Both the position numbers and the translations under genes were made by a program. This document shows positions 1 through 64,000 of a stretch of DNA of 64,000 nt, in pieces. The DNA is from Nocardioides luti (GTDB lineage Bacteria > Actinomycetota > Actinomycetes > Propionibacteriales > Nocardioidaceae). The DNA lies in contig NZ_JACKXE010000001.1 in assembly GCF_014212315.1 (NCBI RefSeq), forward strand, positions 3,162,001 through 3,226,000, in the 5' to 3' direction. Positions within the stretch are counted from its first letter, which is position 1, and each line of letters opens with the position of its first letter. Under the pieces are notes generated by a model that saw only the letters and a list, made by a program, of their open reading frames with translations, ran no database searches and had not been told where the DNA came from.

Positions 1-562
1 CCATGTCCAGGAGCGCGCCCGCGCCCAGCGCCGGGTCGAGCATCCGGTCGGTCGGGGCGGCGTCCACGCGGAAGCCGAGCTCCGCGTGCAGCTGGCGCGG
101 CGTCCCGAAGCGCCCGTCGGCGAGGTCGCGGCGCAGGCGGCGGACGACCGGGTGGCAGGCGGTCCACATCGCCTCCATCAGGAAGCGGTCGTGCTCGCGG
201 GCGAGCGCGACCATCGCCTCGGCGTCCGCGGTGGTGAGCGTCAGCGGCTTCTCGCAGAGCACGTGCTTGCCGGCCGCGAACGCCAGCGCCGCGTGCTCGA
301 GGTGCAGGGAGTGCGGGCTGGCGACGTACACGACGTCGACGTCGGGGTCCTCGACCAGCGCCTCGTAGGAGGAGTGCGCCGTGCGGGCGCCGTGCTCGGC
401 GGCGAAGGCCTGCGCGGACTCCTCGCGGCGCGAGCCGACCGCGGCCAGCTCGGCGCCGGGCACCAGGGCGAGGTCGCGGGCGAAGCTGTGGGCGATCTTG
501 CCGGTCGCGAGGATGCCCCAGCGGGTGGGGGAGGAGCCGGCCCCGGGTGTCGTCTGCGTCAT
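1..562 (-). CDS. Gfo/Idh/MocA family oxidoreductase (3' end outside window)
   Basis: The reverse strand from the ATG at 562-560 reads open to the window edge, giving about 187 N-terminal residues; the C-terminus is missing. The N-terminus carries a Rossmann motif (WGILATGKIA, residues about 15-24) and the family signature H-V-L-C-E-K-P-L at about residues 106-113, where the lysine of EKP is catalytic in this NAD(P)-dependent sugar/inositol dehydrogenase family. The substrate cannot be told from the fragment. A -10-like TAGGCT (570-575 complement) lies 7 nt before the ATG and there is no Shine-Dalgarno, so the mRNA is probably leaderless. The gene is divergent from the DUF3263 gene. Confidence 0.85.
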   Translation of the reverse strand, partial: MTQTTPGAGSSPTRWGILATGKIAHSFARDLALVPGAELAAVGSRREESAQAFAAEHGARTAHSSYEALVEDPDVDVVYVASPHSLHLEHAALAFAAGKHVLCEKPLTLTTADAEAMVALAREHDRFLMEAMWTACHPVVRRLRRDLADGRFGTPRQLHAELGFRVDAAPTDRMLDPALGAGALLDM

Positions 563-701
563 GGTGGCGAGCCTAGGGGTGGTGGCCCCGGCGCGGGCCC
601 CGCGAGTCGCGCCCGCGACTCGCCGGATGCGAATGACATCCGTGTGGTTCGTCGCCTACAGTGGTCCCACCACCACACATTCCACCCCGGGGAGACTGCG
701 C

Positions 702-998
702 ATGGACGCCGCGAACGCCCTCCACGGCCACGAGGCCGAGGCCGCGTCGAGCCTCAGCGACCGGGACCGGGACATCCTGGAGTTCGAGCGCCAGTGGTGG
801 AAGTACGCCGGCGCCAAGGAGACCGCGGTCCGCGAGAAGTTCGACATGAGCTCCACGCGCTACTACCAGGTGCTCAACGCCCTCATCGACCGCCCCGAGG
901 CCATCGAGGCCGACCCGCTGCTCGTGCGCCGGCTGCGACGCCTCCGGGCCGCCCGCCAGCGCCAGCGCTCGGCCCGCCGCCTCGGCTTCGAGGTCTGA
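702..998 (+). CDS. DUF3263 small helix-turn-helix-like protein
   Basis: A 98-residue basic protein. The block SDRDRDILEFERQWW followed by FDMSSTRYYQVLNALIDRP is the DUF3263 signature found widely in Actinobacteria; the second part looks like a helix-turn-helix, so DNA binding is plausible but unproven. The ATG at 702 follows ggggag, and a TACAGT -10 at 655-660 would give a leader of about 35 nt. The next gene (LytR C-terminal protein) starts 3 nt after the stop, so the two are almost certainly co-transcribed. The function is unknown. Confidence 0.85.
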   Translation: MDAANALHGHEAEAASSLSDRDRDILEFERQWWKYAGAKETAVREKFDMSSTRYYQVLNALIDRPEAIEADPLLVRRLRRLRAARQRQRSARRLGFEV

Positions 999-1001
999 GC
1001 C

Positions 1002-1520
1002 GTGCCCCGCACCCCTCGTCGCCGCGACCAGCGCGGCGTGGTCTTCCCCAGCCCGGTCGTGATGCTCAGCATCATCGCCGTCGCCATGGCCGGCATCGCC
1101 TACGTCGCCACCCGCGGCCAGGAGCCGACCGAGCGCGAGGTCACCACGGTCTCCCGCAAGGCCGACCCGACGCCGACGGCCACCCCCTCCACGCCGGTGA
1201 AGACCGACAAGGAGAAGAAGAAGCCCGCCAAGCCGCAGGTCCAGCGCGGCAAGGTCTACGTCGAGGTCTACAACAACTCCGGGATCACCGGGCTCGCGGG
1301 CCGGATCGCCACCCAGGCGACCGACGCCGGCTGGCAGGTCGTCGGCTCCGACAACTGGTACGGCACCATCCCGACCTCCACCGTCTACTACCCGCAGCGC
1401 CTCAAGGCCGCGGGCAAGATGCTGGCGCTCGACCTCGGCATCCAGCGCGTGATGCCCGCCGTCGACGGCCCGATGCGCCTCGACCGGCTCACGGTCGTGC
1501 TCACCGCCGACGCCGCGTAA
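1002..1520 (+). CDS. LytR C-terminal domain membrane protein
   Basis: 172 residues from a GTG start. A short basic N-terminus (PRTPRRRDQRG) precedes one transmembrane segment (about residues 18-35). A Thr/Pro/Lys-rich linker leads to a LytR_C domain (about 80-170) with the typical VYNNSGITGLAGRIA segment. The topology places the domain outside the membrane. Full LCP ligases carry this domain after a catalytic LCP domain, which is absent here, so this is a stand-alone LytR_C protein, a common actinobacterial form with a presumed envelope role. It is translationally close to the DUF3263 gene upstream. Confidence 0.85.
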   Translation: MPRTPRRRDQRGVVFPSPVVMLSIIAVAMAGIAYVATRGQEPTEREVTTVSRKADPTPTATPSTPVKTDKEKKKPAKPQVQRGKVYVEVYNNSGITGLAGRIATQATDAGWQVVGSDNWYGTIPTSTVYYPQRLKAAGKMLALDLGIQRVMPAVDGPMRLDRLTVVLTADAA

Positions 1521-1593
1521 CCTCCGCCACTCGCCCCGGCCTCGCCCGGACGGGGGTTGTCCGGGTCGCTCCGGCATCTGGTTGGGTTGGGGC

Positions 1594-2439
1594 ATGGACT
1601 TCACCTCGGTCGAGGGAGAGCAGCGGTACGCCGCCCTGGTGCGCGCCGCCGCCGACACGGTGGTCGGTCTCGACTTCGACGGCGTGCTGTCGCCGATCGT
1701 GGACGACCCCGCCGCCGCGCACATCCACCCGGACGCGGGCGAGGTCCTCGTCGAGCTGGCCGGCCAGGTGCGCGCGATCGCGGTCATCACCGGTCGTCCG
1801 GCCCGCCAGGCGCTCGACCTCGGCGGCCTCGAGGAGGTCGGCCAGGCGGTGGGCGACGCCGGCAAGGAGCTCTACGTCTTCGGGCAGTACGGCAACGAGC
1901 GGTGGAGCTCGACCAACCGCCGGGTGATCTCGCCCCGGCCGCCGGCCGGCCTCGCGACCTTCCTGCGCGAGGTGCCCCGGGTGCTGCGTCGCGCAGACGC
2001 GGCCGACGCCTTCGTCGAGGAGAAGGGGCTGGCGGTCGCCGTCCACACCCGGCGCCTCGACGACCCCGACGCCGTCTTCCAGCGGCTGCTGCCGCTCTTC
2101 CGGGACCTCGCCGCCCAGCACGACCTCGTGATCGAGCCCGGCCGCAACGTCATCGAGGTCCGCTCGCACGGCATGCACAAGGGCCTCGCGGTGAACACGA
2201 TCGTCGAGGAGGTCGGGGCCGGCGGCTTCCTCTTCGCCGGTGACGACCTCGGCGACCTCGAGGCCTTCGACGCCGTCACCGCGCTCGGTCACGGCGGCAT
2301 GCCCACCCTGCTCGTCGCCTCCGCCTCGGAGGAGGAGAACGCCCTCGTCGAGCACGCCGACGTCGTGGTCAAGGGCCCCGACGGCGTCCTGGACCTGCTC
2401 CGCCAGCTCACCGAGGACGCCCGCGACCTGCGCGCCTGA
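1594..2439 (+). CDS. otsB: Trehalose-6-phosphate phosphatase
   Basis: 281 residues from the ATG at 1594 (an in-frame TTG at 1582 is less likely). It is a HAD-superfamily phosphatase: the nucleophile motif DFDG-VLSPIVDD has D27 and D29, motif II is VITGRPAR, and the C-terminal Mg-binding motif is GDDLGDLEAFDA at about 216-227. It dephosphorylates trehalose 6-phosphate to trehalose in the OtsA-OtsB pathway. No otsA lies in the window. The spacing to lon is 96 nt and includes the HAIR operator, so the two genes are probably separate transcription units. Confidence 0.9.
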   Translation: MDFTSVEGEQRYAALVRAAADTVVGLDFDGVLSPIVDDPAAAHIHPDAGEVLVELAGQVRAIAVITGRPARQALDLGGLEEVGQAVGDAGKELYVFGQYGNERWSSTNRRVISPRPPAGLATFLREVPRVLRRADAADAFVEEKGLAVAVHTRRLDDPDAVFQRLLPLFRDLAAQHDLVIEPGRNVIEVRSHGMHKGLAVNTIVEEVGAGGFLFAGDDLGDLEAFDAVTALGHGGMPTLLVASASEEENALVEHADVVVKGPDGVLDLLRQLTEDARDLRA

Positions 2440-2489
2440 GCCGGCTGTTCGCCCACGACGAACACCGGAACACCGCTCCGGACCGGAGA

Positions 2490-2510
2490 GTTGAGTCGGT
2501 ATCGCTCAAG
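2490..2510 (+). promoter_or_regulatory. HAIR element (HspR operator) upstream of lon
   Basis: GTTGAGT-N7-GCTCAAG is an inverted repeat matching the HspR-associated inverted repeat CTTGAGT-N7-ACTCAAG except at the outermost base of the left arm and the first base of the right arm. It lies 26 nt before the lon ATG. In Streptomyces, HspR repression of lon through such a site is established. hspR itself is not in this window. Confidence 0.8.
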
Positions 2511-2535
2511 TCTCTCCTCGAAGGTAGGGCCCCGC

Positions 2536-4881
<2,346 letters not shown>

Positions 4882-4898
4882 TCCTCCGGTCGACCCTG

Positions 4899-4950
4899 CG
4901 GGAGGCGACCAGCATGCGGACTCGATGTGCACATGCTGAGACGCCTCCCG
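4899..4950 (+). terminator. Hairpin after lon
   Basis: Nested inverted repeats follow the lon stop: CGGGAGGCG (4899-4907) pairs with CGCCTCCCG (4942-4950), and inside it AGCATG (4911-4916) pairs with CATGCT (4932-4937). There is no U-run. It probably ends or stabilises the lon transcript. Its right arm abuts the -10 hexamer of the next promoter. Confidence 0.55.
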
Positions 4951-5104
4951 TATGGTCGGGCACAGCTCATCAAGAGGGACTGAGGGAACGGCCCAGTGAA
5001 GTCCCGGCAACCGCCGCGAGCCCCCCGCCTCCCGACCATCGGAGACGGACGCGGAAACGGTGCTAATTCCGGCCCGCGGCGAGGTACGCCCCGGGGAAGA
5101 TGAG
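4951..5104 (+). promoter_or_regulatory. SAM-I (S-box) riboswitch with its promoter, controlling the threonine-synthase-like gene
   Basis: A -10 TATGGT at 4951-4956 predicts a start near 4963. The aptamer follows at 4966-5104: P1 pairs CTCATC (4966-4971) with GATGAG (5099-5104), and between them are the S-box hallmarks ATCAAGAG, CCCGGCAACC and GGTGCTAATTCC. The ribosome binding site AAGGAGG (5105-5111) starts at the base after P1 and the ATG is at 5116. This geometry suggests that SAM binding blocks translation initiation by stabilising P1 next to the Shine-Dalgarno. The class is SAM-I by its core motifs rather than SAM-IV. Confidence 0.9.
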
Positions 5105-5115
5105 AAGGAGGACGC

Positions 5116-6420
5116 ATGAGCACCGTCGTTGCCGAGCAGGCCAGCCCCACCCCCGAGTCGTCCGACTCCGGCCGGAAGCCCACGCTGCGCGAGGGCGCGT
5201 TCGGGAACGCCCGGGCGCTCACCTGCCGCGAGTGCGGCCACGAGATCCCGCTGGGCCCGCACTACGCCTGCAGCGAGTGCTTCGGCCCGCTGGAGATCGC
5301 CTACGACTTCCCCGCGGTCACCCGCGAGCAGATCGAGGCCGGCCCCCGGAACATCTGGCGCTACAAGGCGCTGCTGCCCGTGCCCGACGACATCGAGCAG
5401 AGTCCGAACATGGAGCCCGGCTTCACCCGGCTGCTCAAGGCGCACAACCTCGGCCGGACCCTCGGCATCGACAACCTGTGGGTCAAGGACGACAGCACCA
5501 ACCCCACCAACTCCTTCAAGGACCGGGTCGTCGCGTGCGCGCTGAGCGCCGCCACCGAGTTCCACTCCAAGGTGTTCGCGTGTCCGAGCACCGGCAACCT
5601 CGCCAACGCGGTCGCCGCGGCCGGCGCCCGCGCCGGGATCAAGACCGTCGTCTTCATCCCGAGCAACCTCGAGAAGCCCAAGCAGGTCAACTCGGCCGTC
5701 TACACCGACTCGCTGGTCGCCGTGAACGGCAACTACGACGACGTGAACCGCCTCGCCTCCGAGATCGCCGGCGAGGAGGACGGCTGGGCGTTCGTGAACG
5801 TCAACGTCCGGCCGTACTACGCCGAGGGCTCCAAGACCCTGGGCTACGAGATCGCCGAGCAGCTCGGCTGGCGGCTGCCCGACCAGATCGTCATCCCCGT
5901 CGCCTCCGGCTCCCAGCTGACCAAGGTGCACAAGGCCTTCCAGGAGCTGATCAAGCTCGGCCTCGTCGAGGAGAAGCCCTACAAGGTGTACGGCGCGCAG
6001 GCCGAGGGCTGCTCCCCGGTCTCGGTCGCCTACAAGGCCGGCGTCGACGCGATCCGCCCGGTCAAGCCGGACACCATCGCCAAGAGCCTGGCCATCGGCA
6101 ACCCGGCCGACGGGATCTACGTCCTCGACATCTGCCGCGAGACCGGCGGGGCCGTCGAGGACATCACCGACGACCAGGTCCGTGAGGCGATCGTGCTGCT
6201 GGCCCGCACCGAGGGGATCTTCACCGAGACCGCCGGCGGCACCACCGTCGGCGTCCTGAAGAAGCTCGTCGAGACCGGCCAGCTGGACCCGACGCTCGAG
6301 ACCGTCGTCATCAACACCGGCCACGGCCTCAAGACGCTCGACGCCGTGTCCGACCAGGTCGGACCGGCCGCGACCATCGACCCGTCGTACGCGTCCTTCG
6401 CCGCGACCGGCATCGCCTGA
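5116..6420 (+). CDS. Threonine-synthase-like PLP enzyme, probably MetM-type homocysteine synthase
   Basis: 434 residues, PLP fold type II. An N-terminal zinc-ribbon-like segment has C37-x2-C40 and C52-x2-C55. The PLP lysine is K135 in NSFKDR, followed by the phosphate-binding and Ser/Thr loop CPSTGNLANAVAA. By similarity it would be called threonine synthase (O-phosphohomoserine to threonine). However, it sits behind a SAM-I riboswitch and is followed by a sulfur-carrier gene. From memory, a threonine-synthase homologue (MetM) with a carrier (MetO) makes homocysteine from O-phosphohomoserine in Streptomyces, and the context fits that better. Function is therefore inferred from regulation and neighbourhood; canonical thrC remains possible. 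Confidence 0.85.
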   Translation: MSTVVAEQASPTPESSDSGRKPTLREGAFGNARALTCRECGHEIPLGPHYACSECFGPLEIAYDFPAVTREQIEAGPRNIWRYKALLPVPDDIEQSPNMEPGFTRLLKAHNLGRTLGIDNLWVKDDSTNPTNSFKDRVVACALSAATEFHSKVFACPSTGNLANAVAAAGARAGIKTVVFIPSNLEKPKQVNSAVYTDSLVAVNGNYDDVNRLASEIAGEEDGWAFVNVNVRPYYAEGSKTLGYEIAEQLGWRLPDQIVIPVASGSQLTKVHKAFQELIKLGLVEEKPYKVYGAQAEGCSPVSVAYKAGVDAIRPVKPDTIAKSLAIGNPADGIYVLDICRETGGAVEDITDDQVREAIVLLARTEGIFTETAGGTTVGVLKKLVETGQLDPTLETVVINTGHGLKTLDAVSDQVGPAATIDPSYASFAATGIA

Positions 6421-6438
6421 CCGGTCTCGCCGGACCCG

Positions 6439-6473
6439 GGTCTCGATACGGTCGCTGCGCGACCTACTCGACC
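6439..6473 (+). repeat. REP-like palindromic element, copy 1
   Basis: The complement reads GGTCGAGTAGGTCGC-GCA-GCGACCGTATCGAGACC in outline, a stem-loop with GGTCGC/GCGACC as inner stem. The same architecture recurs at 14170-14211 with C/T and A/G changes that preserve the core, and degenerate relatives occur at 26507-26610. The form suggests a dispersed extragenic palindrome of the host genus. Confidence 0.65.
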
Positions 6474-6531
6474 AACGAACGGCGCGACCTACTCGACCAA
6501 CGAACGGCGCGACCTACTCGACCAACGAACG
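6457..6531 (+). repeat. Three perfect 25-bp tandem repeats between the enzyme and carrier genes
   Basis: Three identical 25-bp units start at 6457, 6482 and 6507; each begins gcgcgacctactcgaccaac and ends gaacg. A partial fourth copy (gcactcgaccaacgaa) follows at 6550-6565. The unit is the distal half of the adjacent REP-like element, so the array probably arose by slippage on it. It separates two genes expected to be co-expressed. Confidence 0.85.
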
Positions 6532-6577
6532 GCTCGTCCCTCACGACGGGCACTCGACCAACGAAAGAAGGGCACCG

Positions 6578-6856
6578 ATGAGCGTTTCCGTCCGGATCCC
6601 CACCATCCTCCGCACCTACACGGGCGGCGACTCCGAGGTGAGCGCCACCGGCGGGACCCTCGCGGAGGTGCTCGACGACCTCGACGCGAGCTACGCCGGG
6701 ATCAAGGGCCGGATCATCGACGAGGCGGGCCAGCTGCGCCGGTTCGTGAACGTGTACGTCGGCAGCGAGGACGTCCGGTTCCTCGACAACCTCGAGACGG
6801 CCACTCCCGACGGCACCCAGATCTCGGTGATCCCGGCCGTCGCCGGCGGTTGCTGA
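6578..6856 (+). CDS. ThiS/MoaD-family sulfur carrier protein (CysO/MetO-like)
   Basis: 92 residues with the beta-grasp pattern of ThiS/MoaD/CysO (VRIPTILRTYTGG at the start, RFVNVYVGSEDVRF in the middle, ISVIPAVAGGC at the end). Carriers are adenylated and thiocarboxylated on a terminal Gly-Gly. Here a Cys follows the Gly-Gly, so the last residue would have to be removed first, as known for QbsE-type carriers trimmed by JAMM proteases. No JAMM, MoeB-like or rhodanese gene is nearby. Start ATG 6578 has gaaagaaggg upstream. It is co-oriented with the threonine-synthase-like gene, 157 nt downstream, and probably supplies its sulfur. Confidence 0.9.
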   Translation: MSVSVRIPTILRTYTGGDSEVSATGGTLAEVLDDLDASYAGIKGRIIDEAGQLRRFVNVYVGSEDVRFLDNLETATPDGTQISVIPAVAGGC

Positions 6857-6911
6857 GCCTCACCCCCCGGGTCGAGCCCCGCGCCGCCCCCGAGCACTAG
6901 GGTCTCCTTCC

Positions 6912-8414
6912 ATGTCTATCTGGGGCTCCGTCCTGCGCACCAAGGACGTCGACACCGTCATCCATCAGAACGACCCGACCGCCGACGGCGAGGAGTCGTC
7001 CGGCCTGAGCAAGCGGCTCAGTGCCCGTGACCTCACCGGGTTCGGCATCGGGATCGTGATCGGCACCGGCATCTTCACGCTGACCGGCATCGAGGCCAAG
7101 AACCACGCCGGCCCCGCGATCGTGATCTCGTTCGCCATCGCCGGCGTCGTGAGCATGCTGGCCGCCCTCTGCTACGCCGAGCTGGCCGCCGCGGTCCCGA
7201 CCGCCGGCAGTTCCTACACCTACGCCTACACGACGATCGGCGAGCTCTTCGCCTGGATCATCGCGTGGGACCTGATCCTCGAGTTCGCGCTCGGTGCCGC
7301 GGTCGTCTCGCGCGGCTGGTCGGCGTACCTCCAGGACTCCCTGGGCCTGCCGACCGGGCTCTTCGGCGAGTCCGCGCCCGTCAACGTCGGCGCGGTGCTC
7401 ATCGCCGCGGTCCTCGGGGTCGTGGCCGCCATCGGCATCCGTGAGTCGAAGTGGGTCACGAACGCGCTCGTGCTGCTCAAGGTCTCGGTCTGCATCTTCG
7501 TGATCGTGGCCGGCCTCTTCTTCATGAAGGCCGCCAACCTGATGCCGTTCGTCCCGCCGTCGAAGCCGTCGACCGACGACAAGACCGGCCTCGCGCTGCC
7601 GCTGTGGCAGTGGATCTCCGGCGTCGAGCCCACGTCGTTCGGCATCGCCGGCGTGCTGGTCGCCGCGGCCGTCGTGTTCTTCGCGTACAGCGGCTTCGAG
7701 GCCGTCGCGAACCTGGGCGAGGAGACCGAGAACCCCGGCCGCGACATGCCCCGCGGCCTGATCGGCACGCTGGTCATCTGCACGGCGCTCTACCTGCTCG
7801 TCTGCCTGGTGCTGACCGGCATGGTCAACTTCGCCGACCTCTCCGAAGGTGCCCCGATCTCGGACGCCTTCCACCAGGTGGGCCTCGGCTGGGCCGGCAT
7901 CCTGATCGGCCTCGCCGCCGTCGCCGGGCTCAGCTCGGTGATCCTCGTCGACATCGTCGCGATGGGCCGGATCGGCTACGCCCTGTGCCGCGACGGGCTG
8001 CTGCCCGCCTCGGTCGGCAAGATCCACCCGAAGTTCCGCACCCCGACCCGGATCACGATCGTCACCACGGTCGCGGTCTGCCTGCTCGGTGCGTTCGTGC
8101 CGCTGAGCACGCTCGCCGAGATGGTCTCGATCGGCACGCTCTTCGCCTTCGTCGTCGTCTCGATCGCGGTCGCCGTGCTGCGGCGCACCGAGCCGAAGAT
8201 GAAGCGACCCTTCCGCACCCCGTCGGTGCCGCTGCTGCCGATCGTCTCGGCCGCGTCCTGCATCGCGCTGATGGCCAGCCTGGCCGTCGACACGTGGATC
8301 CGGTTCCTGGTGTGGCTGGTCATCGGCCTGGTCGTCTACTTCGGCTACGGCCGCACGCACTCGGTGCTCAACCGCCCCGACGTCGACGACGCGGTGGCCG
8401 CGGCCGACCGCTGA
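6912..8414 (+). CDS. APC superfamily amino acid permease
   Basis: 500 residues with about 12-14 hydrophobic segments. The first transmembrane helix has the APC motif GFGIGIVIGTGIFTLTG, and the sequence YAYTTIGELFAWIIAWDLILE is typical of the cationic-amino-acid-transporter (CAT/YfnA) branch. It should import an amino acid by proton symport; the substrate is unknown. TAGGGT at 6898-6903 is 8 nt before the ATG with no Shine-Dalgarno, predicting leaderless expression separate from the sulfur carrier gene. Confidence 0.9.
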   Translation: MSIWGSVLRTKDVDTVIHQNDPTADGEESSGLSKRLSARDLTGFGIGIVIGTGIFTLTGIEAKNHAGPAIVISFAIAGVVSMLAALCYAELAAAVPTAGSSYTYAYTTIGELFAWIIAWDLILEFALGAAVVSRGWSAYLQDSLGLPTGLFGESAPVNVGAVLIAAVLGVVAAIGIRESKWVTNALVLLKVSVCIFVIVAGLFFMKAANLMPFVPPSKPSTDDKTGLALPLWQWISGVEPTSFGIAGVLVAAAVVFFAYSGFEAVANLGEETENPGRDMPRGLIGTLVICTALYLLVCLVLTGMVNFADLSEGAPISDAFHQVGLGWAGILIGLAAVAGLSSVILVDIVAMGRIGYALCRDGLLPASVGKIHPKFRTPTRITIVTTVAVCLLGAFVPLSTLAEMVSIGTLFAFVVVSIAVAVLRRTEPKMKRPFRTPSVPLLPIVSAASCIALMASLAVDTWIRFLVWLVIGLVVYFGYGRTHSVLNRPDVDDAVAAADR

Positions 8415-8420
8415 GCGACC

Positions 8421-8909
8421 TCAGCCCGGCTCGACCGCCACGAGCACGGCGTGCCCGCGACCGTCCACCCGGACGGTCGCGGTGCCGCCGTGGGCGGACA
8501 GCCGCTCGCCGAGCCGGGCGGCCTCGTCCTGGTCGGCGAACCAGCTGCCGATGCCGCAGTCGACGTCCCACCCGTCGCTCTCGCACGTGAGGTACGGCGG
8601 GTGGCCCGGCCGGCTGCGCTCGTAGCCGTCCGCCACCCAGACCGCGCCCTCCTGCCGCAGCGGCAGGTAGACCGTGCCGGGCGCCGGCGGCTGCCAGCCC
8701 TCCCGCCTCGGGTGCCGCGCGGGCTGCACGCCGGGGTAGGCCAGGTCGACGTAGGCCCCCCGGAACGGGTCGACCGGGTCGACGGCGGCCACGGCGACGC
8801 GGTACTCCTCCCCGGTCGTGTACGCCGACAGCCGCGGTGCGACCGCGACCCCGACGAGGGCGAGCTGGACCGCGGCGACGACGGCGACGGTGGTGGGGAC
8901 GGTGCTCAT
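8421..8909 (-). CDS. GDYXXLXY-type membrane-anchored protein
   Basis: 162 residues with one N-terminal transmembrane segment or uncleaved signal (about 5-25). The family motif appears as GAYVDLAY, a GDYxxLxY variant with Ala in place of Asp. Family members are encoded next to DUF2157/DUF4401 membrane proteins, exactly as here: the start codon overlaps the stop of the DUF2157 gene (ATGA, 8906-8909). The function of the pair is unknown; an envelope role is inferred. Confidence 0.8.
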   Translation of the reverse strand: MSTVPTTVAVVAAVQLALVGVAVAPRLSAYTTGEEYRVAVAAVDPVDPFRGAYVDLAYPGVQPARHPRREGWQPPAPGTVYLPLRQEGAVWVADGYERSRPGHPPYLTCESDGWDVDCGIGSWFADQDEAARLGERLSAHGGTATVRVDGRGHAVLVAVEPG

Positions 8910-10132
8910 CGGGTGGCTCCTTCGAGAGTGGTGGCGAGCTCGCGGCGAGCCCGGTCGAACACGAGCCCGGTGGCCACGAAGACGGTCCCGAGCAGGACGA
9001 ACAGCCAGGCGCCCTCGACGATCCGGGCGAAGACCGAGAAGCTCTGGAAGGTCGTGAAGACGACCAGGGCGACGGTGGCCAGCGCGGTCAGCAGGCCGCT
9101 GTCGCGCAGCGTCCCGAGCATCGCGACGGCGACCGCCGCGACGACGTAGACCCCGACACTGACGAGGGCGTGCGCGACGTCGCCGGCCTGCAGCGGGCCG
9201 GAGGCGTCGGCCCCGGCGTCCCAGGCCACCAGCCCGACGGCGGCGGCGAAGGCGACGGTGGCCGCGACGGGCTCGAGGCGGACGTCGGCCGGGGCGAGCG
9301 CCACCGCCGACGCGACCAGCAGCGCGGCCACGGCCAGGCCGGCGACCAGCGGGCCGGACCAGTGCGCCTCGCGGGCGTCGACGAACGGCAGCGCGGCGGT
9401 GAACAGCCCGGCCAGGCCGAGCAGGGCGCCGGTGGTGCGCCAGCACGCGGCGAAGGCGGCCCGGCCGCGCTCGTGCAGCGCGCCGACCGAGACCGCGACC
9501 AGCGCCGCGGTCATCAGGCACAGCACGACCGCCAGGCCGCTGGCCTGCGCGGCGACCACCGCCCACACGAACCACCCGGTCGTGGCGGCGAGCCCGACGA
9601 GCAGCGGCATGACCGCGCGGACGGCGTACGCCTGGACGAGCGCGCCGAGGCCCCAGACACCGACGAGCAGCGGCTCGTACGCCGGCACCTGGAGGCTCTG
9701 CGCGGCCTGGAAGACCACGGCGCCGAACGTGAGCGCGGCGAGGAGCCGGGCGGCGCCGACGACGGGCGACGGCAGGGAGGGGTGGTGGGTGCGACGGGTC
9801 GCGAGCACCTCGCCGCCGACGAGGGCCGCGAGCCAGAGGACGGTCACCACGCCGAAGCGGGTGAGCGGGGCGAGGCCGTCGAGGTTGGCGGCGACCAGCC
9901 AGATCAGGCCGGTGCCGACGAAGGCGGCGCCGAGGCCGAGGAGGAGGCGGCCGAGCGAGAGCCGGCGGCTGGGGCGGTAGCGGTGCCGGAGGCGCTCGGC
10001 CTGCTCGGCGTCCACGAGGCCGTCGGCCTGCCAGTGGACGAGCTCCCGGGTGAGCCACGCGAGCTGCGTGGGGGACGCGAGGTGCGTCGTGGGTGCGGCG
10101 GGGGTGGGACGGAGGGGCGCGTCGATGCTCAT
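8906..10132 (-). CDS. DUF2157 multi-pass membrane protein
   Basis: 408 residues from the ATG at 10132; an upstream in-frame start at 10183 adds only unconserved residues. A soluble N-terminal DUF2157 segment (QLAWLTRELVHWQADGLVDAEQAERL, shown in pieces: QLAWLTRELVHW, then AEQAERL) is followed by about 12 transmembrane helices of Ala/Val/Leu-rich sequence. It is coupled to the GDYXXLXY gene by a 4-bp overlap. The biochemical role is unknown. Confidence 0.8.
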   Translation of the reverse strand: MSIDAPLRPTPAAPTTHLASPTQLAWLTRELVHWQADGLVDAEQAERLRHRYRPSRRLSLGRLLLGLGAAFVGTGLIWLVAANLDGLAPLTRFGVVTVLWLAALVGGEVLATRRTHHPSLPSPVVGAARLLAALTFGAVVFQAAQSLQVPAYEPLLVGVWGLGALVQAYAVRAVMPLLVGLAATTGWFVWAVVAAQASGLAVVLCLMTAALVAVSVGALHERGRAAFAACWRTTGALLGLAGLFTAALPFVDAREAHWSGPLVAGLAVAALLVASAVALAPADVRLEPVAATVAFAAAVGLVAWDAGADASGPLQAGDVAHALVSVGVYVVAAVAVAMLGTLRDSGLLTALATVALVVFTTFQSFSVFARIVEGAWLFVLLGTVFVATGLVFDRARRELATTLEGATR

Positions 10133-10219
10133 GGCCCCAGCGTCGGGCGCCGGGCGGCACGGGGGATGGGTACGCGCACTCAACCCGGCCGCGGTGGGTG
10201 CTCGACCGCCCGCGCCTCC

Positions 10220-10289
10220 TGTAACGCGGTGTCCACGTCGCGAAACAACCGTTGCAGCACCGCACCAGCTACGTGGACACCGCGTTACA
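10220..10289. terminator. 19-bp perfect inverted repeat at the end of the ECF sigma gene
   Basis: TGTAACGCGGTGTCCACGT at 10220-10238 is repeated exactly inverted at 10271-10289, with a 32-nt loop holding a small palindrome CAACCGTTG. The right arm contains the stop codon of the sigma factor gene (10285-10287 on the minus strand). It is probably a terminator or mRNA-stabilising hairpin for the minus-strand operon, although no U-tract follows. Confidence 0.65.
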
Positions 10290-11508
10290 AGCGGGCGCGG
10301 CGCTCGATCAGGTGCGCCTTCTCGGCGAGGTTGCCGCAGCGGCCGACGGCCTCGTCGTACGCCGTGCGCGCGGCGTCCAGCTCACCGCAGCGGGCCAGCA
10401 GCTCGGCGCGGACCGCGGGCAGCCGGTGGCCGGGGAGGACCAGCCCGTCCAGCAGTGCCAGCCCGGCCGCGGGGCCGTCGGCCTCGGCGACCGCGACGGC
10501 CCGGTTCAGCCGGACGACGGGGGAGCCGGTGAGGTCCTCGAGCTCGCGGTAGCGCTCCGCGATCCGGGCCCAGTCGGTGGCGGCAGAGGTCGGCGCGATC
10601 GCGTGCTCGGCGGCGATCAGCGCCTGGAGGAGGTAGGGCGTCGCCGGGGCGGAGGCCAGCGGGACGAGCAGCGCCAGCGCCTCGGCGGCCTCGTCGTGGT
10701 GCCACCGGGAGCGGTCCTGGTCGGGCAGGAGCACGAGGCGCCCGTCGGCGACGCGGGCGTCGCGGCGGGCGTGCTGCACCAGCATCAGGGCGAGCAGCGC
10801 ATCGAGGTCGGTGAAGCGGTCCGGCAGGAGCGAGCGGAGCACCCGCACGAGCCGGATCGCCTCGCCCGCGACGTCCGCCCGCAGGACGTCCGTCCCCGAG
10901 CCGGGCGCGTAGCCGGCCGTGAACGCCAGGTAGGCGACGTCGGCCACCAGCCACACCCGCTCCTCCAGCTCGGGGCCGGACGGGACGGCGAAGCGCTCGC
11001 CGGCCAGGCTCTTGCGGGCCCGGGTCAGGCGAGCGGCCATCGTCGGCGTCCCGACCAGGAAGAGCCGCGCGATGTCGGCGGTGGGCACGCCGAGGACCAG
11101 CCGCAGGGTCAGGGCCGCAGCGGCCTCCGGCGACAGCGACGGGTGCGCGCAGAGCAGCACCAGCCGCAGCCGCTCGTCGACCACCACCTCGCCGGCATCC
11201 GCCATCGTGCGCTGCGCCTCCTCGCTGAGCCCGGCCTCGACCGCGAGCTCCGGCATCCGCCGCGCCGCCACGGCCTCGGCGCGCAGCCGGTCGACCACCC
11301 GGCGCCGCGCGACGGTGAGCAGCCACGCCGGTGGGTTGCCGGGAACGCCGTCGTCCGGCCAGGTCCGGGCCGCGGCCTCGAAGGCGTCGGCCAGGCCGTC
11401 CTCGGCGAGCTCGAGGCGGCGGTACTGCGCGACGAGCAGCGCCATCAGCCGGCCCCACTCGTCGCGCAGCAGCTCCTCGAGCCGGACGGCGTACGGGTCG
11501 TCGGTCAT
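10285..11508 (-). CDS. ECF RNA polymerase sigma factor, ECF42-like with C-terminal extension
   Basis: 407 residues, about twice the length of a plain ECF sigma. Sigma2 spans about 10-80 (LAEDGLADAFEAAARTWPDDG, then WLLTVARRRVVDRLR) and sigma4 about 115-170 (LTLRLVLGVPTADIARLFLV, TMAARLTRARK). The remaining ~220 residues form a helical TPR-like extension (LNRAVAVAEADGPAAGLALLD). This layout with upstream YCII/DGPF genes defines group ECF42, which lacks a membrane anti-sigma. It overlaps the YCII gene by 4 bp. Autoregulation is suggested by a promoter motif upstream of the operon (12275-12301). Confidence 0.9.
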   Translation of the reverse strand: MTDDPYAVRLEELLRDEWGRLMALLVAQYRRLELAEDGLADAFEAAARTWPDDGVPGNPPAWLLTVARRRVVDRLRAEAVAARRMPELAVEAGLSEEAQRTMADAGEVVVDERLRLVLLCAHPSLSPEAAAALTLRLVLGVPTADIARLFLVGTPTMAARLTRARKSLAGERFAVPSGPELEERVWLVADVAYLAFTAGYAPGSGTDVLRADVAGEAIRLVRVLRSLLPDRFTDLDALLALMLVQHARRDARVADGRLVLLPDQDRSRWHHDEAAEALALLVPLASAPATPYLLQALIAAEHAIAPTSAATDWARIAERYRELEDLTGSPVVRLNRAVAVAEADGPAAGLALLDGLVLPGHRLPAVRAELLARCGELDAARTAYDEAVGRCGNLAEKAHLIERRARL

Positions 11509-11870
11509 CGGCCGGGGTCGTAGTCCTCCATGTCGACGGCCGCCCGGACCTCGATCGTGTACCCCGCGGGCAGCACCCGGCAGAGCTCGACCGCGGCGTC
11601 CAGATCGGGGACGTCGATCAGGTAGAAGCCGCCGAGCTGCTCGACGGTCTGGGCGTACGGCCCGTCGGTGACCACGCGCTCGCCGCCGACGGTGCGCAGC
11701 GTCCGGGCGGTCTCGACGCCCGCCAGCGCCTCGCCGGCGAGCAGCTCCCCGCGCTCGCGGACCGCGCGGTCGAAGGCGTAGTGGTGCTCGAAGACCGCCG
11801 CCCGCTCCTCGTCGCTCGCCCGCTCCCAGGCGGCCGGGTCGTCCTCGGTCAGCAGCACCAGGATCCTCAT
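11505..11870 (-). CDS. YCII-related (DGPF) protein, second in sigma operon
   Basis: 121 residues of ferredoxin-like YCII fold, opening MRILVLLTEDDPAAWERAS and carrying the DGPF-type motif as VTDGPYAQTVEQLGGFYLID. Such proteins accompany ECF42 sigma factors and are thought to influence them; no enzymatic activity is established. The start overlaps the preceding YCII gene by 4 bp and its stop overlaps the sigma gene start, so translation is coupled. Confidence 0.88.
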   Translation of the reverse strand: MRILVLLTEDDPAAWERASDEERAAVFEHHYAFDRAVRERGELLAGEALAGVETARTLRTVGGERVVTDGPYAQTVEQLGGFYLIDVPDLDAAVELCRVLPAGYTIEVRAAVDMEDYDPGR

Positions 11871-12232
11871 GCCGCACCGCCCGAGTGGTCGACGGTGCCG
11901 CGGACCTCGACGGCGCCCTCGACGCCGGCGAGCACGCCGGCGACCTGGAGGAGGTCGTCGAGGTCGTCGGTGTCGACGACGTAGAAGCCGGTGAGCTGCT
12001 CGACGGTCTCGGCGTACGGCCCCTCGGTCACGACGACGCCGTCACCCCCGCTCCGCACCACCCGGGCGCCGCGGGAGTGGGTCAGCTCGCTGCCGCCGGT
12101 CACGGTGTGCCCGCGCTCGGCGAGCAGCCGGGCGAACTCCCCGTGGCGGGCGTAGGTCTCGGAGCGCTGCTCCTCGGTGGCCGACTCCCAGGCGCTCTCG
12201 TTGCCGGGCAGCAGCACGACGTACTCGGTCAT
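11867..12232 (-). CDS. YCII-related (DGPF) protein, first in sigma operon
   Basis: 121 residues, paralogous to the next gene: MTEYVVLLPGNESAWESATE at the start and VTEGPYAETVEQLTGFYVVD as its DGPF-type motif (D replaced by E). The ATG at 12232 is chosen over an in-frame start at 12313 because the YCII fold begins there and gagagg lies upstream. Duplicate YCII genes before an ECF42 sigma factor suggest a heteromeric or two-signal input, which is inference. Confidence 0.85.
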   Translation of the reverse strand: MTEYVVLLPGNESAWESATEEQRSETYARHGEFARLLAERGHTVTGGSELTHSRGARVVRSGGDGVVVTEGPYAETVEQLTGFYVVDTDDLDDLLQVAGVLAGVEGAVEVRGTVDHSGGAA

Positions 12233-12274
12233 GGTGGTTCCTCTCGCTCGTGCGGATGAGTCTGTCACCGGGAT

Positions 12275-12301
12275 GACGGTCGGGGAGGGACGAAATCGAC
12301 A
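12275..12301 (-). promoter_or_regulatory. Putative ECF42-type promoter of the YCII-YCII-sigma operon
   Basis: On the minus strand TGTCGA (12296-12301) is followed after 17 nt by CGTC (12275-12278). From memory, ECF42 promoters have TGTCGA at -35 and a C-G-A/T-C type -10. The predicted transcript start near 12268 leaves a leader of about 36 nt with a GAGAGG ribosome site. This would make the operon self-activating. Confidence 0.6.
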
Positions 12302-12357
12302 CCTCCCGCACACGGGATTCGCCCGGGCCGTTCAGGTCGGGGTGGTTGAACGGGTGC

Positions 12358-13236
12358 ATGCGCCCACCGTCGCCCCGCCTGCTCGCCGCCGCCGCCCTCG
12401 TCGCCACGGGGGCCGGGCTCGCCGGTGGGGGCGTGCTGTACGCCGCCCGCGAGTTCCTGCACCGCCAGGGGGAGGCCGCCCGCCGGGTCGTCGGGCACGG
12501 GCTGGGAGAGGTCGCGCCGGACGCCGACGGCCGCTACAAGAAGAAGTACGGCGACCCTGTCGAGCTGCTGCTGCTCGGCGACTCGATCGCCGCCGGTCTC
12601 GGTGCCGACCTGCCGCAGGAGACCCTCGGTGGCCGGCTCGCCGGTCGGCTCGCGAAGGCCACCCGGCGCACCGTCCACCTCACGACCGCCGCCCGCGTCG
12701 GGTCCGAGTCGTCGATGCTCGGCGCGCAGCTGGACGGCCTCGCCCCGTCGTACCGCCCGCACGTCGCGGTGATCGTCGTCGGCGGCAACGACGTCACCCA
12801 CCGGGTGCCGCTCACCGAGTCGGTGCGCCACCTCGAGGACGCCGTGACCCGGCTGCGCGAGCGCGGGGCCGCGGTGGTCGTCGGCACCTGCCCCGACCTC
12901 GGGGCGCTGCGGCCGGTGCCGCAGCCGCTGCGGTCGCTGGGCTCGCGCGCGTCGCGCCAGCTCGCCCGGGCGCAGGAGGCCGCCGCCGTCCGCTCGGGCG
13001 CGCACGCGGTCTCGCTGGCCCACGTCGTCGGCCCGTTCTTCATCACGAACCCTGACGAGATGTTCAGCCTCGACCGCTTCCACCCCTCCTCGATGGGCTA
13101 CCGCCGGACGGCCAAGGCGATCCTGCCGTCCGTGCTCGCGGCGCTCGGGGTCGAGGACCGGGTGCCGTTCGGGCACCACCTCCCGGTGCCGGCCGCGTCC
13201 GCCGTGCCGGCCGCGCCGGGCGGGCTCGGTGCCTGA
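12358..13236 (+). CDS. SGNH/GDSL-family hydrolase
   Basis: 292 residues from the ATG at 12358 (a TTG at 12346 is in frame). An N-terminal hydrophobic stretch (about 8-30) suggests a signal anchor or export. SGNH blocks are present: block I LLLGDSIAAGLG with the nucleophile Ser, block III VVGGNDVTH, and block V DRFHPSSMGY with the Asp/His pair. This indicates an esterase or lipase; the substrate is unknown. It is transcribed divergently from the sigma operon. Confidence 0.85.
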   Translation: MRPPSPRLLAAAALVATGAGLAGGGVLYAAREFLHRQGEAARRVVGHGLGEVAPDADGRYKKKYGDPVELLLLGDSIAAGLGADLPQETLGGRLAGRLAKATRRTVHLTTAARVGSESSMLGAQLDGLAPSYRPHVAVIVVGGNDVTHRVPLTESVRHLEDAVTRLRERGAAVVVGTCPDLGALRPVPQPLRSLGSRASRQLARAQEAAAVRSGAHAVSLAHVVGPFFITNPDEMFSLDRFHPSSMGYRRTAKAILPSVLAALGVEDRVPFGHHLPVPAASAVPAAPGGLGA

Positions 13237-13292
13237 CGGGGGACATATCGGTCGGCTACTGTCCCCATCACCCGTCTTCTCGAGGAGATCGT

Positions 13293-14138
13293 GTGAGCGA
13301 GCCCCCGGTCCTGCTGGTGACCTGCCAGGAGTGGGTCGACGGCGAGCCCGGCCACGCGGCGCTGGACGCGGCCTTCGCCAGCCGGGGCGTGGAGAGCCGC
13401 TGGGTCGTCTGGGACGACCTCTCGGTCGACTGGGGCGCCGCTGGTGCCGTCGCGGTCCGGTCGGTCTGGGACTACACGTTGCGGCTGGGCGAGTTCCTCG
13501 GGTGGGCGGCCGGCGTCGGGCCGACGCTGCTCAACGGTGCCGACGTCTTCCGCTGGAACACGGACAAGAACTACCTGGTCGAGCTCGGCGACGCCGGCCT
13601 GCCGGTCGTCCCGACCGTCGTCGTCGACGACGTGATGGACCTGCGCGCGGCGGCCGTCCAGTTCGGCCTCGCGGTCGCGAAGCCGCGCGTCGGCTCCGGC
13701 GGTGGGGGCATCGAGGTGGTCCGCGGCGGGCGTGGCTGGCTGCCGCCGCCCGACGGCTACCACGGCCCCTGGGTCGTGCAGCCGCTCGTCGAGTCCGTCC
13801 GCGACGAGGGCGAGGCCTCCGTCTTCGTCTTCAACGGCCGACCGGTGAGCCAGGTCGACAAGCTGCCCGCGCACGGCGACATCCGCGTGCACCAGCGCTT
13901 CGGCGGGCACTCCCTGCCGGTCGGCCTCGCCGACGAGACCGCCCTCCTCGCCGCCGAGGCGATCGCCACCGTTGTGGACCTGCTCGGCGCCGAGATCGTC
14001 TACGGCCGGGTCGACATGATGCGGTACGACGGCCGCCTGGTCGTCAGCGAGATCGAGCTCACCGAGCCCGGCCTCTACCTCGACGTCCTCCCGCTCAACG
14101 CCGACCCGTTCGCCGACGCCGTCGTCGCCCGCCTCTGA
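13293..14138 (+). CDS. ATP-grasp domain protein, tandem paralogue 1
   Basis: 281 residues from a GTG start with gaggag upstream. It resembles the ATP-grasp fold of glutathione-synthetase-like ligases: AVAKPRVGSGGGGIEV as the ATP-binding loop, WVVQPLVESVRDEGEASVFV in the central part, and YGRVDMMRYDGRLVVSEIEL as the metal-binding segment. Such enzymes form an acyl phosphate and ligate an amine or thiol. No substrate domain or partner is recognisable. It is about half identical by eye to the next gene, over its full length. A TACTGT -10 lies near 13256. Confidence 0.8.
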   Translation: MSEPPVLLVTCQEWVDGEPGHAALDAAFASRGVESRWVVWDDLSVDWGAAGAVAVRSVWDYTLRLGEFLGWAAGVGPTLLNGADVFRWNTDKNYLVELGDAGLPVVPTVVVDDVMDLRAAAVQFGLAVAKPRVGSGGGGIEVVRGGRGWLPPPDGYHGPWVVQPLVESVRDEGEASVFVFNGRPVSQVDKLPAHGDIRVHQRFGGHSLPVGLADETALLAAEAIATVVDLLGAEIVYGRVDMMRYDGRLVVSEIELTEPGLYLDVLPLNADPFADAVVARL

Positions 14139-14169
14139 CGGCTCGGTGGCCGAGGAGGGTGCTGACCTC

Positions 14170-14211
14170 GGTGGTTGAGGAGGTTGCTCCGGCAACCGTC
14201 TCGAAACCACC
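14170..14211 (+). repeat. REP-like palindromic element, copy 2
   Basis: A 42-nt imperfect palindrome beginning GGTGGTTGAGGAGGTTGC, with loop TCCG and ending GCAACCGTCTCGAAACCACC. Inner stem GGTTGC/GCAACC and outer stem GGTGGTT/AAACCACC. It belongs to the same family as 6439-6473 (shared core GGTYGAGKAGGTYGC..GCRACCGTMTCGARACC, described in halves). Confidence 0.65.
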
Positions 14212-14240
14212 CTCGCGGTGGATCAGCCCGGCGTCGCCGT

Positions 14241-14293
14241 CATGACGCGCGAAGCACCCGACACGCCGTGGGCCAGGTGCTTCGCGCGTCATG
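14241..14293. repeat. 18-bp perfect inverted repeat between the ATP-grasp genes
   Basis: CATGACGCGCGAAGCACC (14241-14258) recurs inverted at 14276-14293 around a 17-nt loop. It lies between two co-oriented paralogues, so it may terminate the first transcript. A separate -10 (TAGGCT 14386-14391) serves the second gene. Confidence 0.7.
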
Positions 14294-14397
14294 GCGTGGG
14301 CCGCCCCAGACCCCGAACGCCCCGGTCGCACCACCGGCCTCCATCGGCCCGCATCTTTTCGGTGGCCCGCCCCGGAGCCAGTCCCTAGGCTCGCCCG

Positions 14398-15249
14398 GTG
14401 CCCCTCGTGCTGCTCGCCACCTTCAACCTCCTGCCGGACGGCGAGTTCGGCGGCGAGACGCTGACGGCGGCGCTGGCCGAGCGCGGCATCGACGCGCGCT
14501 GGGAGGTTTGGGACGACCCCGAGGTCGACTGGGCGGCGGCGGACCTGGTGGTGGTCCGGGCGACGTGGGACTACCAGCGCAGGTGCGAGGAGTTCCTGAC
14601 CTGGGTGCGGGCCGTGGAGGAGCACACGCCGGTGCTCAACGGCGGCGCGGAGGTCTTCGCCTGGAACGCCGACAAGGCCTACCTCCTCGAGCTCGCCGCC
14701 GAGGTCGCCGTGGTGCCGACGCTCCTGGTCGGCAACCGCACCCTGGTCCCCGACCTCGAGGCCGCCCTGGCGGCGTTCGGCCCGATCGTGGTGAAGCCCC
14801 GCACCGGTGCCAGCGGCGTCGGCGTCCTCGTGATCGCGCACCGGCAGGACCCGGCCCTGCAGGGCCTGGTGCTCCCGCCGTGGGTGGCGCAGCCGGTCGT
14901 GGAGTCGGTGCGCACGCAGGGCGAGACCTCGGTCTACGTGATCGACGGGCACCCGGTCGCCCAGCTGCACAAGCAGCCGTCGGGCGACGAGATCCGGGTG
15001 CACGAGCTGTACGGCGGGGCCACCCGCGAGGTGCCGGTCGAGCCCGCGGCGGCCCAGGCGGCCCTCGCGGCGATGGCCGCGACCGAGCGGGTCCTGGGTC
15101 GCTCGCTCGACTACGGACGCATCGACCTGATGGCGTACGACGGCGGGCTCGTCGTCAGCGAGGTCGAGCTGATCGAGCCGGGGCTGTACCTCGACGTCTC
15201 GTCCACGACCGCCGGGCCGTTCGCGGACCTGGTCGCGTCGCGCCTCTGA
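14398..15249 (+). CDS. ATP-grasp domain protein, tandem paralogue 2
   Basis: 283 residues from a GTG start. It shares with paralogue 1 the blocks LNGGAEVFAWNADKAYLLEL, VVKPRTGASGVGVLVI, WVAQPVVESVRTQGETSVYV and YGRIDLMAYDGGLVVSEVEL, ending in EPGLYLDVS. The ATP-binding loop lacks the four-glycine run of the first copy. The start codon is 6 nt after a TAGGCT -10, so the mRNA is probably leaderless. The pair looks like an old tandem duplication kept under separate control; reaction unknown. Confidence 0.8.
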   Translation: MPLVLLATFNLLPDGEFGGETLTAALAERGIDARWEVWDDPEVDWAAADLVVVRATWDYQRRCEEFLTWVRAVEEHTPVLNGGAEVFAWNADKAYLLELAAEVAVVPTLLVGNRTLVPDLEAALAAFGPIVVKPRTGASGVGVLVIAHRQDPALQGLVLPPWVAQPVVESVRTQGETSVYVIDGHPVAQLHKQPSGDEIRVHELYGGATREVPVEPAAAQAALAAMAATERVLGRSLDYGRIDLMAYDGGLVVSEVELIEPGLYLDVSSTTAGPFADLVASRL

Positions 15250-15262
15250 CGGCCGGCACTTT

Positions 15263-15289
15263 CTTGCACTCGCGGGGGGCGAGTGCTAA
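15263..15289 (+). promoter_or_regulatory. CIRCE element 1 covering the groEL promoter
   Basis: CTTGCACTC-N9-GAGTGCTAA matches the HrcA operator TTAGCACTC-N9-GAGTGCTAA with a perfect right arm and two changes in the left arm. It overlaps a vegetative promoter: TTGCAC at 15264-15269 and TAAACA at 15287-15292, 17 nt apart. Confidence 0.9.
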
Positions 15290-15295
15290 ACATGA

Positions 15296-17080
<1,785 letters not shown>

Positions 17081-17081
17081 G

Positions 17082-17120
17082 CACCGGCTGTCCGGGCGAA
17101 GCCCGGACAGCACCCCGGTG
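17082..17120 (+). terminator. groEL terminator hairpin
   Basis: CTGTCCGGGC (17088-17097) pairs perfectly with GCCCGGACAG (17101-17110) around a GAA loop, with an outer CACCGG/CCGGTG extension (17082-17087, 17115-17120). It begins 1 nt after the groEL stop. No U-run follows. Confidence 0.75.
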
Positions 17121-17248
17121 TCAGGTCGAGGAGCGTCGGCACGCACCGCGCGCAGCGCGGGACATGCGACGTGTCTCGTGACCGGGTCGCCTCAGAAGCA
17201 CGACGCACCAGAGCTGGTCGACGGGTCTCGCCACCTGTCGATCGAAGG

Positions 17249-17278
17249 AACGGCCCCGGTCCTCGGACCGGGGCCGTT
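17249..17278 (+). terminator. Second hairpin downstream of groEL
   Basis: AACGGCCCCGGTCC (17249-17262) and its inverse GGACCGGGGCCGTT (17265-17278) form a 14-bp stem with a minimal loop, followed by ctgcg. The palindrome is AA-stem-TT, so it could act in both directions. It lies 34 nt before the start of the ECF gene. Confidence 0.7.
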
Positions 17279-17311
17279 CTGCGTCCCGCGACGTGTGGCA
17301 GCGTGGGGGTC

Positions 17312-17857
17312 GTGGACGCGGAGACGAGACGGGACCGTTTCGAGGCGGTGGCGCCCGGGCTGATCGAGCCGCTGCGGCGCTTCCTCGCCCGGCGTACCGA
17401 CGCCGCGACCGCCGACGACGTCCTCGGCGACACGCTGCTGGTCTGCTGGCGCCGCCTGGACGAGCTGCCGGACGAGCCGCTGCCGTGGGCGTACGGCGTG
17501 GCCCGGCACTGCCTGGCCAACGCCGACCGCGGCGCCCGCCGCCAGCAGCGGGTGGCGGCGAGGGTCGCGACCGTGGACCCGCCAGCCGCCACGGCACCCG
17601 GCCCCGGCGAGGCCGACGGCGGCCCGGACACCGGCCTGGACGAGGCGCTCGCCCGCCTGCGCCCCGACGACGCCGAGCTGCTGCGGCTGTGGGCGTGGGA
17701 GCAGCTGACGCCGGCCGAGATCGCGACCGTCCTGGACATCACCGCGAACGCCGCGAGCATCCGGCTGCACCGGGCCCGGGAGAAGTTGCGGGCCGAGCTG
17801 CGAAAGACCAGCGGTGTTGCCGGACATGAGGGGTCGAGAGAGGGGAGGACGTCATGA
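17312..17857 (+). CDS. ECF-family RNA polymerase sigma factor
   Basis: 181 residues from a GTG at 17312 (GTG 17303 is also possible). Sigma2 (RRFLARRTDAATADDVLGDT, then LPWAYGVARHCLAN) and sigma4 (LWAWEQLTPAEIATVLDIT, ASIRLHRAREKLRAEL) are intact, so it is a typical ECF sigma. It overlaps the following membrane-protein gene by 4 bp (ATGA), suggesting that protein is its regulator. The signal is unknown. Confidence 0.88.
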   Translation: MDAETRRDRFEAVAPGLIEPLRRFLARRTDAATADDVLGDTLLVCWRRLDELPDEPLPWAYGVARHCLANADRGARRQQRVAARVATVDPPAATAPGPGEADGGPDTGLDEALARLRPDDAELLRLWAWEQLTPAEIATVLDITANAASIRLHRAREKLRAELRKTSGVAGHEGSREGRTS

Positions 17858-18489
17858 GTGACGAGCACGACGACGAGCTGAGGGCCCGCCTGCGCGCCGT
17901 CGACCCGGCGGCCTCCCTCGCGCCGGCCGACCCGTCCCGGGTGGCCAGACTCCTGGAGGACACCATGAGCAACGACCTGATGACCGAGACCCGCGAGACC
18001 GGCACGCACGGCCGGAGCCCGCTCACCTGGCTGGTCGCCGCCGCGGCCGCCGTGATCATCGCCGCGGTGGGCGCCTTCGGCGTGCTCCGCCACGACGCGG
18101 GCAGCGACCAGCCCCCGTCGGCGGCTCGCGACCAGACCCCCACGGTCACCGAGCTCACCGGTCCGTCCGGGGGCGTCGACGCCAAGTGCATGGTGCCGTC
18201 GGCCGCGGTGCTCGGCCAGGCGACCCTCGCGTTCGACGGCACGGTGCAGAAGATCACCGACGGCGTCGTCACGCTCGTGCCGAGCCACGTGTACGCCGGC
18301 CCGGCGACCGACGTCGTCACGATCACCGCGGCGCCCGAGGCGATGCAGCAGCTGGTCGGGGCCGTGAAGTTCGAGGACAACGGCCGCTACCTGATCTCCT
18401 CGACCAACGGGCAGGTCTCGGTGTGCGGCTTCAGCGGGCCGTACACCGCCGACCTCGCGGCGCTGTACGACGAGGCCTTCGCGTCCTGA
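17854..18489 (+). CDS. Membrane protein coupled to ECF sigma factor, probable anti-sigma factor
   Basis: 211 residues: a cytoplasmic N-terminus of about 55 residues, one transmembrane helix (WLVAAAAAVIIAAVGAFGV) and an extracytoplasmic domain of about 135 residues. The N-terminal part DDELRARLRAVDPAASL is typical of proteins partnered with actinobacterial ECF sigmas, but no zinc anti-sigma motif (HxxxCxxC) is visible. Two extracytoplasmic Cys (AKCMVP and SVCGF) could pair. The anti-sigma role is inferred from overlap and topology only. Confidence 0.75.
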   Translation: MSDEHDDELRARLRAVDPAASLAPADPSRVARLLEDTMSNDLMTETRETGTHGRSPLTWLVAAAAAVIIAAVGAFGVLRHDAGSDQPPSAARDQTPTVTELTGPSGGVDAKCMVPSAAVLGQATLAFDGTVQKITDGVVTLVPSHVYAGPATDVVTITAAPEAMQQLVGAVKFEDNGRYLISSTNGQVSVCGFSGPYTADLAALYDEAFAS

Positions 18490-18516
18490 CCGGGAGCCGC
18501 GTGCCAAGGTGGGGGC

Positions 18517-19074
18517 GTGACTCTCCAGGGAATCCTCCTCGCCGCCGGTGCCGGCACCCGCATGGGCACCCCCAAGGCCCTCGTCCGTGACGAGGCCGGG
18601 GAGCCGTGGCTGGTCCGCGGCGTCCGGGCCCTCACCGAGGGCGGCTGCGACGCGGTGACGGTCGTGCTGGGCGCGGGGGCCGACGAGGCCGCACCGCTGC
18701 TGGACGGCACCACCGCCCAGGTCGTGCTCGCCACGGACTGGGCGGACGGCATGAGCGCCTCCCTGCGCACGGGGCTCGCCTCGCTCGCCGACGGCGACGC
18801 CGAGTCGGCGGTCGTCACGCTGGTGGACCTGCCCGACGTCGGCGCCGACGTGGTGCGCCGGGTCACCGATCTCGGCACCGACCGCGGCACGCTCGCGCGG
18901 GCGTCGTACGACGGGGAGCCCGGCCACCCGGTGCTGATCGGCCGCGACCACTGGCACGGCGTGATCGAGGTGGCCGCGGGCGACCGCGGGGCGCGCGACT
19001 ACCTCGCCACCCACGCCGTCTTCCTCGTCGAGTGCGGCGACCTCGCCACCGGCGCCGACCAGGACACCCCCTGA
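18517..19074 (+). CDS. MobA/MocA-type nucleotidyltransferase (molybdopterin cytidylyl/guanylyltransferase-like)
   Basis: 185 residues from a GTG start. The nucleotide-binding signature LLAAGAGTRMGTPKAL opens the protein; DWADGMSASLRTGL and LVDLPDVGADVV are family blocks. Such enzymes attach CMP or GMP to molybdopterin. CO/xanthine dehydrogenase-type enzymes need molybdopterin cytosine dinucleotide, and a coxSLM operon lies 8 kb downstream with its maturation genes in between, so cytidylyltransferase activity is likely. That assignment is inference. Confidence 0.82.
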   Translation: MTLQGILLAAGAGTRMGTPKALVRDEAGEPWLVRGVRALTEGGCDAVTVVLGAGADEAAPLLDGTTAQVVLATDWADGMSASLRTGLASLADGDAESAVVTLVDLPDVGADVVRRVTDLGTDRGTLARASYDGEPGHPVLIGRDHWHGVIEVAAGDRGARDYLATHAVFLVECGDLATGADQDTP

Positions 19075-19109
19075 GCGAGATCCGCCTCCAGCCGCTCACC
19101 CGGGCCCGG

Positions 19110-20006
19110 GTGGCCTCGCTGGGGGAGGCCGGCCGCGCCTGGGCCGAGGGCCTGCCGGGTGTGCTCGCCGAGCTCGCCGAGCAGTGGGGGCTGACCCTGG
19201 GCCGCGCCCTGCCCGGCGGCAGTGCGTCGTACGTCGTCTCCGCCACCACCCGCGACGGCGCACCCAGGGTCGTGAAGCTGGTGCTGGCCGACCCGGACCT
19301 CGCCGACGAGTCGCGCACCCTGGTGGCCGCCGAGGGTCGCGGCTACGCCCACCTGTTCGACCACGACGTCGAGCGGGGCGCCCTGCTGCTCGAGGCGCTC
19401 GGACCCTCGCTGGACCGGGCCGTGCTGCCCGTCGAGCGCAAGCTCGAGATCCTGGCGCGGACCCTCGCCGAGGCGTGGACGGTGCCGCTCGGGACGGCGC
19501 CCGTCCTCGCGCCCGGGGAGGACAAGGGCAGCACGCTCCACCAGATGGTCGTCGACCTCGACGCGCGGCACCCCGGAGCCTGCGACCCGGAGGTGCTTGC
19601 GCAGGCCCTGGCCTACGCCGAGGCGCGCGCCGCCGCCCACGACCCCGACGCCTGCGTGGTCGTCCACGGCGACGCGCACGCGGCCAACGCCCTGCGGGTC
19701 GACGTGCCGCGGCCCGGCGCCGCGTCGGGCTACGTCTTCGTCGACCCGGACGGCTTCCGCGCGGACCCGGCGTACGACCTCGGCGTGACGCTGCGGGACT
19801 GGAAGGTCACGGATGACCGGCCGCGCGCGGAGCTCGAGCGCCTCTGCGCGCTCCTCGCGGGACAGGCCGGCTCGGACGAGCAGCGGGTGTGGGAGTGGGC
19901 GTTCCTCGAGCGGGTCTCGACCGGCCTCTACGTGACCGACTTCGGGGCCGAGTCCATGGGGCGGTGGTTCCTGGAGAGCGCCGCACGGTTGTTGCGAACC
20001 CGCTGA
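19110..20006 (+). CDS. Aminoglycoside/hydroxyurea phosphotransferase-like kinase (APH(6) family)
   Basis: 298 residues from GTG 19110. The frame is open upstream and a CTG at 19071, overlapping the previous stop, would add 13 residues resembling homologues. Kinase motifs are clear: VVHGDAHAANALR (catalytic loop, HGD-x4-N) and FVDPDGFRADPAYDLGVTLRDW (metal-binding DPDG). This is the streptomycin 6-kinase/hydroxyurea kinase family. Whether it confers resistance is unknown; many actinobacterial members have unknown small-molecule substrates. It follows the nucleotidyltransferase gene directly. Confidence 0.83.
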   Translation: MASLGEAGRAWAEGLPGVLAELAEQWGLTLGRALPGGSASYVVSATTRDGAPRVVKLVLADPDLADESRTLVAAEGRGYAHLFDHDVERGALLLEALGPSLDRAVLPVERKLEILARTLAEAWTVPLGTAPVLAPGEDKGSTLHQMVVDLDARHPGACDPEVLAQALAYAEARAAAHDPDACVVVHGDAHAANALRVDVPRPGAASGYVFVDPDGFRADPAYDLGVTLRDWKVTDDRPRAELERLCALLAGQAGSDEQRVWEWAFLERVSTGLYVTDFGAESMGRWFLESAARLLRTR

Positions 20007-20038
20007 CGGGAGCCTGTGCGGCGCCTAGCGTGGGGGCC

Positions 20039-20968
20039 ATGACACTGTCCCGGGCCCTGTCACCACTCGCGCTCCTGCTGACCCTCGCGGTCGGCAGCAC
20101 CCTGCCGGCCGCTGCGGCGCCGGTCGCCGCCTCCGCGCCCCACGCCGGCCAGCAGGCCACCGCGCACCGCGGGGCGGCCGCCGACCTCATCGACATCGGC
20201 AGCTACAACATCCGCGCCGACCGCAGCACCAAGAAGTTCTCGCGGGCCGTCGCGACCTTCCGCAAGCACGTCGACGTGGCCGGCCTGCAGGAGGTCAACA
20301 CCGGGCACAAGACCAAGGCGCTGATGCGGATGAAGGGCTGGGAGAGCTACCGCCCCGCGTCGCTCCAGCAGAACCCCGTCATCTGGCGCGACGACGTGTT
20401 CGACCAGGTCGCGGCCCGCGGCGCCAAGATCGCGACGGCCCGCTCGATCGGCAAGGAGGGCGTGCCGCACTACCGCAAGGCGCAGATCGCCACGGTCGTC
20501 CGGCTCCAGCACCTCGCCACCGGCCGCACCCTCTCGGTGATCAACGTCCACCTCGTCACCGGCGGGGTCAACGGCGGCAAGTGCATCAAGGCCCACCCGA
20601 AGCTGTGCGCGCTCTACGCGGACTCGGTGGCCGGCCTCGCGGACGTCGTCGCGGAGGAGCAGGACTGGGCGGACGACGAGGTCTACGTCTTCGGCGACTT
20701 CAACGACCACTACCCGGCCGACGAGAAGTTCCACAAGAAGCAGTTCGCCTACGCGACGCTGACGAAGCTCGGGATGGTCGCCCACTACGAGCTGCGCCCC
20801 GAGCAGCTGCCGAACCAGGGCTCGGGCACCCGCAGCGGCGCCTACCTCGACCAGATCTGGGGCCGTCAGGTGCCGGTGGCCGAGAAGGTCTGGCGCAGCA
20901 TCAAGGCCTCCGACCACTACCCGATCACCGCGACCTACCCGATCCTCCCGCCGGTCCCCACGCCCTGA
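20039..20968 (+). CDS. Secreted endonuclease/exonuclease/phosphatase-family protein
   Basis: 309 residues. A signal peptide (basic MTLSRA, hydrophobic core to about 20, AAAAPVAA cleavage region) precedes an EEP domain with its ordered motifs: SYNIR, GLQEVN, VINVHLVTGG, FGDFNDHYP and the C-terminal SDHYP. The fold cleaves phosphodiesters (DNases, sphingomyelinases, inositol phosphatases); the substrate here is unknown. TAGCGT at 20026-20031 sits 7 nt before the ATG, so leaderless translation is likely. Confidence 0.88.
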   Translation: MTLSRALSPLALLLTLAVGSTLPAAAAPVAASAPHAGQQATAHRGAAADLIDIGSYNIRADRSTKKFSRAVATFRKHVDVAGLQEVNTGHKTKALMRMKGWESYRPASLQQNPVIWRDDVFDQVAARGAKIATARSIGKEGVPHYRKAQIATVVRLQHLATGRTLSVINVHLVTGGVNGGKCIKAHPKLCALYADSVAGLADVVAEEQDWADDEVYVFGDFNDHYPADEKFHKKQFAYATLTKLGMVAHYELRPEQLPNQGSGTRSGAYLDQIWGRQVPVAEKVWRSIKASDHYPITATYPILPPVPTP

Positions 20969-21031
20969 GCGGGGCCGCTGGCCGGCGGCGGTCCAACCAT
21001 GGGCCAACGCCGCCCCCGTAGCCTTGCGGAC

Positions 21032-21904
21032 ATGGAGCTCGACAGCACCGCCGACGTGTCCGCACGCCTCGGCGAGACGGGGTACCTCTGCGACGAGGCG
21101 CTCTCCACGGTCGCGTTCCTCGCGCTGAGGATGCAGCGACCGCTGCTGCTCGAGGGCGAGCCCGGCACCGGCAAGACCGCGCTGGCCGAGGCGCTCGCCG
21201 AGAGCCTGGACCTGCCGCTGGTCCGCCTGCAGTGCTACGAGGGCATCGACGCCACCCAGGCGCTCTACGACTGGGACTTCCCGCGCCAGATCCTGCACCT
21301 GCGCGCGCTGGAGGCGGCCGGGGGAGCGGACCCCGAGGAGGCGGAGAAGAGCCTGTACGACGCCCGCTTCCTGCTCGCGCGGCCGGTGCTCGCCGCGCTG
21401 CAGCAGAGCCCGGCGGTGCTGCTCGTCGACGAGGTGGACCGGGCCGACGACGAGTTCGAGGCGTTCCTGCTCGAGGTGCTCTCGACCTACCAGGTCACGA
21501 TCCCCGAGCTCGGCACCGTCAAGGCGGCCACCCCGCCGATCGTGGTGCTGACCTCGAACCGCACCCGCGAGCTGCACGACGCCCTGAAGCGGCGCTGCCT
21601 CTACCACTGGATCGACCACCCGGGTCTGGAGCGCGAGGTGCAGATCGTCCGCTCCCGCGCGCCCGAGGTCTCCGAGGAGCTCGGCCGCCAGGTGGTGACC
21701 GTGGTGCAGCAGCTCCGCGACCGCCACGACCTGCAGAAGCCGCCCGGGGTCGCCGAGACCCTCGACTGGGCCCGCGCGCTGCACCACCTCGGGACGACCG
21801 GGCTCGACCTCGCCACGGCGTCGGCCACGCTCGGCGCGCTGGTGAAGTACCGCGAGGACGCCGAGAAGGTCCGGCACGCGCTCGACCAGATGCTGCGCGC
21901 GTGA
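21032..21904 (+). CDS. MoxR-type AAA+ ATPase, CoxD-like
   Basis: 290 residues. Walker A GEPGTGKT and Walker B VLLVDEVDRADDEFEAFLLE are intact, with sensor LTSNRTRELHDALKRRC typical of the MoxR/CoxD group. CoxD works with the VWA protein CoxE in maturing the Mo/Cu site of CO dehydrogenase. The stop overlaps the start of the coxE-like gene (TGATG, 21902-21906). The ATG at 21032 lies 7 nt after TAGCCT (21019-21024), so this probably begins a leaderless coxD-coxE-xdhC operon. Confidence 0.88.
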   Translation: MELDSTADVSARLGETGYLCDEALSTVAFLALRMQRPLLLEGEPGTGKTALAEALAESLDLPLVRLQCYEGIDATQALYDWDFPRQILHLRALEAAGGADPEEAEKSLYDARFLLARPVLAALQQSPAVLLVDEVDRADDEFEAFLLEVLSTYQVTIPELGTVKAATPPIVVLTSNRTRELHDALKRRCLYHWIDHPGLEREVQIVRSRAPEVSEELGRQVVTVVQQLRDRHDLQKPPGVAETLDWARALHHLGTTGLDLATASATLGALVKYREDAEKVRHALDQMLRA

Positions 21905-23086
21905 TGGTCGCGACGGCCACGACCAGCGGACCCGGCGGCCCCGAGGCCGCCACCGACTGGGTCCGTGGCGCCGACGAGGTGCTGCTGGGCTTCACCCGGG
22001 CGCTGCGGGCGGCGGGGGTCCCCGTCACGCAGGACCGCTCGCAGGGCTTCCTGGCCGCCGTCGCGCTGCTCGGCCTCGACGACCAGCGCGCGACCTACCG
22101 CGCCGGTCGCGCCACCCTGTGCGCCGGCCCCGACGACCTCGAGCGCTACGACCAGGTCTTCGAGGCGTTCTTCAACGCCCGCGACGGCCTGCCCCGCACC
22201 CGACCGGCCGCCCCCGCCACGAACCCGACCTTCGGCGAGCTCCCGGCCGACGAGTCCCGCGGCGAGGGCACGACCACGCCCGACGAGGTCGTCCGCGCGA
22301 TGGCCAGCGAGACCGAGGTGCTCCGGCACCGCGACGTCGCCGCGATGACCGCCGCCGAGAAGCACCGGCTCTCGGGCATGTTCGCGACCCTGCAGCCGCG
22401 ACCGCCGACCCGTCGTACCGCCCGGCACCGGTCGTGGCACCGCGGCGACGTCGACGCGTCCCGCACGCTGCGCGCCAGCCTGCGCCGGATGGGCGAGCCG
22501 GCCGACATCGAGTGGCGGCGACGGAGCGTCCGGCCGCGGCGCGTGGTGCTCCTCATCGACGTCTCGGGCTCGATGAACGGCTACGCCGACGCGCTGCTGC
22601 GCCTCGCCCACCGGTTCACGCAGTCGGTCCGCGCCGGGTCCGCCGCCGGTGGCCGCCGGCGCGGCGTCGTGGAGACCTTCACGGTCGGCACCCGGCTCAC
22701 GCACCTGACCCGCGCGATGCAGCAGCGCGACCCGAGCCGCGCGCTCGTGGCCGCCGGCGAGACCGTGCCCGACTGGTCCGGCGGCACCCGCCTCGGAGAG
22801 ACGCTCGGCTTCTTCCTCGACCGGTGGGGCCAGCGGGGCATGGCCCGCGGCGCCGTCGTCGTGGTCTTCAGCGACGGCTGGGAGCGGGGCGACCCGAGCC
22901 TGCTGGCCGAGCAGATGGCGCGCCTGCACCGGGTCGCGCACCGCGTCGTGTGGGTCAACCCGCACCGCGGCAAGGCCGGCTACGAGCCGGTCCAGCAGGG
23001 CGTGGTCGCCGCCCTGCCGTACATCGACGACTTCCTGGCCGGGCACTCGCTCGCGACCTTCGCCGACCTCGTGGAGGTGGTCTCCC

Positions 23087-23094
<8 letters not shown>
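21904..23094 (+). CDS. VWA domain protein, CoxE-like
   Basis: 396 residues. The C-terminal half is a von Willebrand A domain with MIDAS motif DVSGSM (about 219-224), a threonine-containing WSGGTRLGETL segment and VFSDGWERGDP. The N-terminal half matches the CoxE/DUF58-like region. It is the expected partner of the MoxR ATPase it overlaps. Its end overlaps the XdhC gene by 8 bp. The role, maturation of the molybdenum hydroxylase encoded downstream, is inferred from the cox system. Confidence 0.88.
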
Positions 23095-24232
<1,138 letters not shown>

Positions 24233-24244
24233 GCTCCCGACGGG

Positions 24245-24260
24245 TGTGACGCCGGTCACC
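24245..24260 (+). promoter_or_regulatory. CRP/GlxR-like palindrome before the GAF regulator gene
   Basis: TGTGACGCCGGTCACC resembles TGTGA-N6-TCACA with one mismatch. A TAACGT -10 (24271-24276) lies 10 bp downstream, so the site would cover the -30 region. A CRP-family regulator acting here is a guess from the sequence alone. Confidence 0.4.
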
Positions 24261-24305
24261 GACCCGGTGCTAACGTCGGCGCAGACCCCCCGACAAGGAG
24301 CGGCC

Positions 24306-25541
24306 ATGGCTGCCGGTGACCTCCAGGAGCGGCGGCACGACGCCGTCCGCGCGTGGACCTCGTTCGTCGAGCACGGCGACAGGGCCGAGCCGCTGGTGCG
24401 CCCGGAGATCCTGACGAGCTGGACCCGCTCGGTGGCGGCGATCTCGCCGGACGTGACCGAGGCGCCGCTCGCCGACGAGGGCGAGACGACCGCGCTGTGG
24501 CAGGGCTCGCCGCTGCAGCAGGCGGTGGAGCGGGTCGAGTCCGAGTTGCGCCGCACCTGCGAGGACGGCGACCTCGTGATGGCGGTGACCGACGCCGAGA
24601 CCCGCATCCTGTGGACGTACGGCGGCCGCGTGATGCGCCGCAAGGCCGAGACCGTCAACTTCGTGGCCGGCGGCCGCTGGGACGACCTGTCGGTCGGCAC
24701 CAACGCCCTGGACCTCGCCAACCGGCTCGACCACCCCTCGATGGTGTTCAGCGCCGAGCACTACGCCCCGATCGTGCACAACTGGGTCTGCTGGGCCGCG
24801 CCGGTCCACGACCCCGTCACCGGCGCCCAGCTCGGGGTCCTCGACCTCTCGACGACCTGGGACCGCACCCACCCGATCGGGCTCGCGACCGCCCGGGTGC
24901 TCGCGCGACTGATCGAGACCGCGATGCCGCACTCCGCGCACCACCCGACCTCGGTGCTCGGCGAGACCACCCACGACCCCGGCCTGGTGATGACGCTGCT
25001 CGGCACCGCCGAGACCCGGCTCGACGGGCAGCGGCTGCTGCTCAACCGCCGCCAGACCGAGGTGCTCGCCCTGCTCGCGATGCACCCCGAGGGGCTCTCG
25101 CTCGAGCAGCTGCACGCGCTGGTCTACGGCGACCAGGCCGTGACGTTCTCGACGCTCAAGGCGGAGGTGTCGCACCTGCGCTCGGCCCTGGGCGGCCAGC
25201 TCTCCTCGCGCCCCTACCGGCTGATGATGCCGGTCGCCACCGACGTCGAGCACGTGCTCGGGCTGCTGCGCCGCGGCCACGTCGGCGCGGCCGTCGACGC
25301 CTACGGCGGCGACCTGCTGCCCGGCACCAACTCCCCGGCGCTCGGGGAGCTGGCCGACTACGTCGCGGTGGCGCTGCGCGAGGCCCTCCTCGCCGACCCC
25401 CAGCCCGACGCCGTCGTGCGGTACAGCGAGCTGGCGCCGTACGACTCCGAGGTGATCGAGGTCTGCCTCGCCCGCCTGGCCGGCCAGCCGCACCCCGCCG
25501 TGCCGTTGCTCAAGGGCCGGCTCGCGGTCGCGCGCGGCTGA
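24306..25541 (+). CDS. GAF-domain transcriptional regulator with C-terminal winged helix
   Basis: 411 residues. The N-terminal region (about 20-215) resembles the sensor part of AcoR-type activators: ILTSWTRSVAAISP, then a GAF domain with SVGTNALDLA and EHYAPIVHNWVCWAAPV. There is no sigma-54 ATPase domain. Instead about 235-300 hold a winged-helix segment (LNRRQTEVLALLAMHPEGLS, TFSTLKAEVSHLRSALGG) and a short helical tail. Position between the cox maturation genes and coxSLMG suggests it controls that system. It ends just before a strong hairpin. Confidence 0.8.
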   Translation: MAAGDLQERRHDAVRAWTSFVEHGDRAEPLVRPEILTSWTRSVAAISPDVTEAPLADEGETTALWQGSPLQQAVERVESELRRTCEDGDLVMAVTDAETRILWTYGGRVMRRKAETVNFVAGGRWDDLSVGTNALDLANRLDHPSMVFSAEHYAPIVHNWVCWAAPVHDPVTGAQLGVLDLSTTWDRTHPIGLATARVLARLIETAMPHSAHHPTSVLGETTHDPGLVMTLLGTAETRLDGQRLLLNRRQTEVLALLAMHPEGLSLEQLHALVYGDQAVTFSTLKAEVSHLRSALGGQLSSRPYRLMMPVATDVEHVLGLLRRGHVGAAVDAYGGDLLPGTNSPALGELADYVAVALREALLADPQPDAVVRYSELAPYDSEVIEVCLARLAGQPHPAVPLLKGRLAVARG

Positions 25542-25550
25542 CGCCCGACG

Positions 25551-25600
25551 GCCTCGTGTGCCCGAGGACGCGCCGGGGCGCGTCGTGGGGCACACGAGGC
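25551..25600. terminator. Bidirectional terminator hairpin between convergent genes
   Basis: GCCTCGTGTGCCC (25551-25563) pairs with GGGCACACGAGGC (25588-25600), and an inner stem GACGCGCC/GGCGCGTC (25567-25574, 25577-25584) continues it. It lies between the ends of the GAF regulator (+) and the aminoglycoside-kinase-like gene (-), so it can serve both. Confidence 0.75.
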
Positions 25601-25610
25601 GTGGTGGGGC

Positions 25611-26375
25611 TCAGAAGAACTCGTCGAGCAGCCGGTAGAAGTCGAGCCGCCACGGGTCCACCTCGGTGGGGTACGCCGCCAGCATCCGGTCCGCGAGCAC
25701 CACGCCGTACCCCGGGTTGAGGTGCGGGGCCGCCATCGAGCGCGACAGCAGGGCCAGGTCGAGGTGCCGGTCGGCGACGCCGAGGCGGCCGACGTCGACG
25801 ATCCCGGTGACCTGGAGGGTGTCGGGGTCGACGAGCACGTTGGGCAGGCACGCGTCGCCGTGGCAGACGGCCAGGTCGAGGAACTCCTCGTCGCGGGCCC
25901 GCCACGCGGCCGAGGTCAGCTCCTCGAGCAGGTCCTCGGCGGTGCGACCCGCCCGCTCCTCGTCGAGGTCGTCCTCGTCCACCTCGCCCGCGGCCACCGC
26001 GGCGGCCGCCAGGGGCAGGGTCGTGCCCAGCCGCCGGTCGAAGGGGCAGTCGCGGATCGGCAGCGCGTGCAGCGTGACCAGCAGCCCGACCAGCGAGGCG
26101 GTCGCGGCCTCGGCGTCACCCCGGCCCAGGTCGCTGGCCGGGACGCCCGGCACCGTGGCCGTCGTCAGCGTCGCGGTGGTCCCGTCGTCGGACCAGTCGA
26201 GCACCTCGGCCGCCGGCACCGGCGTCGTCGCCAGCCAGAGCAGCCGGTCGCGCTCGTCGGCCAGCTCGCGCTGTGTCGTCGGGGTCGCGGCCGTCTTCGC
26301 GTGCCGCGTCCCGTCCGGGCTGCGGCGTACGACGGTGTCGGTGCAGCCCGTCTCCACGAGCGTCCAGGGGTCCAT
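25611..26375 (-). CDS. APH(3')-like aminoglycoside phosphotransferase family kinase
   Basis: 254 residues. The catalytic loop CHGDACLPNVLVD and the metal-binding segment GIVDVGRLGVADRHLDLALL closely follow APH(3') enzymes, including the C-terminal LDEFF typical of that family. It would phosphorylate a hydroxyl of an aminoglycoside-like or other small molecule. Resistance has not been shown by sequence alone. A -10 TAGCCT (26382-26387 complement) lies 6 nt before the ATG: probably leaderless. The gene interrupts the cox gene group on the opposite strand. Confidence 0.88.
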   Translation of the reverse strand: MDPWTLVETGCTDTVVRRSPDGTRHAKTAATPTTQRELADERDRLLWLATTPVPAAEVLDWSDDGTTATLTTATVPGVPASDLGRGDAEAATASLVGLLVTLHALPIRDCPFDRRLGTTLPLAAAAVAAGEVDEDDLDEERAGRTAEDLLEELTSAAWRARDEEFLDLAVCHGDACLPNVLVDPDTLQVTGIVDVGRLGVADRHLDLALLSRSMAAPHLNPGYGVVLADRMLAAYPTEVDPWRLDFYRLLDEFF

Positions 26376-26405
26376 GCGACGAGGCTAGGGCCAGGGTGGG
26401 CAGGT

Positions 26406-26499
26406 GGGAGTTTCATCGGTCGACCGACGAAACTGGCGCCGGGACGACGAAGGATCAGCGTCCCGCCGACAGGTTCAGCGGCCGGCCGATGAAACTCCC
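26406..26499. repeat. Palindrome cluster with three TTTCATCGG-type arms
   Basis: GGGAGTTTCATCGG (26406-26419) recurs inverted as CCGATGAAACTCCC (26486-26499). The left arm also sits in a second, shorter palindrome centred on GTCGAC (AGTTTCATCGGTC, GACCGACGAAACT in halves), so the left arm can pair in two ways. Confidence 0.65.
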
Positions 26500-26619
26500 G
26501 CGCCTTGGGTTTCGACGCGCTGCCTCCCGCGGCGTGACGAGACCTGATGGCTTCCTGGGTCTCGACGCGCTGCCACGACCTCGCGAGCTCGGTCGTGGCG
26601 CTTGCTCGACCGGGAGGGC

Positions 26620-26654
26620 CTGAGCCGTGCACTCGTTCCTCGTGCACGGCTCAG
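26620..26654. repeat. 13-bp inverted repeat upstream of coxS
   Basis: CTGAGCCGTGCAC (26620-26632) pairs with GTGCACGGCTCAG (26642-26654) around a 9-nt loop. It lies 34 bp upstream of the predicted coxS -10, in a region where an operator or an attenuating hairpin could sit. Confidence 0.6.
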
Positions 26655-26690
26655 CCCCACCCCAACCATTCCCCAACCAGGCGTGCCTAG

Positions 26691-26706
26691 CGTGAGCCCC
26701 ATCACA
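26691..26706 (+). promoter_or_regulatory. CRP-like operator overlapping the coxS promoter
   Basis: CGTGA-GCCCCA-TCACA matches the CRP/GlxR consensus TGTGA-N6-TCACA at nine of ten positions. It overlaps the end of the -10 hexamer TAGCGT (26688-26693) and the predicted transcription start near 26700, a position suited to repression. The leader to the coxS ATG would be about 56 nt. Confidence 0.5.
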
Positions 26707-26755
26707 GGCCAGCACCGTCGGCCGGACCCGCCACGCACGCCTCAGGGAGTCGTCC

Positions 26756-27226
26756 ATGACCCAGATCAACCTCACCGTCGACGGGGCGCAGGTCTCCGAC
26801 GACGTCGAGCCGCGGATGCTGCTCGTGCAGTACCTCCGCGAGAAGCTCGGCAAGACCGGCACCGTCATCGGGTGCGACACCAGCAACTGCGGTGCCTGCA
26901 CCGTGCATCTCGACGGCACGTCGGTGAAGTCGTGCAACGTCCTGGCCGTGCAGGCCGACGGGTCCGAGGTCACGACGATCGAGGGGCTGGCCAAGGACGG
27001 CGAGCTGCACCAGGTGCAGGAGTCCTTCCGCGAGTGCCACGGCCTCCAGTGCGGCTTCTGCACCCCCGGGATGATCATGCAGAGCGTCGACCTGCTGAAG
27101 GAGAACCCGAACCCGTCCGAGCAGGAGATCCGCCTGGGTCTCGAGGGCAACCTCTGCCGCTGCACGGGCTACCACAACATCGTCAAGGCCGTGCAGCACG
27201 CGGCCGCGCAGGGAGGTGCCTCGTGA
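26756..27226 (+). CDS. coxS: (2Fe-2S)-binding subunit of CO-dehydrogenase-like enzyme
   Basis: 156 residues. The plant-type [2Fe-2S] motif is [15 protein letters not shown] with a further Cys at SVKSCNV; the helical C-terminal cluster domain has CGFCTPGM and [11 protein letters not shown]. These two clusters pass electrons from the Mo site to FAD in xanthine-oxidase-family enzymes. The stop overlaps the GTG of coxL (27223-27226), so translation is coupled. Order S-L-M is that of form II clusters. Confidence 0.93.
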
Positions 27227-29751
27227 CGCTCACCGAGGACGAGATGATCGCCACCGAGCCCGACGCGGGCAAGGAGATCGGGCGCGACCGGCGCCGCAAG
27301 GAGGACCAGCGGCTGATCACCGGTCGGACGCGCTGGACCGACAACATCGTGCTCCCGGGCATGCTGCACATCGCGATGGTGCGCAGCCCCTTCGCGCACG
27401 CCACCATCACCAACGTCGACAAGTCCGCGGCCGAGGCGTCGCCGAACGTCGTCCGGGTGATCTCGGGCAAGGACGTTGCCGAGGAGCAGGGCGGCCTGCC
27501 CAACGCCTGGCCGATCACGCCCGACCAGGTCACCCCGGTGCACCCGCCGATCGCGGTCGACCGCGCCACCTTCGCCGGCGAGATCGTGGCCGTCGTGGTG
27601 GCCCGCTCCGCCGCCGCCGCGCGTGACGCCGCCGAGCTGGTGGACGTCGACTACGACGAGCTGCCCGCCGCGCTGGACCTCAAGGAGTCCGCCGAGGCCA
27701 GTGCTGACAACGGGGGGGCGCTCGCGCACCCCGACCTGGGCACCAACAAGTCGGCGTTCTGGAAGTTCGACTCGGCCGAGGCCGGCACCGGCGGCAACGT
27801 CGACGAGGCCATCGAGAAGGCCCGGGGCGACGGCATCGTGCTCGAGCGCGAGTACCGCCAGCAGCGCCTGATCCCTGCCTTCATGGAGCCCCGCTCCACG
27901 GTCGTGGACCCGACCGGCGAGCAGATCACGATGTGGTCGGCCACCCAGATCCCGCACGTGCTGCGCTTCCTGCTGGCGGCCGTCACCGGCGTCTCCGAGG
28001 CCAAGATCCGCGTGATCGCCCCCGACGTGGGTGGCGGCTTCGGCGGCAAGCTGCAGACCACGCCGGAGGAGTTCATCACCTTCCTGCTGGCCCGCCAGCT
28101 CGGCAAGCCGGTGAAGTACACCGAGACCCGCTCCGAGTCGCTGATGGCCGCCCACCACGGGCGTGACCAGTGGCAGAAGCTCACCCTGTCGGCCGAGAAG
28201 GACGGCACGGTGACCGGCTTCAAGGTCGAGCTGCTGGCCGACCTGGGCTCGCACGTCTCCCTCATCGGGGGCGGCGTCCCGGTGCTCGGCGCGTTCATGT
28301 TCAACGCGATCTACAAGTTCCCGGCCTACCAGTTCAGCGTCCAGACGGTGCTGACCAACAAGACCTGGACCGACGCCTACCGCGGCGCCGGGCGCCCGGA
28401 GGCGACGTACGGCATCGAGCGGATGATGGACGAGCTCGCCGCCGAGCTCGGCCGGGACCCGCTCGAGGTCCGCGAGCAGAACTGGATCAAGCACGAGGAG
28501 TTCCCGTTCACCTCGGTGGCCGGCCTCGAGTACGACTCCGGCAACTACGAGGCCGCCACCGAGCGGGCCAAGGAGCTGTTCGGGTACGACGATCTGCGCG
28601 CCGAGCAGCAGCAGCGCCGCGACGCGGGTGACCGGGTGCAGCTCGGCATCGGCGTCTCGACCTTCACCGAGATGTGCGGCCTCGCGCCGTCGCGGGTGCT
28701 GGGCTCGCTCGACTACGGCGCCGGCGGCTGGGAGCACGCGAGCGTGCGGATGCTGCCGACCGGCAAGGTCGAGCTGCTCACCGGCGCCTCCGCCCACGGC
28801 CAGGGTCACGAGACGGCGTTCAGCCAGATCGTCGCCGACCGCCTCGGGGTGGCCTTCGAGGACGTCGAGGTCCTGCACGGCGACACCCAGATCGCGCACA
28901 AGGGCATGGACACCTACGGCTCGCGCTCGCTGGTCGTCGGCGGCGAGGCCGTCGTCAAGGCGGCCGACAAGGTGATCGAGAAGGCCAAGGTCATCGCGGC
29001 CCACCTGCTCGAGGCCTCGGCCGACGACGTCGAGTTCTCCGGCGGCCGGTTCACGGTCAAGGGCACCGACCAGGGCCTGGCCATGGCGGAGATCGCGCTC
29101 GCGACCTTCGCCGCGCACAACCTGCCGGACGGCGTGGAGCCCTCGCTCGACTCCGACGCGACGTACGACCCGGTGAACTTCAACTACCCGCACGGCACGC
29201 ACCTGTGTGCCATGGAGGTGGACACCGAGACCGGCCAGGTGACGATGCGGAAGTACGCCGCCTGCGACGACATCGGCAACATCATCAACCCGATGATCGT
29301 CTCCGGGCAGCTGCACGGCGGGCTGGTCCAGGGGATCGCGCAGGCGCTCTGGGAGGAGGCGGTGTACGACGACGCCGGCACGCTCGTGTCCGGGTCGTTC
29401 GTGGACTACCTGCTGCCCACCGCGGCCGACACGATCAGCTTCGACCTCGACCACACCACCTCGCCGGCGACGACCAACTCGCTCGGCACCAAGGGCGTCG
29501 GTGAGGCGGGCACCATCGCCTCGACCCCCGCGGTCGTGAACGCCGTCGTCGACGCGGTCCGGCACCTCGGCATCAACGACATCCGGATGCCCTGCACCCC
29601 CGAGCGCGTGTGGAAGGCGATCAACGACGCCCGCGGTGGCGCGCAGGCCGAGACCGAGGGAGCCGCGGCGCACCACTTCGACGCCGAGGCCGCCCAGGCC
29701 GGCGACATGGAAGGCACCACCGACCGCACGACCGGAGGAACGAGCGCATGA
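27223..29751 (+). CDS. coxL: Molybdenum hydroxylase large subunit, form II CoxL (CO dehydrogenase-like)
   Basis: 842 residues with the two-domain architecture of aldehyde oxidase/xanthine dehydrogenase large subunits. The active-site loop reads AYRGAGR at 385-391, the form II signature, not the AYXCSFR of genuine form I CO dehydrogenase. The base-catalyst glutamate is E761 in KGVGEAGT. MoCo-contacting GGGFGGK is present near 270. Form II enzymes have uncertain substrates, so CO oxidation should not be assumed. The C-terminal tail (after about 820) is acidic and Thr-rich, and the stop overlaps coxM by 4 bp. Confidence 0.93.
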
Positions 29752-30602
29752 TCCCCACCCAGTTCGACTACCTGGCCCCGACCTCGGTCGAGGAGGCGCT
29801 GGCCGCGCTCGCCGAGCACGGGGACGACGCCAAGATCCTGGCCGGCGGGCAGAGCCTGCTGCCGGTCCTGCGGATGCGGCTCAACGCCCCCGAGGTCGTC
29901 ATCGACCTCAACCGGATCGAGTCCCTGCGCGGCATCCGTGACGACGGCGACGCACTCGTCGTCGGGGCGATGACCCGGCACGCCGACGTCGCCTCCAGCG
30001 ACCTGGTCGCCGAGCACGCCGCGCTGATCTCGAAGGCCGTGGAGCACCTCGCCGACGCCCAGATCCGGCACCGCGGGACCTTCGGCGGGGCCCTGGCCCA
30101 CGCCGACCCCGCGGGCGACATGGGCGCCCCGGCGCTCGCGCTGGGCGCCGAGTTCGTGATCGCCGGCAGCGGCGGCACCCGCACCGTGGCGGCCGACGAC
30201 TTCTTCGTCGACCTCTTCGAGACGGCCATCGCCGAGGGCGAGATCCTCACCGAGATCCGGATCCCGAAGTTCACCGGCTGGGGCGCGCACTACGAGAAGT
30301 TCGTGCGGGTGGCCCACCAGTGGCCGATCGTCGCGGTCGCCGCGGCGGTCAAGGTCGAGGGCGGCACCATCACCGAGGCGCGCGTCGGGCTCACGAACAT
30401 GGGCTCCACGCCGCTCCGGGCCCGCAGCGTCGAGGAGGCGCTGGCCGGCCAGCCCGCGACCGACGAGGCCGTCCGCGCCGCCGCGGAGAAGGCCACCGAC
30501 GGCACCAACCCGCCCTCGGACCTGAACGGCGAGGCGGCGTACCGCTCCCACCTCGCCACGGTCCTCACCCGACGGGCCGTGCTCGCGGCCGCAGGAGCCT
30601 GA
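29748..30602 (+). CDS. coxM: FAD-binding subunit of CO-dehydrogenase-like enzyme
   Basis: 284 residues of the vanillyl-alcohol-oxidase-type FAD domain: AGGQSLLPVLRMRL contacts the pyrophosphate, and RHRGTFGGALAHADPAGDMG is the second FAD segment. It completes the S-L-M heterotrimer and passes electrons to an acceptor such as quinone. The ATG follows accggagg and overlaps the end of coxL. Confidence 0.93.
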   Translation: MIPTQFDYLAPTSVEEALAALAEHGDDAKILAGGQSLLPVLRMRLNAPEVVIDLNRIESLRGIRDDGDALVVGAMTRHADVASSDLVAEHAALISKAVEHLADAQIRHRGTFGGALAHADPAGDMGAPALALGAEFVIAGSGGTRTVAADDFFVDLFETAIAEGEILTEIRIPKFTGWGAHYEKFVRVAHQWPIVAVAAAVKVEGGTITEARVGLTNMGSTPLRARSVEEALAGQPATDEAVRAAAEKATDGTNPPSDLNGEAAYRSHLATVLTRRAVLAAAGA

Positions 30603-30609
30603 CGACCCG

Positions 30610-31359
30610 ATGGACCTCACCCACCGCTTCACCGTCCCCACCACGGTCGACCAGACCTGGGCGCACTTCCAGGACATCGCGTCCGTGGCCGAGTGCTTCC
30701 CGGGTGCGACCGTCACCTCGGTCGAGGGCGACACCTTCCAGGGCTCCTGCAAGGTGAAGCTCGGCCCGATCGCGCTCGTCTACAACGGCTCGGGCACCTT
30801 CGTCGAGAAGGACGAGGCGGAGCACCGCTTCGTCGTCGACGCGAAGGGCAAGGACAAGCGCGGGAACGGTACGGCGGGGGCGAAGGTCACGCTGACCATG
30901 GCGGAGGCCGCGGGCGACGCGACCGACGTCGTCGTCGTGACCGACCTGAACATCACCGGCAAGCCGGCGCAGTTCGGCCGCGGCGTGATGCAGGACGTGT
31001 CCGACAAGCTGCTGGGCCAGTTCGTGGCCTGCCTCGAGACCCGGCTCGCCGGAGGAGCCCCTGAGCCCTCCGGCGGGTCCGGCACACCGCCGACGTCCGC
31101 TTCCCCCGTGGCGGACGCCGGTACGCCGGAGGCCGCGGCGGCCGCGGAGGCACCCGCGCCCGCCGCGCCTCCGGCTCCTGCCGCCGCGGCCGCACCGCCG
31201 CTGCGACCGGTCACGTCGGCACCGCAGCACGCCCGGGAGGACGACGCGCTCAACCTCGGGGCGACCGTCGTGCCGATCCTGCTGAAGACCTACGCCAAGC
31301 CGGCCGCGGCGGTGCTCGCCGTGCTGGCCCTGATCGGGTGGCTGGTCCGCCGGCGCTGA
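30610..31359 (+). CDS. coxG: CoxG-type SRPBCC protein with C-terminal membrane anchor
   Basis: 249 residues. The N-terminal 150 are an SRPBCC/CoxG domain (FPGATVTSVEGDTFQGSCKV, VKLGPIALVYNGSG). An Ala/Pro-rich linker (about 150-200) leads to one C-terminal transmembrane helix (AAAVLAVLALIGWLV) and RRR. CoxG proteins recruit the enzyme to the membrane and, in recent work, bind quinone for electron transfer. It starts 7 nt after the coxM stop and closes the operon. Confidence 0.88.
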   Translation: MDLTHRFTVPTTVDQTWAHFQDIASVAECFPGATVTSVEGDTFQGSCKVKLGPIALVYNGSGTFVEKDEAEHRFVVDAKGKDKRGNGTAGAKVTLTMAEAAGDATDVVVVTDLNITGKPAQFGRGVMQDVSDKLLGQFVACLETRLAGGAPEPSGGSGTPPTSASPVADAGTPEAAAAAEAPAPAAPPAPAAAAAPPLRPVTSAPQHAREDDALNLGATVVPILLKTYAKPAAAVLAVLALIGWLVRRR

Positions 31360-31404
31360 GCGAATGCGTGCTGCGACCGGCGACGCTGTCCTAGGGTTCG
31401 GGGC

Positions 31405-33213
31405 ATGGTGAGCGCGAGCAGGGGAGCAGTCCCCGACGACCTGGCGCTCGACCTCGGTCGTCAGGACGACGCCGACGGCGTCGCGCGCCTGCTCGAGCAG
31501 GTCGGCGCCACGGTGCTCGACGCCACGGTGCGGGTCGTCCCCGACCCTGCCGGGGAGGCGGACGAGGCCGCCTCCGGCGCTGGTGACCTCCGGCTGGACC
31601 TCACCTGGAAGGGCCGCTCGCACGGCACCCTGGTCGTGACCCGGGCCGACGGTGCCGCCCCCCTCGACGACGAGGACCGCGCCCTGGCCGCGCGGATCGC
31701 CGAGCACGGCGCGCTGGCACTGGACTGCGCCGTCGCGCACGACGAGCACGAGGCCGCGTGGGACGAGCTGACCCGCTTCCGGGCGCTGGCGGCCGCCAGC
31801 ACCAACCTGGTCGCCCTCGCGGACGACGACGGGGTGCCGAGCTTCGTCAACCCGCGGGTCGCCGAGGTCGGGCTCGAGATCGGCGAGCGAGGCCTGTGGG
31901 GCACCGTCGCCGGGAACGTCGCGCCCGAGGACGTCGAGGAGATGCGCCGCATCCTCCTCGACGAGGGTCGCTGGTCCGGGGACATCGCCCTGGTCGGGTC
32001 GGACCCGCCCACGATCGTGCACGGGACCGTCTTCGTCCTCCGGCACCCGACCACCGGCGCCAGCCTGGGGACCGGTTGGGTGGCCGAGGACGTCACGGCG
32101 CTGCGCCGCGCCGAGCAGATGCTGCGGAGCGCGAACGCGAACCTCGAGCGCTACCAGGCGCTCGTGGAGGCCTCCAGCGACTTCATCGCCATCGCCGCCC
32201 TCGACGGCAGCGTCATCTACGTCAACCCGGCCGGACGCGAGCAGATCGGCATGCCGGCCGACGTCGACGTCACGAGGACGACCATCGTCGACTACCTCAC
32301 GCCCGAGGGCATCGAGGCCTCGCTCCAGATCGAGCAGCCGGCCGTGCAGGCCGAGGGGCACTGGGAGGGCGAGTCGACCCTGCGCCGCTTCGACGGCGGC
32401 CCCGCGATCCCGGTGGCGATCGCCAGCTTCCTGATGCTCCACCCCGAGACCGGGGCGCCGTTCGCCCTCGCCACCGTGCAGCGCGACATCTCCGACCGGA
32501 TGGCCCAGGAGGACGCGCTGCGCCGGCTGGCCGACCAGCGCCAGGAGCTGCTCAACCGGCTGGTCCGGGCGCAGTCCGAGGAGCGCGCCGAGATCGCGAA
32601 CGACGTGCACGACGACCCGGTGCAGGCGCTGGCCGCGGTGGACCTCCGGCTCGGGCTGCTCGCGCGCAAGCTCGGCGACCAGGCGCCCCAGCTGCTGCCG
32701 GACCTGGTGCCGGTGCAGGAGTCGGTGACCGGCGCGACCCGCCGCCTGCGTGCGCTGGTCTTCAACCTGCAGCCACCCGACTTCGACGACGGGCTCGGCG
32801 TCGCCCTGGACAACGCCGCCCGCGACCTCTTCGAGACGAGCGGCACGACCTGGCGCGTCGACGCCGACGACGAGCCGGTGGCGCCCGACTCGATCCGCGC
32901 CGTGGCCTACCGGGTGGCCCGCGAGGCCATGGTCAACGCCCGCAAGCACGCGGCGGCGCGCTCGCTGGTCGTCACGGTCCGCGGCCGCGACGGGGGGCTC
33001 GAGGTATCCGTCGCCGACGACGGCGTCGGGCTGCCGGACGGTGCGGTCACGTCCTCGCCCGGCCACCACGGCCTCGGCAGCATGCGCGACCGCGCCGAGA
33101 TCGCCGGCGGGCACTGGGACATGCGGGGCCGCCCCGGGGGCGGCGTCGAGGTCGTGTGCTGGCTGCCGCTCGCCGCGCCTAGCGGGCTGGAGCCGGGACC
33201 CGGACCCCGTTGA
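31405..33213 (+). CDS. PAS-domain sensor histidine kinase (NarL-type, HisKA_3 variant)
   Basis: 602 residues with no transmembrane segment, so a cytoplasmic sensor. A GAF-like N-terminus (1-115) and two PAS domains (about 125-230 and 245-370, the second with FIAIAALDGSVIYVNPAGRE) precede the dimerisation domain. Phospho-acceptor His402 lies in NDVHDDPVQALAAVDLRLG. The ATPase domain has NARKHAAA as N box and DDGVGLPDG as G1. No response regulator is adjacent, so it is an orphan kinase. TAGGGT (31392-31397) is 7 nt before the ATG. Its 3' end overlaps the MFS gene by 35 bp. Confidence 0.88.
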   Translation: MVSASRGAVPDDLALDLGRQDDADGVARLLEQVGATVLDATVRVVPDPAGEADEAASGAGDLRLDLTWKGRSHGTLVVTRADGAAPLDDEDRALAARIAEHGALALDCAVAHDEHEAAWDELTRFRALAAASTNLVALADDDGVPSFVNPRVAEVGLEIGERGLWGTVAGNVAPEDVEEMRRILLDEGRWSGDIALVGSDPPTIVHGTVFVLRHPTTGASLGTGWVAEDVTALRRAEQMLRSANANLERYQALVEASSDFIAIAALDGSVIYVNPAGREQIGMPADVDVTRTTIVDYLTPEGIEASLQIEQPAVQAEGHWEGESTLRRFDGGPAIPVAIASFLMLHPETGAPFALATVQRDISDRMAQEDALRRLADQRQELLNRLVRAQSEERAEIANDVHDDPVQALAAVDLRLGLLARKLGDQAPQLLPDLVPVQESVTGATRRLRALVFNLQPPDFDDGLGVALDNAARDLFETSGTTWRVDADDEPVAPDSIRAVAYRVAREAMVNARKHAAARSLVVTVRGRDGGLEVSVADDGVGLPDGAVTSSPGHHGLGSMRDRAEIAGGHWDMRGRPGGGVEVVCWLPLAAPSGLEPGPGPR

Positions 33214-34462
33214 CCTCCGGGGTGAGCTGCGGCTCGAGCCGCGCGACGGCGTACACCCCCACGAGCACGGAGCCCACCACCAGCGAGCCGATCCAGACCG
33301 AGCCCAGGTGGTGCCCGATCAGCACGCCCGAGACCGGCGGCGCGATGATCGCGGCGAGCTGGAAGGCGGCCGAGCTGAGCGCGTTGTAGCGGCCGCGCAG
33401 GTGGTCGGGCGCCAGGTCGTTGACCAGCGCCGGGATGGTCGGCTGCATCAGGGTCTCGCCGAGCGCGAACACCGAGGCGCAGGCCGCCACCAGGATCGTG
33501 GCGCCGACGGTGCCCGACACCAGCCCGGAGCCGCCCAGCAGCATCCAGGACGCGGCCCAGATCAGCCCCATCACCCCGATCACGCGGGTGCGGCGCAGCC
33601 CCTCGATCCGGCGCAGGACGACCAGCTGGAGCACCACGATGACGGCGGTGTTGGCCGCGAAGGCCAGGCCCAGCGCGCGGGTCGAGACCTCGCCGACGGC
33701 GCGGGCGTACGCCGGCATGCCGACGTTGAGCTGCGAGTAGCCGACGAAGGACGCCAGGAAGCCGAGCAGCATCAGGGAGGCGACCGCGGGGCGGCGCAGG
33801 ACGCCGAGGTACGTCGCCGCGGGGTGCTCGTCGTGGTCGTGGACCGGGCGCCCGGCGACGCCGGCCAGCGGCACCAGCAGCAGGAACACCGGCGGCAGGT
33901 AGCTCAGCGCGTCCGCGAGGTAGATCGCCTGGAACGTCGCCAGGTGGTCCACGTCGACGACGACGCCACCGACCAGGCCGCCGATGCCGATGCCGAGGTT
34001 GAGCAGGGTGAAGTTGACCCCGAAGTAGCGCTGGCGCAGGTGGGTCGGGACGACCGCGGCGATGAAGCTCTGCGAGGCCGGCCACGAGACGCCGAAGGCG
34101 ACGCCGGACATCACCAGGGCGGTGCCGGCGAGGAGCAGCGTCGAGGAGAACGCCAGCAGCACGTCGCCGGCGATCAGCAGGCCCAGCGAGGCGAGCAGGA
34201 TCCGCCGCGCCCCCAGCCGGTCGATGGCCGCCCCGCCCGGCCCGACGACCAGGAAGCCGACGAGCGGCGGCAGGCCGAGCAGCAGGCCGACGTCGCTGAG
34301 CGCGAAGCCGCGGACCTCGTGGAGGTAGACGACGTGGAAGGGCAGCACCAGGCCGGTGCCGAGGAACTCGAAGACGACCACGGACAGCAGCAGCTTGCCG
34401 TCGCGGGGGAGGTCGTGCCAGAAGGAGGAGAGGGACGGGCGGGGCTCGGTCAGGGTCGTCAT
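33179..34462 (-). CDS. MFS transporter
   Basis: 427 residues with 12 predicted helices. The MFS motif A region between helices 2 and 3 reads GPGGAAIDRLGARRILL. The sequence resembles drug or metabolite exporters of the DHA1 type, but nothing fixes the substrate. ATG 34462 is preferred to an in-frame start at 34501. It is convergent with the histidine kinase gene, with overlapping 3' ends. Confidence 0.85.
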   Translation of the reverse strand: MTTLTEPRPSLSSFWHDLPRDGKLLLSVVVFEFLGTGLVLPFHVVYLHEVRGFALSDVGLLLGLPPLVGFLVVGPGGAAIDRLGARRILLASLGLLIAGDVLLAFSSTLLLAGTALVMSGVAFGVSWPASQSFIAAVVPTHLRQRYFGVNFTLLNLGIGIGGLVGGVVVDVDHLATFQAIYLADALSYLPPVFLLLVPLAGVAGRPVHDHDEHPAATYLGVLRRPAVASLMLLGFLASFVGYSQLNVGMPAYARAVGEVSTRALGLAFAANTAVIVVLQLVVLRRIEGLRRTRVIGVMGLIWAASWMLLGGSGLVSGTVGATILVAACASVFALGETLMQPTIPALVNDLAPDHLRGRYNALSSAAFQLAAIIAPPVSGVLIGHHLGSVWIGSLVVGSVLVGVYAVARLEPQLTPEVNGVRVPAPAR

Positions 34463-34521
34463 CGCCCGAGAAGTCAACCAGTCGCCACCGACGGCGGGCA
34501 CGCGGGTTTCGGTCGCCGGGG

Positions 34522-34579
34522 CCGCGGGACGTCATACGGAGGGAGCAGACGCCTCCACCGTGCGTATGACGTCCCGCGG
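34522..34579. repeat. 17-bp perfect inverted repeat of the GGGACGTCATACG family
   Basis: CCGCGGGACGTCATACG (34522-34538) recurs inverted at 34563-34579. The left half plus loop start (34525-34547) matches the element at 48364-48386 at 22 of 23 positions. It lies just past the alkB stop on the minus strand, so it may terminate that gene upstream of the MFS gene. Confidence 0.7.
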
Positions 34580-34590
34580 AGGCCCGGCGC

Positions 34591-35217
34591 TCAGAAGACG
34601 TTGAGGGGGCGGAACTGCACGCTGATCCGGGGGCCGGCGCCGGCGACCTTGGGCACCGCGTGCTCCCAGGTGCGCTGGCACGAGCCGCCCATCACGACGA
34701 GGTCGCCGTGGGCGAGCTGGATCGCGATCGAGTCGCCACCGCCGCCGCGCGGGCGGAGGGTGAGCCGGCGGGGGTCGCCGAAGGAGACGATCGCGACCAT
34801 CGTGTCCTGGGTGCGGCCGCGGCCGATGGTGTCGCCGTGCCAGGCGACGCTGTCCCGGCCGTCGCGGTAGTAGCAGCAGCCCGCGGTCACGAACGGCTCG
34901 CCGAGCTCGGGCAGGTAGTGCGCGGACAGCGCGTCGCGTGCGGACGCGAGCACGGGGTGCGGGAGGGCCTCGCCGACGGCGTACGTGTGCACGAGGCGGG
35001 GGACGTCGACGACGCGGTCGTACATCTGGCGGCGCTCGGCGCGCCACGGCACGTGGGCCACCAGCGCGGCAAAGACCTCGTCCGCCTCCGGGACCCAGGC
35101 GCGGTGCACGTCGACCCAGGCGCCGCGGGTCAGGGGCCGCCGCTCGAGCCCGCTCAGGTCGGCCAGGTCGCGCACCTCGGGCTCGGGGGCGGCGAAGAGT
35201 GAACCCTGGAAGTCCAT
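34591..35217 (-). CDS. alkB: AlkB-family Fe(II)/2-oxoglutarate-dependent dioxygenase (alkylated nucleic acid repair)
   Basis: 208 residues. The iron ligands are visible as WHGDTIG (HxD) and WEHAVPK (distal His), and the 2-oxoglutarate arginine as RISVQFR near the C-terminus. The opening MDFQGSLF and the PRLVHTY segment place it with AlkB/ALKBH2-like DNA demethylases. It oxidatively removes 1-methyladenine and 3-methylcytosine. The -10 TAGGCT (35224-35229 complement) is 6 nt before the ATG, and a perfect SOS box covers the -35 region, so LexA control is predicted. Confidence 0.9.
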   Translation of the reverse strand: MDFQGSLFAAPEPEVRDLADLSGLERRPLTRGAWVDVHRAWVPEADEVFAALVAHVPWRAERRQMYDRVVDVPRLVHTYAVGEALPHPVLASARDALSAHYLPELGEPFVTAGCCYYRDGRDSVAWHGDTIGRGRTQDTMVAIVSFGDPRRLTLRPRGGGGDSIAIQLAHGDLVVMGGSCQRTWEHAVPKVAGAGPRISVQFRPLNVF

Positions 35218-35237
35218 GCGGGCAGCCTAGCACCGGG

Positions 35238-35253
35238 TCGAACGTCTGTTCGA
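35238..35253. promoter_or_regulatory. LexA SOS box upstream of alkB
   Basis: TCGAACGTCTGTTCGA is a perfect TCGAAC-N4-GTTCGA palindrome, the Gram-positive/mycobacterial LexA operator. It ends 9 bp upstream of the alkB -10 (35224-35229) and so overlaps the -35 region. The divergent ABC transporter gene starts 82 bp away on the other side. Confidence 0.88.
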
Positions 35254-35335
35254 CGATTGCGGCGGGGGTGGTCCCAGGGGCGGCTCAGGGGGAACCCGGT
35301 GGCGCGGGGTCGGTCGGACGGGGGATCGTTGCCCC

Positions 35336-36121
35336 ATGACCGAGACCGCCCTGCGCGAGGACGGTGCCCCGGCCGCCCGGGTGCGCCACCTGACCAAGAC
35401 CTACGGCAGCGGTGCGGCCCTGGTGACCGCGCTCGACGACGTCTCGCTGGACCTGGGCGCAGGGGAGTTCACCGCGGTGATGGGGCCGAGCGGGTCCGGC
35501 AAGTCGACGCTCATGCACTGCTGCGCGGCCCTCGACACCGGCACCTCCGGGTCCGTCTTCATCGGCGAGCAGGACCTGACCAGCCTCAAGGACAAGGCGC
35601 TGACCCGTCTGCGTCGCGACGAGATCGGCTTCGTCTTCCAGTCCTACAACCTCGTCCCCACGCTGAGCGCGGAGGAGAACATCCTCCTGCCGCTCGCGAT
35701 CGCGGGGCGCCGGCCCGACCCGGAGTGGTACGCCTCGGTCATCGCGACCGTCGGGCTCGGTGACCGTCTCAAGCACAAGCCGAACGAGCTGTCCGGGGGC
35801 CAGCAGCAGCGCGTCGCGGTCGCCCGCGCCCTGGTGAGCCGTCCGACGATCGTCTTCGCGGACGAGCCGACCGGCAACCTCGACTCCCGCTCCGGCGCCG
35901 AGGTGCTCGAGCTGCTGCGCCGCAGCGTCACCGAGCACGGGCAGACGATCGTGATGGTCACCCACGATCCGGTGGCGGCGGCCTACACCGACCGCGTGGT
36001 CTTCCTGGCCGACGGCCGGGTCGTCGACGAGCTGCGGGCGCCGAGCCGCGAGCAGGTGCTCGCGATCATGGCGCGGATGGCCGACGCCGGCCCTGCCGGC
36101 AGCACGCCCGGGGAGGCCTGA
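35336..36121 (+). CDS. ABC transporter ATP-binding protein (MacB/LolD-like)
   Basis: 261 residues. Walker A GPSGSGKST, Q-loop VFQSYNLVPTLSAEEN, signature LSGGQQQRVAVARAL and Walker B TIVFADEPTGNLDSRSG are all intact; the last two are those of the MacB/LolD/FtsE type. It drives the FtsX-like permease encoded 3 nt downstream. Such pairs extrude peptides, lipoproteins or antibiotics or transmit mechanical work; the role here is unknown. Confidence 0.93.
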   Translation: MTETALREDGAPAARVRHLTKTYGSGAALVTALDDVSLDLGAGEFTAVMGPSGSGKSTLMHCCAALDTGTSGSVFIGEQDLTSLKDKALTRLRRDEIGFVFQSYNLVPTLSAEENILLPLAIAGRRPDPEWYASVIATVGLGDRLKHKPNELSGGQQQRVAVARALVSRPTIVFADEPTGNLDSRSGAEVLELLRRSVTEHGQTIVMVTHDPVAAAYTDRVVFLADGRVVDELRAPSREQVLAIMARMADAGPAGSTPGEA

Positions 36122-36124
36122 CCC

Positions 36125-38659
36125 GTGATCCGGGCTGCTCTCAAGAGCCTGCTCGGTCGCAAGGTCCGGCTGCTGCTCAGCACCTTCGCGATCGTCCTGG
36201 GCGTCGCCTTCGTGGCCGGCTCGCTGGTCTTCTCCGACACCCTCAGCCGCAGTTTCACTGCCCTCTTCGCCTCCACCGTCGGCGACGTCGTGGTCCAGCC
36301 GGAGGGCGGTGCGACCGTCGACGGCGCGCCCTCGACGCGCACGGTGCCGGCCGCGCTGGTCGAGGAGCTGCGTTCGCTGCCCGGCGCCGCCCGCGTGGAC
36401 GGCAACGTCAACGCGTTCGGCGTCTACGTCGTCACGAAGCAGAACAAGGTGGTCGGCGGCTTCGGGCCGCCCGCGATCGCCGGCAACTGGACCGACGCCC
36501 CGGCCGGGCACGGCCTCGAGGGGCTGTCGGTGACCGTCGGCCGGGCGCCTCAGGGCGCCGACGAGGTGATGCTCGACGCGGTCACGGCCGAGAAGGCGGG
36601 CTACTTCGTGGGGGAGCGGGTCCGGCTGATCACCGCCTCCGACCAGGCCACGCTGAACCCCCGGCTCGTGGGGATCGCGGGCTTCGAGCACGGCGGGTCG
36701 CTGAACGGCGCGACCCTCGCGATCTTCGACACGGCCACCGCGCAGGACCTCTTCCTCGAGGGCGACGACGCCTACACCGACGTCTGGGTGACCGCGCGGC
36801 CCGGCGTCTCCCAGGACGAGCTGCGCGACCGGGTCGCCACGGTGCTGCCGCAGGACCTCGAGGCCGTCACCGGGGACGACGCCGCCGACGACGCCGCGTC
36901 CGAGCTGCTCAAGGCGATCTCGTTCCTCACGACGTTCCTCCTGATCTTCGCCGGCATCGCCCTCGTGGTCGGCGCCTTCCTCATCGTCAACACGTTCTCG
37001 ATCCTGGTCGCGCAGCGCAGCCGCGAGCTCGCGCTGCTCCGGGCACTGGGCGCCTCGAAGCGGCAGGTGACCTGGTCGGTCCAGCTCGAGGCGTTCGTGC
37101 TCGGGGTGCTCGGCTCGACGCTGGGGCTCGGCCTCGGCGTGCTCCTGGCGATCGGGATCCGCACGCTGTTCGCCCGCTTCGGGCTGGACCTGTCCGGCCA
37201 GTCGCTCGTGTTCACGCCGCGCACCGTCCTGGCGGCGTACGGCGTGGGCGTGCTCGTCACGATGGCCGCGGCCTGGCTGCCCGCGCGGCGCACGTCGCGC
37301 ATCGCGCCCGTCCAGGCCCTCCGCGACGACGTGGCGCTGCCCGAGTCGACGCTCACCCGCCGGCTCCAGCTCGGCCTCGTCCTGGTCGCGGCCGGCCTCG
37401 GCGCGCTCTGGGTGGGGCTGTTCGCCGAGGTGCCGCACGGCGGCTGGTGGACCGGCGGCGGCGTGCTGGCGATCCTGCTGGGCGTCTCCTCGGCCAGCCC
37501 GGTGATCAGCCGGCCCTTCCTGGCGGCCGCCCGGGCGGCGTACGCCCGGCTCTTCGGCACCATCGGCAACCTCGCGGGGCAGAACTCCCTGCGCAACCCG
37601 CGACGGACGACCGCCACCGCGTCGGCGCTGATGATCGGGCTGACCCTGGCCTGCACGATGGCGATCGTCGGCGACTCGGCCAAGGCGAGCGTGGACCGGT
37701 CGGTGGAGGAGAACTTCGTCGGCGACTACATCGTGAGCAACGTCTTCGGCGGGCCGTTCTCGCCGTCGATCGCGACCCGGATGGCCGCGGTGGACGGCGT
37801 CACGCAGGTGATCCGCCAGCGCTTCCAGTTCGTCGAGCGCAAGGGGGACCGGCAGGGGATCGCGGCGACCGACCCGGCCACCATCGACGGGCTCCGGCTG
37901 ACGATGCTGGAGGGCTCGACCGACGACCTCGTCGACCGGACCGTGCTGGTCAAGAAGAAGTTCGCCGCCGACGAGGGCCTCGACGTCGGGGACCCGGTCA
38001 CGCTGACGATGCCGAGCGGCAAGGAGACCTACCGCGTCGCCGGGATCATGGACGACAACCCGCTGGTCTTCACCCCGCTGCTCACCACGCTGAGGACGCT
38101 CACCGACGCGGGCTTCCCAGCGCAGGACAACGCGCTGGTCATCTTCGGCGACGGCTCCGTCGGCCTGCAGCGCGGCCTCGACGCCGTCGTCGCGGACCTG
38201 CCGATCGTGACGGTCAAGAACGAGGCGGAGTTCGCCCAGGAGCAGCGCGAGCCCATCGACCAGTTCGTGCTCATCATCTTCGCGCTGCTCGGGCTGGCCC
38301 TGGTCATCGCGGTGCTCGGCATCGTCAACACGCTCGCGCTCTCGGTCATCGAGCGCACCCGCGAGATCGGCCTGCTCCGCGCCATCGGCGTCAGCCGGCC
38401 CCAGCTGCGGGCGATGATCACGCTCGAGTCCGTCGTGATCTCGGTGCTGGGCGCGCTGCTCGGCGTGGTGCTCGGGACCGGCTTCGGGATCGCGCTGATG
38501 TACGCCGTGCGCGACCAGGGCCTCGAGGTCATCAGCGTCCCGGAGGGCCAGCTGCTGGTCTTCCTCGGCCTCTCCCTGGTGATCGGGGTGCTCGCCGCGG
38601 TCTTCCCGGCCCGCAGGGCCGCCCGCCTGGACGTGCTGAGGGCGATCGCGACCGAGTGA
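36125..38659 (+). CDS. FtsX-like ABC transporter permease, two-repeat form
   Basis: 844 residues from a GTG start. Two FtsX domains are present: helices with ALVVGAFLIVNTFSILVAQRS (shown as ALVVGAFLIVNTFSILVAQ) near 280 and VIAVLGIVNTLALSVIERTR near 735, each followed by RELALLRALGAS or REIGLLRAIGVS. Two large extracytoplasmic MacB-PCD domains lie between helices. It forms the membrane part of the transporter with the preceding ATPase, probably as a single polypeptide carrying 8-10 helices. Confidence 0.92.
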   Translation: MIRAALKSLLGRKVRLLLSTFAIVLGVAFVAGSLVFSDTLSRSFTALFASTVGDVVVQPEGGATVDGAPSTRTVPAALVEELRSLPGAARVDGNVNAFGVYVVTKQNKVVGGFGPPAIAGNWTDAPAGHGLEGLSVTVGRAPQGADEVMLDAVTAEKAGYFVGERVRLITASDQATLNPRLVGIAGFEHGGSLNGATLAIFDTATAQDLFLEGDDAYTDVWVTARPGVSQDELRDRVATVLPQDLEAVTGDDAADDAASELLKAISFLTTFLLIFAGIALVVGAFLIVNTFSILVAQRSRELALLRALGASKRQVTWSVQLEAFVLGVLGSTLGLGLGVLLAIGIRTLFARFGLDLSGQSLVFTPRTVLAAYGVGVLVTMAAAWLPARRTSRIAPVQALRDDVALPESTLTRRLQLGLVLVAAGLGALWVGLFAEVPHGGWWTGGGVLAILLGVSSASPVISRPFLAAARAAYARLFGTIGNLAGQNSLRNPRRTTATASALMIGLTLACTMAIVGDSAKASVDRSVEENFVGDYIVSNVFGGPFSPSIATRMAAVDGVTQVIRQRFQFVERKGDRQGIAATDPATIDGLRLTMLEGSTDDLVDRTVLVKKKFAADEGLDVGDPVTLTMPSGKETYRVAGIMDDNPLVFTPLLTTLRTLTDAGFPAQDNALVIFGDGSVGLQRGLDAVVADLPIVTVKNEAEFAQEQREPIDQFVLIIFALLGLALVIAVLGIVNTLALSVIERTREIGLLRAIGVSRPQLRAMITLESVVISVLGALLGVVLGTGFGIALMYAVRDQGLEVISVPEGQLLVFLGLSLVIGVLAAVFPARRAARLDVLRAIATE

Positions 38660-38722
38660 GTCGGCCGGATCCGGCTCGTGCCCATCCTGCGGAACCGAGG
38701 ACGGGGGCCACCCTCCCGCCCT

Positions 38723-38735
38723 ACAGTTTCACTGT
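38723..38735 (+). promoter_or_regulatory. Small palindrome over the GntR start, possible autoregulatory operator
   Basis: ACAGT-TTC-ACTGT overlaps both the -10 hexamer TACAGT (38722-38727) and the GTG start (38734). A dimeric regulator binding here would block its own transcription. The arms are only 5 bp, so chance occurrence is possible. Confidence 0.35.
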
Positions 38736-39453
38736 GGACGAGCTGTTGGTGTCGGAGGGACGAGCGCTCAAGCACGTCCAGGTGCGGGAGTACGTCCGCT
38801 CCCTCGTGTCCGGGAGCGCCCCCGGGTCGCCGGCCCCGTCCGAGCGCGAGCTCGTGCACCGCTTCGGGGTCGCGCGGATGACCGTGCGCCAGGCGATGGA
38901 CGCCCTCGTCGTCGAGGGCCTCCTCGAGCGGATCCCCGGCCGCGGCACCTTCGTGGCCCGCCCCCGCCGGGTCGCGAGCCGCCTCACGTCCTTCACCGAG
39001 GAGATGTCGCGCCGCGGCCTCCTCGCCGAGTCGCAGACCCTGCTGGCCCGTCGTGAGCAGGCCGGCCCGGGTGTCGCCCGCGCGCTCAGCCTCAGCGAGG
39101 GCGACGCCGTCATCCACTGGCGCCGCCTGCGCCGCGCCGACGGCGTGCCGATGTGCCTCGAGGACGCCTACCTCAACGAGGTGCTGATCCCCGGCTTCCT
39201 GCAGAGCGGGATGCCCACCAGCCTGTACGACGCCCTCGGTGCCCGCGGGCTGCGCCCGACCTGGGCCGAGGACTCCATCACCGCCGACGCCGTCTCCGAG
39301 GAGGAGGCGACGCTGCTCGAGGTCGAGCCCGGCACCGCCGTGCTCCGGCACTCCCGCCGGGCGCTGTCCGGCGAGAAGGTCGTCGAGGTCTCCCGGTCGG
39401 TCTACCGCTCGGACCGCTTCACCCTCTGGGTGCAGCTGGGCCAGGAGAGCTGA
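38734..39453 (+). CDS. GntR-family transcriptional regulator with UTRA domain (HutC subfamily)
   Basis: 239 residues from a GTG start. The winged helix (about 15-80) has PSERELVHRFGVARMTVRQA and RIPGRGTFV; the UTRA ligand-binding domain (about 95-235) ends with VYRSDRFTLWVQL. It should repress a sugar or amino-acid utilisation set, but no such genes are adjacent; it follows the ABC transporter by 74 nt. A TACAGT -10 is 6 nt before the GTG, so it is probably leaderless. Its last 35 bp overlap the convergent gene. Confidence 0.9.
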   Translation: MDELLVSEGRALKHVQVREYVRSLVSGSAPGSPAPSERELVHRFGVARMTVRQAMDALVVEGLLERIPGRGTFVARPRRVASRLTSFTEEMSRRGLLAESQTLLARREQAGPGVARALSLSEGDAVIHWRRLRRADGVPMCLEDAYLNEVLIPGFLQSGMPTSLYDALGARGLRPTWAEDSITADAVSEEEATLLEVEPGTAVLRHSRRALSGEKVVEVSRSVYRSDRFTLWVQLGQES

Positions 39454-39802
39454 GCCTCCCGAGCGGAGCCACCGGCTCGCCCTTCTCCTCGCAGACCCAC
39501 ATCGGGTCGGGACCGCCGAGGTCCGGGTGGATGTGCAGCGCGTGCTGCGGGGCGTCCCCGCACGTCAGGCAGATCGGCCACCGGCCGACGCTCTCGAACA
39601 GGGCGTCCTGGACGTCCTGGGCGACCAGCCCGGCGACGTACACCGCCCCCTCGGGCCACTGCTCGGCCCACCACTTCCGGTCCGACACCGCGTCCTCCAG
39701 GAGGGAGACCGCCTCGGGGGTCGCGTGGTGACGGGCCTGGAGGTCGGCGAGCACCCGCGCGCGGGCGTCGAACAGCAGGGCGTGGTCCACGTCCCCCATC
39801 AT
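39419..39802 (-). CDS. Hypothetical protein with a Cys/His cluster
   Basis: 127 residues starting at ATG 39802 (or the adjacent ATG 39799). The N-terminal half is helical and acidic (ALLFDARARVLADLQARHHA, SLLEDAVSDRKWWAEQWPEG). The C-terminal half has CLTCGDAPQHALHIHPD and a later WVCEEKG, a C-x2-C ... C pattern with His residues that could bind zinc. I do not recognise a family. It ends inside the GntR gene on the opposite strand. Confidence 0.65.
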   Translation of the reverse strand: MMGDVDHALLFDARARVLADLQARHHATPEAVSLLEDAVSDRKWWAEQWPEGAVYVAGLVAQDVQDALFESVGRWPICLTCGDAPQHALHIHPDLGGPDPMWVCEEKGEPVAPLGRLSSPGPAAPRG

Positions 39803-39895
39803 GCCTCGCGGGCAAGGGAGGCCGCCCGCCTCGGGCCCCGGCGGGGCTCGTCGCGCCTCCCGCACGCGGCCCGCGCGCGGGCCTACAGTCGGCTC

Positions 39896-40636
39896 ATGGG
39901 AGAGGCGCTCCTCGAGGTGACGGTGCTCGGCCCGCCCGACGTCGCGGGCGCGCTCGCCGGGGGCGCGGACCGGCTGCACCTGCTCGCGCCCGGCGCCGGC
40001 GAGGGCGACGTGGCCCTCTCGCCCGAGCCGACCGTCGTGTCCGGGGTCTGCCGCGAGAGCGACGTCCCGGTCTTCGTGCTGCTGCGCCTCAACGACTCCT
40101 GGACCACCACCGGTGGGGAGCTGACCCGCCTCGTGGGCCTGGCCGAGGACTACCTCGGCTGCGGGGCCGCCGGGGTCTCCTTCGGCTTCCTGGACAGCAA
40201 CCTCGAGGTCGACGCCGAGGTCTGCCTCCACCTGGCCGACCGCCTGCCGGGCGTCCCGTGGACCTTCCACCGCGCGATCGACTCCTCGCTGGAGCCCGCG
40301 CGGGCGTGGCGCACGCTCGTCGACCTGCCCGGCCTGGTGGCGGTGCGGTCGGCGGGATCGCCGCGCGGGATGGGCGTCGGGTACGACGACCTCCTCGGCA
40401 CCGCCTCCTCCGACCCCCGGATCGCCGCGCTGCTCATGCCCGGCGGCGGGCTGGTGGCCGAGCACGTGCCGTGGCTGGCGCAGGCCGGGGTCCGGCAGTT
40501 CCACCTCGGCCCCCAGGTGCGGCCCAGCGGGTCCTACAAGGCCTATGTCGACGCCTCGCACGTCCGGTCCTGGCGGCTGCTCGTCGACGACGCGGTCGGG
40601 CGGGCGGAGCGGACCCACCGCGCCTCCGCCGGATGA
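39896..40636 (+). CDS. cutC: CutC family protein (copper homeostasis protein CutC)
   Basis: 246 residues, the normal CutC length, forming a TIM-barrel-like fold: GADRLHLLAPGAGEG near the start, CGAAGVSFGFLDSN in the middle and the family motif TFHRAID near 122. CutC is annotated in copper homeostasis, although the direct role of bacterial CutC in copper is doubted. TACAGT (39884-39889) lies 6 nt before the ATG. The stop overlaps the DUF4031 start. Confidence 0.85.
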   Translation: MGEALLEVTVLGPPDVAGALAGGADRLHLLAPGAGEGDVALSPEPTVVSGVCRESDVPVFVLLRLNDSWTTTGGELTRLVGLAEDYLGCGAAGVSFGFLDSNLEVDAEVCLHLADRLPGVPWTFHRAIDSSLEPARAWRTLVDLPGLVAVRSAGSPRGMGVGYDDLLGTASSDPRIAALLMPGGGLVAEHVPWLAQAGVRQFHLGPQVRPSGSYKAYVDASHVRSWRLLVDDAVGRAERTHRASAG

Positions 40637-40896
40637 CCCTGCTGATCGACCCGCCGGACGTCCCGGGCCACGGCCGGATGTGGTCGCACCTGGCCAGCGA
40701 CACGTCGTACGACGAGCTGCACGCCTTCGCCCGCACCCTCGGCATCCCCGAGCGCGGCTTCGACCGGGACCACTACGACGTGCCGTCCGAGTGGTACGAC
40801 CAGGTGGTCGCAGCCGGGGCGCTGGCGGTGTCGTCGCGGGAGCTCGTGGGGCGGCTGGTCGCCGCCGGGCTGCGGCGCCGCAAGGGTGCCCGCTGA
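40633..40896 (+). CDS. DUF4031 protein
   Basis: 87 residues matching the short DUF4031 family (MTLLIDPPDVPGHGRMWSHL, then GIPERGFDRDHYDVP). It is coupled to cutC by a 4-bp overlap (ATGA, 40633-40636), so the two are expressed together. The function is unknown. The conserved W-H-L-x-SD motif suggests an enzyme or nucleotide-binding scaffold, which cannot be settled here. Confidence 0.8.
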   Translation: MTLLIDPPDVPGHGRMWSHLASDTSYDELHAFARTLGIPERGFDRDHYDVPSEWYDQVVAAGALAVSSRELVGRLVAAGLRRRKGAR

Positions 40897-40925
40897 CCCG
40901 CTGACCCGCTGATCCGCTGAGGCCC

Positions 40926-41058
40926 GGGCCGCACCCCCTCCGGCTGCACCGCGCGGGGCGGGGCGGGCTACCAGCCCTGCGCTCCTGCGTCGCTCCGGGC
41001 GGCCAGTCCCACCACGCCCGCCCCGCCCCGCGCGGTTCCGCCTGCGGCGGTGCGGCCC
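40926..41058. terminator. Large nested inverted repeat between convergent genes
   Basis: CCGCGCGGGGCGGGGCGGGC (40949-40968) recurs exactly inverted at 41016-41035 (20 bp), and outside it GGGCCGCACC (40926-40935) pairs with GGTGCGGCCC (41049-41058). The loop is 47 nt. It separates the ends of the DUF4031 (+) and HD-type (-) genes and probably terminates both. Confidence 0.75.
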
Positions 41059-41062
41059 TGGC

Positions 41063-41668
41063 TCACGGGATGAGGCGGGTGAGCTCGGCCTCGACGTTGG
41101 CGCGGGCGGGGGACTCCCAGTGGGTGCGGGCGTGGGGGGTGTGGAAGAGGTGCGGCTTGGCGAGCAGGCTGCGCAGCACGGCGGCGCGGCCGGTGGCGAA
41201 GTCGGGGTCGGGGACGTGGGCGTACTCCGTGCGGACCGTGGCGACGTACTCGTCGTAGCGCTCCTGCGGGGCCGCCAGGATGGCGAGGTCGGCGTCGGAG
41301 AGGGCGTGGCCGTCGGGGTCGTCGTCCTCGGGGTGGTGCGCCTCGGTGACGCGGACCAGGCGGGCCACCTCGGCGACGAGCTCGCGCGACAGCCCCAGCG
41401 GCGGCAGGTCGGCCTCGGCCCAGGCGGCCGAGCGCTCCTCGGCGTCGCGCTCGCCGTCGTACACCGCGTCGTGGAACCACGCGGCGAGCAGCACCGCCGT
41501 GCGGTCGTAGGCCGTCCCCGCGTCGCGGAGCTCGTCGAGGCGGGCGCAGACCTCGGCGAGGTGGCGGGTGTCGTGGTAGCCGCGGTCGGGGTGGGCGTAC
41601 GCCGCCAGGAGCCGCTCGCGGAGCTCGAGCCCCCCGTCGAGGGGCCACCACGCCGCGAGGTCGCTCAC
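41063..41668 (-). CDS. HD-domain-like metal-dependent protein
   Basis: 201 residues. A HD-type arrangement is visible: YHDTRHLAEVCARL, then AAWFHDAVYDGERDAEERSA, and HALSDADLAILAAP later. This resembles the small predicted metal-dependent HD phosphohydrolases (N-methyl-D-aspartate receptor NMDAR2C-like annotation). The substrate is unknown. It ends 5 bp from the large inverted repeat. Confidence 0.8.
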   Translation of the reverse strand: MSDLAAWWPLDGGLELRERLLAAYAHPDRGYHDTRHLAEVCARLDELRDAGTAYDRTAVLLAAWFHDAVYDGERDAEERSAAWAEADLPPLGLSRELVAEVARLVRVTEAHHPEDDDPDGHALSDADLAILAAPQERYDEYVATVRTEYAHVPDPDFATGRAAVLRSLLAKPHLFHTPHARTHWESPARANVEAELTRLIP

Positions 41669-41674
41669 GTCAGG

Positions 41675-42970
41675 TCAGGAGCCGTCGGACGGATAGCACT
41701 GGATGGCCCCGTCCTGCTCGTCCGCCGGGGCATGGGCCAGCGGGATGGCGCCGACGTCCTCGTTGTCACTGGTGGTGATCGAGAAGGCGTCGGTCATGCC
41801 CTTGAGGAACTTGCAGTAGCCGTTCGAGCTCTGCACCCAGCCACCGGCGTTCGGGTCGGGGTTCACGACCACGACCATGCCGCCCTGGCTGGTGAGGCGG
41901 GTGGTGAGGAAGAACTGGCCCTCGGAGTTCGTCGACGTCTCGGCGATCTTGGTCCCCGACTGGTCGAAGAGCAGCACCTGGGCCTTCTCGAGCCCGTAGC
42001 CCTCGTCCTCGCCGTCGACGACGATCCCGCTGACGGTCGCGCCGCGCTGGGTCAGCCGGAAGCTGCCGAAGGCCACGCGGCCGGGCTTGACCCGCCCGTG
42101 GGAGACCGGGCCGGTGCGGCCGATGAAGTTCCCGGCGCCCGGCATGATCAGCGTGTAGCGACCGGGGAACAGCCCCTGGAACGAGATGCTCCCGTGGTTC
42201 GAGCGGGCGGTCCAGAACTGCCCGGTCTTGCGGCTCACCACCGTGGCGGTGACCCGGCTGTTGATCGGCTCGCTGCCGGCGTACAGGTCGACGAGCAGGC
42301 CGCCGGCGTGCTTGGTCAGCGCGATCGCGAGGTTGGTGACGTCGCCGCGGGCCATCGACCCGGCGTAGGTGCTGCGCCCGACCCAGCGCTTGGTGCGGTC
42401 GTAGGTGAAGACGGAGTACTTCCCGTTGGGCAAGCCGCCGAGGGCGAACTGCCCCTCCTTGTTGGCCCGGACCTCGAAGGACTGCTTGGCCGTGTTGGCG
42501 GCGACGACGCGGGCGCCGCTGGCGACCTTGCCGCCGGCCCGGACCGTGCCGGTGATCGCGGCGCCCCGGTGCATCCGGACGTTGCCGACCGAGGTGTGGC
42601 CGGCGCGGATCGTGACCTTGATGTTCTCGGGGGCGTTCTTGGTGATGTCGTACGCCGGGCGCAGGTCGACGAACTGGAGCCAGTAGGTGCCCGGGCGCAG
42701 CGAGAGGGAGTAGCCGCCGCCGCTGACCTTGCGGGCGCCGAGGTAGGTCCAGTCCTTGGTGAACCAGAGCATCCGGACCTTGCTGACCGGGCCACGGGTG
42801 TCGACGATCTGGCCGCGGACCTTGCCGGTCTCCGCGCCGTGGGCGGCGGGAGCCGGCGCCAGCGCGAGCAGGAGCGCGGCGACGAGGCCGAGCACCACCA
42901 GCGCGGCGGTCAGCGGAAGGCCGGTGCGGCGGGTGGTGCCGGACGGGGGGCCGGGCTGGGCGACGGACAT
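41675..42970 (-). CDS. Exported or membrane-anchored protein with carboxypeptidase-regulatory-like beta domains
   Basis: 431 residues. A long N-terminal hydrophobic segment (LTAALVVLGLVAALLLALAP, about 20-40) ending APAAHGAE is a signal peptide or anchor. The rest has several beta-sandwich repeats of CarboxypepD_reg type, each with a G-x-V-x-G/GxY-x-L pattern (RGQIVDTRGPVSKVRM, AITGTVRAGGKVASG, ATVSGIVVDGEDEGYGL). It is a surface protein without recognisable enzyme domain. The start at 42970 gives the cleanest signal sequence. Confidence 0.8.
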   Translation of the reverse strand: MSVAQPGPPSGTTRRTGLPLTAALVVLGLVAALLLALAPAPAAHGAETGKVRGQIVDTRGPVSKVRMLWFTKDWTYLGARKVSGGGYSLSLRPGTYWLQFVDLRPAYDITKNAPENIKVTIRAGHTSVGNVRMHRGAAITGTVRAGGKVASGARVVAANTAKQSFEVRANKEGQFALGGLPNGKYSVFTYDRTKRWVGRSTYAGSMARGDVTNLAIALTKHAGGLLVDLYAGSEPINSRVTATVVSRKTGQFWTARSNHGSISFQGLFPGRYTLIMPGAGNFIGRTGPVSHGRVKPGRVAFGSFRLTQRGATVSGIVVDGEDEGYGLEKAQVLLFDQSGTKIAETSTNSEGQFFLTTRLTSQGGMVVVVNPDPNAGGWVQSSNGYCKFLKGMTDAFSITTSDNEDVGAIPLAHAPADEQDGAIQCYPSDGS

Positions 42971-43092
42971 GGTGACGGGCTCCGAGGACGGGTCGTCGAG
43001 GCCCCACGGCTCCCGATCGACCCCTCCATCGTAGGTCCGCCGACCCGTGCGTGGCCTCAAGATCGGTTCAGGATTCCCGCAACCCGGCCCCG

Positions 43093-45168
43093 TCAGGGTG
43101 TGCCGAGCTCCGGGGGTAGCGGCTCGTCGTGGAGCACCACCAGGGAGGTGACGGCCCGGGTCAGGCAGACGTAGAGCCGGCGCAGCCCGGTGACCCGGTC
43201 GTGCTCGCCGGCCACGATGCCCGCGGGCTCCAGCAGCAGCACGTGGTCGAACTCCAGGCCCTTGGCCAGCGATGCCGGGACCAGGTCGAGGTGGCTGTCG
43301 ACGTCGGCCTCGTCGCCGAGGGTCGCGAAGGCGACGTCGGCGGCCCCGAGCGCCGCCCCCACCTCGTCGACCCGGGCGTCGGGGACGATGAGCCCGACCG
43401 AGCCCTCGCGGCCGACGGCGGCGCGGACCTCGTCGACCATCCGCCCGGCCGGCTCGAGGCGCAGCTCGCCGCGCGAGCGCCGGACCGACGTGGGCGGCTC
43501 CAGGTCGGGTGCCACGTGGGGCAGCAGGCGGGCGGCGTACTCGATCACCTCGCCGGGGACCCGGAAGCCACGCGTCAGCTGCTCGACGTGGGCGTCGGGC
43601 TTGCCGAGGTGCCCCAGCGCCTCGGCCCAGGAGCGGGTGGCCCACGGGGTGGTGGCCTGGGCGAGGTCGCCGAGGACGGTCAGCGAGCCGGTCGAGGAGC
43701 GGCGGGCCAGCGCGCGGAGCATCATCGGGGACAGGTCCTGCGCCTCGTCGGCGACGATGTGGGCGACCGACGGCGTGCGCTCGACCAGGTCCACGGCCTC
43801 GTCGACCAGGACGGCGTCCGCCAGCGACCACGCCGTCGACGCGGGGCTCTTGGCGGGCCGGTCCCAGAGCAGCAGCGCCTGCTCGTCGGCGTCGAGGATC
43901 CCGTCCGCGGCGGCGGCGAGGAGGCCGGGGTCGCTCAGCAGCCGCCACACCAGCCGGGCCGGCTCGACCGCGGGCCAGAGCTCGGCGGCGTACTTCTTGA
44001 CCGGCGCGCTGCGGGCCACGGCGTTCTGCACCCGGTCGTCGGGGGAGTCGCCGGCCAGCTCCATCTTCACGAGGATCCGGTGGGCGAGGGACTGCGGCAC
44101 CATCGCGCGGGCGGCGCCGTACCGCACGCCGCGGGCGCGCAGCGAGGTGATCACCTCGTCGGCCTCGTACGCCGCGACCCGCCAGCGCCGGGCACCGCGC
44201 GGCAGCACCAGCCCCTCGGTGGGGGCCTGCGGGTGCGCCCACAGTGCGCGGTGGAGCACCTCGGCGAGGCGCGGGTCGCCCTTGAGCGTCGCGACGGCTG
44301 CGGAGTCCTCGCCGCGGACGGTCCACCGCGGGTTGACGCCCCGCAGGGTCCCCGCGACCAGCTCCTCGATCGTGGACTGGGTGGCGTCGATCTCGCCGAG
44401 CGCGGGCAGCACGTCGCGGATGTAACGCAGGAAGCTGGCGTTCGGCCCCACGACCAGGACGCCCTGGCGGGTGAGCTGCTCGCGGTGCGCGTAGAGGAGG
44501 TACGCCGCCCGGTGCAGGCCCACGGCGGTCTTGCCCGTGCCCGGGGCGCCCTGGACGCACACCGAGCGGGACAGCTCGGAGCGGACGATCACGTCCTGCT
44601 CGGGCTGGATGGTGGCGACGATGTCGCGCATCGGGCCGACGCGGGGCCGCTCGATCTCGGCCTCGAGGATCGCGGAGTAGTCGTCGCTCGCGGGGGCCTG
44701 CAGGTCCTCGTCCTCGTACGCCGTCAGCCGGCCGTGCTGGTAGCCGTAGCGGCGCCGCAGCCCGACGCCCATCGGCTCGAGGCGGCTGGCGCGGTAGAAC
44801 GGCAGGCTCACCGGCGCCCGCCAGTCGATCACCATCGGCTCGCCGGTCGGGTCCGAGATGTGGCGGCGGCCGATGTGGAAGCACTCGGCCGGGCCGGCGC
44901 CGCTGCCACCGGTGTCGGCGGCCATGTCGAGGCGGCCGAAGAACAGCGGGATGGTGGGGTCGTCGGCGAGCTGCTTCATCCGGAGCGCGAACGTCGACTC
45001 GAGGTACTCGCGGCTGACCCAGTCGCCGGCCGCGGACGCGTCCATCGACTCGGTGCGCTCGCGCATCCGGGCCAGCTGGCGCCGGGACTCCGCGAGGTGC
45101 TCCTGCTCGGCCGCGAGCTCGGTATCCGGAGGGTGGTCGGTCGGCTGGGCTGACGGCTGGGCAGGCAT
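43093..45168 (-). CDS. HelD-like superfamily 1 helicase (RNA-polymerase-recycling type)
   Basis: 691 residues. An N-terminal coiled-coil (about 15-65, EQEHLAESRRQLARMRERTE) precedes the HelD-specific SREYLEST...MVIDWRAPVSLPFYRA region. Walker A is CVQGAPGTGKTAVGLHRAAY (about 215-232) and Walker B is IVADEAQDLSP. The C-terminal helicase motif KGLEFDHVLL and RRLYVCLTRA are present. HelD proteins bind RNA polymerase and release stalled complexes; actinobacterial HelR members give rifamycin tolerance. I do not see a clear rifamycin-associated element upstream. Confidence 0.85.
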   Translation of the reverse strand: MPAQPSAQPTDHPPDTELAAEQEHLAESRRQLARMRERTESMDASAAGDWVSREYLESTFALRMKQLADDPTIPLFFGRLDMAADTGGSGAGPAECFHIGRRHISDPTGEPMVIDWRAPVSLPFYRASRLEPMGVGLRRRYGYQHGRLTAYEDEDLQAPASDDYSAILEAEIERPRVGPMRDIVATIQPEQDVIVRSELSRSVCVQGAPGTGKTAVGLHRAAYLLYAHREQLTRQGVLVVGPNASFLRYIRDVLPALGEIDATQSTIEELVAGTLRGVNPRWTVRGEDSAAVATLKGDPRLAEVLHRALWAHPQAPTEGLVLPRGARRWRVAAYEADEVITSLRARGVRYGAARAMVPQSLAHRILVKMELAGDSPDDRVQNAVARSAPVKKYAAELWPAVEPARLVWRLLSDPGLLAAAADGILDADEQALLLWDRPAKSPASTAWSLADAVLVDEAVDLVERTPSVAHIVADEAQDLSPMMLRALARRSSTGSLTVLGDLAQATTPWATRSWAEALGHLGKPDAHVEQLTRGFRVPGEVIEYAARLLPHVAPDLEPPTSVRRSRGELRLEPAGRMVDEVRAAVGREGSVGLIVPDARVDEVGAALGAADVAFATLGDEADVDSHLDLVPASLAKGLEFDHVLLLEPAGIVAGEHDRVTGLRRLYVCLTRAVTSLVVLHDEPLPPELGTP

Positions 45169-45282
45169 GGCGGCACCTCCGCGGTCGCGGTCTCGTCGAG
45201 GGGGACGCGCGAGGCTACCCGGCGTACCGGCTCGAGGCGAGCGGTTCGTCGGCCCACCCGACGGGGTGCCTAGCCTGTGCGC

Positions 45283-46020
45283 ATGTCGGTGGTGCAGGAG
45301 CTCGGGTCCGGGTCGTTCTCGTGGCGGAAGCTGGGGACGGGGATCTTCTCCGTGCTGTGCGTGGCCATCGGGCTCTTCGCGGTCGTCACGCTCGCGAGCA
45401 CACGGGTCGAGGTGAACGCCGTCCGCTCGGCCGACGTGTGCGCGTCGTCCGGGCAGGTCGACGGGTGCCTAGAGCCGGTCCCGGGCCGGATCACCGACAC
45501 CCGGCGGGACTCGCGGGGGCTGGGCGTGCGCTACCACTTCGTGCCCAGCGAGGCCGGGGCCGACGACCCCTTCGTGCGGTTCCTCCACGACAACGACCCC
45601 GAGGACCTGACGCCGGGCCTCGCCGCGGTGCTGTCCGGCCGCGAGGTGACCGGTCTGGCGTGGGACGGCGAGGTGGTCGGCTTCGACGCCGCCGGACAGC
45701 GGGTGTGGACGATCGGCTACGAGGCGGGCGGGTGGACGTCCCGGCTGTGGATGGGCGTCTTCTTCCTCTCCCTGGGTGTCGTGGGCCTGATGGGGGTGGT
45801 CCGCCCGCGGCGTCCGGCCGTCGGCCTCGTGGGTCTCGGCCTGGTCGGCACGATGCTCGGCAGCCTCGTGGCTCTGGCCCTCCCGTCCCTCCGGGCGCAG
45901 GTGATCGGCGTGCTGGTCCTCGTGGCGGCGTTCGTCGCGCTCGGGCTGTGGGGGCAGGCGCGGGCCGCGCGCGCGGCCCGGGGGCCCGGCGACCCGCCCG
46001 TGCACCACGCGCAGGGGTGA
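45283..46020 (+). CDS. Membrane protein of unknown function (DUF3592-like topology)
   Basis: 245 residues. A transmembrane helix at about 20-42 is followed by an extracytoplasmic domain with two Cys (DVCASSG, GCLEP) and a C-terminal group of three helices (about 150-232). The sequence between resembles DUF3592-type proteins but I cannot assign it firmly. TAGCCT (45271-45276) is 6 nt before the ATG, so leaderless translation is likely; a GTG at 45277 is the alternative. It is divergent from the HelD gene. Confidence 0.7.
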   Translation: MSVVQELGSGSFSWRKLGTGIFSVLCVAIGLFAVVTLASTRVEVNAVRSADVCASSGQVDGCLEPVPGRITDTRRDSRGLGVRYHFVPSEAGADDPFVRFLHDNDPEDLTPGLAAVLSGREVTGLAWDGEVVGFDAAGQRVWTIGYEAGGWTSRLWMGVFFLSLGVVGLMGVVRPRRPAVGLVGLGLVGTMLGSLVALALPSLRAQVIGVLVLVAAFVALGLWGQARAARAARGPGDPPVHHAQG

Positions 46021-46024
46021 GGCC

Positions 46025-46921
46025 TCAGCGGGCGGCGGCGACCTCGGTGGCCTCGGTCCGGGCGGGCGACATCGCCCAGCGGATCGTGCCCGTGGCCAGC
46101 GTGCCGAGCGCCCGGACGACGGTGCGCTCGGAGACCGGCAGCCACGGCAGCCGCAGCGGGCGGCGCGTCCAGCGCGGCATCAGGCCGACGGCCGCAGCCA
46201 CCAGCACGCCGTACGGTGCCCGCGCGGCCAGCGGCAGCGGCGGCTTGAGCAGCAGGAACGACACGGCCTCGCGGGCCTCGGGGGTGGCGCGCAGCTCGGG
46301 GCGGTACGCCGCCAGCACCTCGGCGAGAGCGGCCTCGGTCGTCGGCGGGTCGACGACGCCGAGCCGGGCGGCGACCTCGGCGGTCTGCGCGACGTACTCG
46401 TCACGACCGGCCTGGTCGAGGGGGTCCTTGCCGTAGACCTGGTGTGCCCGCAGGAAGCTGTCGACCTCCGCGACGTGCACCCACATCAGCAGGTGGGGGT
46501 CCGAGGCGGCGTACGTCGTCCCGTCGGGCATCGTGCCGGTGATCCGGGAGTGGATGGTGCGGACCATGTCGACGGCCTGCTGGGCGTCGTCGGCGGTGCC
46601 GAACGTGGTGACCGCGAGGTAGCGGCTGGTGCGGGCCAGGCGCCCCCACATGTCGCCGCGGAAGCCCGAGTGCTCGGACACTGCCCGCATCGCGGTGGGG
46701 TGCAGGGTCTGGAGCAGCAGCGCGCGGATCCCGCCGACGAACATCGACGCATCGCCGTGCACCCGCGCGATCGCGCTGTCGGGGGCGAACCAGCGCGGGC
46801 CGGGCCGGCCGTGGATGCGGTCGCGGTGCTTGACGCCGTCCGGGCCGGCGACGCGCAGGAACAGCGCCTCGCCGAGCTTGTCGCGGACGGCGCGGACGGT
46901 GGTCGTGCCGGGTGGGGTCAC
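46025..46921 (-). CDS. MpaB/DUF2236-type oxygenase family protein
   Basis: 298 residues from a GTG with GGATGGGCGG upstream. The DUF2236 signature is clear: ALLLQTLHPTAMRAVSEHSG and MWGRLARTSRYLAVTTFGT, then HSRITGTMPDG and DPHLLMWVHVAEVDSFL. MpaB and rubber-oxygenase Lcp share this fold and bind heme b through a His; the substrate here is unknown. It lies downstream of serA on the same strand, separated by 98 bp holding two 32-bp repeat units. Confidence 0.85.
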   Translation of the reverse strand: MTPPGTTTVRAVRDKLGEALFLRVAGPDGVKHRDRIHGRPGPRWFAPDSAIARVHGDASMFVGGIRALLLQTLHPTAMRAVSEHSGFRGDMWGRLARTSRYLAVTTFGTADDAQQAVDMVRTIHSRITGTMPDGTTYAASDPHLLMWVHVAEVDSFLRAHQVYGKDPLDQAGRDEYVAQTAEVAARLGVVDPPTTEAALAEVLAAYRPELRATPEAREAVSFLLLKPPLPLAARAPYGVLVAAAVGLMPRWTRRPLRLPWLPVSERTVVRALGTLATGTIRWAMSPARTEATEVAAAR

Positions 46922-46954
46922 CCGCCCATCCTGTCTCGGTGCGCCAAGCCGGCC

Positions 46955-47018
46955 GAGTCGGCGCGTCTGCAGGCGTGGGAGGGGTCGAGTCGGCGCGTCT
47001 GCACGCGCGGGGCGGTGC
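46955..47018 (-). repeat. Two 32-bp repeat units downstream of serA
   Basis: GAGTCGGCGCGTCTGCA occurs at 46955-46971 and 46987-47003, period 32. The reverse complement of these units matches the three units at 48436-48531 in the core CTGCAGAYGCGCCGACTC. The copies thus lie inverted on the other side of serA. Confidence 0.75.
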
Positions 47019-47019
47019 G

Positions 47020-48219
47020 TCAGGCGGACAGGTGCCGCATCCGCAGCGTGTGCGGCATCGCGCGGAGCCGGTCGACCGCGGCCTGGTCGAGCGGGGCGGA
47101 CACGTCGGTGACGACGTACCCCTGCTCGCCGCGGGTCGCCAGCGACTGCGCCAGCACGTTGGCCTCGACCTCGGCGAGCACCCGGTTGATCTCGGCGAGG
47201 ACGCCGGGGACGTTCTCGTGGAGGTGCGCGAGCCGGAAGACGCCGGAGGCCGGCGGGGCCTGGACCGCGGGGAGATTGACCGAGAGCGCGGTGCTGGCCT
47301 CGTGGACGTACGACGCCAGCTTGCCCGCGACGAAGTGGCCGATCTCCTCCTGGGCCTCCTGCGTGGAGCCGCCGACGTGCGGCGTGAGGATGACGTTGTC
47401 GAGACCGCGCAGCGGCGACTGGAACGGGTCGCCCTGGGCCTTCGGCTCGATCGGGAAGACGTCGAGCGCCGCGCCGGCGATGTGGCCCGAGAGGATGTGC
47501 TCGCGCAGCGACTCGGTGTCGACGACCATGCCGCGGGCGGCGTTGATGAACAGCGAGCGCGGCTTCATCAGCGCGAAGTGCTCCGCGCCGAAGAAGCCGG
47601 CGTTGCCGGGGCGGCCGTCGACGTGCAGCGAGACCACGTCGGCCTCGGCGAGGAGCTCCTCGAGGGAGCCCATCCGCCGGGCGTTGCCGTGGGCCAGCCG
47701 GTCGGTGACGTCGAAGAAGATGACGCGCAGGCCGACGGCCTCGGCGACCACGGACAGCTGGGAGCCGATGTTGCCGTACCCGACGATGCCGAGCGTGCGG
47801 CCGCGGATCTCGTGGCTGCCGGCGGCCGACTTGTCCCACGTGCCGTCGTGCATCTTGGTGGTCTTCTCGACCAGGCGGCGTGCCAGCACGATGATCTCGC
47901 CGATGACGAGCTCGACCACGCTGCGGGTGTTGGAGTACGGCGCGTTGAAGACCGCCACGGTCCGCTGCGCCGCGGCCTCCAGGTCGACCTGGTTGGTGCC
48001 GATGCAGAAGCACCCGATCGCGAGCAGGTCCGGCGCGCTGTCGAGCACGCGGGGCGTGATGGTGGTGTTCGAGCGGATGCCCAGCAGGTCGATGCCGGGC
48101 AGCGCCTCCACCAGCTCGTCCTCCGACATCGACGCGGAGCGCAGGTCGACCTCCACGCCGGCCCGCTGGAGGCGGTCGACGGCGGCCGGGTGGATGTTCT
48201 CGAGCAGCAGGGCCTTCAC
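47020..48219 (-). CDS. serA: D-3-phosphoglycerate dehydrogenase (serine biosynthesis)
   Basis: 399 residues, E. coli SerA type rather than the long mycobacterial type. The NAD-binding loop is GIVGYGNIGSQLSVVAE, the catalytic Arg/Glu/His region includes INAARGMVVD and TPHVGGSTQEAQEEIG, and a C-terminal ACT domain (HENVPGVLAEINRVLAE) allows serine feedback. The GTG at 48219 is 8 nt after a TAGGCT -10, so probably leaderless; upstream in-frame codons to 48402 are unsupported. It oxidises 3-phosphoglycerate, the first step to serine. Confidence 0.93.
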   Translation of the reverse strand: MKALLLENIHPAAVDRLQRAGVEVDLRSASMSEDELVEALPGIDLLGIRSNTTITPRVLDSAPDLLAIGCFCIGTNQVDLEAAAQRTVAVFNAPYSNTRSVVELVIGEIIVLARRLVEKTTKMHDGTWDKSAAGSHEIRGRTLGIVGYGNIGSQLSVVAEAVGLRVIFFDVTDRLAHGNARRMGSLEELLAEADVVSLHVDGRPGNAGFFGAEHFALMKPRSLFINAARGMVVDTESLREHILSGHIAGAALDVFPIEPKAQGDPFQSPLRGLDNVILTPHVGGSTQEAQEEIGHFVAGKLASYVHEASTALSVNLPAVQAPPASGVFRLAHLHENVPGVLAEINRVLAEVEANVLAQSLATRGEQGYVVTDVSAPLDQAAVDRLRAMPHTLRMRHLSA

Positions 48220-48302
48220 GGTCGACCAGCCTAGGAGGTCGCCGCCCGCCCGCCGATTCGGCGCCGCGGCGTGGACAGCCGGTCCGTCGTGGGCGTCGCG
48301 GC

Positions 48303-48352
48303 GGGACGTCCTGCGATGTGGTGGCCGGGGCGACCACATCGCATGACGTCCC
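48303..48352. repeat. 20-bp inverted repeat with one mismatch
   Basis: Arm 48303-48322 begins GGGACGTC and ends GATGTGGT; arm 48333-48352 is its inverse with a single C/T difference. The loop is 10 nt. The GGGACGTC start is shared with the next element and with 34522-34579. Confidence 0.7.
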
Positions 48353-48360
48353 CGGCCGAC

Positions 48361-48420
48361 CCTCGGGACGTCATACGGACGGAGCACCCGCTTGCTCGCC
48401 ACGTATGACGTCCTGCGAGG
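48361..48420. repeat. Inverted repeat of the GGGACGTCATACG family
   Basis: CCTCGGGACGTCATACG (48361-48377) pairs with CGTATGACGTCC-TG-CGAGG (48402-48420), leaving a 2-nt bulge. Its left half and loop start are nearly identical to the element beside alkB 14 kb away (22 of 23 bases). Confidence 0.7.
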
Positions 48421-48435
48421 GCCGCCGTGTGCCGC

Positions 48436-48531
48436 CGTCTGCAGATGCGCCGACTCGGCACCCTCGGCGTCTGCAGATGCGCCGACTCGGCACCCCCGGC
48501 GCCTGCAGATGCGCCGACTCGGCGAGCCCCG
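48436..48531 (+). repeat. Three 32-bp tandem repeat units upstream of serA
   Basis: Units start at 48436, 48468 and 48500; each holds CTGCAGATGCGCCGACTCGG. The units contain two small palindromes, CTGCAG and GCCGACTCGGC. The array ends 7 bp before the XPB gene stop (48538). Confidence 0.8.
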
Positions 48532-48537
48532 GCCAGC

Positions 48538-50178
48538 TCAGGCGGGCAGGTCCTCGGCGTCCACGATCCGGTAGGCGTACCCCTGCTCGGCGAGGAACCG
48601 CTGGCGGTTCTGGGCGAACTCGGCGTCGACGGTGTCGCGGGAGACGACGGTGTAGAAGTGGGCGGACTTGCCGTCGGACTTCGGGCGCAGCAGGCGGCCG
48701 AGGCGCTGGGCCTCCTCCTGGCGCGAGCCGAAGGACCCGGACACCTGGATGGCGACCTCGGCCGAGGGCAGGTCGATGGAGAAGTTGGCGACCTTCGAGA
48801 CGACGAGCAGGCCGATCTCGCCGGTGCGGAAGGCGTCGAAGAGGCGCTGGCGCTCGCGGACGGGGGTGTCGCCCTTGATCACCGGGGCGTCGAGGACGGC
48901 GGAGATCTCGTCGAGCTGGTCGATGTACTGCCCGATCACCAGCGTCGGCTGCCCCGGGTGCTGCGCGACCAGGTCGCGGACGACGTCGATCTTGTGGTGG
49001 GTGCACGACGCGAGGCGGTAGCGCTCCTCGGGCTCGGCGGTGGCGTACACGAGCCGCTCGTTGGTCGGCAGCGTCACCCGGACCTCGACGCAGTCGGCGG
49101 GCGCGATCCAGCCCTGCGACTCGATGTCCTTCCAGGGGGCGTCGTACCGCTTCGGCCCGATCAGCGAGAACACGTCGCCCTCGCGGCCGTCCTCGCGCAC
49201 GAGCGTCGCGGTCAGGCCGATCCGGCGCCGCGCCTGCAGGTTGGCGGTCATCCGGAAGATCGGCGCGGGCAGCAGGTGCACCTCGTCGTAGACCACGAGG
49301 CCCCAGTCGCGGGCGTCGAGCAGCTCGAGGTGGGTGTAGACGCCCTTGCGACGGGTCGTGAGCACCTGGTACGTCGCGATGGTGACCGGCCGGATCTCCT
49401 TGACGGCGCCGGAGTACTCCCCGATCTCGTCCTCGGTGAGCGAGGTCCGCTTGACCAGCTCGTCCTTCCACTGCCGCGCCGAGACCGTGTTGGTGACGAG
49501 GATCAGCGTGGTGGCCTTCGCGTGCGCCATCGCGGCCGCGCCGACGAGCGTCTTGCCCGCGCCGCAGGGGAGTACGACGACACCGGAGCCCCCGTGCCAG
49601 AAGGAGTCCGCGGCATCGCGCTGGTAGTCGCGCAGGTGCCACTCGGCCTCGTCGAGCTCGATCGGGTGGGCCTCGCCGTCGACGTACCCGGCGAAGTCCT
49701 CGGCCGGCCAGCCCAGCTTGAGCAGCGCCTGCTTGAGGTTGCCGCGCTCGGAGGCGTGGACCTGCACGGTGTCGTCGTCGATGCGGGCACCGAGCATGCC
49801 GGCGACCTTCTTGGCGCGCAGCACCTCCTCGAGCACCGGGCGGTCGGTCGAGGAGAGCACCAGCCCGTGGACGGGGTGCTTCTCGAGCCGCAGCCGGCCG
49901 TAGCGGGCCATCGTCTCGGCGACGTCGACGAGCAGCGCGTGCGGCACGGCGTAGCGGCTGTACTCCAGCAGCGTGTCGACGACCTGCTCGGCGTCGTGGC
50001 CGGCCGCCCGGGCGTTCCACAGGCCCAGCGGCGTGAGGCGGTAGGTGTGGATGTGCTCGGGGGAGCGCTCGAGCTCGGCGAACGGCGCGATCGCCTTGCG
50101 GCAGTCCTGGGCGCGCTCGTGGTCGATCTCCAGCAGCAGGGTCTTGTCGGACTGGACGATGAGGGGTCCGTCGTTCAT
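48538..50178 (-). CDS. XPB-type DNA helicase (ERCC3/Ssl2 homologue)
   Basis: 546 residues. The N-terminal 150 residues hold the XPB-specific damage-recognition-like region (PLIVQSDKTLLLEI, HTYRLTPLGLWNARA). Helicase motifs follow: Q/I LPCGAGKTLVGAAA, II VVYDEVHLLPAPIF, III GLTATLVREDGREGDV, and a C-terminal RecA domain with VVSKVANFSIDLP and SRQEEAQRLGRLLRP. XPB is a 3'-5' translocase used in eukaryotic TFIIH and found in many Actinobacteria. The start codon is 7 nt downstream of the CGNR stop, so it is in one operon with the WYL/helicase-associated gene. Confidence 0.93.
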   Translation of the reverse strand: MNDGPLIVQSDKTLLLEIDHERAQDCRKAIAPFAELERSPEHIHTYRLTPLGLWNARAAGHDAEQVVDTLLEYSRYAVPHALLVDVAETMARYGRLRLEKHPVHGLVLSSTDRPVLEEVLRAKKVAGMLGARIDDDTVQVHASERGNLKQALLKLGWPAEDFAGYVDGEAHPIELDEAEWHLRDYQRDAADSFWHGGSGVVVLPCGAGKTLVGAAAMAHAKATTLILVTNTVSARQWKDELVKRTSLTEDEIGEYSGAVKEIRPVTIATYQVLTTRRKGVYTHLELLDARDWGLVVYDEVHLLPAPIFRMTANLQARRRIGLTATLVREDGREGDVFSLIGPKRYDAPWKDIESQGWIAPADCVEVRVTLPTNERLVYATAEPEERYRLASCTHHKIDVVRDLVAQHPGQPTLVIGQYIDQLDEISAVLDAPVIKGDTPVRERQRLFDAFRTGEIGLLVVSKVANFSIDLPSAEVAIQVSGSFGSRQEEAQRLGRLLRPKSDGKSAHFYTVVSRDTVDAEFAQNRQRFLAEQGYAYRIVDAEDLPA

Positions 50179-50185
50179 GCGGGAA

Positions 50186-50752
50186 TCAGACTGCTCTCTC
50201 GGTGGGGGTGCTCGGGGTGCCGGAGGCGCCGGCCGAGACGAGCTTCTGCCGGGCGCGGTACGCCGCCACGTTGGCGCGCGAGGAGCAGCGGTCCGAGCAG
50301 TAGCGGCGCGACTGGTTGGGGGAGGTGTCGACGTAGACGTTGGTGCACGGCGTGGCCGAGCAGATGCCCAGCCGGGTCGGGCCGAGGTCGCAGATGAGCG
50401 TCGCGAGCCCGAGCAGCGACTCGCCGACGAGCAGCTCGGCGACGCTGGCGGACTTCGTCGCGACGTGCAGGTGCAGGTCGTGCTCGTCGTGGTCGGCGAT
50501 GCGCGGGGTGATCGGGTAGCGCACCATCAGGTCGTTGAGCCCGTCGATCACGCCGCGGACGTCGCCCGCCCCGGACGCCTCGAAGACCGGGCGCAGCTCG
50601 CGCTGGAACTTCCGCAGCAGCATGCAGTCGCGGTCGCTGCACTGGTCGTGCAGCCACGCGCGACCCGCGAGGTGCTCGACGAGCGCGTCGACGCCGTCGA
50701 TCTCCGCGTTCAGGAGACCGGCCGACGCCTCGGCGTACCGGATGAAGTCCAT
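50186..50752 (-). CDS. CGNR zinc-finger protein
   Basis: 188 residues. The C-terminal zinc finger is ICSATPCTNVYVDTSPNQ followed by RRYCSDRCSSRANVAAYRAR, a C-x4-C ... C-x3-C form with the SSRANVAAYR variant of the CGNR motif. The N-terminal helical part is the usual ABATE-like domain. Members are presumed DNA-binding stress or antibiotic-response regulators. It lies between the helicase-associated protein and XPB genes in the same orientation, which suggests a shared role. Confidence 0.85.
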   Translation of the reverse strand: MDFIRYAEASAGLLNAEIDGVDALVEHLAGRAWLHDQCSDRDCMLLRKFQRELRPVFEASGAGDVRGVIDGLNDLMVRYPITPRIADHDEHDLHLHVATKSASVAELLVGESLLGLATLICDLGPTRLGICSATPCTNVYVDTSPNQSRRYCSDRCSSRANVAAYRARQKLVSAGASGTPSTPTERAV

Positions 50753-50801
50753 CTCACGAGTTTACGGGCGTGGGCCAGCAGATTCCGACCGCCCGCAGCG
50801 C

Positions 50802-53087
50802 TCAGCCCTTCGGCACGGCCTTGACGCTGGTGATGCGGTGCACGGCGAACTGCCGGACGTCGTCGCTGCGGTGGTCGTACGCCGTCAGCCAGCCGCCCTC
50901 GACCCGGCGCGGGTCCACGATCCGCTCCGAGCTGGTGCCGTGGTTGTCGACGTAGCCGATCAGCACCGGGTCGCCGCTCTCCACGGCGTCCCGGAGCGCC
51001 GCGAGCGAGCCGCTGGGGGTGAGCACGGCGGTCGGTGCGGCGGGGCGGCTGACCGCGACCCGGTCGCCGGAGCGGACCGCGTTGACGACCTGCGCGATGT
51101 GCGCCGACTCGTGGGCGGCCCGGACCGACGTGGTCCGCGAGCTGCGGGGGCTGCGCGCCCGCAGCAGGTCCGGTCGCGCGACCCGGACGGTGCCGTCGGC
51201 CGCCTCGACGACCGGCGCGGCGCCGAGGTCGCGGAGGCGGGGGAGCAGCACGTCGACCGGCGTGCTGCTGATCAGCACCGTCGGGGCGATCCGGCGCAGC
51301 CCGAGCGAGCCCGCCTTGGGGTGGTGCATCAGCTCGGTGAGCGCGGTCTCGTCGTCCGCGCGCAGGAACGCCTCGGCGTGCCCGACCCGCACGGTGCCGA
51401 AGGTCCGCGCCGTGTCGTCGACGAGGTAGGTCAGCGGCTGCGGCACGGGGGTGCGCGACACCGACGCGATGAAGTCGTGGATCTCCACCGCGGACCAGCC
51501 CGTGTCGAGGGTGCGGCGCACGGACGTCGGGGTGAAGCGGTACGTCGTGGCACCGCCGCGCGACTCGACGTCCGCGAGCAGCTGCAGGGTCCGGGCCAGG
51601 CCGGACTCGAGCGGGCCGGGCGCCACGGCGGTCAGGTCGGCCTGGATGAGCACGTGGTCGACGGGCTCGGGCAGCAGCTCGTCCAGCGCGGCCCGCGCCT
51701 TGTCCTCGTCGTCGGCCAGCAGGGAGCGGGAGTACGTCGCCAGCCCGTCGAGACCGGTGACCCCGAGGATCGCGGCCTCCGCGACGGCCCACGCGACCTG
51801 GTCGGCGCGCGAGCGTGGCCGCCGCGGCCGCAGCCAGGAGATCCGGGCCACCAGCGACGGCAGGCCGGTGCCGGCGGCGAGCACCTGGCCGGCCGGCAGC
51901 TCCGCCAGCACGTCGAGGGCCATCCGCCGGCTCTCGACGGTGCCGACGGAGGCGAGCTCGGGGGCCAGGGCGTTCCAGGTCTTGCCCTGGTGGTCGCGGG
52001 TGCCGACCAGGGCGGGCATCCGCGGGCTCTGCAGCCACGCCCTGACCAGCCGGGTCCAGCGCTCGGCGACGGGGAGGGTGGTCCACAGGTCGAAGGCGTC
52101 GGTGGGCACCCAGACCGCGTTGCCGTCGGGGTCGGCGGCGGTCGCGAGCAGCCCGGCGGCGTGGGCGGTCTCGACGACGAGGGCGGCGACCCGCTCGTCG
52201 ACGTGCAGCTGCAGCGCGGTCGCCTTGAGGTCGCGGACGCCGAGCCCGCCGCTGCGCAGGGCGCCGGGCGGCGTGGCGCCCCACTGGTCGAGGAGCAGCT
52301 CCACCCGGCGTACCGCCTCGAAGGCGGCGCCGGCGGCGGTCCGGTCCACGAGCTTCTGGGCCCGGTCGGACGACGCGACCCGGGGCTCGTCGTCGACGGG
52401 CTCGGTCGTGGTGCACCCGCCGCGCAGCGCGATGCCGACCTCGCCGGGCAGGACGACGGTGCCGCTGCCGCGCGGCAGCAGCAGCCTGCGGGCGAGCAGC
52501 TCCTCGGCCGGGGTGGCGGCGTCCTCGGGGAGCACGGTGTGCCGGGCGGTCCCGGTCGTGGCCTCGCCGCCGTGGTCGGCGACGTGGGTGAGCAGCGCGC
52601 GGGCCGGCTCCGAGAGCTCGGCCAGGAGCCGCTCGACGGCGGCGGCGTCCGGGTGCTCGGTCGAGCACGGCCGCAGGCCGCTGACGCCGGCCTCGGGACC
52701 GCCGTGCAGGCCCTCGGCCGCCCCGCTGAGCGCGCGCAGGCCCTGCGTCGACTCCCACGCGAGCGCCAGCGCGAGCAGCCGGGCCACGGCCGCGTCGACG
52801 GCCTCGGGTGCGGCCCGCACGATCGCGGCGAGATCGGCCGGGGTGGTTTGGCCGGCGATCACGAGGGCATCTAGGACGCAGAGCTCGAGCCGGGTCAGCC
52901 GGTCGAGCGCGCGCAGCAACGAAGCCCGGGTCGAGGCCCGGGACGCGAGCTGCCCGAAGTCGTGAGGGGCAGGAGTGGCGAGATCGGGACGTTCGAGCAG
53001 CAACCGGGTCAGCCGGTCGTCCGGCCAGGCGCGCAGCTGGTCGGCGAGGGTGCGGTACCCGTCGGGGCGGGCGCTCGGTCCGGACAT
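50802..53087 (-). CDS. Helicase-associated (XPB N-domain-like) protein with C-terminal WYL domain
   Basis: 761 residues, comparable with the conserved mycobacterial protein encoded next to XPB. The first ~450 residues are helical with no enzyme motif. About 520-660 match the XPB N-terminal domain encoded two genes away ([13 protein letters not shown] against [33 protein letters not shown] against HTYRLTPLGLWNARAAGHDA). The last ~70 residues look like a WYL domain ([32 protein letters not shown]). It carries no helicase motifs itself, so a partner or regulator of XPB is the natural reading. Confidence 0.85.
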
Positions 53088-53153
53088 CCCTCCTACGCTA
53101 CCGGCACACCCCACCCCGGTACGCCGTACAGTTCCGCCCACCCAGGAGGTGGG

Positions 53154-53975
53154 ATGAAGCAGGTCGAGCTCCACCACGGTGCCGCCACGGACGTGGGACT
53201 GGTCCGTGAGGTCAACGAGGACTCGTTCCTGGCCTCGCCCCCGATCTTCGTCGTGGCCGACGGCATGGGCGGGCACGACGGCGGTGACGTCGCCAGCGCG
53301 ATCGTCGTCGAGGAGTTCGCCCGGCTCGCCGACGAGGGGTACGACCCCCGTCGCGGCGCCGAGGCCGTGGCCGACACGCTCCGGGCCTGCCAGGGCCGGA
53401 TCGCCGAGTACGGCGCCGCGCAGCGTGCCCGCGGGGCCAGCCGCTTCCACGCCGGGACGACCGCCGTCGTGGCGCTGCTCGTCGAGGACGACGACGGTCC
53501 GAAGTGGCTGCTCGCCAACCTCGGCGACTCCCGCATCTACCGCTACGTCGACGGCGTGCTCGAGCAGGTCAGCGTCGACCACAGCGTCGTCCAGGAGCTC
53601 GTCGAGGCCGGCGCGATCACCGAGGACGACGCGGCGACGCACCCCGAGCGGCACGTCATCACCCGCGCGCTCGGCGGGCCGGACCGCGTCGAGGCCGACT
53701 ACTTCCTGCTGCCCCTGCCCGCCGTCGAGCGCCTCGTCCTGTGCTCGGACGGCGTGACCGGGATGATCGACGACGAGCAGATCAGCACCATCCTCGGCCG
53801 CACCGAGGACCCCCGCGACGCCGCCGACCAGATGGTGGCCCACGCGGTGCAGGCCGGCGGCAGGGACAACGCGACCGCGATCGTCGTCGATGTGGTGGGA
53901 TTGGCGAACGAGAACTCCTACGACTCCGAGCGCCAGCGCGTGAGTCTGGAACAGAAGCTGGGGGCGCTGCCATGA
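53154..53975 (+). CDS. PP2C-family protein Ser/Thr phosphatase
   Basis: 273 residues with a strong aggaggtggg ribosome site. The PP2C metal motifs are complete: [49 protein letters not shown] and [12 protein letters not shown]. It dephosphorylates Ser/Thr-phosphorylated proteins, opposing a kinase not seen here. Its stop overlaps the next gene start (ATGA), and the next two genes carry phosphothreonine-reading FHA domains, so the three form a phospho-signalling set. Confidence 0.92.
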
Positions 53976-55348
53976 GTGACGAGGCCGACCGCTCGATGCG
54001 GTCCTACCGTCCGGGTGCGTGGTTCGGGATCTTCGGTGACCGCGCCACGGTGATCCTGCCGCCGACCGAGAAGGCCCGGGTCGCGAAGCTCTGGGAGCTG
54101 ATCGACGACGGCGCCGGCTTCGACGAGACGCTCGACGCGCTGATCGCCGACGGCCTGCGCGACCTGCCCGGCTTCGTGCTGGTCAGCGAGAACGACGACG
54201 AGGTCAAGGTCGTGCTCCGCGGCGCCGCCCGCGCCACCTTCACCGTCGACGGCGAGCCCGTCGAGCTCGAGGGCTCCAGCGCCACGACGTGGGTCGAGCG
54301 CTCGCTGCGCCAGGTCACCCGGATGACCGTCGTCGTCGACGAGGACGGTGACGGCGAGGGTGCCGACGCCGCGCACCTCGTCATCGGCGGGGGCCTGGTC
54401 CGCATCGCACGCCTCGACGAGCCGCCGTACGTCGTGGGCGTGGCCGGCCCCGACACCGAGCCCGACGTCGCGCCGGTCGACGAGCCGCTGCCGGACCACG
54501 TGGTCGTGGCCGGCCTCGAGCCCGCCGACGACGGTGCGGGCGGCGACGACGCCCCCGAGGACGACGTGTCCTCGATGGTCGAGGCCACCGCCGACGAGGA
54601 GCCGGTCGCCGAGCCCGAGCCCGAGGAGGAGTCCGCCTTCACGCCGGAGCCCGCCTTCGCTCCCGTGCCCGCCGCGGCCGACGACGCACCGGCCGAGGAG
54701 CCGGCCCCCGAGGCGCCGGCCCCCGAGGAGCCGGCCGAGCCCGAGCTCGAGACCGTCGCCCAGCCCGTCCTCGACGCCGACGCCCCCGGCCCCGACGTCT
54801 CGGGCGCCGACGTGCCCCCGCCCGCCGAGCCCCCGGCCGGTCCGCCCGTCGACCCCGCGGTGCCCGCCGGGCCCGCCCCGGTCGTGGAGCCCGAGCACGA
54901 CGGCATGACCCGCGCCGGCGGCTGGGACCGCCCCGAGTTCGTCCGGCAGCAGCCCGGCATCCCGGGCCAGCCGCAGGCTCCCAGCATCACCTCGCGCCCC
55001 GTGGCGTCGCTGTCGTTCTCGAACGGCGACGTCGTCGAGGTGGACCGCGCGATCCTGGTCGGCCGGGCCCCCGAGGCCCGCCGCTTCACCGCGACCGAGC
55101 AGCCCCGCCTGGTGACCGTCCCGAGCCCGAACCAGGAGATCTCCTCGACGCACCTCGAGATCCGTCCGGGGTCCGGTGCCGACCACGGCTCGGCCGTCGT
55201 CACGGACATGGGCTCGACCAACGGCACCGTCCTCGTGCAGCCGGGCCTGCCCCCCGAGGACCTCCAGCCGGGCATCGCGGTCCAGCTGATCCCCGGTGCG
55301 ATCATCGACCTCGGCGACGGCGTGACCATCCAGGTCACCAATCCCTGA
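53972..55348 (+). CDS. FHA-domain protein with acidic Pro/Ala/Glu linker
   Basis: 458 residues. An N-terminal domain (1-150) resembles an actinobacterial signalling-associated module of unknown fold ([15 protein letters not shown]). A low-complexity acidic region (about 165-325) rich in EPAPEA repeats follows. The C-terminal FHA domain (about 345-455) has [16 protein letters not shown] and [10 protein letters not shown], the residues that read phosphothreonine. It overlaps the phosphatase gene by 4 bp. Confidence 0.88.
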
Positions 55349-55366
55349 TCCCGGAGAGCCCCACCG

Positions 55367-56716
55367 ATGAGCGAGTACCCGTCCCCCGAGGCGCCGACCT
55401 TCCCGGCAGCGGAGCTGGACCGTCGCTTCTACGCCTTCACGCTGGACCGGCTCCTGGCCTGGTCGCTGGACCTGATCGCCGCCCTCGCGGCGTACCACTT
55501 CCTCATCGACCGCGACCAGGTCTGGGCCGGCGTCGCGGTGATCGTCGCGGCCGTGCTGCTCGTCGGGCTGGCCTTCTCGGTGCTGCTCGGCCAGTACGGC
55601 CTCTCGCCCGGCAAGGCCGCCGTCGGCCTCCGGGTCGTCCACCACGGCACCGGCACGCCGATCGGCATCGGGCCGGCGATGCTCCGCTCGCTGATCCTCG
55701 GGGTCTCGGCGCTGCCGACCTTCGGGCTCGGCGTGGCGACGCTCGCCTGGACCGCGGTGATGGACCGTGCCGGCCAGCGCCGCGGCTGGCACGACCAGGT
55801 CAGCCACACGATCGTCGTCGACGTCCGCCCGGCCCCCGTCGAGGAGGAGCAGGTCGCCTCCGCGCCGCGCCACATCGTGAACCTCACCGCGATGCGCCTC
55901 GTGCCCGCCCCGGTCGCCGCCCCCGTCTCCACGCCGGCCCGCTCGCCCCGCCCGGCCCCCTCCGCGCCCCGGCCCAGCGGACCGCCCGCCGCCGCCGGAG
56001 CCCCGCTCGCCGGCGCCACGTCGGCCACCCCGGAGCAGCCGGCCCCGGCCGCCCCCGCTGCCGCGGCACCGGCCGCGCCCTGGTCCCCGCCGCCCGCGGG
56101 CGCCCCGACCACCCCGCCGCCCACCGTCGCGCCCGCCTCCACCCCGGCAGCCCCCGCGGCAGCTCCCGCGGCCGCCGCCGCCCCGGCCCCGGCCGCCGAG
56201 GAGTCGGCTGCGGCCCCGCGCCAGCAGCTCGGCCCGCCCCTCGTGAGCCCGCCGGCCACCCCGCGGCAGAACCTCGGCCCGCCCCTGGTGAGCCCGCCGT
56301 CCACCCCGGCCCCCGGTCGCCACGCGGGCCAGGGCCCCTCGACGGCCGAGCGCACCGTGATCCGCAGCGGCGGCCCGGCGATGGCGCGCTGGCGCGTCGA
56401 CTTCGACTCCGGCGAGTCGTTCCTCGTCGAGGGCCTGGCGCTGGTCGGGCGTCGTCCCGAGGCCCGGCAGGGCGAGCCGGTGCGCCACCTGGTGCCCCTG
56501 CGCTCGACCGACATGTCGCTCTCCAAGACCCACGCGCAGTTCCAGGTCGCCTCCGACGGGGTGCTCGTGGTGATGGACCGCGGCTCGACCAACGGCTCGA
56601 TCCTGATCCGCCAGGGCGTCACCCGCGAGCTCGTCGGCGGCAAGCCGGCCACCCTGCTCGACGGTGACCAGATCCGCTTCGGCGACCGGACCATGACCGT
56701 CACGCGCGAGGGTTGA
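55367..56716 (+). CDS. RDD-family membrane protein with C-terminal FHA domain
   Basis: 449 residues. An RDD membrane domain (about 17-150, RRFYAFTLDRLLAWSLDLIA and LSPGKAAVGLRVVHHGTGTP) gives four helices. A long Ala/Pro-rich linker (about 165-335) contains a short direct repeat LGPPLVSPP. The C-terminal FHA domain (about 340-449) has LVGRRPEARQG, SLSKTHAQF and DRGSTNGSIL. It is a membrane receptor-like partner of the phosphatase and FHA protein upstream; the ligand is unknown. Confidence 0.88.
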   Translation: MSEYPSPEAPTFPAAELDRRFYAFTLDRLLAWSLDLIAALAAYHFLIDRDQVWAGVAVIVAAVLLVGLAFSVLLGQYGLSPGKAAVGLRVVHHGTGTPIGIGPAMLRSLILGVSALPTFGLGVATLAWTAVMDRAGQRRGWHDQVSHTIVVDVRPAPVEEEQVASAPRHIVNLTAMRLVPAPVAAPVSTPARSPRPAPSAPRPSGPPAAAGAPLAGATSATPEQPAPAAPAAAAPAAPWSPPPAGAPTTPPPTVAPASTPAAPAAAPAAAAAPAPAAEESAAAPRQQLGPPLVSPPATPRQNLGPPLVSPPSTPAPGRHAGQGPSTAERTVIRSGGPAMARWRVDFDSGESFLVEGLALVGRRPEARQGEPVRHLVPLRSTDMSLSKTHAQFQVASDGVLVVMDRGSTNGSILIRQGVTRELVGGKPATLLDGDQIRFGDRTMTVTREG

Positions 56717-58569
56717 GCGGGCCGGCGACCGTGGCCGCCTCGTTCCTCGACCTCCTCTACGACGAGGAGCCGCGCGCGTCCTTCGACGAGGTCGTGGCCG
56801 AGGCCGGCCGGGCGGGCGCCGGGCCCGACGAGCTCGCCGAGCTGCGCCGCCAGTACGACGTCGCGCTGCGGCTCCGCGAGCTGATCGCGCGGCAGCGGGC
56901 CCGCGAGGCGGAGCTGTCGGCGCTCTACGACACCGCGAGCGACCTCACCGCGATCCGTGACGTCGACGCGATCCTGGCCGCGATCACCCGCCGCGCCCGG
57001 CAGCTGCTCAACGCCGACATGACCTACCTGTCGCTCAACGAGGACGGCGACGGCGCGTCGTACATGAAGGTCACCGACGGTGCCCTCACCCAGGAGTTCC
57101 GCACGCTCCGGCTGCCGCTCGGCACCGGGCTGCTCGGGCTGGTGGCGCAGTCGGGGGCGCCGTACTTCACCGAGGACTACCAGTCCGACGAGCGCTTCGT
57201 GCACAGCGAGGTCATCGACGACGCCGTGGCGGGGGAGCGGATCCGGGCCATCCTGGGCGTCCCGCTGGTCCTGGACGGCCGGGTGATCGGCACCCTGCTC
57301 GCGGTGCACCGCACGGTCCGGCCGTTCCCGCCCTCCGAGGTCAGCCTGCTGACGTCCTTCGCGGCGCACGCCGCGGTCGCGCTCGAGAACGCCCGCCTCT
57401 TCGCCGAGCTCGACGCCGCGCACCGCACGATGACCGAGCACGCCACCGCCGTCGAGAGCGCGGCCGTCGCCCACGACCGGCTCACCGACCTCCTGCTGCA
57501 GGGCGGCGGCCCCGACGAGGTCGCCCGGGTGCTCTCCGAGGTGCTCGACGGCGCGGTCGCGATCCACGACCCGGCCGGCGAGCTCGTCGCCGGCACCGCC
57601 GCGGACGACGGCTGGGAGTCCGCGGTCGCGGAGGCGGTCGCGTCGGGCCGCTCGGTCGAGGCCGACGGGTCGTACGTCGCGGTCGCGCTCGCCGGCACCG
57701 AGCACGTCGCCACGCTCGTGCTGCACGGCCGCGGCGCCGCGATGCCCCGGGCCGAGCGGCGGACCCTCGAGCGCGGAGCCCTGGTCACGGCGCTGGTGCT
57801 GCTGTTCGCCCGCACCGTGGCCCAGACCGAGGAGCGGCTGGGCGGCGAGCTCCTCCACGACCTGCTCGACGGCGCCGCGCCCGACCTGCTGCTGCGCGAG
57901 CGCGCCCGGCGCCAGGACGTGGTGCTGGACCCGCCGCTCTCCGTGGCCGTCGCGACCGCCGACGGCGTCGAGCGGCACGCGGCCGTGCGCGCTGCGGCGC
58001 GGATCGCGGGCGGCCTGCGCGGCCTGGCCGGCGAGCACCGCGGCGCCGTGGTGCTGCTGGTGCCCGGTGAGGACGCGCTCGGCGTCGGGGAGCGGCTGCG
58101 CGACGCCGTCCAGGCGCTCGGCGGGGTCGGCACGGTCGGGGTGGCCCGGGCCGGGGACGAGCTCGCCCCGGCGTACGCCGAGGCCCGCCGCTGCCTGGAC
58201 TCGCTGGTCACGCTCGGTCGCCGCGGCGACGTCAGCGACCCGGCGGGGCTGGGCCTGACGCGGCTGCTGCTGGGCGAGAACGGGCCCGAGGAGCTGGGGG
58301 AGTACGTCGAGGCCACCCTCGGCCCGGTCGTCGCCTACGACCAGCAGCGCGGGACCAGCCTGGTCGAGACGCTCGAGGCGTGGTTCGCCACCGGCGGGCG
58401 GGTCAAGGACACCGGCGAGCGGCTGCACGTGCACCCGAACACCGTCGTCCAGCGCCTCGACCGCGTGGGCGAGCTGCTCGGTGCCGGCTGGCGGGACCCG
58501 GCGCACGGGCTCGACCTGCAGCTCGCGCTCCGCGTGCACCGGCTCCGGCGCACCACGGCGGACGGGTAG
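56713..58569 (+). CDS. GAF-domain PucR-type transcriptional regulator
   Basis: 618 residues from a TTG overlapping the previous stop (TTGA); GTG 56731 is the alternative. A GAF domain (about 75-235, with DAILAAITRRARQLLNAD and AILGVPLVLDGRVIGTLLAV) is followed by a long helical region and a C-terminal PucR-type helix-turn-helix (LEAWFATGGRVKDTGERLHV, HPNTVVQRLDRVGELLG). The following genes, 3-hydroxybutyrate dehydrogenase and an MFS carrier, are the probable targets. Confidence 0.88.
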   Translation: MSGPATVAASFLDLLYDEEPRASFDEVVAEAGRAGAGPDELAELRRQYDVALRLRELIARQRAREAELSALYDTASDLTAIRDVDAILAAITRRARQLLNADMTYLSLNEDGDGASYMKVTDGALTQEFRTLRLPLGTGLLGLVAQSGAPYFTEDYQSDERFVHSEVIDDAVAGERIRAILGVPLVLDGRVIGTLLAVHRTVRPFPPSEVSLLTSFAAHAAVALENARLFAELDAAHRTMTEHATAVESAAVAHDRLTDLLLQGGGPDEVARVLSEVLDGAVAIHDPAGELVAGTAADDGWESAVAEAVASGRSVEADGSYVAVALAGTEHVATLVLHGRGAAMPRAERRTLERGALVTALVLLFARTVAQTEERLGGELLHDLLDGAAPDLLLRERARRQDVVLDPPLSVAVATADGVERHAAVRAAARIAGGLRGLAGEHRGAVVLLVPGEDALGVGERLRDAVQALGGVGTVGVARAGDELAPAYAEARRCLDSLVTLGRRGDVSDPAGLGLTRLLLGENGPEELGEYVEATLGPVVAYDQQRGTSLVETLEAWFATGGRVKDTGERLHVHPNTVVQRLDRVGELLGAGWRDPAHGLDLQLALRVHRLRRTTADG

Positions 58570-58650
58570 CCGCCGGCCACACGCAACGCCCGAAGTGGTG
58601 GTGGGGCGACACATGGGCCCCGCGACGGTGCGGCGCCTAGCGTGGTCACC

Positions 58651-59412
58651 ATGCCCGAGACGCCCGTCACACCCCTGTCCGCACGCCGCGCCCTCGTCAC
58701 CGGCGGCGCGAGTGGCATCGGCGCGGCCGTCGCCACGCGGCTGGCCGGCCTGGGGGCCCACGTCACGGTCCTGGACCGCGACGAGGACGGGGCCGCCCGC
58801 GTCGCGGCCCGGATCGGCGGCGACTTCCGGGCGATCGACCTCACTGACGGCGCCGCCATCGACGCCCTCGACCTCGAGGCCGACATCCTCGTCAACAACG
58901 CCGGGATCCAGCACGTCGCGCCGATCGAGGACTTCGACCCCGCGACGTTCCGCCTGATCCAGCAGCTGATGCTCGAGGCGCCGTTCCTGCTCGCCCGCCG
59001 CTTCCTGCCGGGCATGTACGAGCGCGGGTGGGGCCGGATCGTCCACGTCTCCAGCGTGCACGGCCACCGCGCCTCGCCGTACAAGGTCGCCTACGTCAGT
59101 GCCAAGCACGGGCTCGAGGGCCTGTCCAAGGTGATCGCGCTCGAGGCCGCCGACAAGGGCGTCACCAGCAACACCGTGTGCCCCGGCTACGTCCGCACCC
59201 CGCTGGTCGAGGGCCAGATCGCCGACCAGGCGAAGAGCCACGGGATCGCCGAGGAGGACGTCGTCGACGACGTGCTGCTCGCCCGCACCCCGGTCAAGCG
59301 CCTCGTCGAGCCCGAGGAGGTCGCCGAGATGGTCGGCTACCTCTGCGGCCCGTTCGCCGCGTCGGTCACCGGCTCGTCGTTCCTCATGGACGGTGGCTGG
59401 ACCGCCGCCTGA
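58651..59412 (+). CDS. bdhA: 3-hydroxybutyrate dehydrogenase (SDR family)
   Basis: 253 residues. SDR features: TGGASGIGAAVATRLA nucleotide loop, NNAGIQHVAPIEDF, catalytic Ser in VSSVHGH and YVSAKHG (Tyr-Lys), and the bdh-typical TPLVEGQIADQAKSHGI followed by EEDVVDDVLL. It oxidises D-3-hydroxybutyrate to acetoacetate with NAD. TAGCGT (58638-58643) is 7 nt before the ATG, so probably leaderless; an in-frame GTG lies at 58642. It is preceded by its probable regulator and followed by a carrier. Confidence 0.92.
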   Translation: MPETPVTPLSARRALVTGGASGIGAAVATRLAGLGAHVTVLDRDEDGAARVAARIGGDFRAIDLTDGAAIDALDLEADILVNNAGIQHVAPIEDFDPATFRLIQQLMLEAPFLLARRFLPGMYERGWGRIVHVSSVHGHRASPYKVAYVSAKHGLEGLSKVIALEAADKGVTSNTVCPGYVRTPLVEGQIADQAKSHGIAEEDVVDDVLLARTPVKRLVEPEEVAEMVGYLCGPFAASVTGSSFLMDGGWTAA

Positions 59413-59567
59413 CCCGCCCGACCCGCCGCCCGTCCCCGGCGCACCGCGCCGACCCGTCGCCGGCCGGCACGACCGCGCGCCGCCACGCCGCCATGCCCCC
59501 CGGCACCACGTCGCAGGCCCCCGCCTGCCCCCGGGCACCACGCCCCGCCCCTGAAAGGAACCGCTCC

Positions 59568-60941
59568 ATGACCACGCACGCCGTCCCCACCCCCACCCAG
59601 GGTGCCGACCCCGGGCGCAAGTCGATCGGCAAGGTCGTCTTCGCCAGCCTGATCGGCACCGCCACCGAGTGGTACGACTTCTTCCTGTTCGGCTCCGCCG
59701 CGGCCCTCGTCTTCGGCGAGGTCTTCTTCGGCGAGATCGGTGGCACCACCGGCACGCTGTACGCCTTCATGACCTACGCGCTGGGCTTCGTGGCCCGCCC
59801 GATCGGCGGCGTGGTCTTCGGCCACTTCGGCGACAAGGTCGGCCGCAAGAAGATGCTCGTGGCCTCGCTGCTCATGATGGGGATCGGCACCTTCGCGATC
59901 GGCCTGCTGCCGACGTACGCCACCATCGGCGTCGCGGCCCCGGTCCTGCTGGTCTTCTGCCGCCTGCTCCAGGGCTTCGCGGTCGGCGGCGAGTGGGGCG
60001 GCGCGGTCCTCATGGTCTCCGAGCACGGCAGCGACGGCTGGCGCGGTTTCTGGGCCTCGTGGCCGCAGGCCGGCGTCGCGCTGGGCAACCTGCTCGCGAC
60101 CGGTGTGCTGTGGGTCCTCGCGGCCGTGCAGTCCGACGCCGCCTTCCTCGACTGGGGCTGGCGGATCCCGTTCCTGCTGAGCGCCGTGCTCGTCGCGGTC
60201 GGCATGTGGGTGCGCCTCTCGATCGAGGAGTCCCCGGTCTTCGCCGAGGCGAAGCAGGAGATGGAGACCACGCAGCGCGGACTGCCGATCATCGAGGTCG
60301 TCAAGCAGTACCCCCGCGAGGTCTTCGTCGCGATGGGCATGCGGATGGCCGAGAACATCAGCTACTACATCTTCACGGTCATCTCGATCACCTACGTCAC
60401 GACCTACATCAGCGTCGACAAGCCGGTCATCCTGCGCGCGCTGCTCATCGGCGCGGCGATCCAGTTCGTGGTCGTCCCGGCCATCGGTGCGCTGTCGGAC
60501 AAGGTCGGCCGCCGTCCGCTCTACCTGCTCGGTGCCGTCGGCGTCGGTATCTGGACCTTCGTCTTCTTCCACCTGCTCGACACCCAGGACCCCGACAAGA
60601 TCCTCTTCGGTGTCGTGGTGGGGCTGATCCTGCACTCGTTCATGTACGCCCCGCAGGCGGCGTTCTTCTCCGAGCTGTTCGGCACGTCGGTCCGCTGCAC
60701 CGGCGCGTCGGTCGGCTACCAGCTCGCCTCGATCTTCGCCGGCGCCATGGCCCCGATCATCGCGCTGAAGCTGCTCGGCGACGTGGGCGACGGCAACACC
60801 ACCGCGGTCGGCATCTACGTCGCGATCGCCTCGGTGATCACGATCGTGGCCGTGCTGTTCGCCAAGGAGACCCGCGCGAGCTCGCTGCGCCACGACCGGG
60901 TCCTCGCGGACCCCACCGAGGTGGACGCCGCGCGGCGCTGA
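59568..60941 (+). CDS. MFS metabolite:proton symporter (ProP/ShiA type)
   Basis: 457 residues with 12 helices. The MHS-family motif reads TATEWYDFFLFGSAAALVFG at helix 1, and GHFGDKVGRKKMLVAS lies between helices 2 and 3. The family imports carboxylates, betaines or shikimate. Next to 3-hydroxybutyrate dehydrogenase it probably imports 3-hydroxybutyrate or a related acid, which is inference. The ATG has cctgaaaggaa upstream, and 155 bp separate it from bdhA. Confidence 0.9.
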   Translation: MTTHAVPTPTQGADPGRKSIGKVVFASLIGTATEWYDFFLFGSAAALVFGEVFFGEIGGTTGTLYAFMTYALGFVARPIGGVVFGHFGDKVGRKKMLVASLLMMGIGTFAIGLLPTYATIGVAAPVLLVFCRLLQGFAVGGEWGGAVLMVSEHGSDGWRGFWASWPQAGVALGNLLATGVLWVLAAVQSDAAFLDWGWRIPFLLSAVLVAVGMWVRLSIEESPVFAEAKQEMETTQRGLPIIEVVKQYPREVFVAMGMRMAENISYYIFTVISITYVTTYISVDKPVILRALLIGAAIQFVVVPAIGALSDKVGRRPLYLLGAVGVGIWTFVFFHLLDTQDPDKILFGVVVGLILHSFMYAPQAAFFSELFGTSVRCTGASVGYQLASIFAGAMAPIIALKLLGDVGDGNTTAVGIYVAIASVITIVAVLFAKETRASSLRHDRVLADPTEVDAARR

Positions 60942-61046
60942 CCCCCCTGACGGCGCCCGCACGGCGCCCCCGGTCCGCCGACCCGTCGCCTCGTCCCCCG
61001 TGGAGGCGGCGGGTCGGCGCCGTCGTACGGCTGGCACGATGACCGC

Positions 61047-61469
61047 GTGACGGTCCTCGCGGTGCTGGTGGCGGCGACCTGGCTGCACGCGGGCTTCCAG
61101 CTGACCGTCTCGACGCTCGTCTACCCCGCGCTCCTGCGGCCCACCCCCGACGCGGGCGCGTGGTCCGCGCGGCACGCCGCGCACTCCCGTGGGATCACCC
61201 CGCTCGTCGTGGTCGTGTACGGCGCCCTGCTGGCCGCCTGCGTGACGGTGCTCGTGACCGGGCCGCGCCCGCCGGCCGCCTGGGTGGCCCTGGCCGCCAG
61301 CGCCGTCGCCGGCGGGCTCACCGCGGGTGTCGCCGCCCCGGCGCACGGCCGGCTCGGGCGCGGGCGCGATGCCCGGGTGGAGGCGCGGCTGACGTGGGCC
61401 GACCGCGGCCGGGCCGTGGCGGCGGTGGTCGCCGCAGCGGCGGCCGCGACGGCGTACCTCCTGGCGTAG
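61047..61469 (+). CDS. Small membrane protein of unknown function
   Basis: 140 residues from a GTG start, with four transmembrane helices (about 3-25, 50-70, 76-95, 120-139). The first helix contains WLHAGFQLTVSTLVYPALL, resembling DUF1772/anthrone-oxygenase-like membrane proteins, but this is only a resemblance. The next gene starts 11 nt later. Confidence 0.7.
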   Translation: MTVLAVLVAATWLHAGFQLTVSTLVYPALLRPTPDAGAWSARHAAHSRGITPLVVVVYGALLAACVTVLVTGPRPPAAWVALAASAVAGGLTAGVAAPAHGRLGRGRDARVEARLTWADRGRAVAAVVAAAAAATAYLLA

Positions 61470-61480
61470 GTTGCCGTGGC

Positions 61481-61888
61481 ATGACCTTCACGCACGAGGA
61501 GTCCCTGACCACCGCGGCGAGCCCGGCCGACGTCTGGGCGCTGTGGAGCGACGTCGGCAGCTGGCACGCGTGGGACCCGGCGGTGCAGCAGGTGGCGCTC
61601 GAGGGGCACTTCGCCGAAGGGGCGGGGGGCACGATGCTGCTCGCCGGCGGGATCGAGGCGGCGTTCGTGCTCGAGGTCGTCGAGCCGGGGGCCCGCTACC
61701 TCGACCGGCTCACGCTGGGCGACCTGGTGATCCGGATCGATCACCAGGTGGCCGCGCACCCGGACGGCGCCCGGCTGCTCGTCCGCACCACGGTCGAGGG
61801 CCCGGGTGCCGAGGACGTCGGCCCGATGGTCACCCAGGACGCGCCGGTCGCGCTGGCGGCCCTGGCGCGCCTGGCCGAGGCCCGGTGA
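61481..61888 (+). CDS. SRPBCC/polyketide-cyclase-like protein
   Basis: 135 residues of the SRPBCC (START-like) fold, starting MTFTHEESLTTAASPADVWA with DVGSWHAWDPAVQQV and a C-terminal helix (VALAALARLAEAR). It should bind a hydrophobic ligand; no catalytic assignment is possible. TAGGTT (61467-61472) is 8 nt before the ATG. It overlaps the NUDIX gene by 4 bp. Confidence 0.85.
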   Translation: MTFTHEESLTTAASPADVWALWSDVGSWHAWDPAVQQVALEGHFAEGAGGTMLLAGGIEAAFVLEVVEPGARYLDRLTLGDLVIRIDHQVAAHPDGARLLVRTTVEGPGAEDVGPMVTQDAPVALAALARLAEAR

Positions 61889-62307
61889 GCGCCGGTCCCG
61901 TGGGCGACCGGATCCCGATCGCCGTCGCCGCGCTGGTCCGTGACGGCCGGGTGCTGCTGGTCCACCGCCACCCCGCACGCGCGGCCTACCCGGACTGCTG
62001 GGACCTGGTCGGCGGGCACGTCGAGGCCGGGGAGAGCGCCCGCGAGGCGGTCGTCCGCGAGTGCCGCGAGGAGCTCGGGGTGGACGTGCACGACCCCGTC
62101 CCGCTCGCGGTGCGGATGGACGACCCCGCCCTCGCGCTGCAGGCCTTCGTCGTCAGGCGCTGGGACGGGGAGCCGGTCAACGCGGCGCCCGACGAGCACG
62201 ACGACCTGGGCTGGTTCGGCCCGGACGACCTCGACGACCTGGTGCTGGCCCACGCCGGGCTCCGGCCGGGCCTCCTGCGCGCCCTGCGAGCCCCCGTGAA
62301 GAATTAG
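61885..62307 (+). CDS. NUDIX hydrolase
   Basis: 140 residues from a GTG overlapping the previous stop. The NUDIX box is complete: GGHVEAGESAREAVVREC followed by REELGV, with the preceding RHPARAAYPDCWDLVGG. It hydrolyses a nucleoside diphosphate linked to another moiety; the substrate is unknown. Coupling to the SRPBCC gene suggests a small shared transcript. Confidence 0.9.
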   Translation: MSAGPVGDRIPIAVAALVRDGRVLLVHRHPARAAYPDCWDLVGGHVEAGESAREAVVRECREELGVDVHDPVPLAVRMDDPALALQAFVVRRWDGEPVNAAPDEHDDLGWFGPDDLDDLVLAHAGLRPGLLRALRAPVKN

Positions 62308-62379
62308 TCAGCGCGACCTGTCGTACCCGCCCCACCCCGTTCGTGGAGAGGACGACAGCACCCCACGAGAGGAACCCCG

Positions 62380-62934
62380 ATGCGCACCCTGATCAGCACC
62401 CACTTCGTCTCCCTCGACGGCGTCGCCGAGGCGCCCGGCGGCGAGCCCGGCTACCGGCACTCCGGCTGGACCTTCGACATCGAGCAGGACCCGGCGCTCT
62501 ACGAGGCCAAGGGCGGCGAGCAGGAGGAGGCCACCGCGATGCTGATGGGCGGCCGGACCTACGACGCGTTCTCGGCCGTGTGGCCGACGATGGACTACTT
62601 CGCGAAGTTCAACGCGATGCCGAAGTACGTCGTCTCCAGCACCGTCACCGACCCGACCTGGCACGACACCACCGTGCTCGCCTCGCTCGACGACGTCGCG
62701 GCGCTGAAGCAGAGCGAGGGCGGCCCGATCCTCGTCCAGGGCAGCCTGGCCCTGACCCAGTCGCTGCTCAAGGCGGGGCTCCTCGACGAGCTGCGGCTGA
62801 CGGTCTTCCCGGTGGTGCTCGGCAGCGGTCGGCGGCTCTTCCCCGACGACGCCGAGGACAAGGTGAAGCTGTCGCTGGTCTCCAGCAGGACCTTCAGCAA
62901 CGGCGTGCAGCACCAGGTTCTGCGTACCGCCTGA
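62380..62934 (+). CDS. Dihydrofolate-reductase-like (RibD C-terminal) family protein
   Basis: 184 residues: MRTLISTHFVSLDGVAEAPG start, MGGRTYDAFSAVWP and ILVQGSLALTQSLLKAGLLD with the late VVLGSGRRLFPDD, all typical of the RibD_C/DHFR-like reductases annotated YyaP/YwjB. It binds NADPH; the substrate is unknown. The ATG at 62380 is preceded by gagaggaa. Confidence 0.88.
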   Translation: MRTLISTHFVSLDGVAEAPGGEPGYRHSGWTFDIEQDPALYEAKGGEQEEATAMLMGGRTYDAFSAVWPTMDYFAKFNAMPKYVVSSTVTDPTWHDTTVLASLDDVAALKQSEGGPILVQGSLALTQSLLKAGLLDELRLTVFPVVLGSGRRLFPDDAEDKVKLSLVSSRTFSNGVQHQVLRTA

Positions 62935-62965
62935 GCGGCGGCACGCAGGACCGGACGGTGCAGGG

Positions 62966-64000
62966 TCAGCCGGCGTCGTACGCCGAGAGCAGCGGGAGAC
63001 CGCTGCTCTGGCGGGCGATCGTGGCGTAGGCGTCGCGGCCCCGGTGCTGCGGGTCGCTGACGCAGGCGTTGATGCAGCCGTCGGCGAAGCCGACCAGCAC
63101 GCGGCCGTGCGAGTCGGTCGTGACGTCGATGAAGTCGAGCAGGTTGCGGTCGTCGCCGCACGTCGTGCCGCCGGTGCAGATCGAGCCGACCTGGACGGGG
63201 TCGCCCGGCGTCGCGTCCGAGGTCACCCAGGTCTTGCCGCCGTCGTAGGTGGTGTCGACGTACAGGTGCCACTCGCCGTGGAAGTTCGCGTTGTCCTGGT
63301 AGTCGCCGCCGGTCGGCGTGCCGAGGTAGGCGAACGAGGCGCGGTCGTCGTCGCCGGCGACCATCGTCGGGAAGACGGCGTTCTTGATGCCGAAGCCCTT
63401 GCCGACCGTCTGGCGGTCGGTCCAGGTGCGGCCCCGGTCGTGGCTGACCGCGACGCCGGGGGTGCCGCTGCCGTCGACGTACCCGAAGTAGACGGTGCCG
63501 CCCGAGCCGACGCCCACGCTCGGGTCGGAGTCGCCGGGCGTCGTGCCCGGGACGGTGTTGACGGTCCAGGTCGTGCCGTTGTCGGTGGAGCTGACCACGG
63601 CCTGCTCGTTGCCGCAGCCCTTGTTGGGCAGGTAGGCCGTGCCGTCGGGGGCGACCTTCACGTGGCCGTGCAGGCCGCCGCAGTCGAGGAGGCTGTACGT
63701 CGGGACGCCGGCGCCGAAGGTCGTCCCGCCGTCGCGGGAGACCGCGCAGAAGGCGGCCGCGATGTCCTGCGAGCAGTAGTAGACCGCGTCGTCGTAGCCG
63801 AGCGGCAGGCCGCCGACCCCGCCCGCGGAGTAGGGGCCGCCGCCGATGGTCTGGTGGTCGACGCCGCTGGGGATGCCGCCACCGGTGCTCGGGTGCCACG
63901 TCGCGCCGTCGTCGTCGGTCCAGCAGGTCAGCGAGTCCACGCCGGAGAGCTGCGACTCGAAGGTGCGCCCGGTCGCGTGGTCGGTGAAGAGGATCGGGTC
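62966..64000 (-). CDS. BNR/sialidase-like secreted beta-propeller protein (5' end outside window)
   Basis: The frame is open to the window edge, so at least 344 C-terminal residues are seen. Repeated Asp-box motifs (S/T-x-D-x-G-x-T-W) are visible: CWTDDDGATW, AVSRDGGTTF, VSSTDNGTTW, AVSHDRGRTW and TTYDGGKTW. This marks a sialidase/BNR-type propeller. Paired Cys (GCGNEQ, CGGLHGH, CINACVS, CTGGTTCGDD) suggest an extracytoplasmic protein. No sialidase catalytic set can be checked on the fragment; an enzyme or a glycan-binding role remain open. Confidence 0.8.
   Translation of the reverse strand, partial: DPILFTDHATGRTFESQLSGVDSLTCWTDDDGATWHPSTGGGIPSGVDHQTIGGGPYSAGGVGGLPLGYDDAVYYCSQDIAAAFCAVSRDGGTTFGAGVPTYSLLDCGGLHGHVKVAPDGTAYLPNKGCGNEQAVVSSTDNGTTWTVNTVPGTTPGDSDPSVGVGSGGTVYFGYVDGSGTPGVAVSHDRGRTWTDRQTVGKGFGIKNAVFPTMVAGDDDRASFAYLGTPTGGDYQDNANFHGEWHLYVDTTYDGGKTWVTSDATPGDPVQVGSICTGGTTCGDDRNLLDFIDVTTDSHGRVLVGFADGCINACVSDPQHRGRDAYATIARQSSGLPLLSAYDAG

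Follow-up and report, generated by a model that had tools for sequence, protein, structure and literature searches.

Sulfur carriers with a C-terminal extension that is cut by JAMM peptidases are typified by the QbsE/QbsD system, in which the extension of QbsE is Cys-Phe and a cognate JAMM peptidase encoded in the same cluster is a defining feature. A carrier with an extra residue is also found in the HcyS/HcyD system of Wolinella succinogenes, which carries out thiocarboxylate-dependent homocysteine synthesis. In the Mec-CysO-CysM system, as described in excerpts of PMC3227635, the thiocarboxylate of the carrier CysO sits on its last glycine, mycobacterial Mec+ hydrolyzes CysO-Cys and so releases cysteine, and MoeZR, an E1 enzyme with a rhodanese domain, thiocarboxylates CysO upon co-expression in Escherichia coli. 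A further system has been found in Streptomyces, where MetM is a homocysteine synthase, the neighboring metO is a putative sulfur-carrier gene and, in S. albulus, metM is preceded by a SAM riboswitch (Hasebe et al. 2024, doi 10.1128/aem.01247-24, as cited in the excerpts of PMC12172450). According to the same excerpts, a cyanobacterial relative of MetM has threonine synthase and deaminase activity and did not seem fully MetM-like in cells (PMC12172450).

The locus described here lies in a window of 64,000 nucleotides (C1:3162001-3226000, the whole stretch of DNA that was analyzed) from Nocardioides luti. It shares with the Streptomyces metM-metO operon a threonine-synthase-like enzyme, an adjoining sulfur-carrier gene and a SAM riboswitch upstream of metM; the carrier in the window ends in Gly-Gly-Cys, and the two genes are set apart by 157 bases that contain a 25-bp tandem repeat. 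The locus resembles QbsE/QbsD in having a residue past the Gly-Gly and a JAMM peptidase in the genome, but the extension is a single Cys rather than Cys-Phe and no peptidase is encoded beside the carrier. The likeness to HcyS/HcyD consists in thiocarboxylate-dependent homocysteine synthesis, which is predicted for the window pair, and in the extra residue of the carrier, whereas the partner enzyme in the window is threonine-synthase-like and the peptidase is encoded outside the operon. With the mycobacterial Mec-CysO-CysM system, the window shares the carrier family, a carrier-Cys conjugate is the known substrate of Mec (PMC3227635, excerpts), and the genome has its own mec-cysO-cysM set at another locus. 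The carrier encoded in the window differs in being a second paralogue, located beside MetM rather than CysM.

The metM-metO-like locus

The features of the locus, in window coordinates, are the following.

4964..5106, + strand: SAM riboswitch (RF00162), the operon leader (cmscan 66.9 bits, gathering threshold 44.4)
5116..6420, + strand: metM-like gene for a threonine-synthase-like PLP enzyme of 434 aa (PALP and thrC family matches)
6578..6856, + strand: metO-like gene for a ThiS/MoaD-family sulfur carrier of 92 aa that ends in Gly90-Gly91-Cys92 (protein end PAVAGGC)
6845..6850, + strand: Gly-Gly codons GGC GGT, whose residues align with the GG at the end of 3dwg_C; Gly91 is the expected thiocarboxylation site
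6851..6853, + strand: TGC, the codon of the extra Cys92, a residue whose removal is expected to precede activation of the Gly-Gly end

Direct reading of positions 6845-6856 gives GGC GGT TGC TGA at the end of the 92-aa open reading frame 6578-6856, as claimed in an earlier note on this DNA. The Pfam ThiS profile matches residues 5-91 (48.9 bits) and stops at the Gly-Gly (Gly91), leaving Cys92 outside the model. The nearest solved structure is 3dwg chain C, the 9.5 kDa antigen cfp10A (phmmer E 3.6e-27), which we take to be CysO; this chain and the other aligned solved relative, 4n6e_B, both stop at the same Gly-Gly. The reading of the open reading frame, together with the Pfam ThiS and 3dwg_C matches, rules out a misread frame. 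A sequencing error in the last codon, which the earlier note named as a possible refutation, is ruled out as well because Gly-Gly-Cys recurs among orthologous loci, in 66 of 201 orthologues. Nor is the window carrier itself CysO, since a separate CysO is encoded with Mec and a CysM-like enzyme elsewhere in the genome; clustering with Mec and CysM, the mark of CysO, is not seen for the window carrier. The features found are those by which MetO is recognized, namely membership in the ThiS/MoaD family with a Gly-Gly, and a location directly after a non-canonical thrC-like metM with a SAM riboswitch upstream.

The best NCBIfam models name the product of 5116-6420 threonine synthase, a name under which the O-phosphohomoserine route is hidden in annotation. 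The genome encodes a second threonine synthase, the canonical thrC, in a hom-thrC-thrB group at C1:3750115, and the window protein is 32% identical to it over the matched part; it is thus unlikely that the window gene provides the threonine synthase of the cell. Given the canonical thrC elsewhere, the SAM riboswitch and the adjoining carrier, the window pair fits the metM-metO operon type, the S. albulus system being compared by description only, and the metM-like product is predicted to be an O-phosphohomoserine-dependent homocysteine synthase. This setting of the carrier gene was overlooked in the earlier note. In all 54 related loci that were scanned with Rfam (40 of 100 class-sample stretches and 14 of 80 best-relative loci), one RF00162 copy was detected at the start of metM and on its strand, whereas a simple riboswitch pattern missed most of these copies. 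The metM starts in these loci were projected from the window protein, and in 9 of the 54 the riboswitch extends 43-55 bases beyond the projected start, which we take to reflect shorter MetM N-termini there. When loci of the class sample were picked by a MetO match, MetM adjoined in 107 of 107 related loci.

The distribution of MetM was examined across 394 genomes sampled from the whole class, in which MetM, called at E <=1e-100 to the window protein, is present in 236. Matches to the MetX profile TIGR01392 were sorted by hand into absent (126 genomes; no match or best E 4e-9 to 9e-4), set aside (8 genomes, 7 of them with MetM; E 1e-25 to 1e-48) and present (260 genomes; E 3.6e-93 or better), a split that rests on the gap in E-values because no sample or control genome reached the curated cut-off of this profile. 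MetA (PF04204) is matched in 7 of the 394 genomes. MetM was found in 121 of the 124 genomes for which the searches yielded neither MetX nor MetA (the exceptions are G007, G009 and G338), as against 108 of the 260 with MetX (Fisher p 6.5e-31, uncorrected for kinship). In the genome under study, the searches detected neither MetX (best TIGR01392 E 1.3e-6) nor MetA (PF04204). The distribution of MetM and the riboswitch support, without proving, homocysteine synthesis from O-phosphohomoserine in this organism and add comparative support for this recently described route to methionine. The genome also encodes two full-length transsulfuration-type PLP enzymes (L095 and L096), and a plant-like route to homocysteine, in which they would use O-phosphohomoserine, is conceivable.

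Maturation genes and carrier tails

The genome contains a single match to the JAMM profile PF14464, at C1:1188871-1189185, about 2 Mb from metO. This mec gene adjoins those for CysO and a CysM-like PLP enzyme in a cluster at about C1:1187400-1189200, and the protein contains the sequence H-S-H-x7-S-x2-D, presumably the JAMM motif. The only ThiF-family E1 above the cut-off is encoded at C1:3616796-3617527, about 0.45 Mb from metO, and has a fused C-terminal rhodanese domain, the same build as MoeZR; another two ThiF matches score under this cut-off. The profile search of the genome thus yielded one enzyme of each kind and placed no JAMM (PF14464) or above-cut-off ThiF match within the window, in agreement with the view of the earlier note that no peptidase or E1 is nearby and that the parts needed for activation come from elsewhere. 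By contrast, its QbsE-type reading has to be dropped, given that no peptidase adjoins the carrier and that the sole PF14464 match is in a different cluster. The CysO of this genome is itself tailed (it ends in GGSRYTLA) and therefore would also need a cut after the Gly-Gly; the third ThiS-family match of the genome is a ThiS with a bare Gly-Gly end, encoded among thiamine genes.

The ends of MetO were counted over 210 loci, comprising the window, the best 80 of 344 relatives (mostly Nocardioides) and 129 class-sample loci from which L106, the window again, had been left out. After dropping the 8 loci that were picked by MetM and have no MetO, as well as L019 (a contig without MetM, the carrier of which ends in Gly-Gly-Cys), 201 MetO next to MetM with a readable end remained, the window included; these rows are not independent, as the two locus sets may share species and L062 and L066 are one strain. 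A bare Gly-Gly is found in 124 of them, Gly-Gly-Cys in 66 and another tail in 11 (3 S, 2 A, 2 SS, 2 SR, 1 AR and 1 CA), so that Cys is the first residue in 67 of the 77 tails; Ala-Gly-Gly is kept in all 201. Among the best 80 of the 344 relatives, Gly-Gly-Cys ends occur in 27 loci including L055, or in 26 of 79 without it. In the class sample, Cys-tailed MetO are spread over six family groups (f1, f15, f17, f18, f23 and f28), and tails other than Cys are confined to f1. The Cys after the Gly-Gly of MetO is optional. The claim of the earlier note that the carrier needs trimming is thus supported in part: it probably holds for the window protein, which has a residue past the Gly-Gly, but does not extend to the 124 orthologues that need none. 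The metM-metO operon was already known, whereas an optional, recurrent Cys tail on MetO is new as far as the literature was searched; no description of a Cys-tailed MetO was found in that literature, which did not include the original metM-metO paper.

For most of the bare MetO, the gene closes with GGC TGA, and for most of the Cys-tailed ones with GGC TGC TGA, the pattern expected of a 3-base duplication; the Cys most likely arose by such a codon-sized duplication at the stop, GGCTGA becoming GGCTGCTGA. On a FastTree tree of 197 rows with MetM and MetO (4 rows with short MetM were left out and the tail columns excluded), the three states bare, Cys and other require 35 changes, compared with a mean of 64 and a minimum of 55 in 500 shuffles. 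Parsimony, averaged over 300 resolutions, gives about 19 gains of Cys from bare Gly-Gly and about 8.5 losses, the direction of these changes being soft because the root is a midpoint one, and the largest clade that shares an inherited Cys tail has 9 rows. Thus, the tail is inherited yet labile, and apparently was gained many times over.

For CysO, the count covered 64 genomes of the 394-genome class sample in which CysO was readable and a Mec match lay in the same stretch, MetO loci in these stretches not being counted; G336, with a 20-residue tail and no Mec match in the stretch, was left out. Of these CysO, 21 end in a bare Gly-Gly and 43 have tails of 1 to 26 residues, Cys being the first residue in only 2 of the 43. 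An example of a tailed CysO is L008:4441-4731 (- strand), and in this respect the CysO of the class are unlike the bare-ended chain 3dwg_C. The contrast set consisted of 39 other ThiS-family matches from 25 genomes of this sample (what remains of 89 matches once a MetO and a CysO are set aside for each genome; G387 has no others), which look like ThiS and MoaD by sequence; 36 of the 39 end in a bare Gly-Gly. The three exceptions are MoaD-like carriers with the tails SR (L279, from G157), GH (L294, from G175) and GG (L300, from G016). None of the following comparisons is corrected for kinship. Tails are more frequent both in CysO (43/64) and in MetO of the class sample (45/122) than in the other carriers (3/39; Fisher p 1e-9 and 3e-4, respectively). 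MetO and CysO differ in the first residue of the tail (Cys in 67/77 vs 2/43, Fisher p 4e-20) and in the share of Cys among rows that are either bare or end in Cys (66/190 vs 2/23, p 0.009).

A JAMM match is present in 234 of the 236 genomes with MetM and in 62 of the 158 without it, PF14464 covering JAMM proteins besides Mec too. All 45 genomes with a tailed MetO and 75 of the 77 with a bare one have such a match, the exceptions being G311 and G380, both with a bare Gly-Gly and both 95% complete; because 120 of the 122 MetO genomes have a JAMM match, a test of the association between tail and Mec is nearly powerless. We also tested and rejected a link between the Cys tail and reliance on MetM. 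Among rows with bare or Cys ends, the Cys tail is found in 16 of 62 without MetX and in 23 of 49 with MetX (uncorrected p 0.03), a weakly opposite trend that does not favor a stronger need for the tail in organisms with no known route but MetM.

A proposed path from the tailed carrier to homocysteine

Taken together with the known activity of Mec, the gene content of this genome suggests that MetO-Cys is probably a pro-carrier that is trimmed by Mec, activated by the E1-rhodanese and feeds MetM. In this scheme, metO of the SAM-riboswitch-controlled operon would encode a pro-MetO with one extra Cys, which would be the covalent form of the CysO-Cys type of conjugate that Mec hydrolyzes. The one JAMM peptidase of the genome, Mec from the mec-cysO-cysM locus, would cut the Gly91-Cys92 bond, the E1-rhodanese fusion would then thiocarboxylate Gly91, and MetM would make homocysteine from that sulfur and O-phosphohomoserine. 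The C-terminal Cys makes MetO resemble a carrier-Cys conjugate, and hence Mec is the likeliest trimming enzyme. Cells would tolerate the tail, since the end of a carrier that Mec serves does not have to coincide with the Gly-Gly.

Judging by the ends of the predicted proteins, carriers served by Mec may have residues past the Gly-Gly, and carriers of no known Mec service hardly ever do; by this measure, MetO appears to behave more like a Mec-served carrier than other ThiS-family carriers. An odd last codon thus translates into a testable rule, that Mec-served carriers may be born tailed and others hardly ever. A further implication is that recombinant MetO or CysO, if Mec is missing during production, may lack activity for no other reason than an untrimmed tail. 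The three tailed MoaD-like carriers speak against this rule, the behavior of the cyanobacterial MetM relative (PMC12172450, excerpts) weighs against the scheme, and the lack of linkage between mec and metO speaks against trimming by Mec. So does the difference in tail composition, given that a shared peptidase predicts similar tails on MetO and CysO; two answers remain to the Cys bias of MetO, namely duplication at GGCTGA with little else tolerated, or a Cys that is favored on MetO.

The second answer implies selection for the Cys, either because pro-MetO would be product-like and enter the carrier pool only through Mec, or because the Cys would tune recognition by Mec; MetO-Cys would then stand in for a carrier-homocysteine conjugate, and methionine synthesis would be gated by a cysteine-pathway enzyme. 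In line with this proposal, parsimony reconstructs roughly 19 events in which a bare Gly-Gly acquired one Cys and no more, Cys tails are found in six family groups and shared by clades of up to 9, and Cys prevails as the first tail residue in MetO but not in CysO, which presumably meets the same peptidase. Yet duplicating the three bases CTG (or GCT) in GGCTGA is enough to produce Cys, some 8.5 losses are reconstructed, most orthologues have no Cys, and Cys tails tend, if anything, to be less frequent in genomes without MetX, so that we consider selection for the Cys doubtful.

Removal of the tail by a general carboxypeptidase instead of Mec appears unlikely. Such an enzyme would have only a single residue to remove from the window carrier, and its involvement would be compatible with the absence of linkage between mec and metO, but it would not require bare ends, which nearly all of the other ThiS-family carriers nevertheless have, and the CysO tails of up to 26 residues point to endoproteolytic cleavage behind the Gly-Gly. 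It is quite improbable that Cys92 is retained and that MetO works with it, for example through a persulfide on Cys92: the extra residue has a thiol group and is found again among orthologues, but it is absent from the 124 of 201 that end in a bare Gly-Gly beside the same MetM, whereas the preceding Ala-Gly-Gly is invariant. Self-activation, in which an N-to-S acyl shift at Gly-Cys would give a thioester and sulfide would convert this thioester to the thiocarboxylate without any E1, hardly merits consideration, since this shift is slow without a catalyst and the genome encodes an E1 with a rhodanese, even though the carrier ends in the kind of Gly-Cys junction that intein-based laboratory methods use to produce thiocarboxylated carriers.

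MetM loci without MetO, the spacer and the downstream gene

Among 23 loci that were picked by a MetM match, MetO adjoins in 15, and no MetO match was found in the stretches of the other 8 (L219-L225 and L230, from family groups f10, f13 and f39). Two of these, L219 and L224, were included in the riboswitch scan and both have the SAM riboswitch; in L219, an open reading frame that looks cold-shock-like by eye lies downstream.

The 157-base gap between metM and metO in the window holds, at 6457-6533, 3.1 copies of the 25-bp unit GCGCGACCTACTCGACCAACGAACG with zero mismatches, and no other copy of its 19-base core is present in the window at <=2 mismatches. An amino-acid permease gene (6912-8414) starts 55 bases after metO and may be part of the same transcript.
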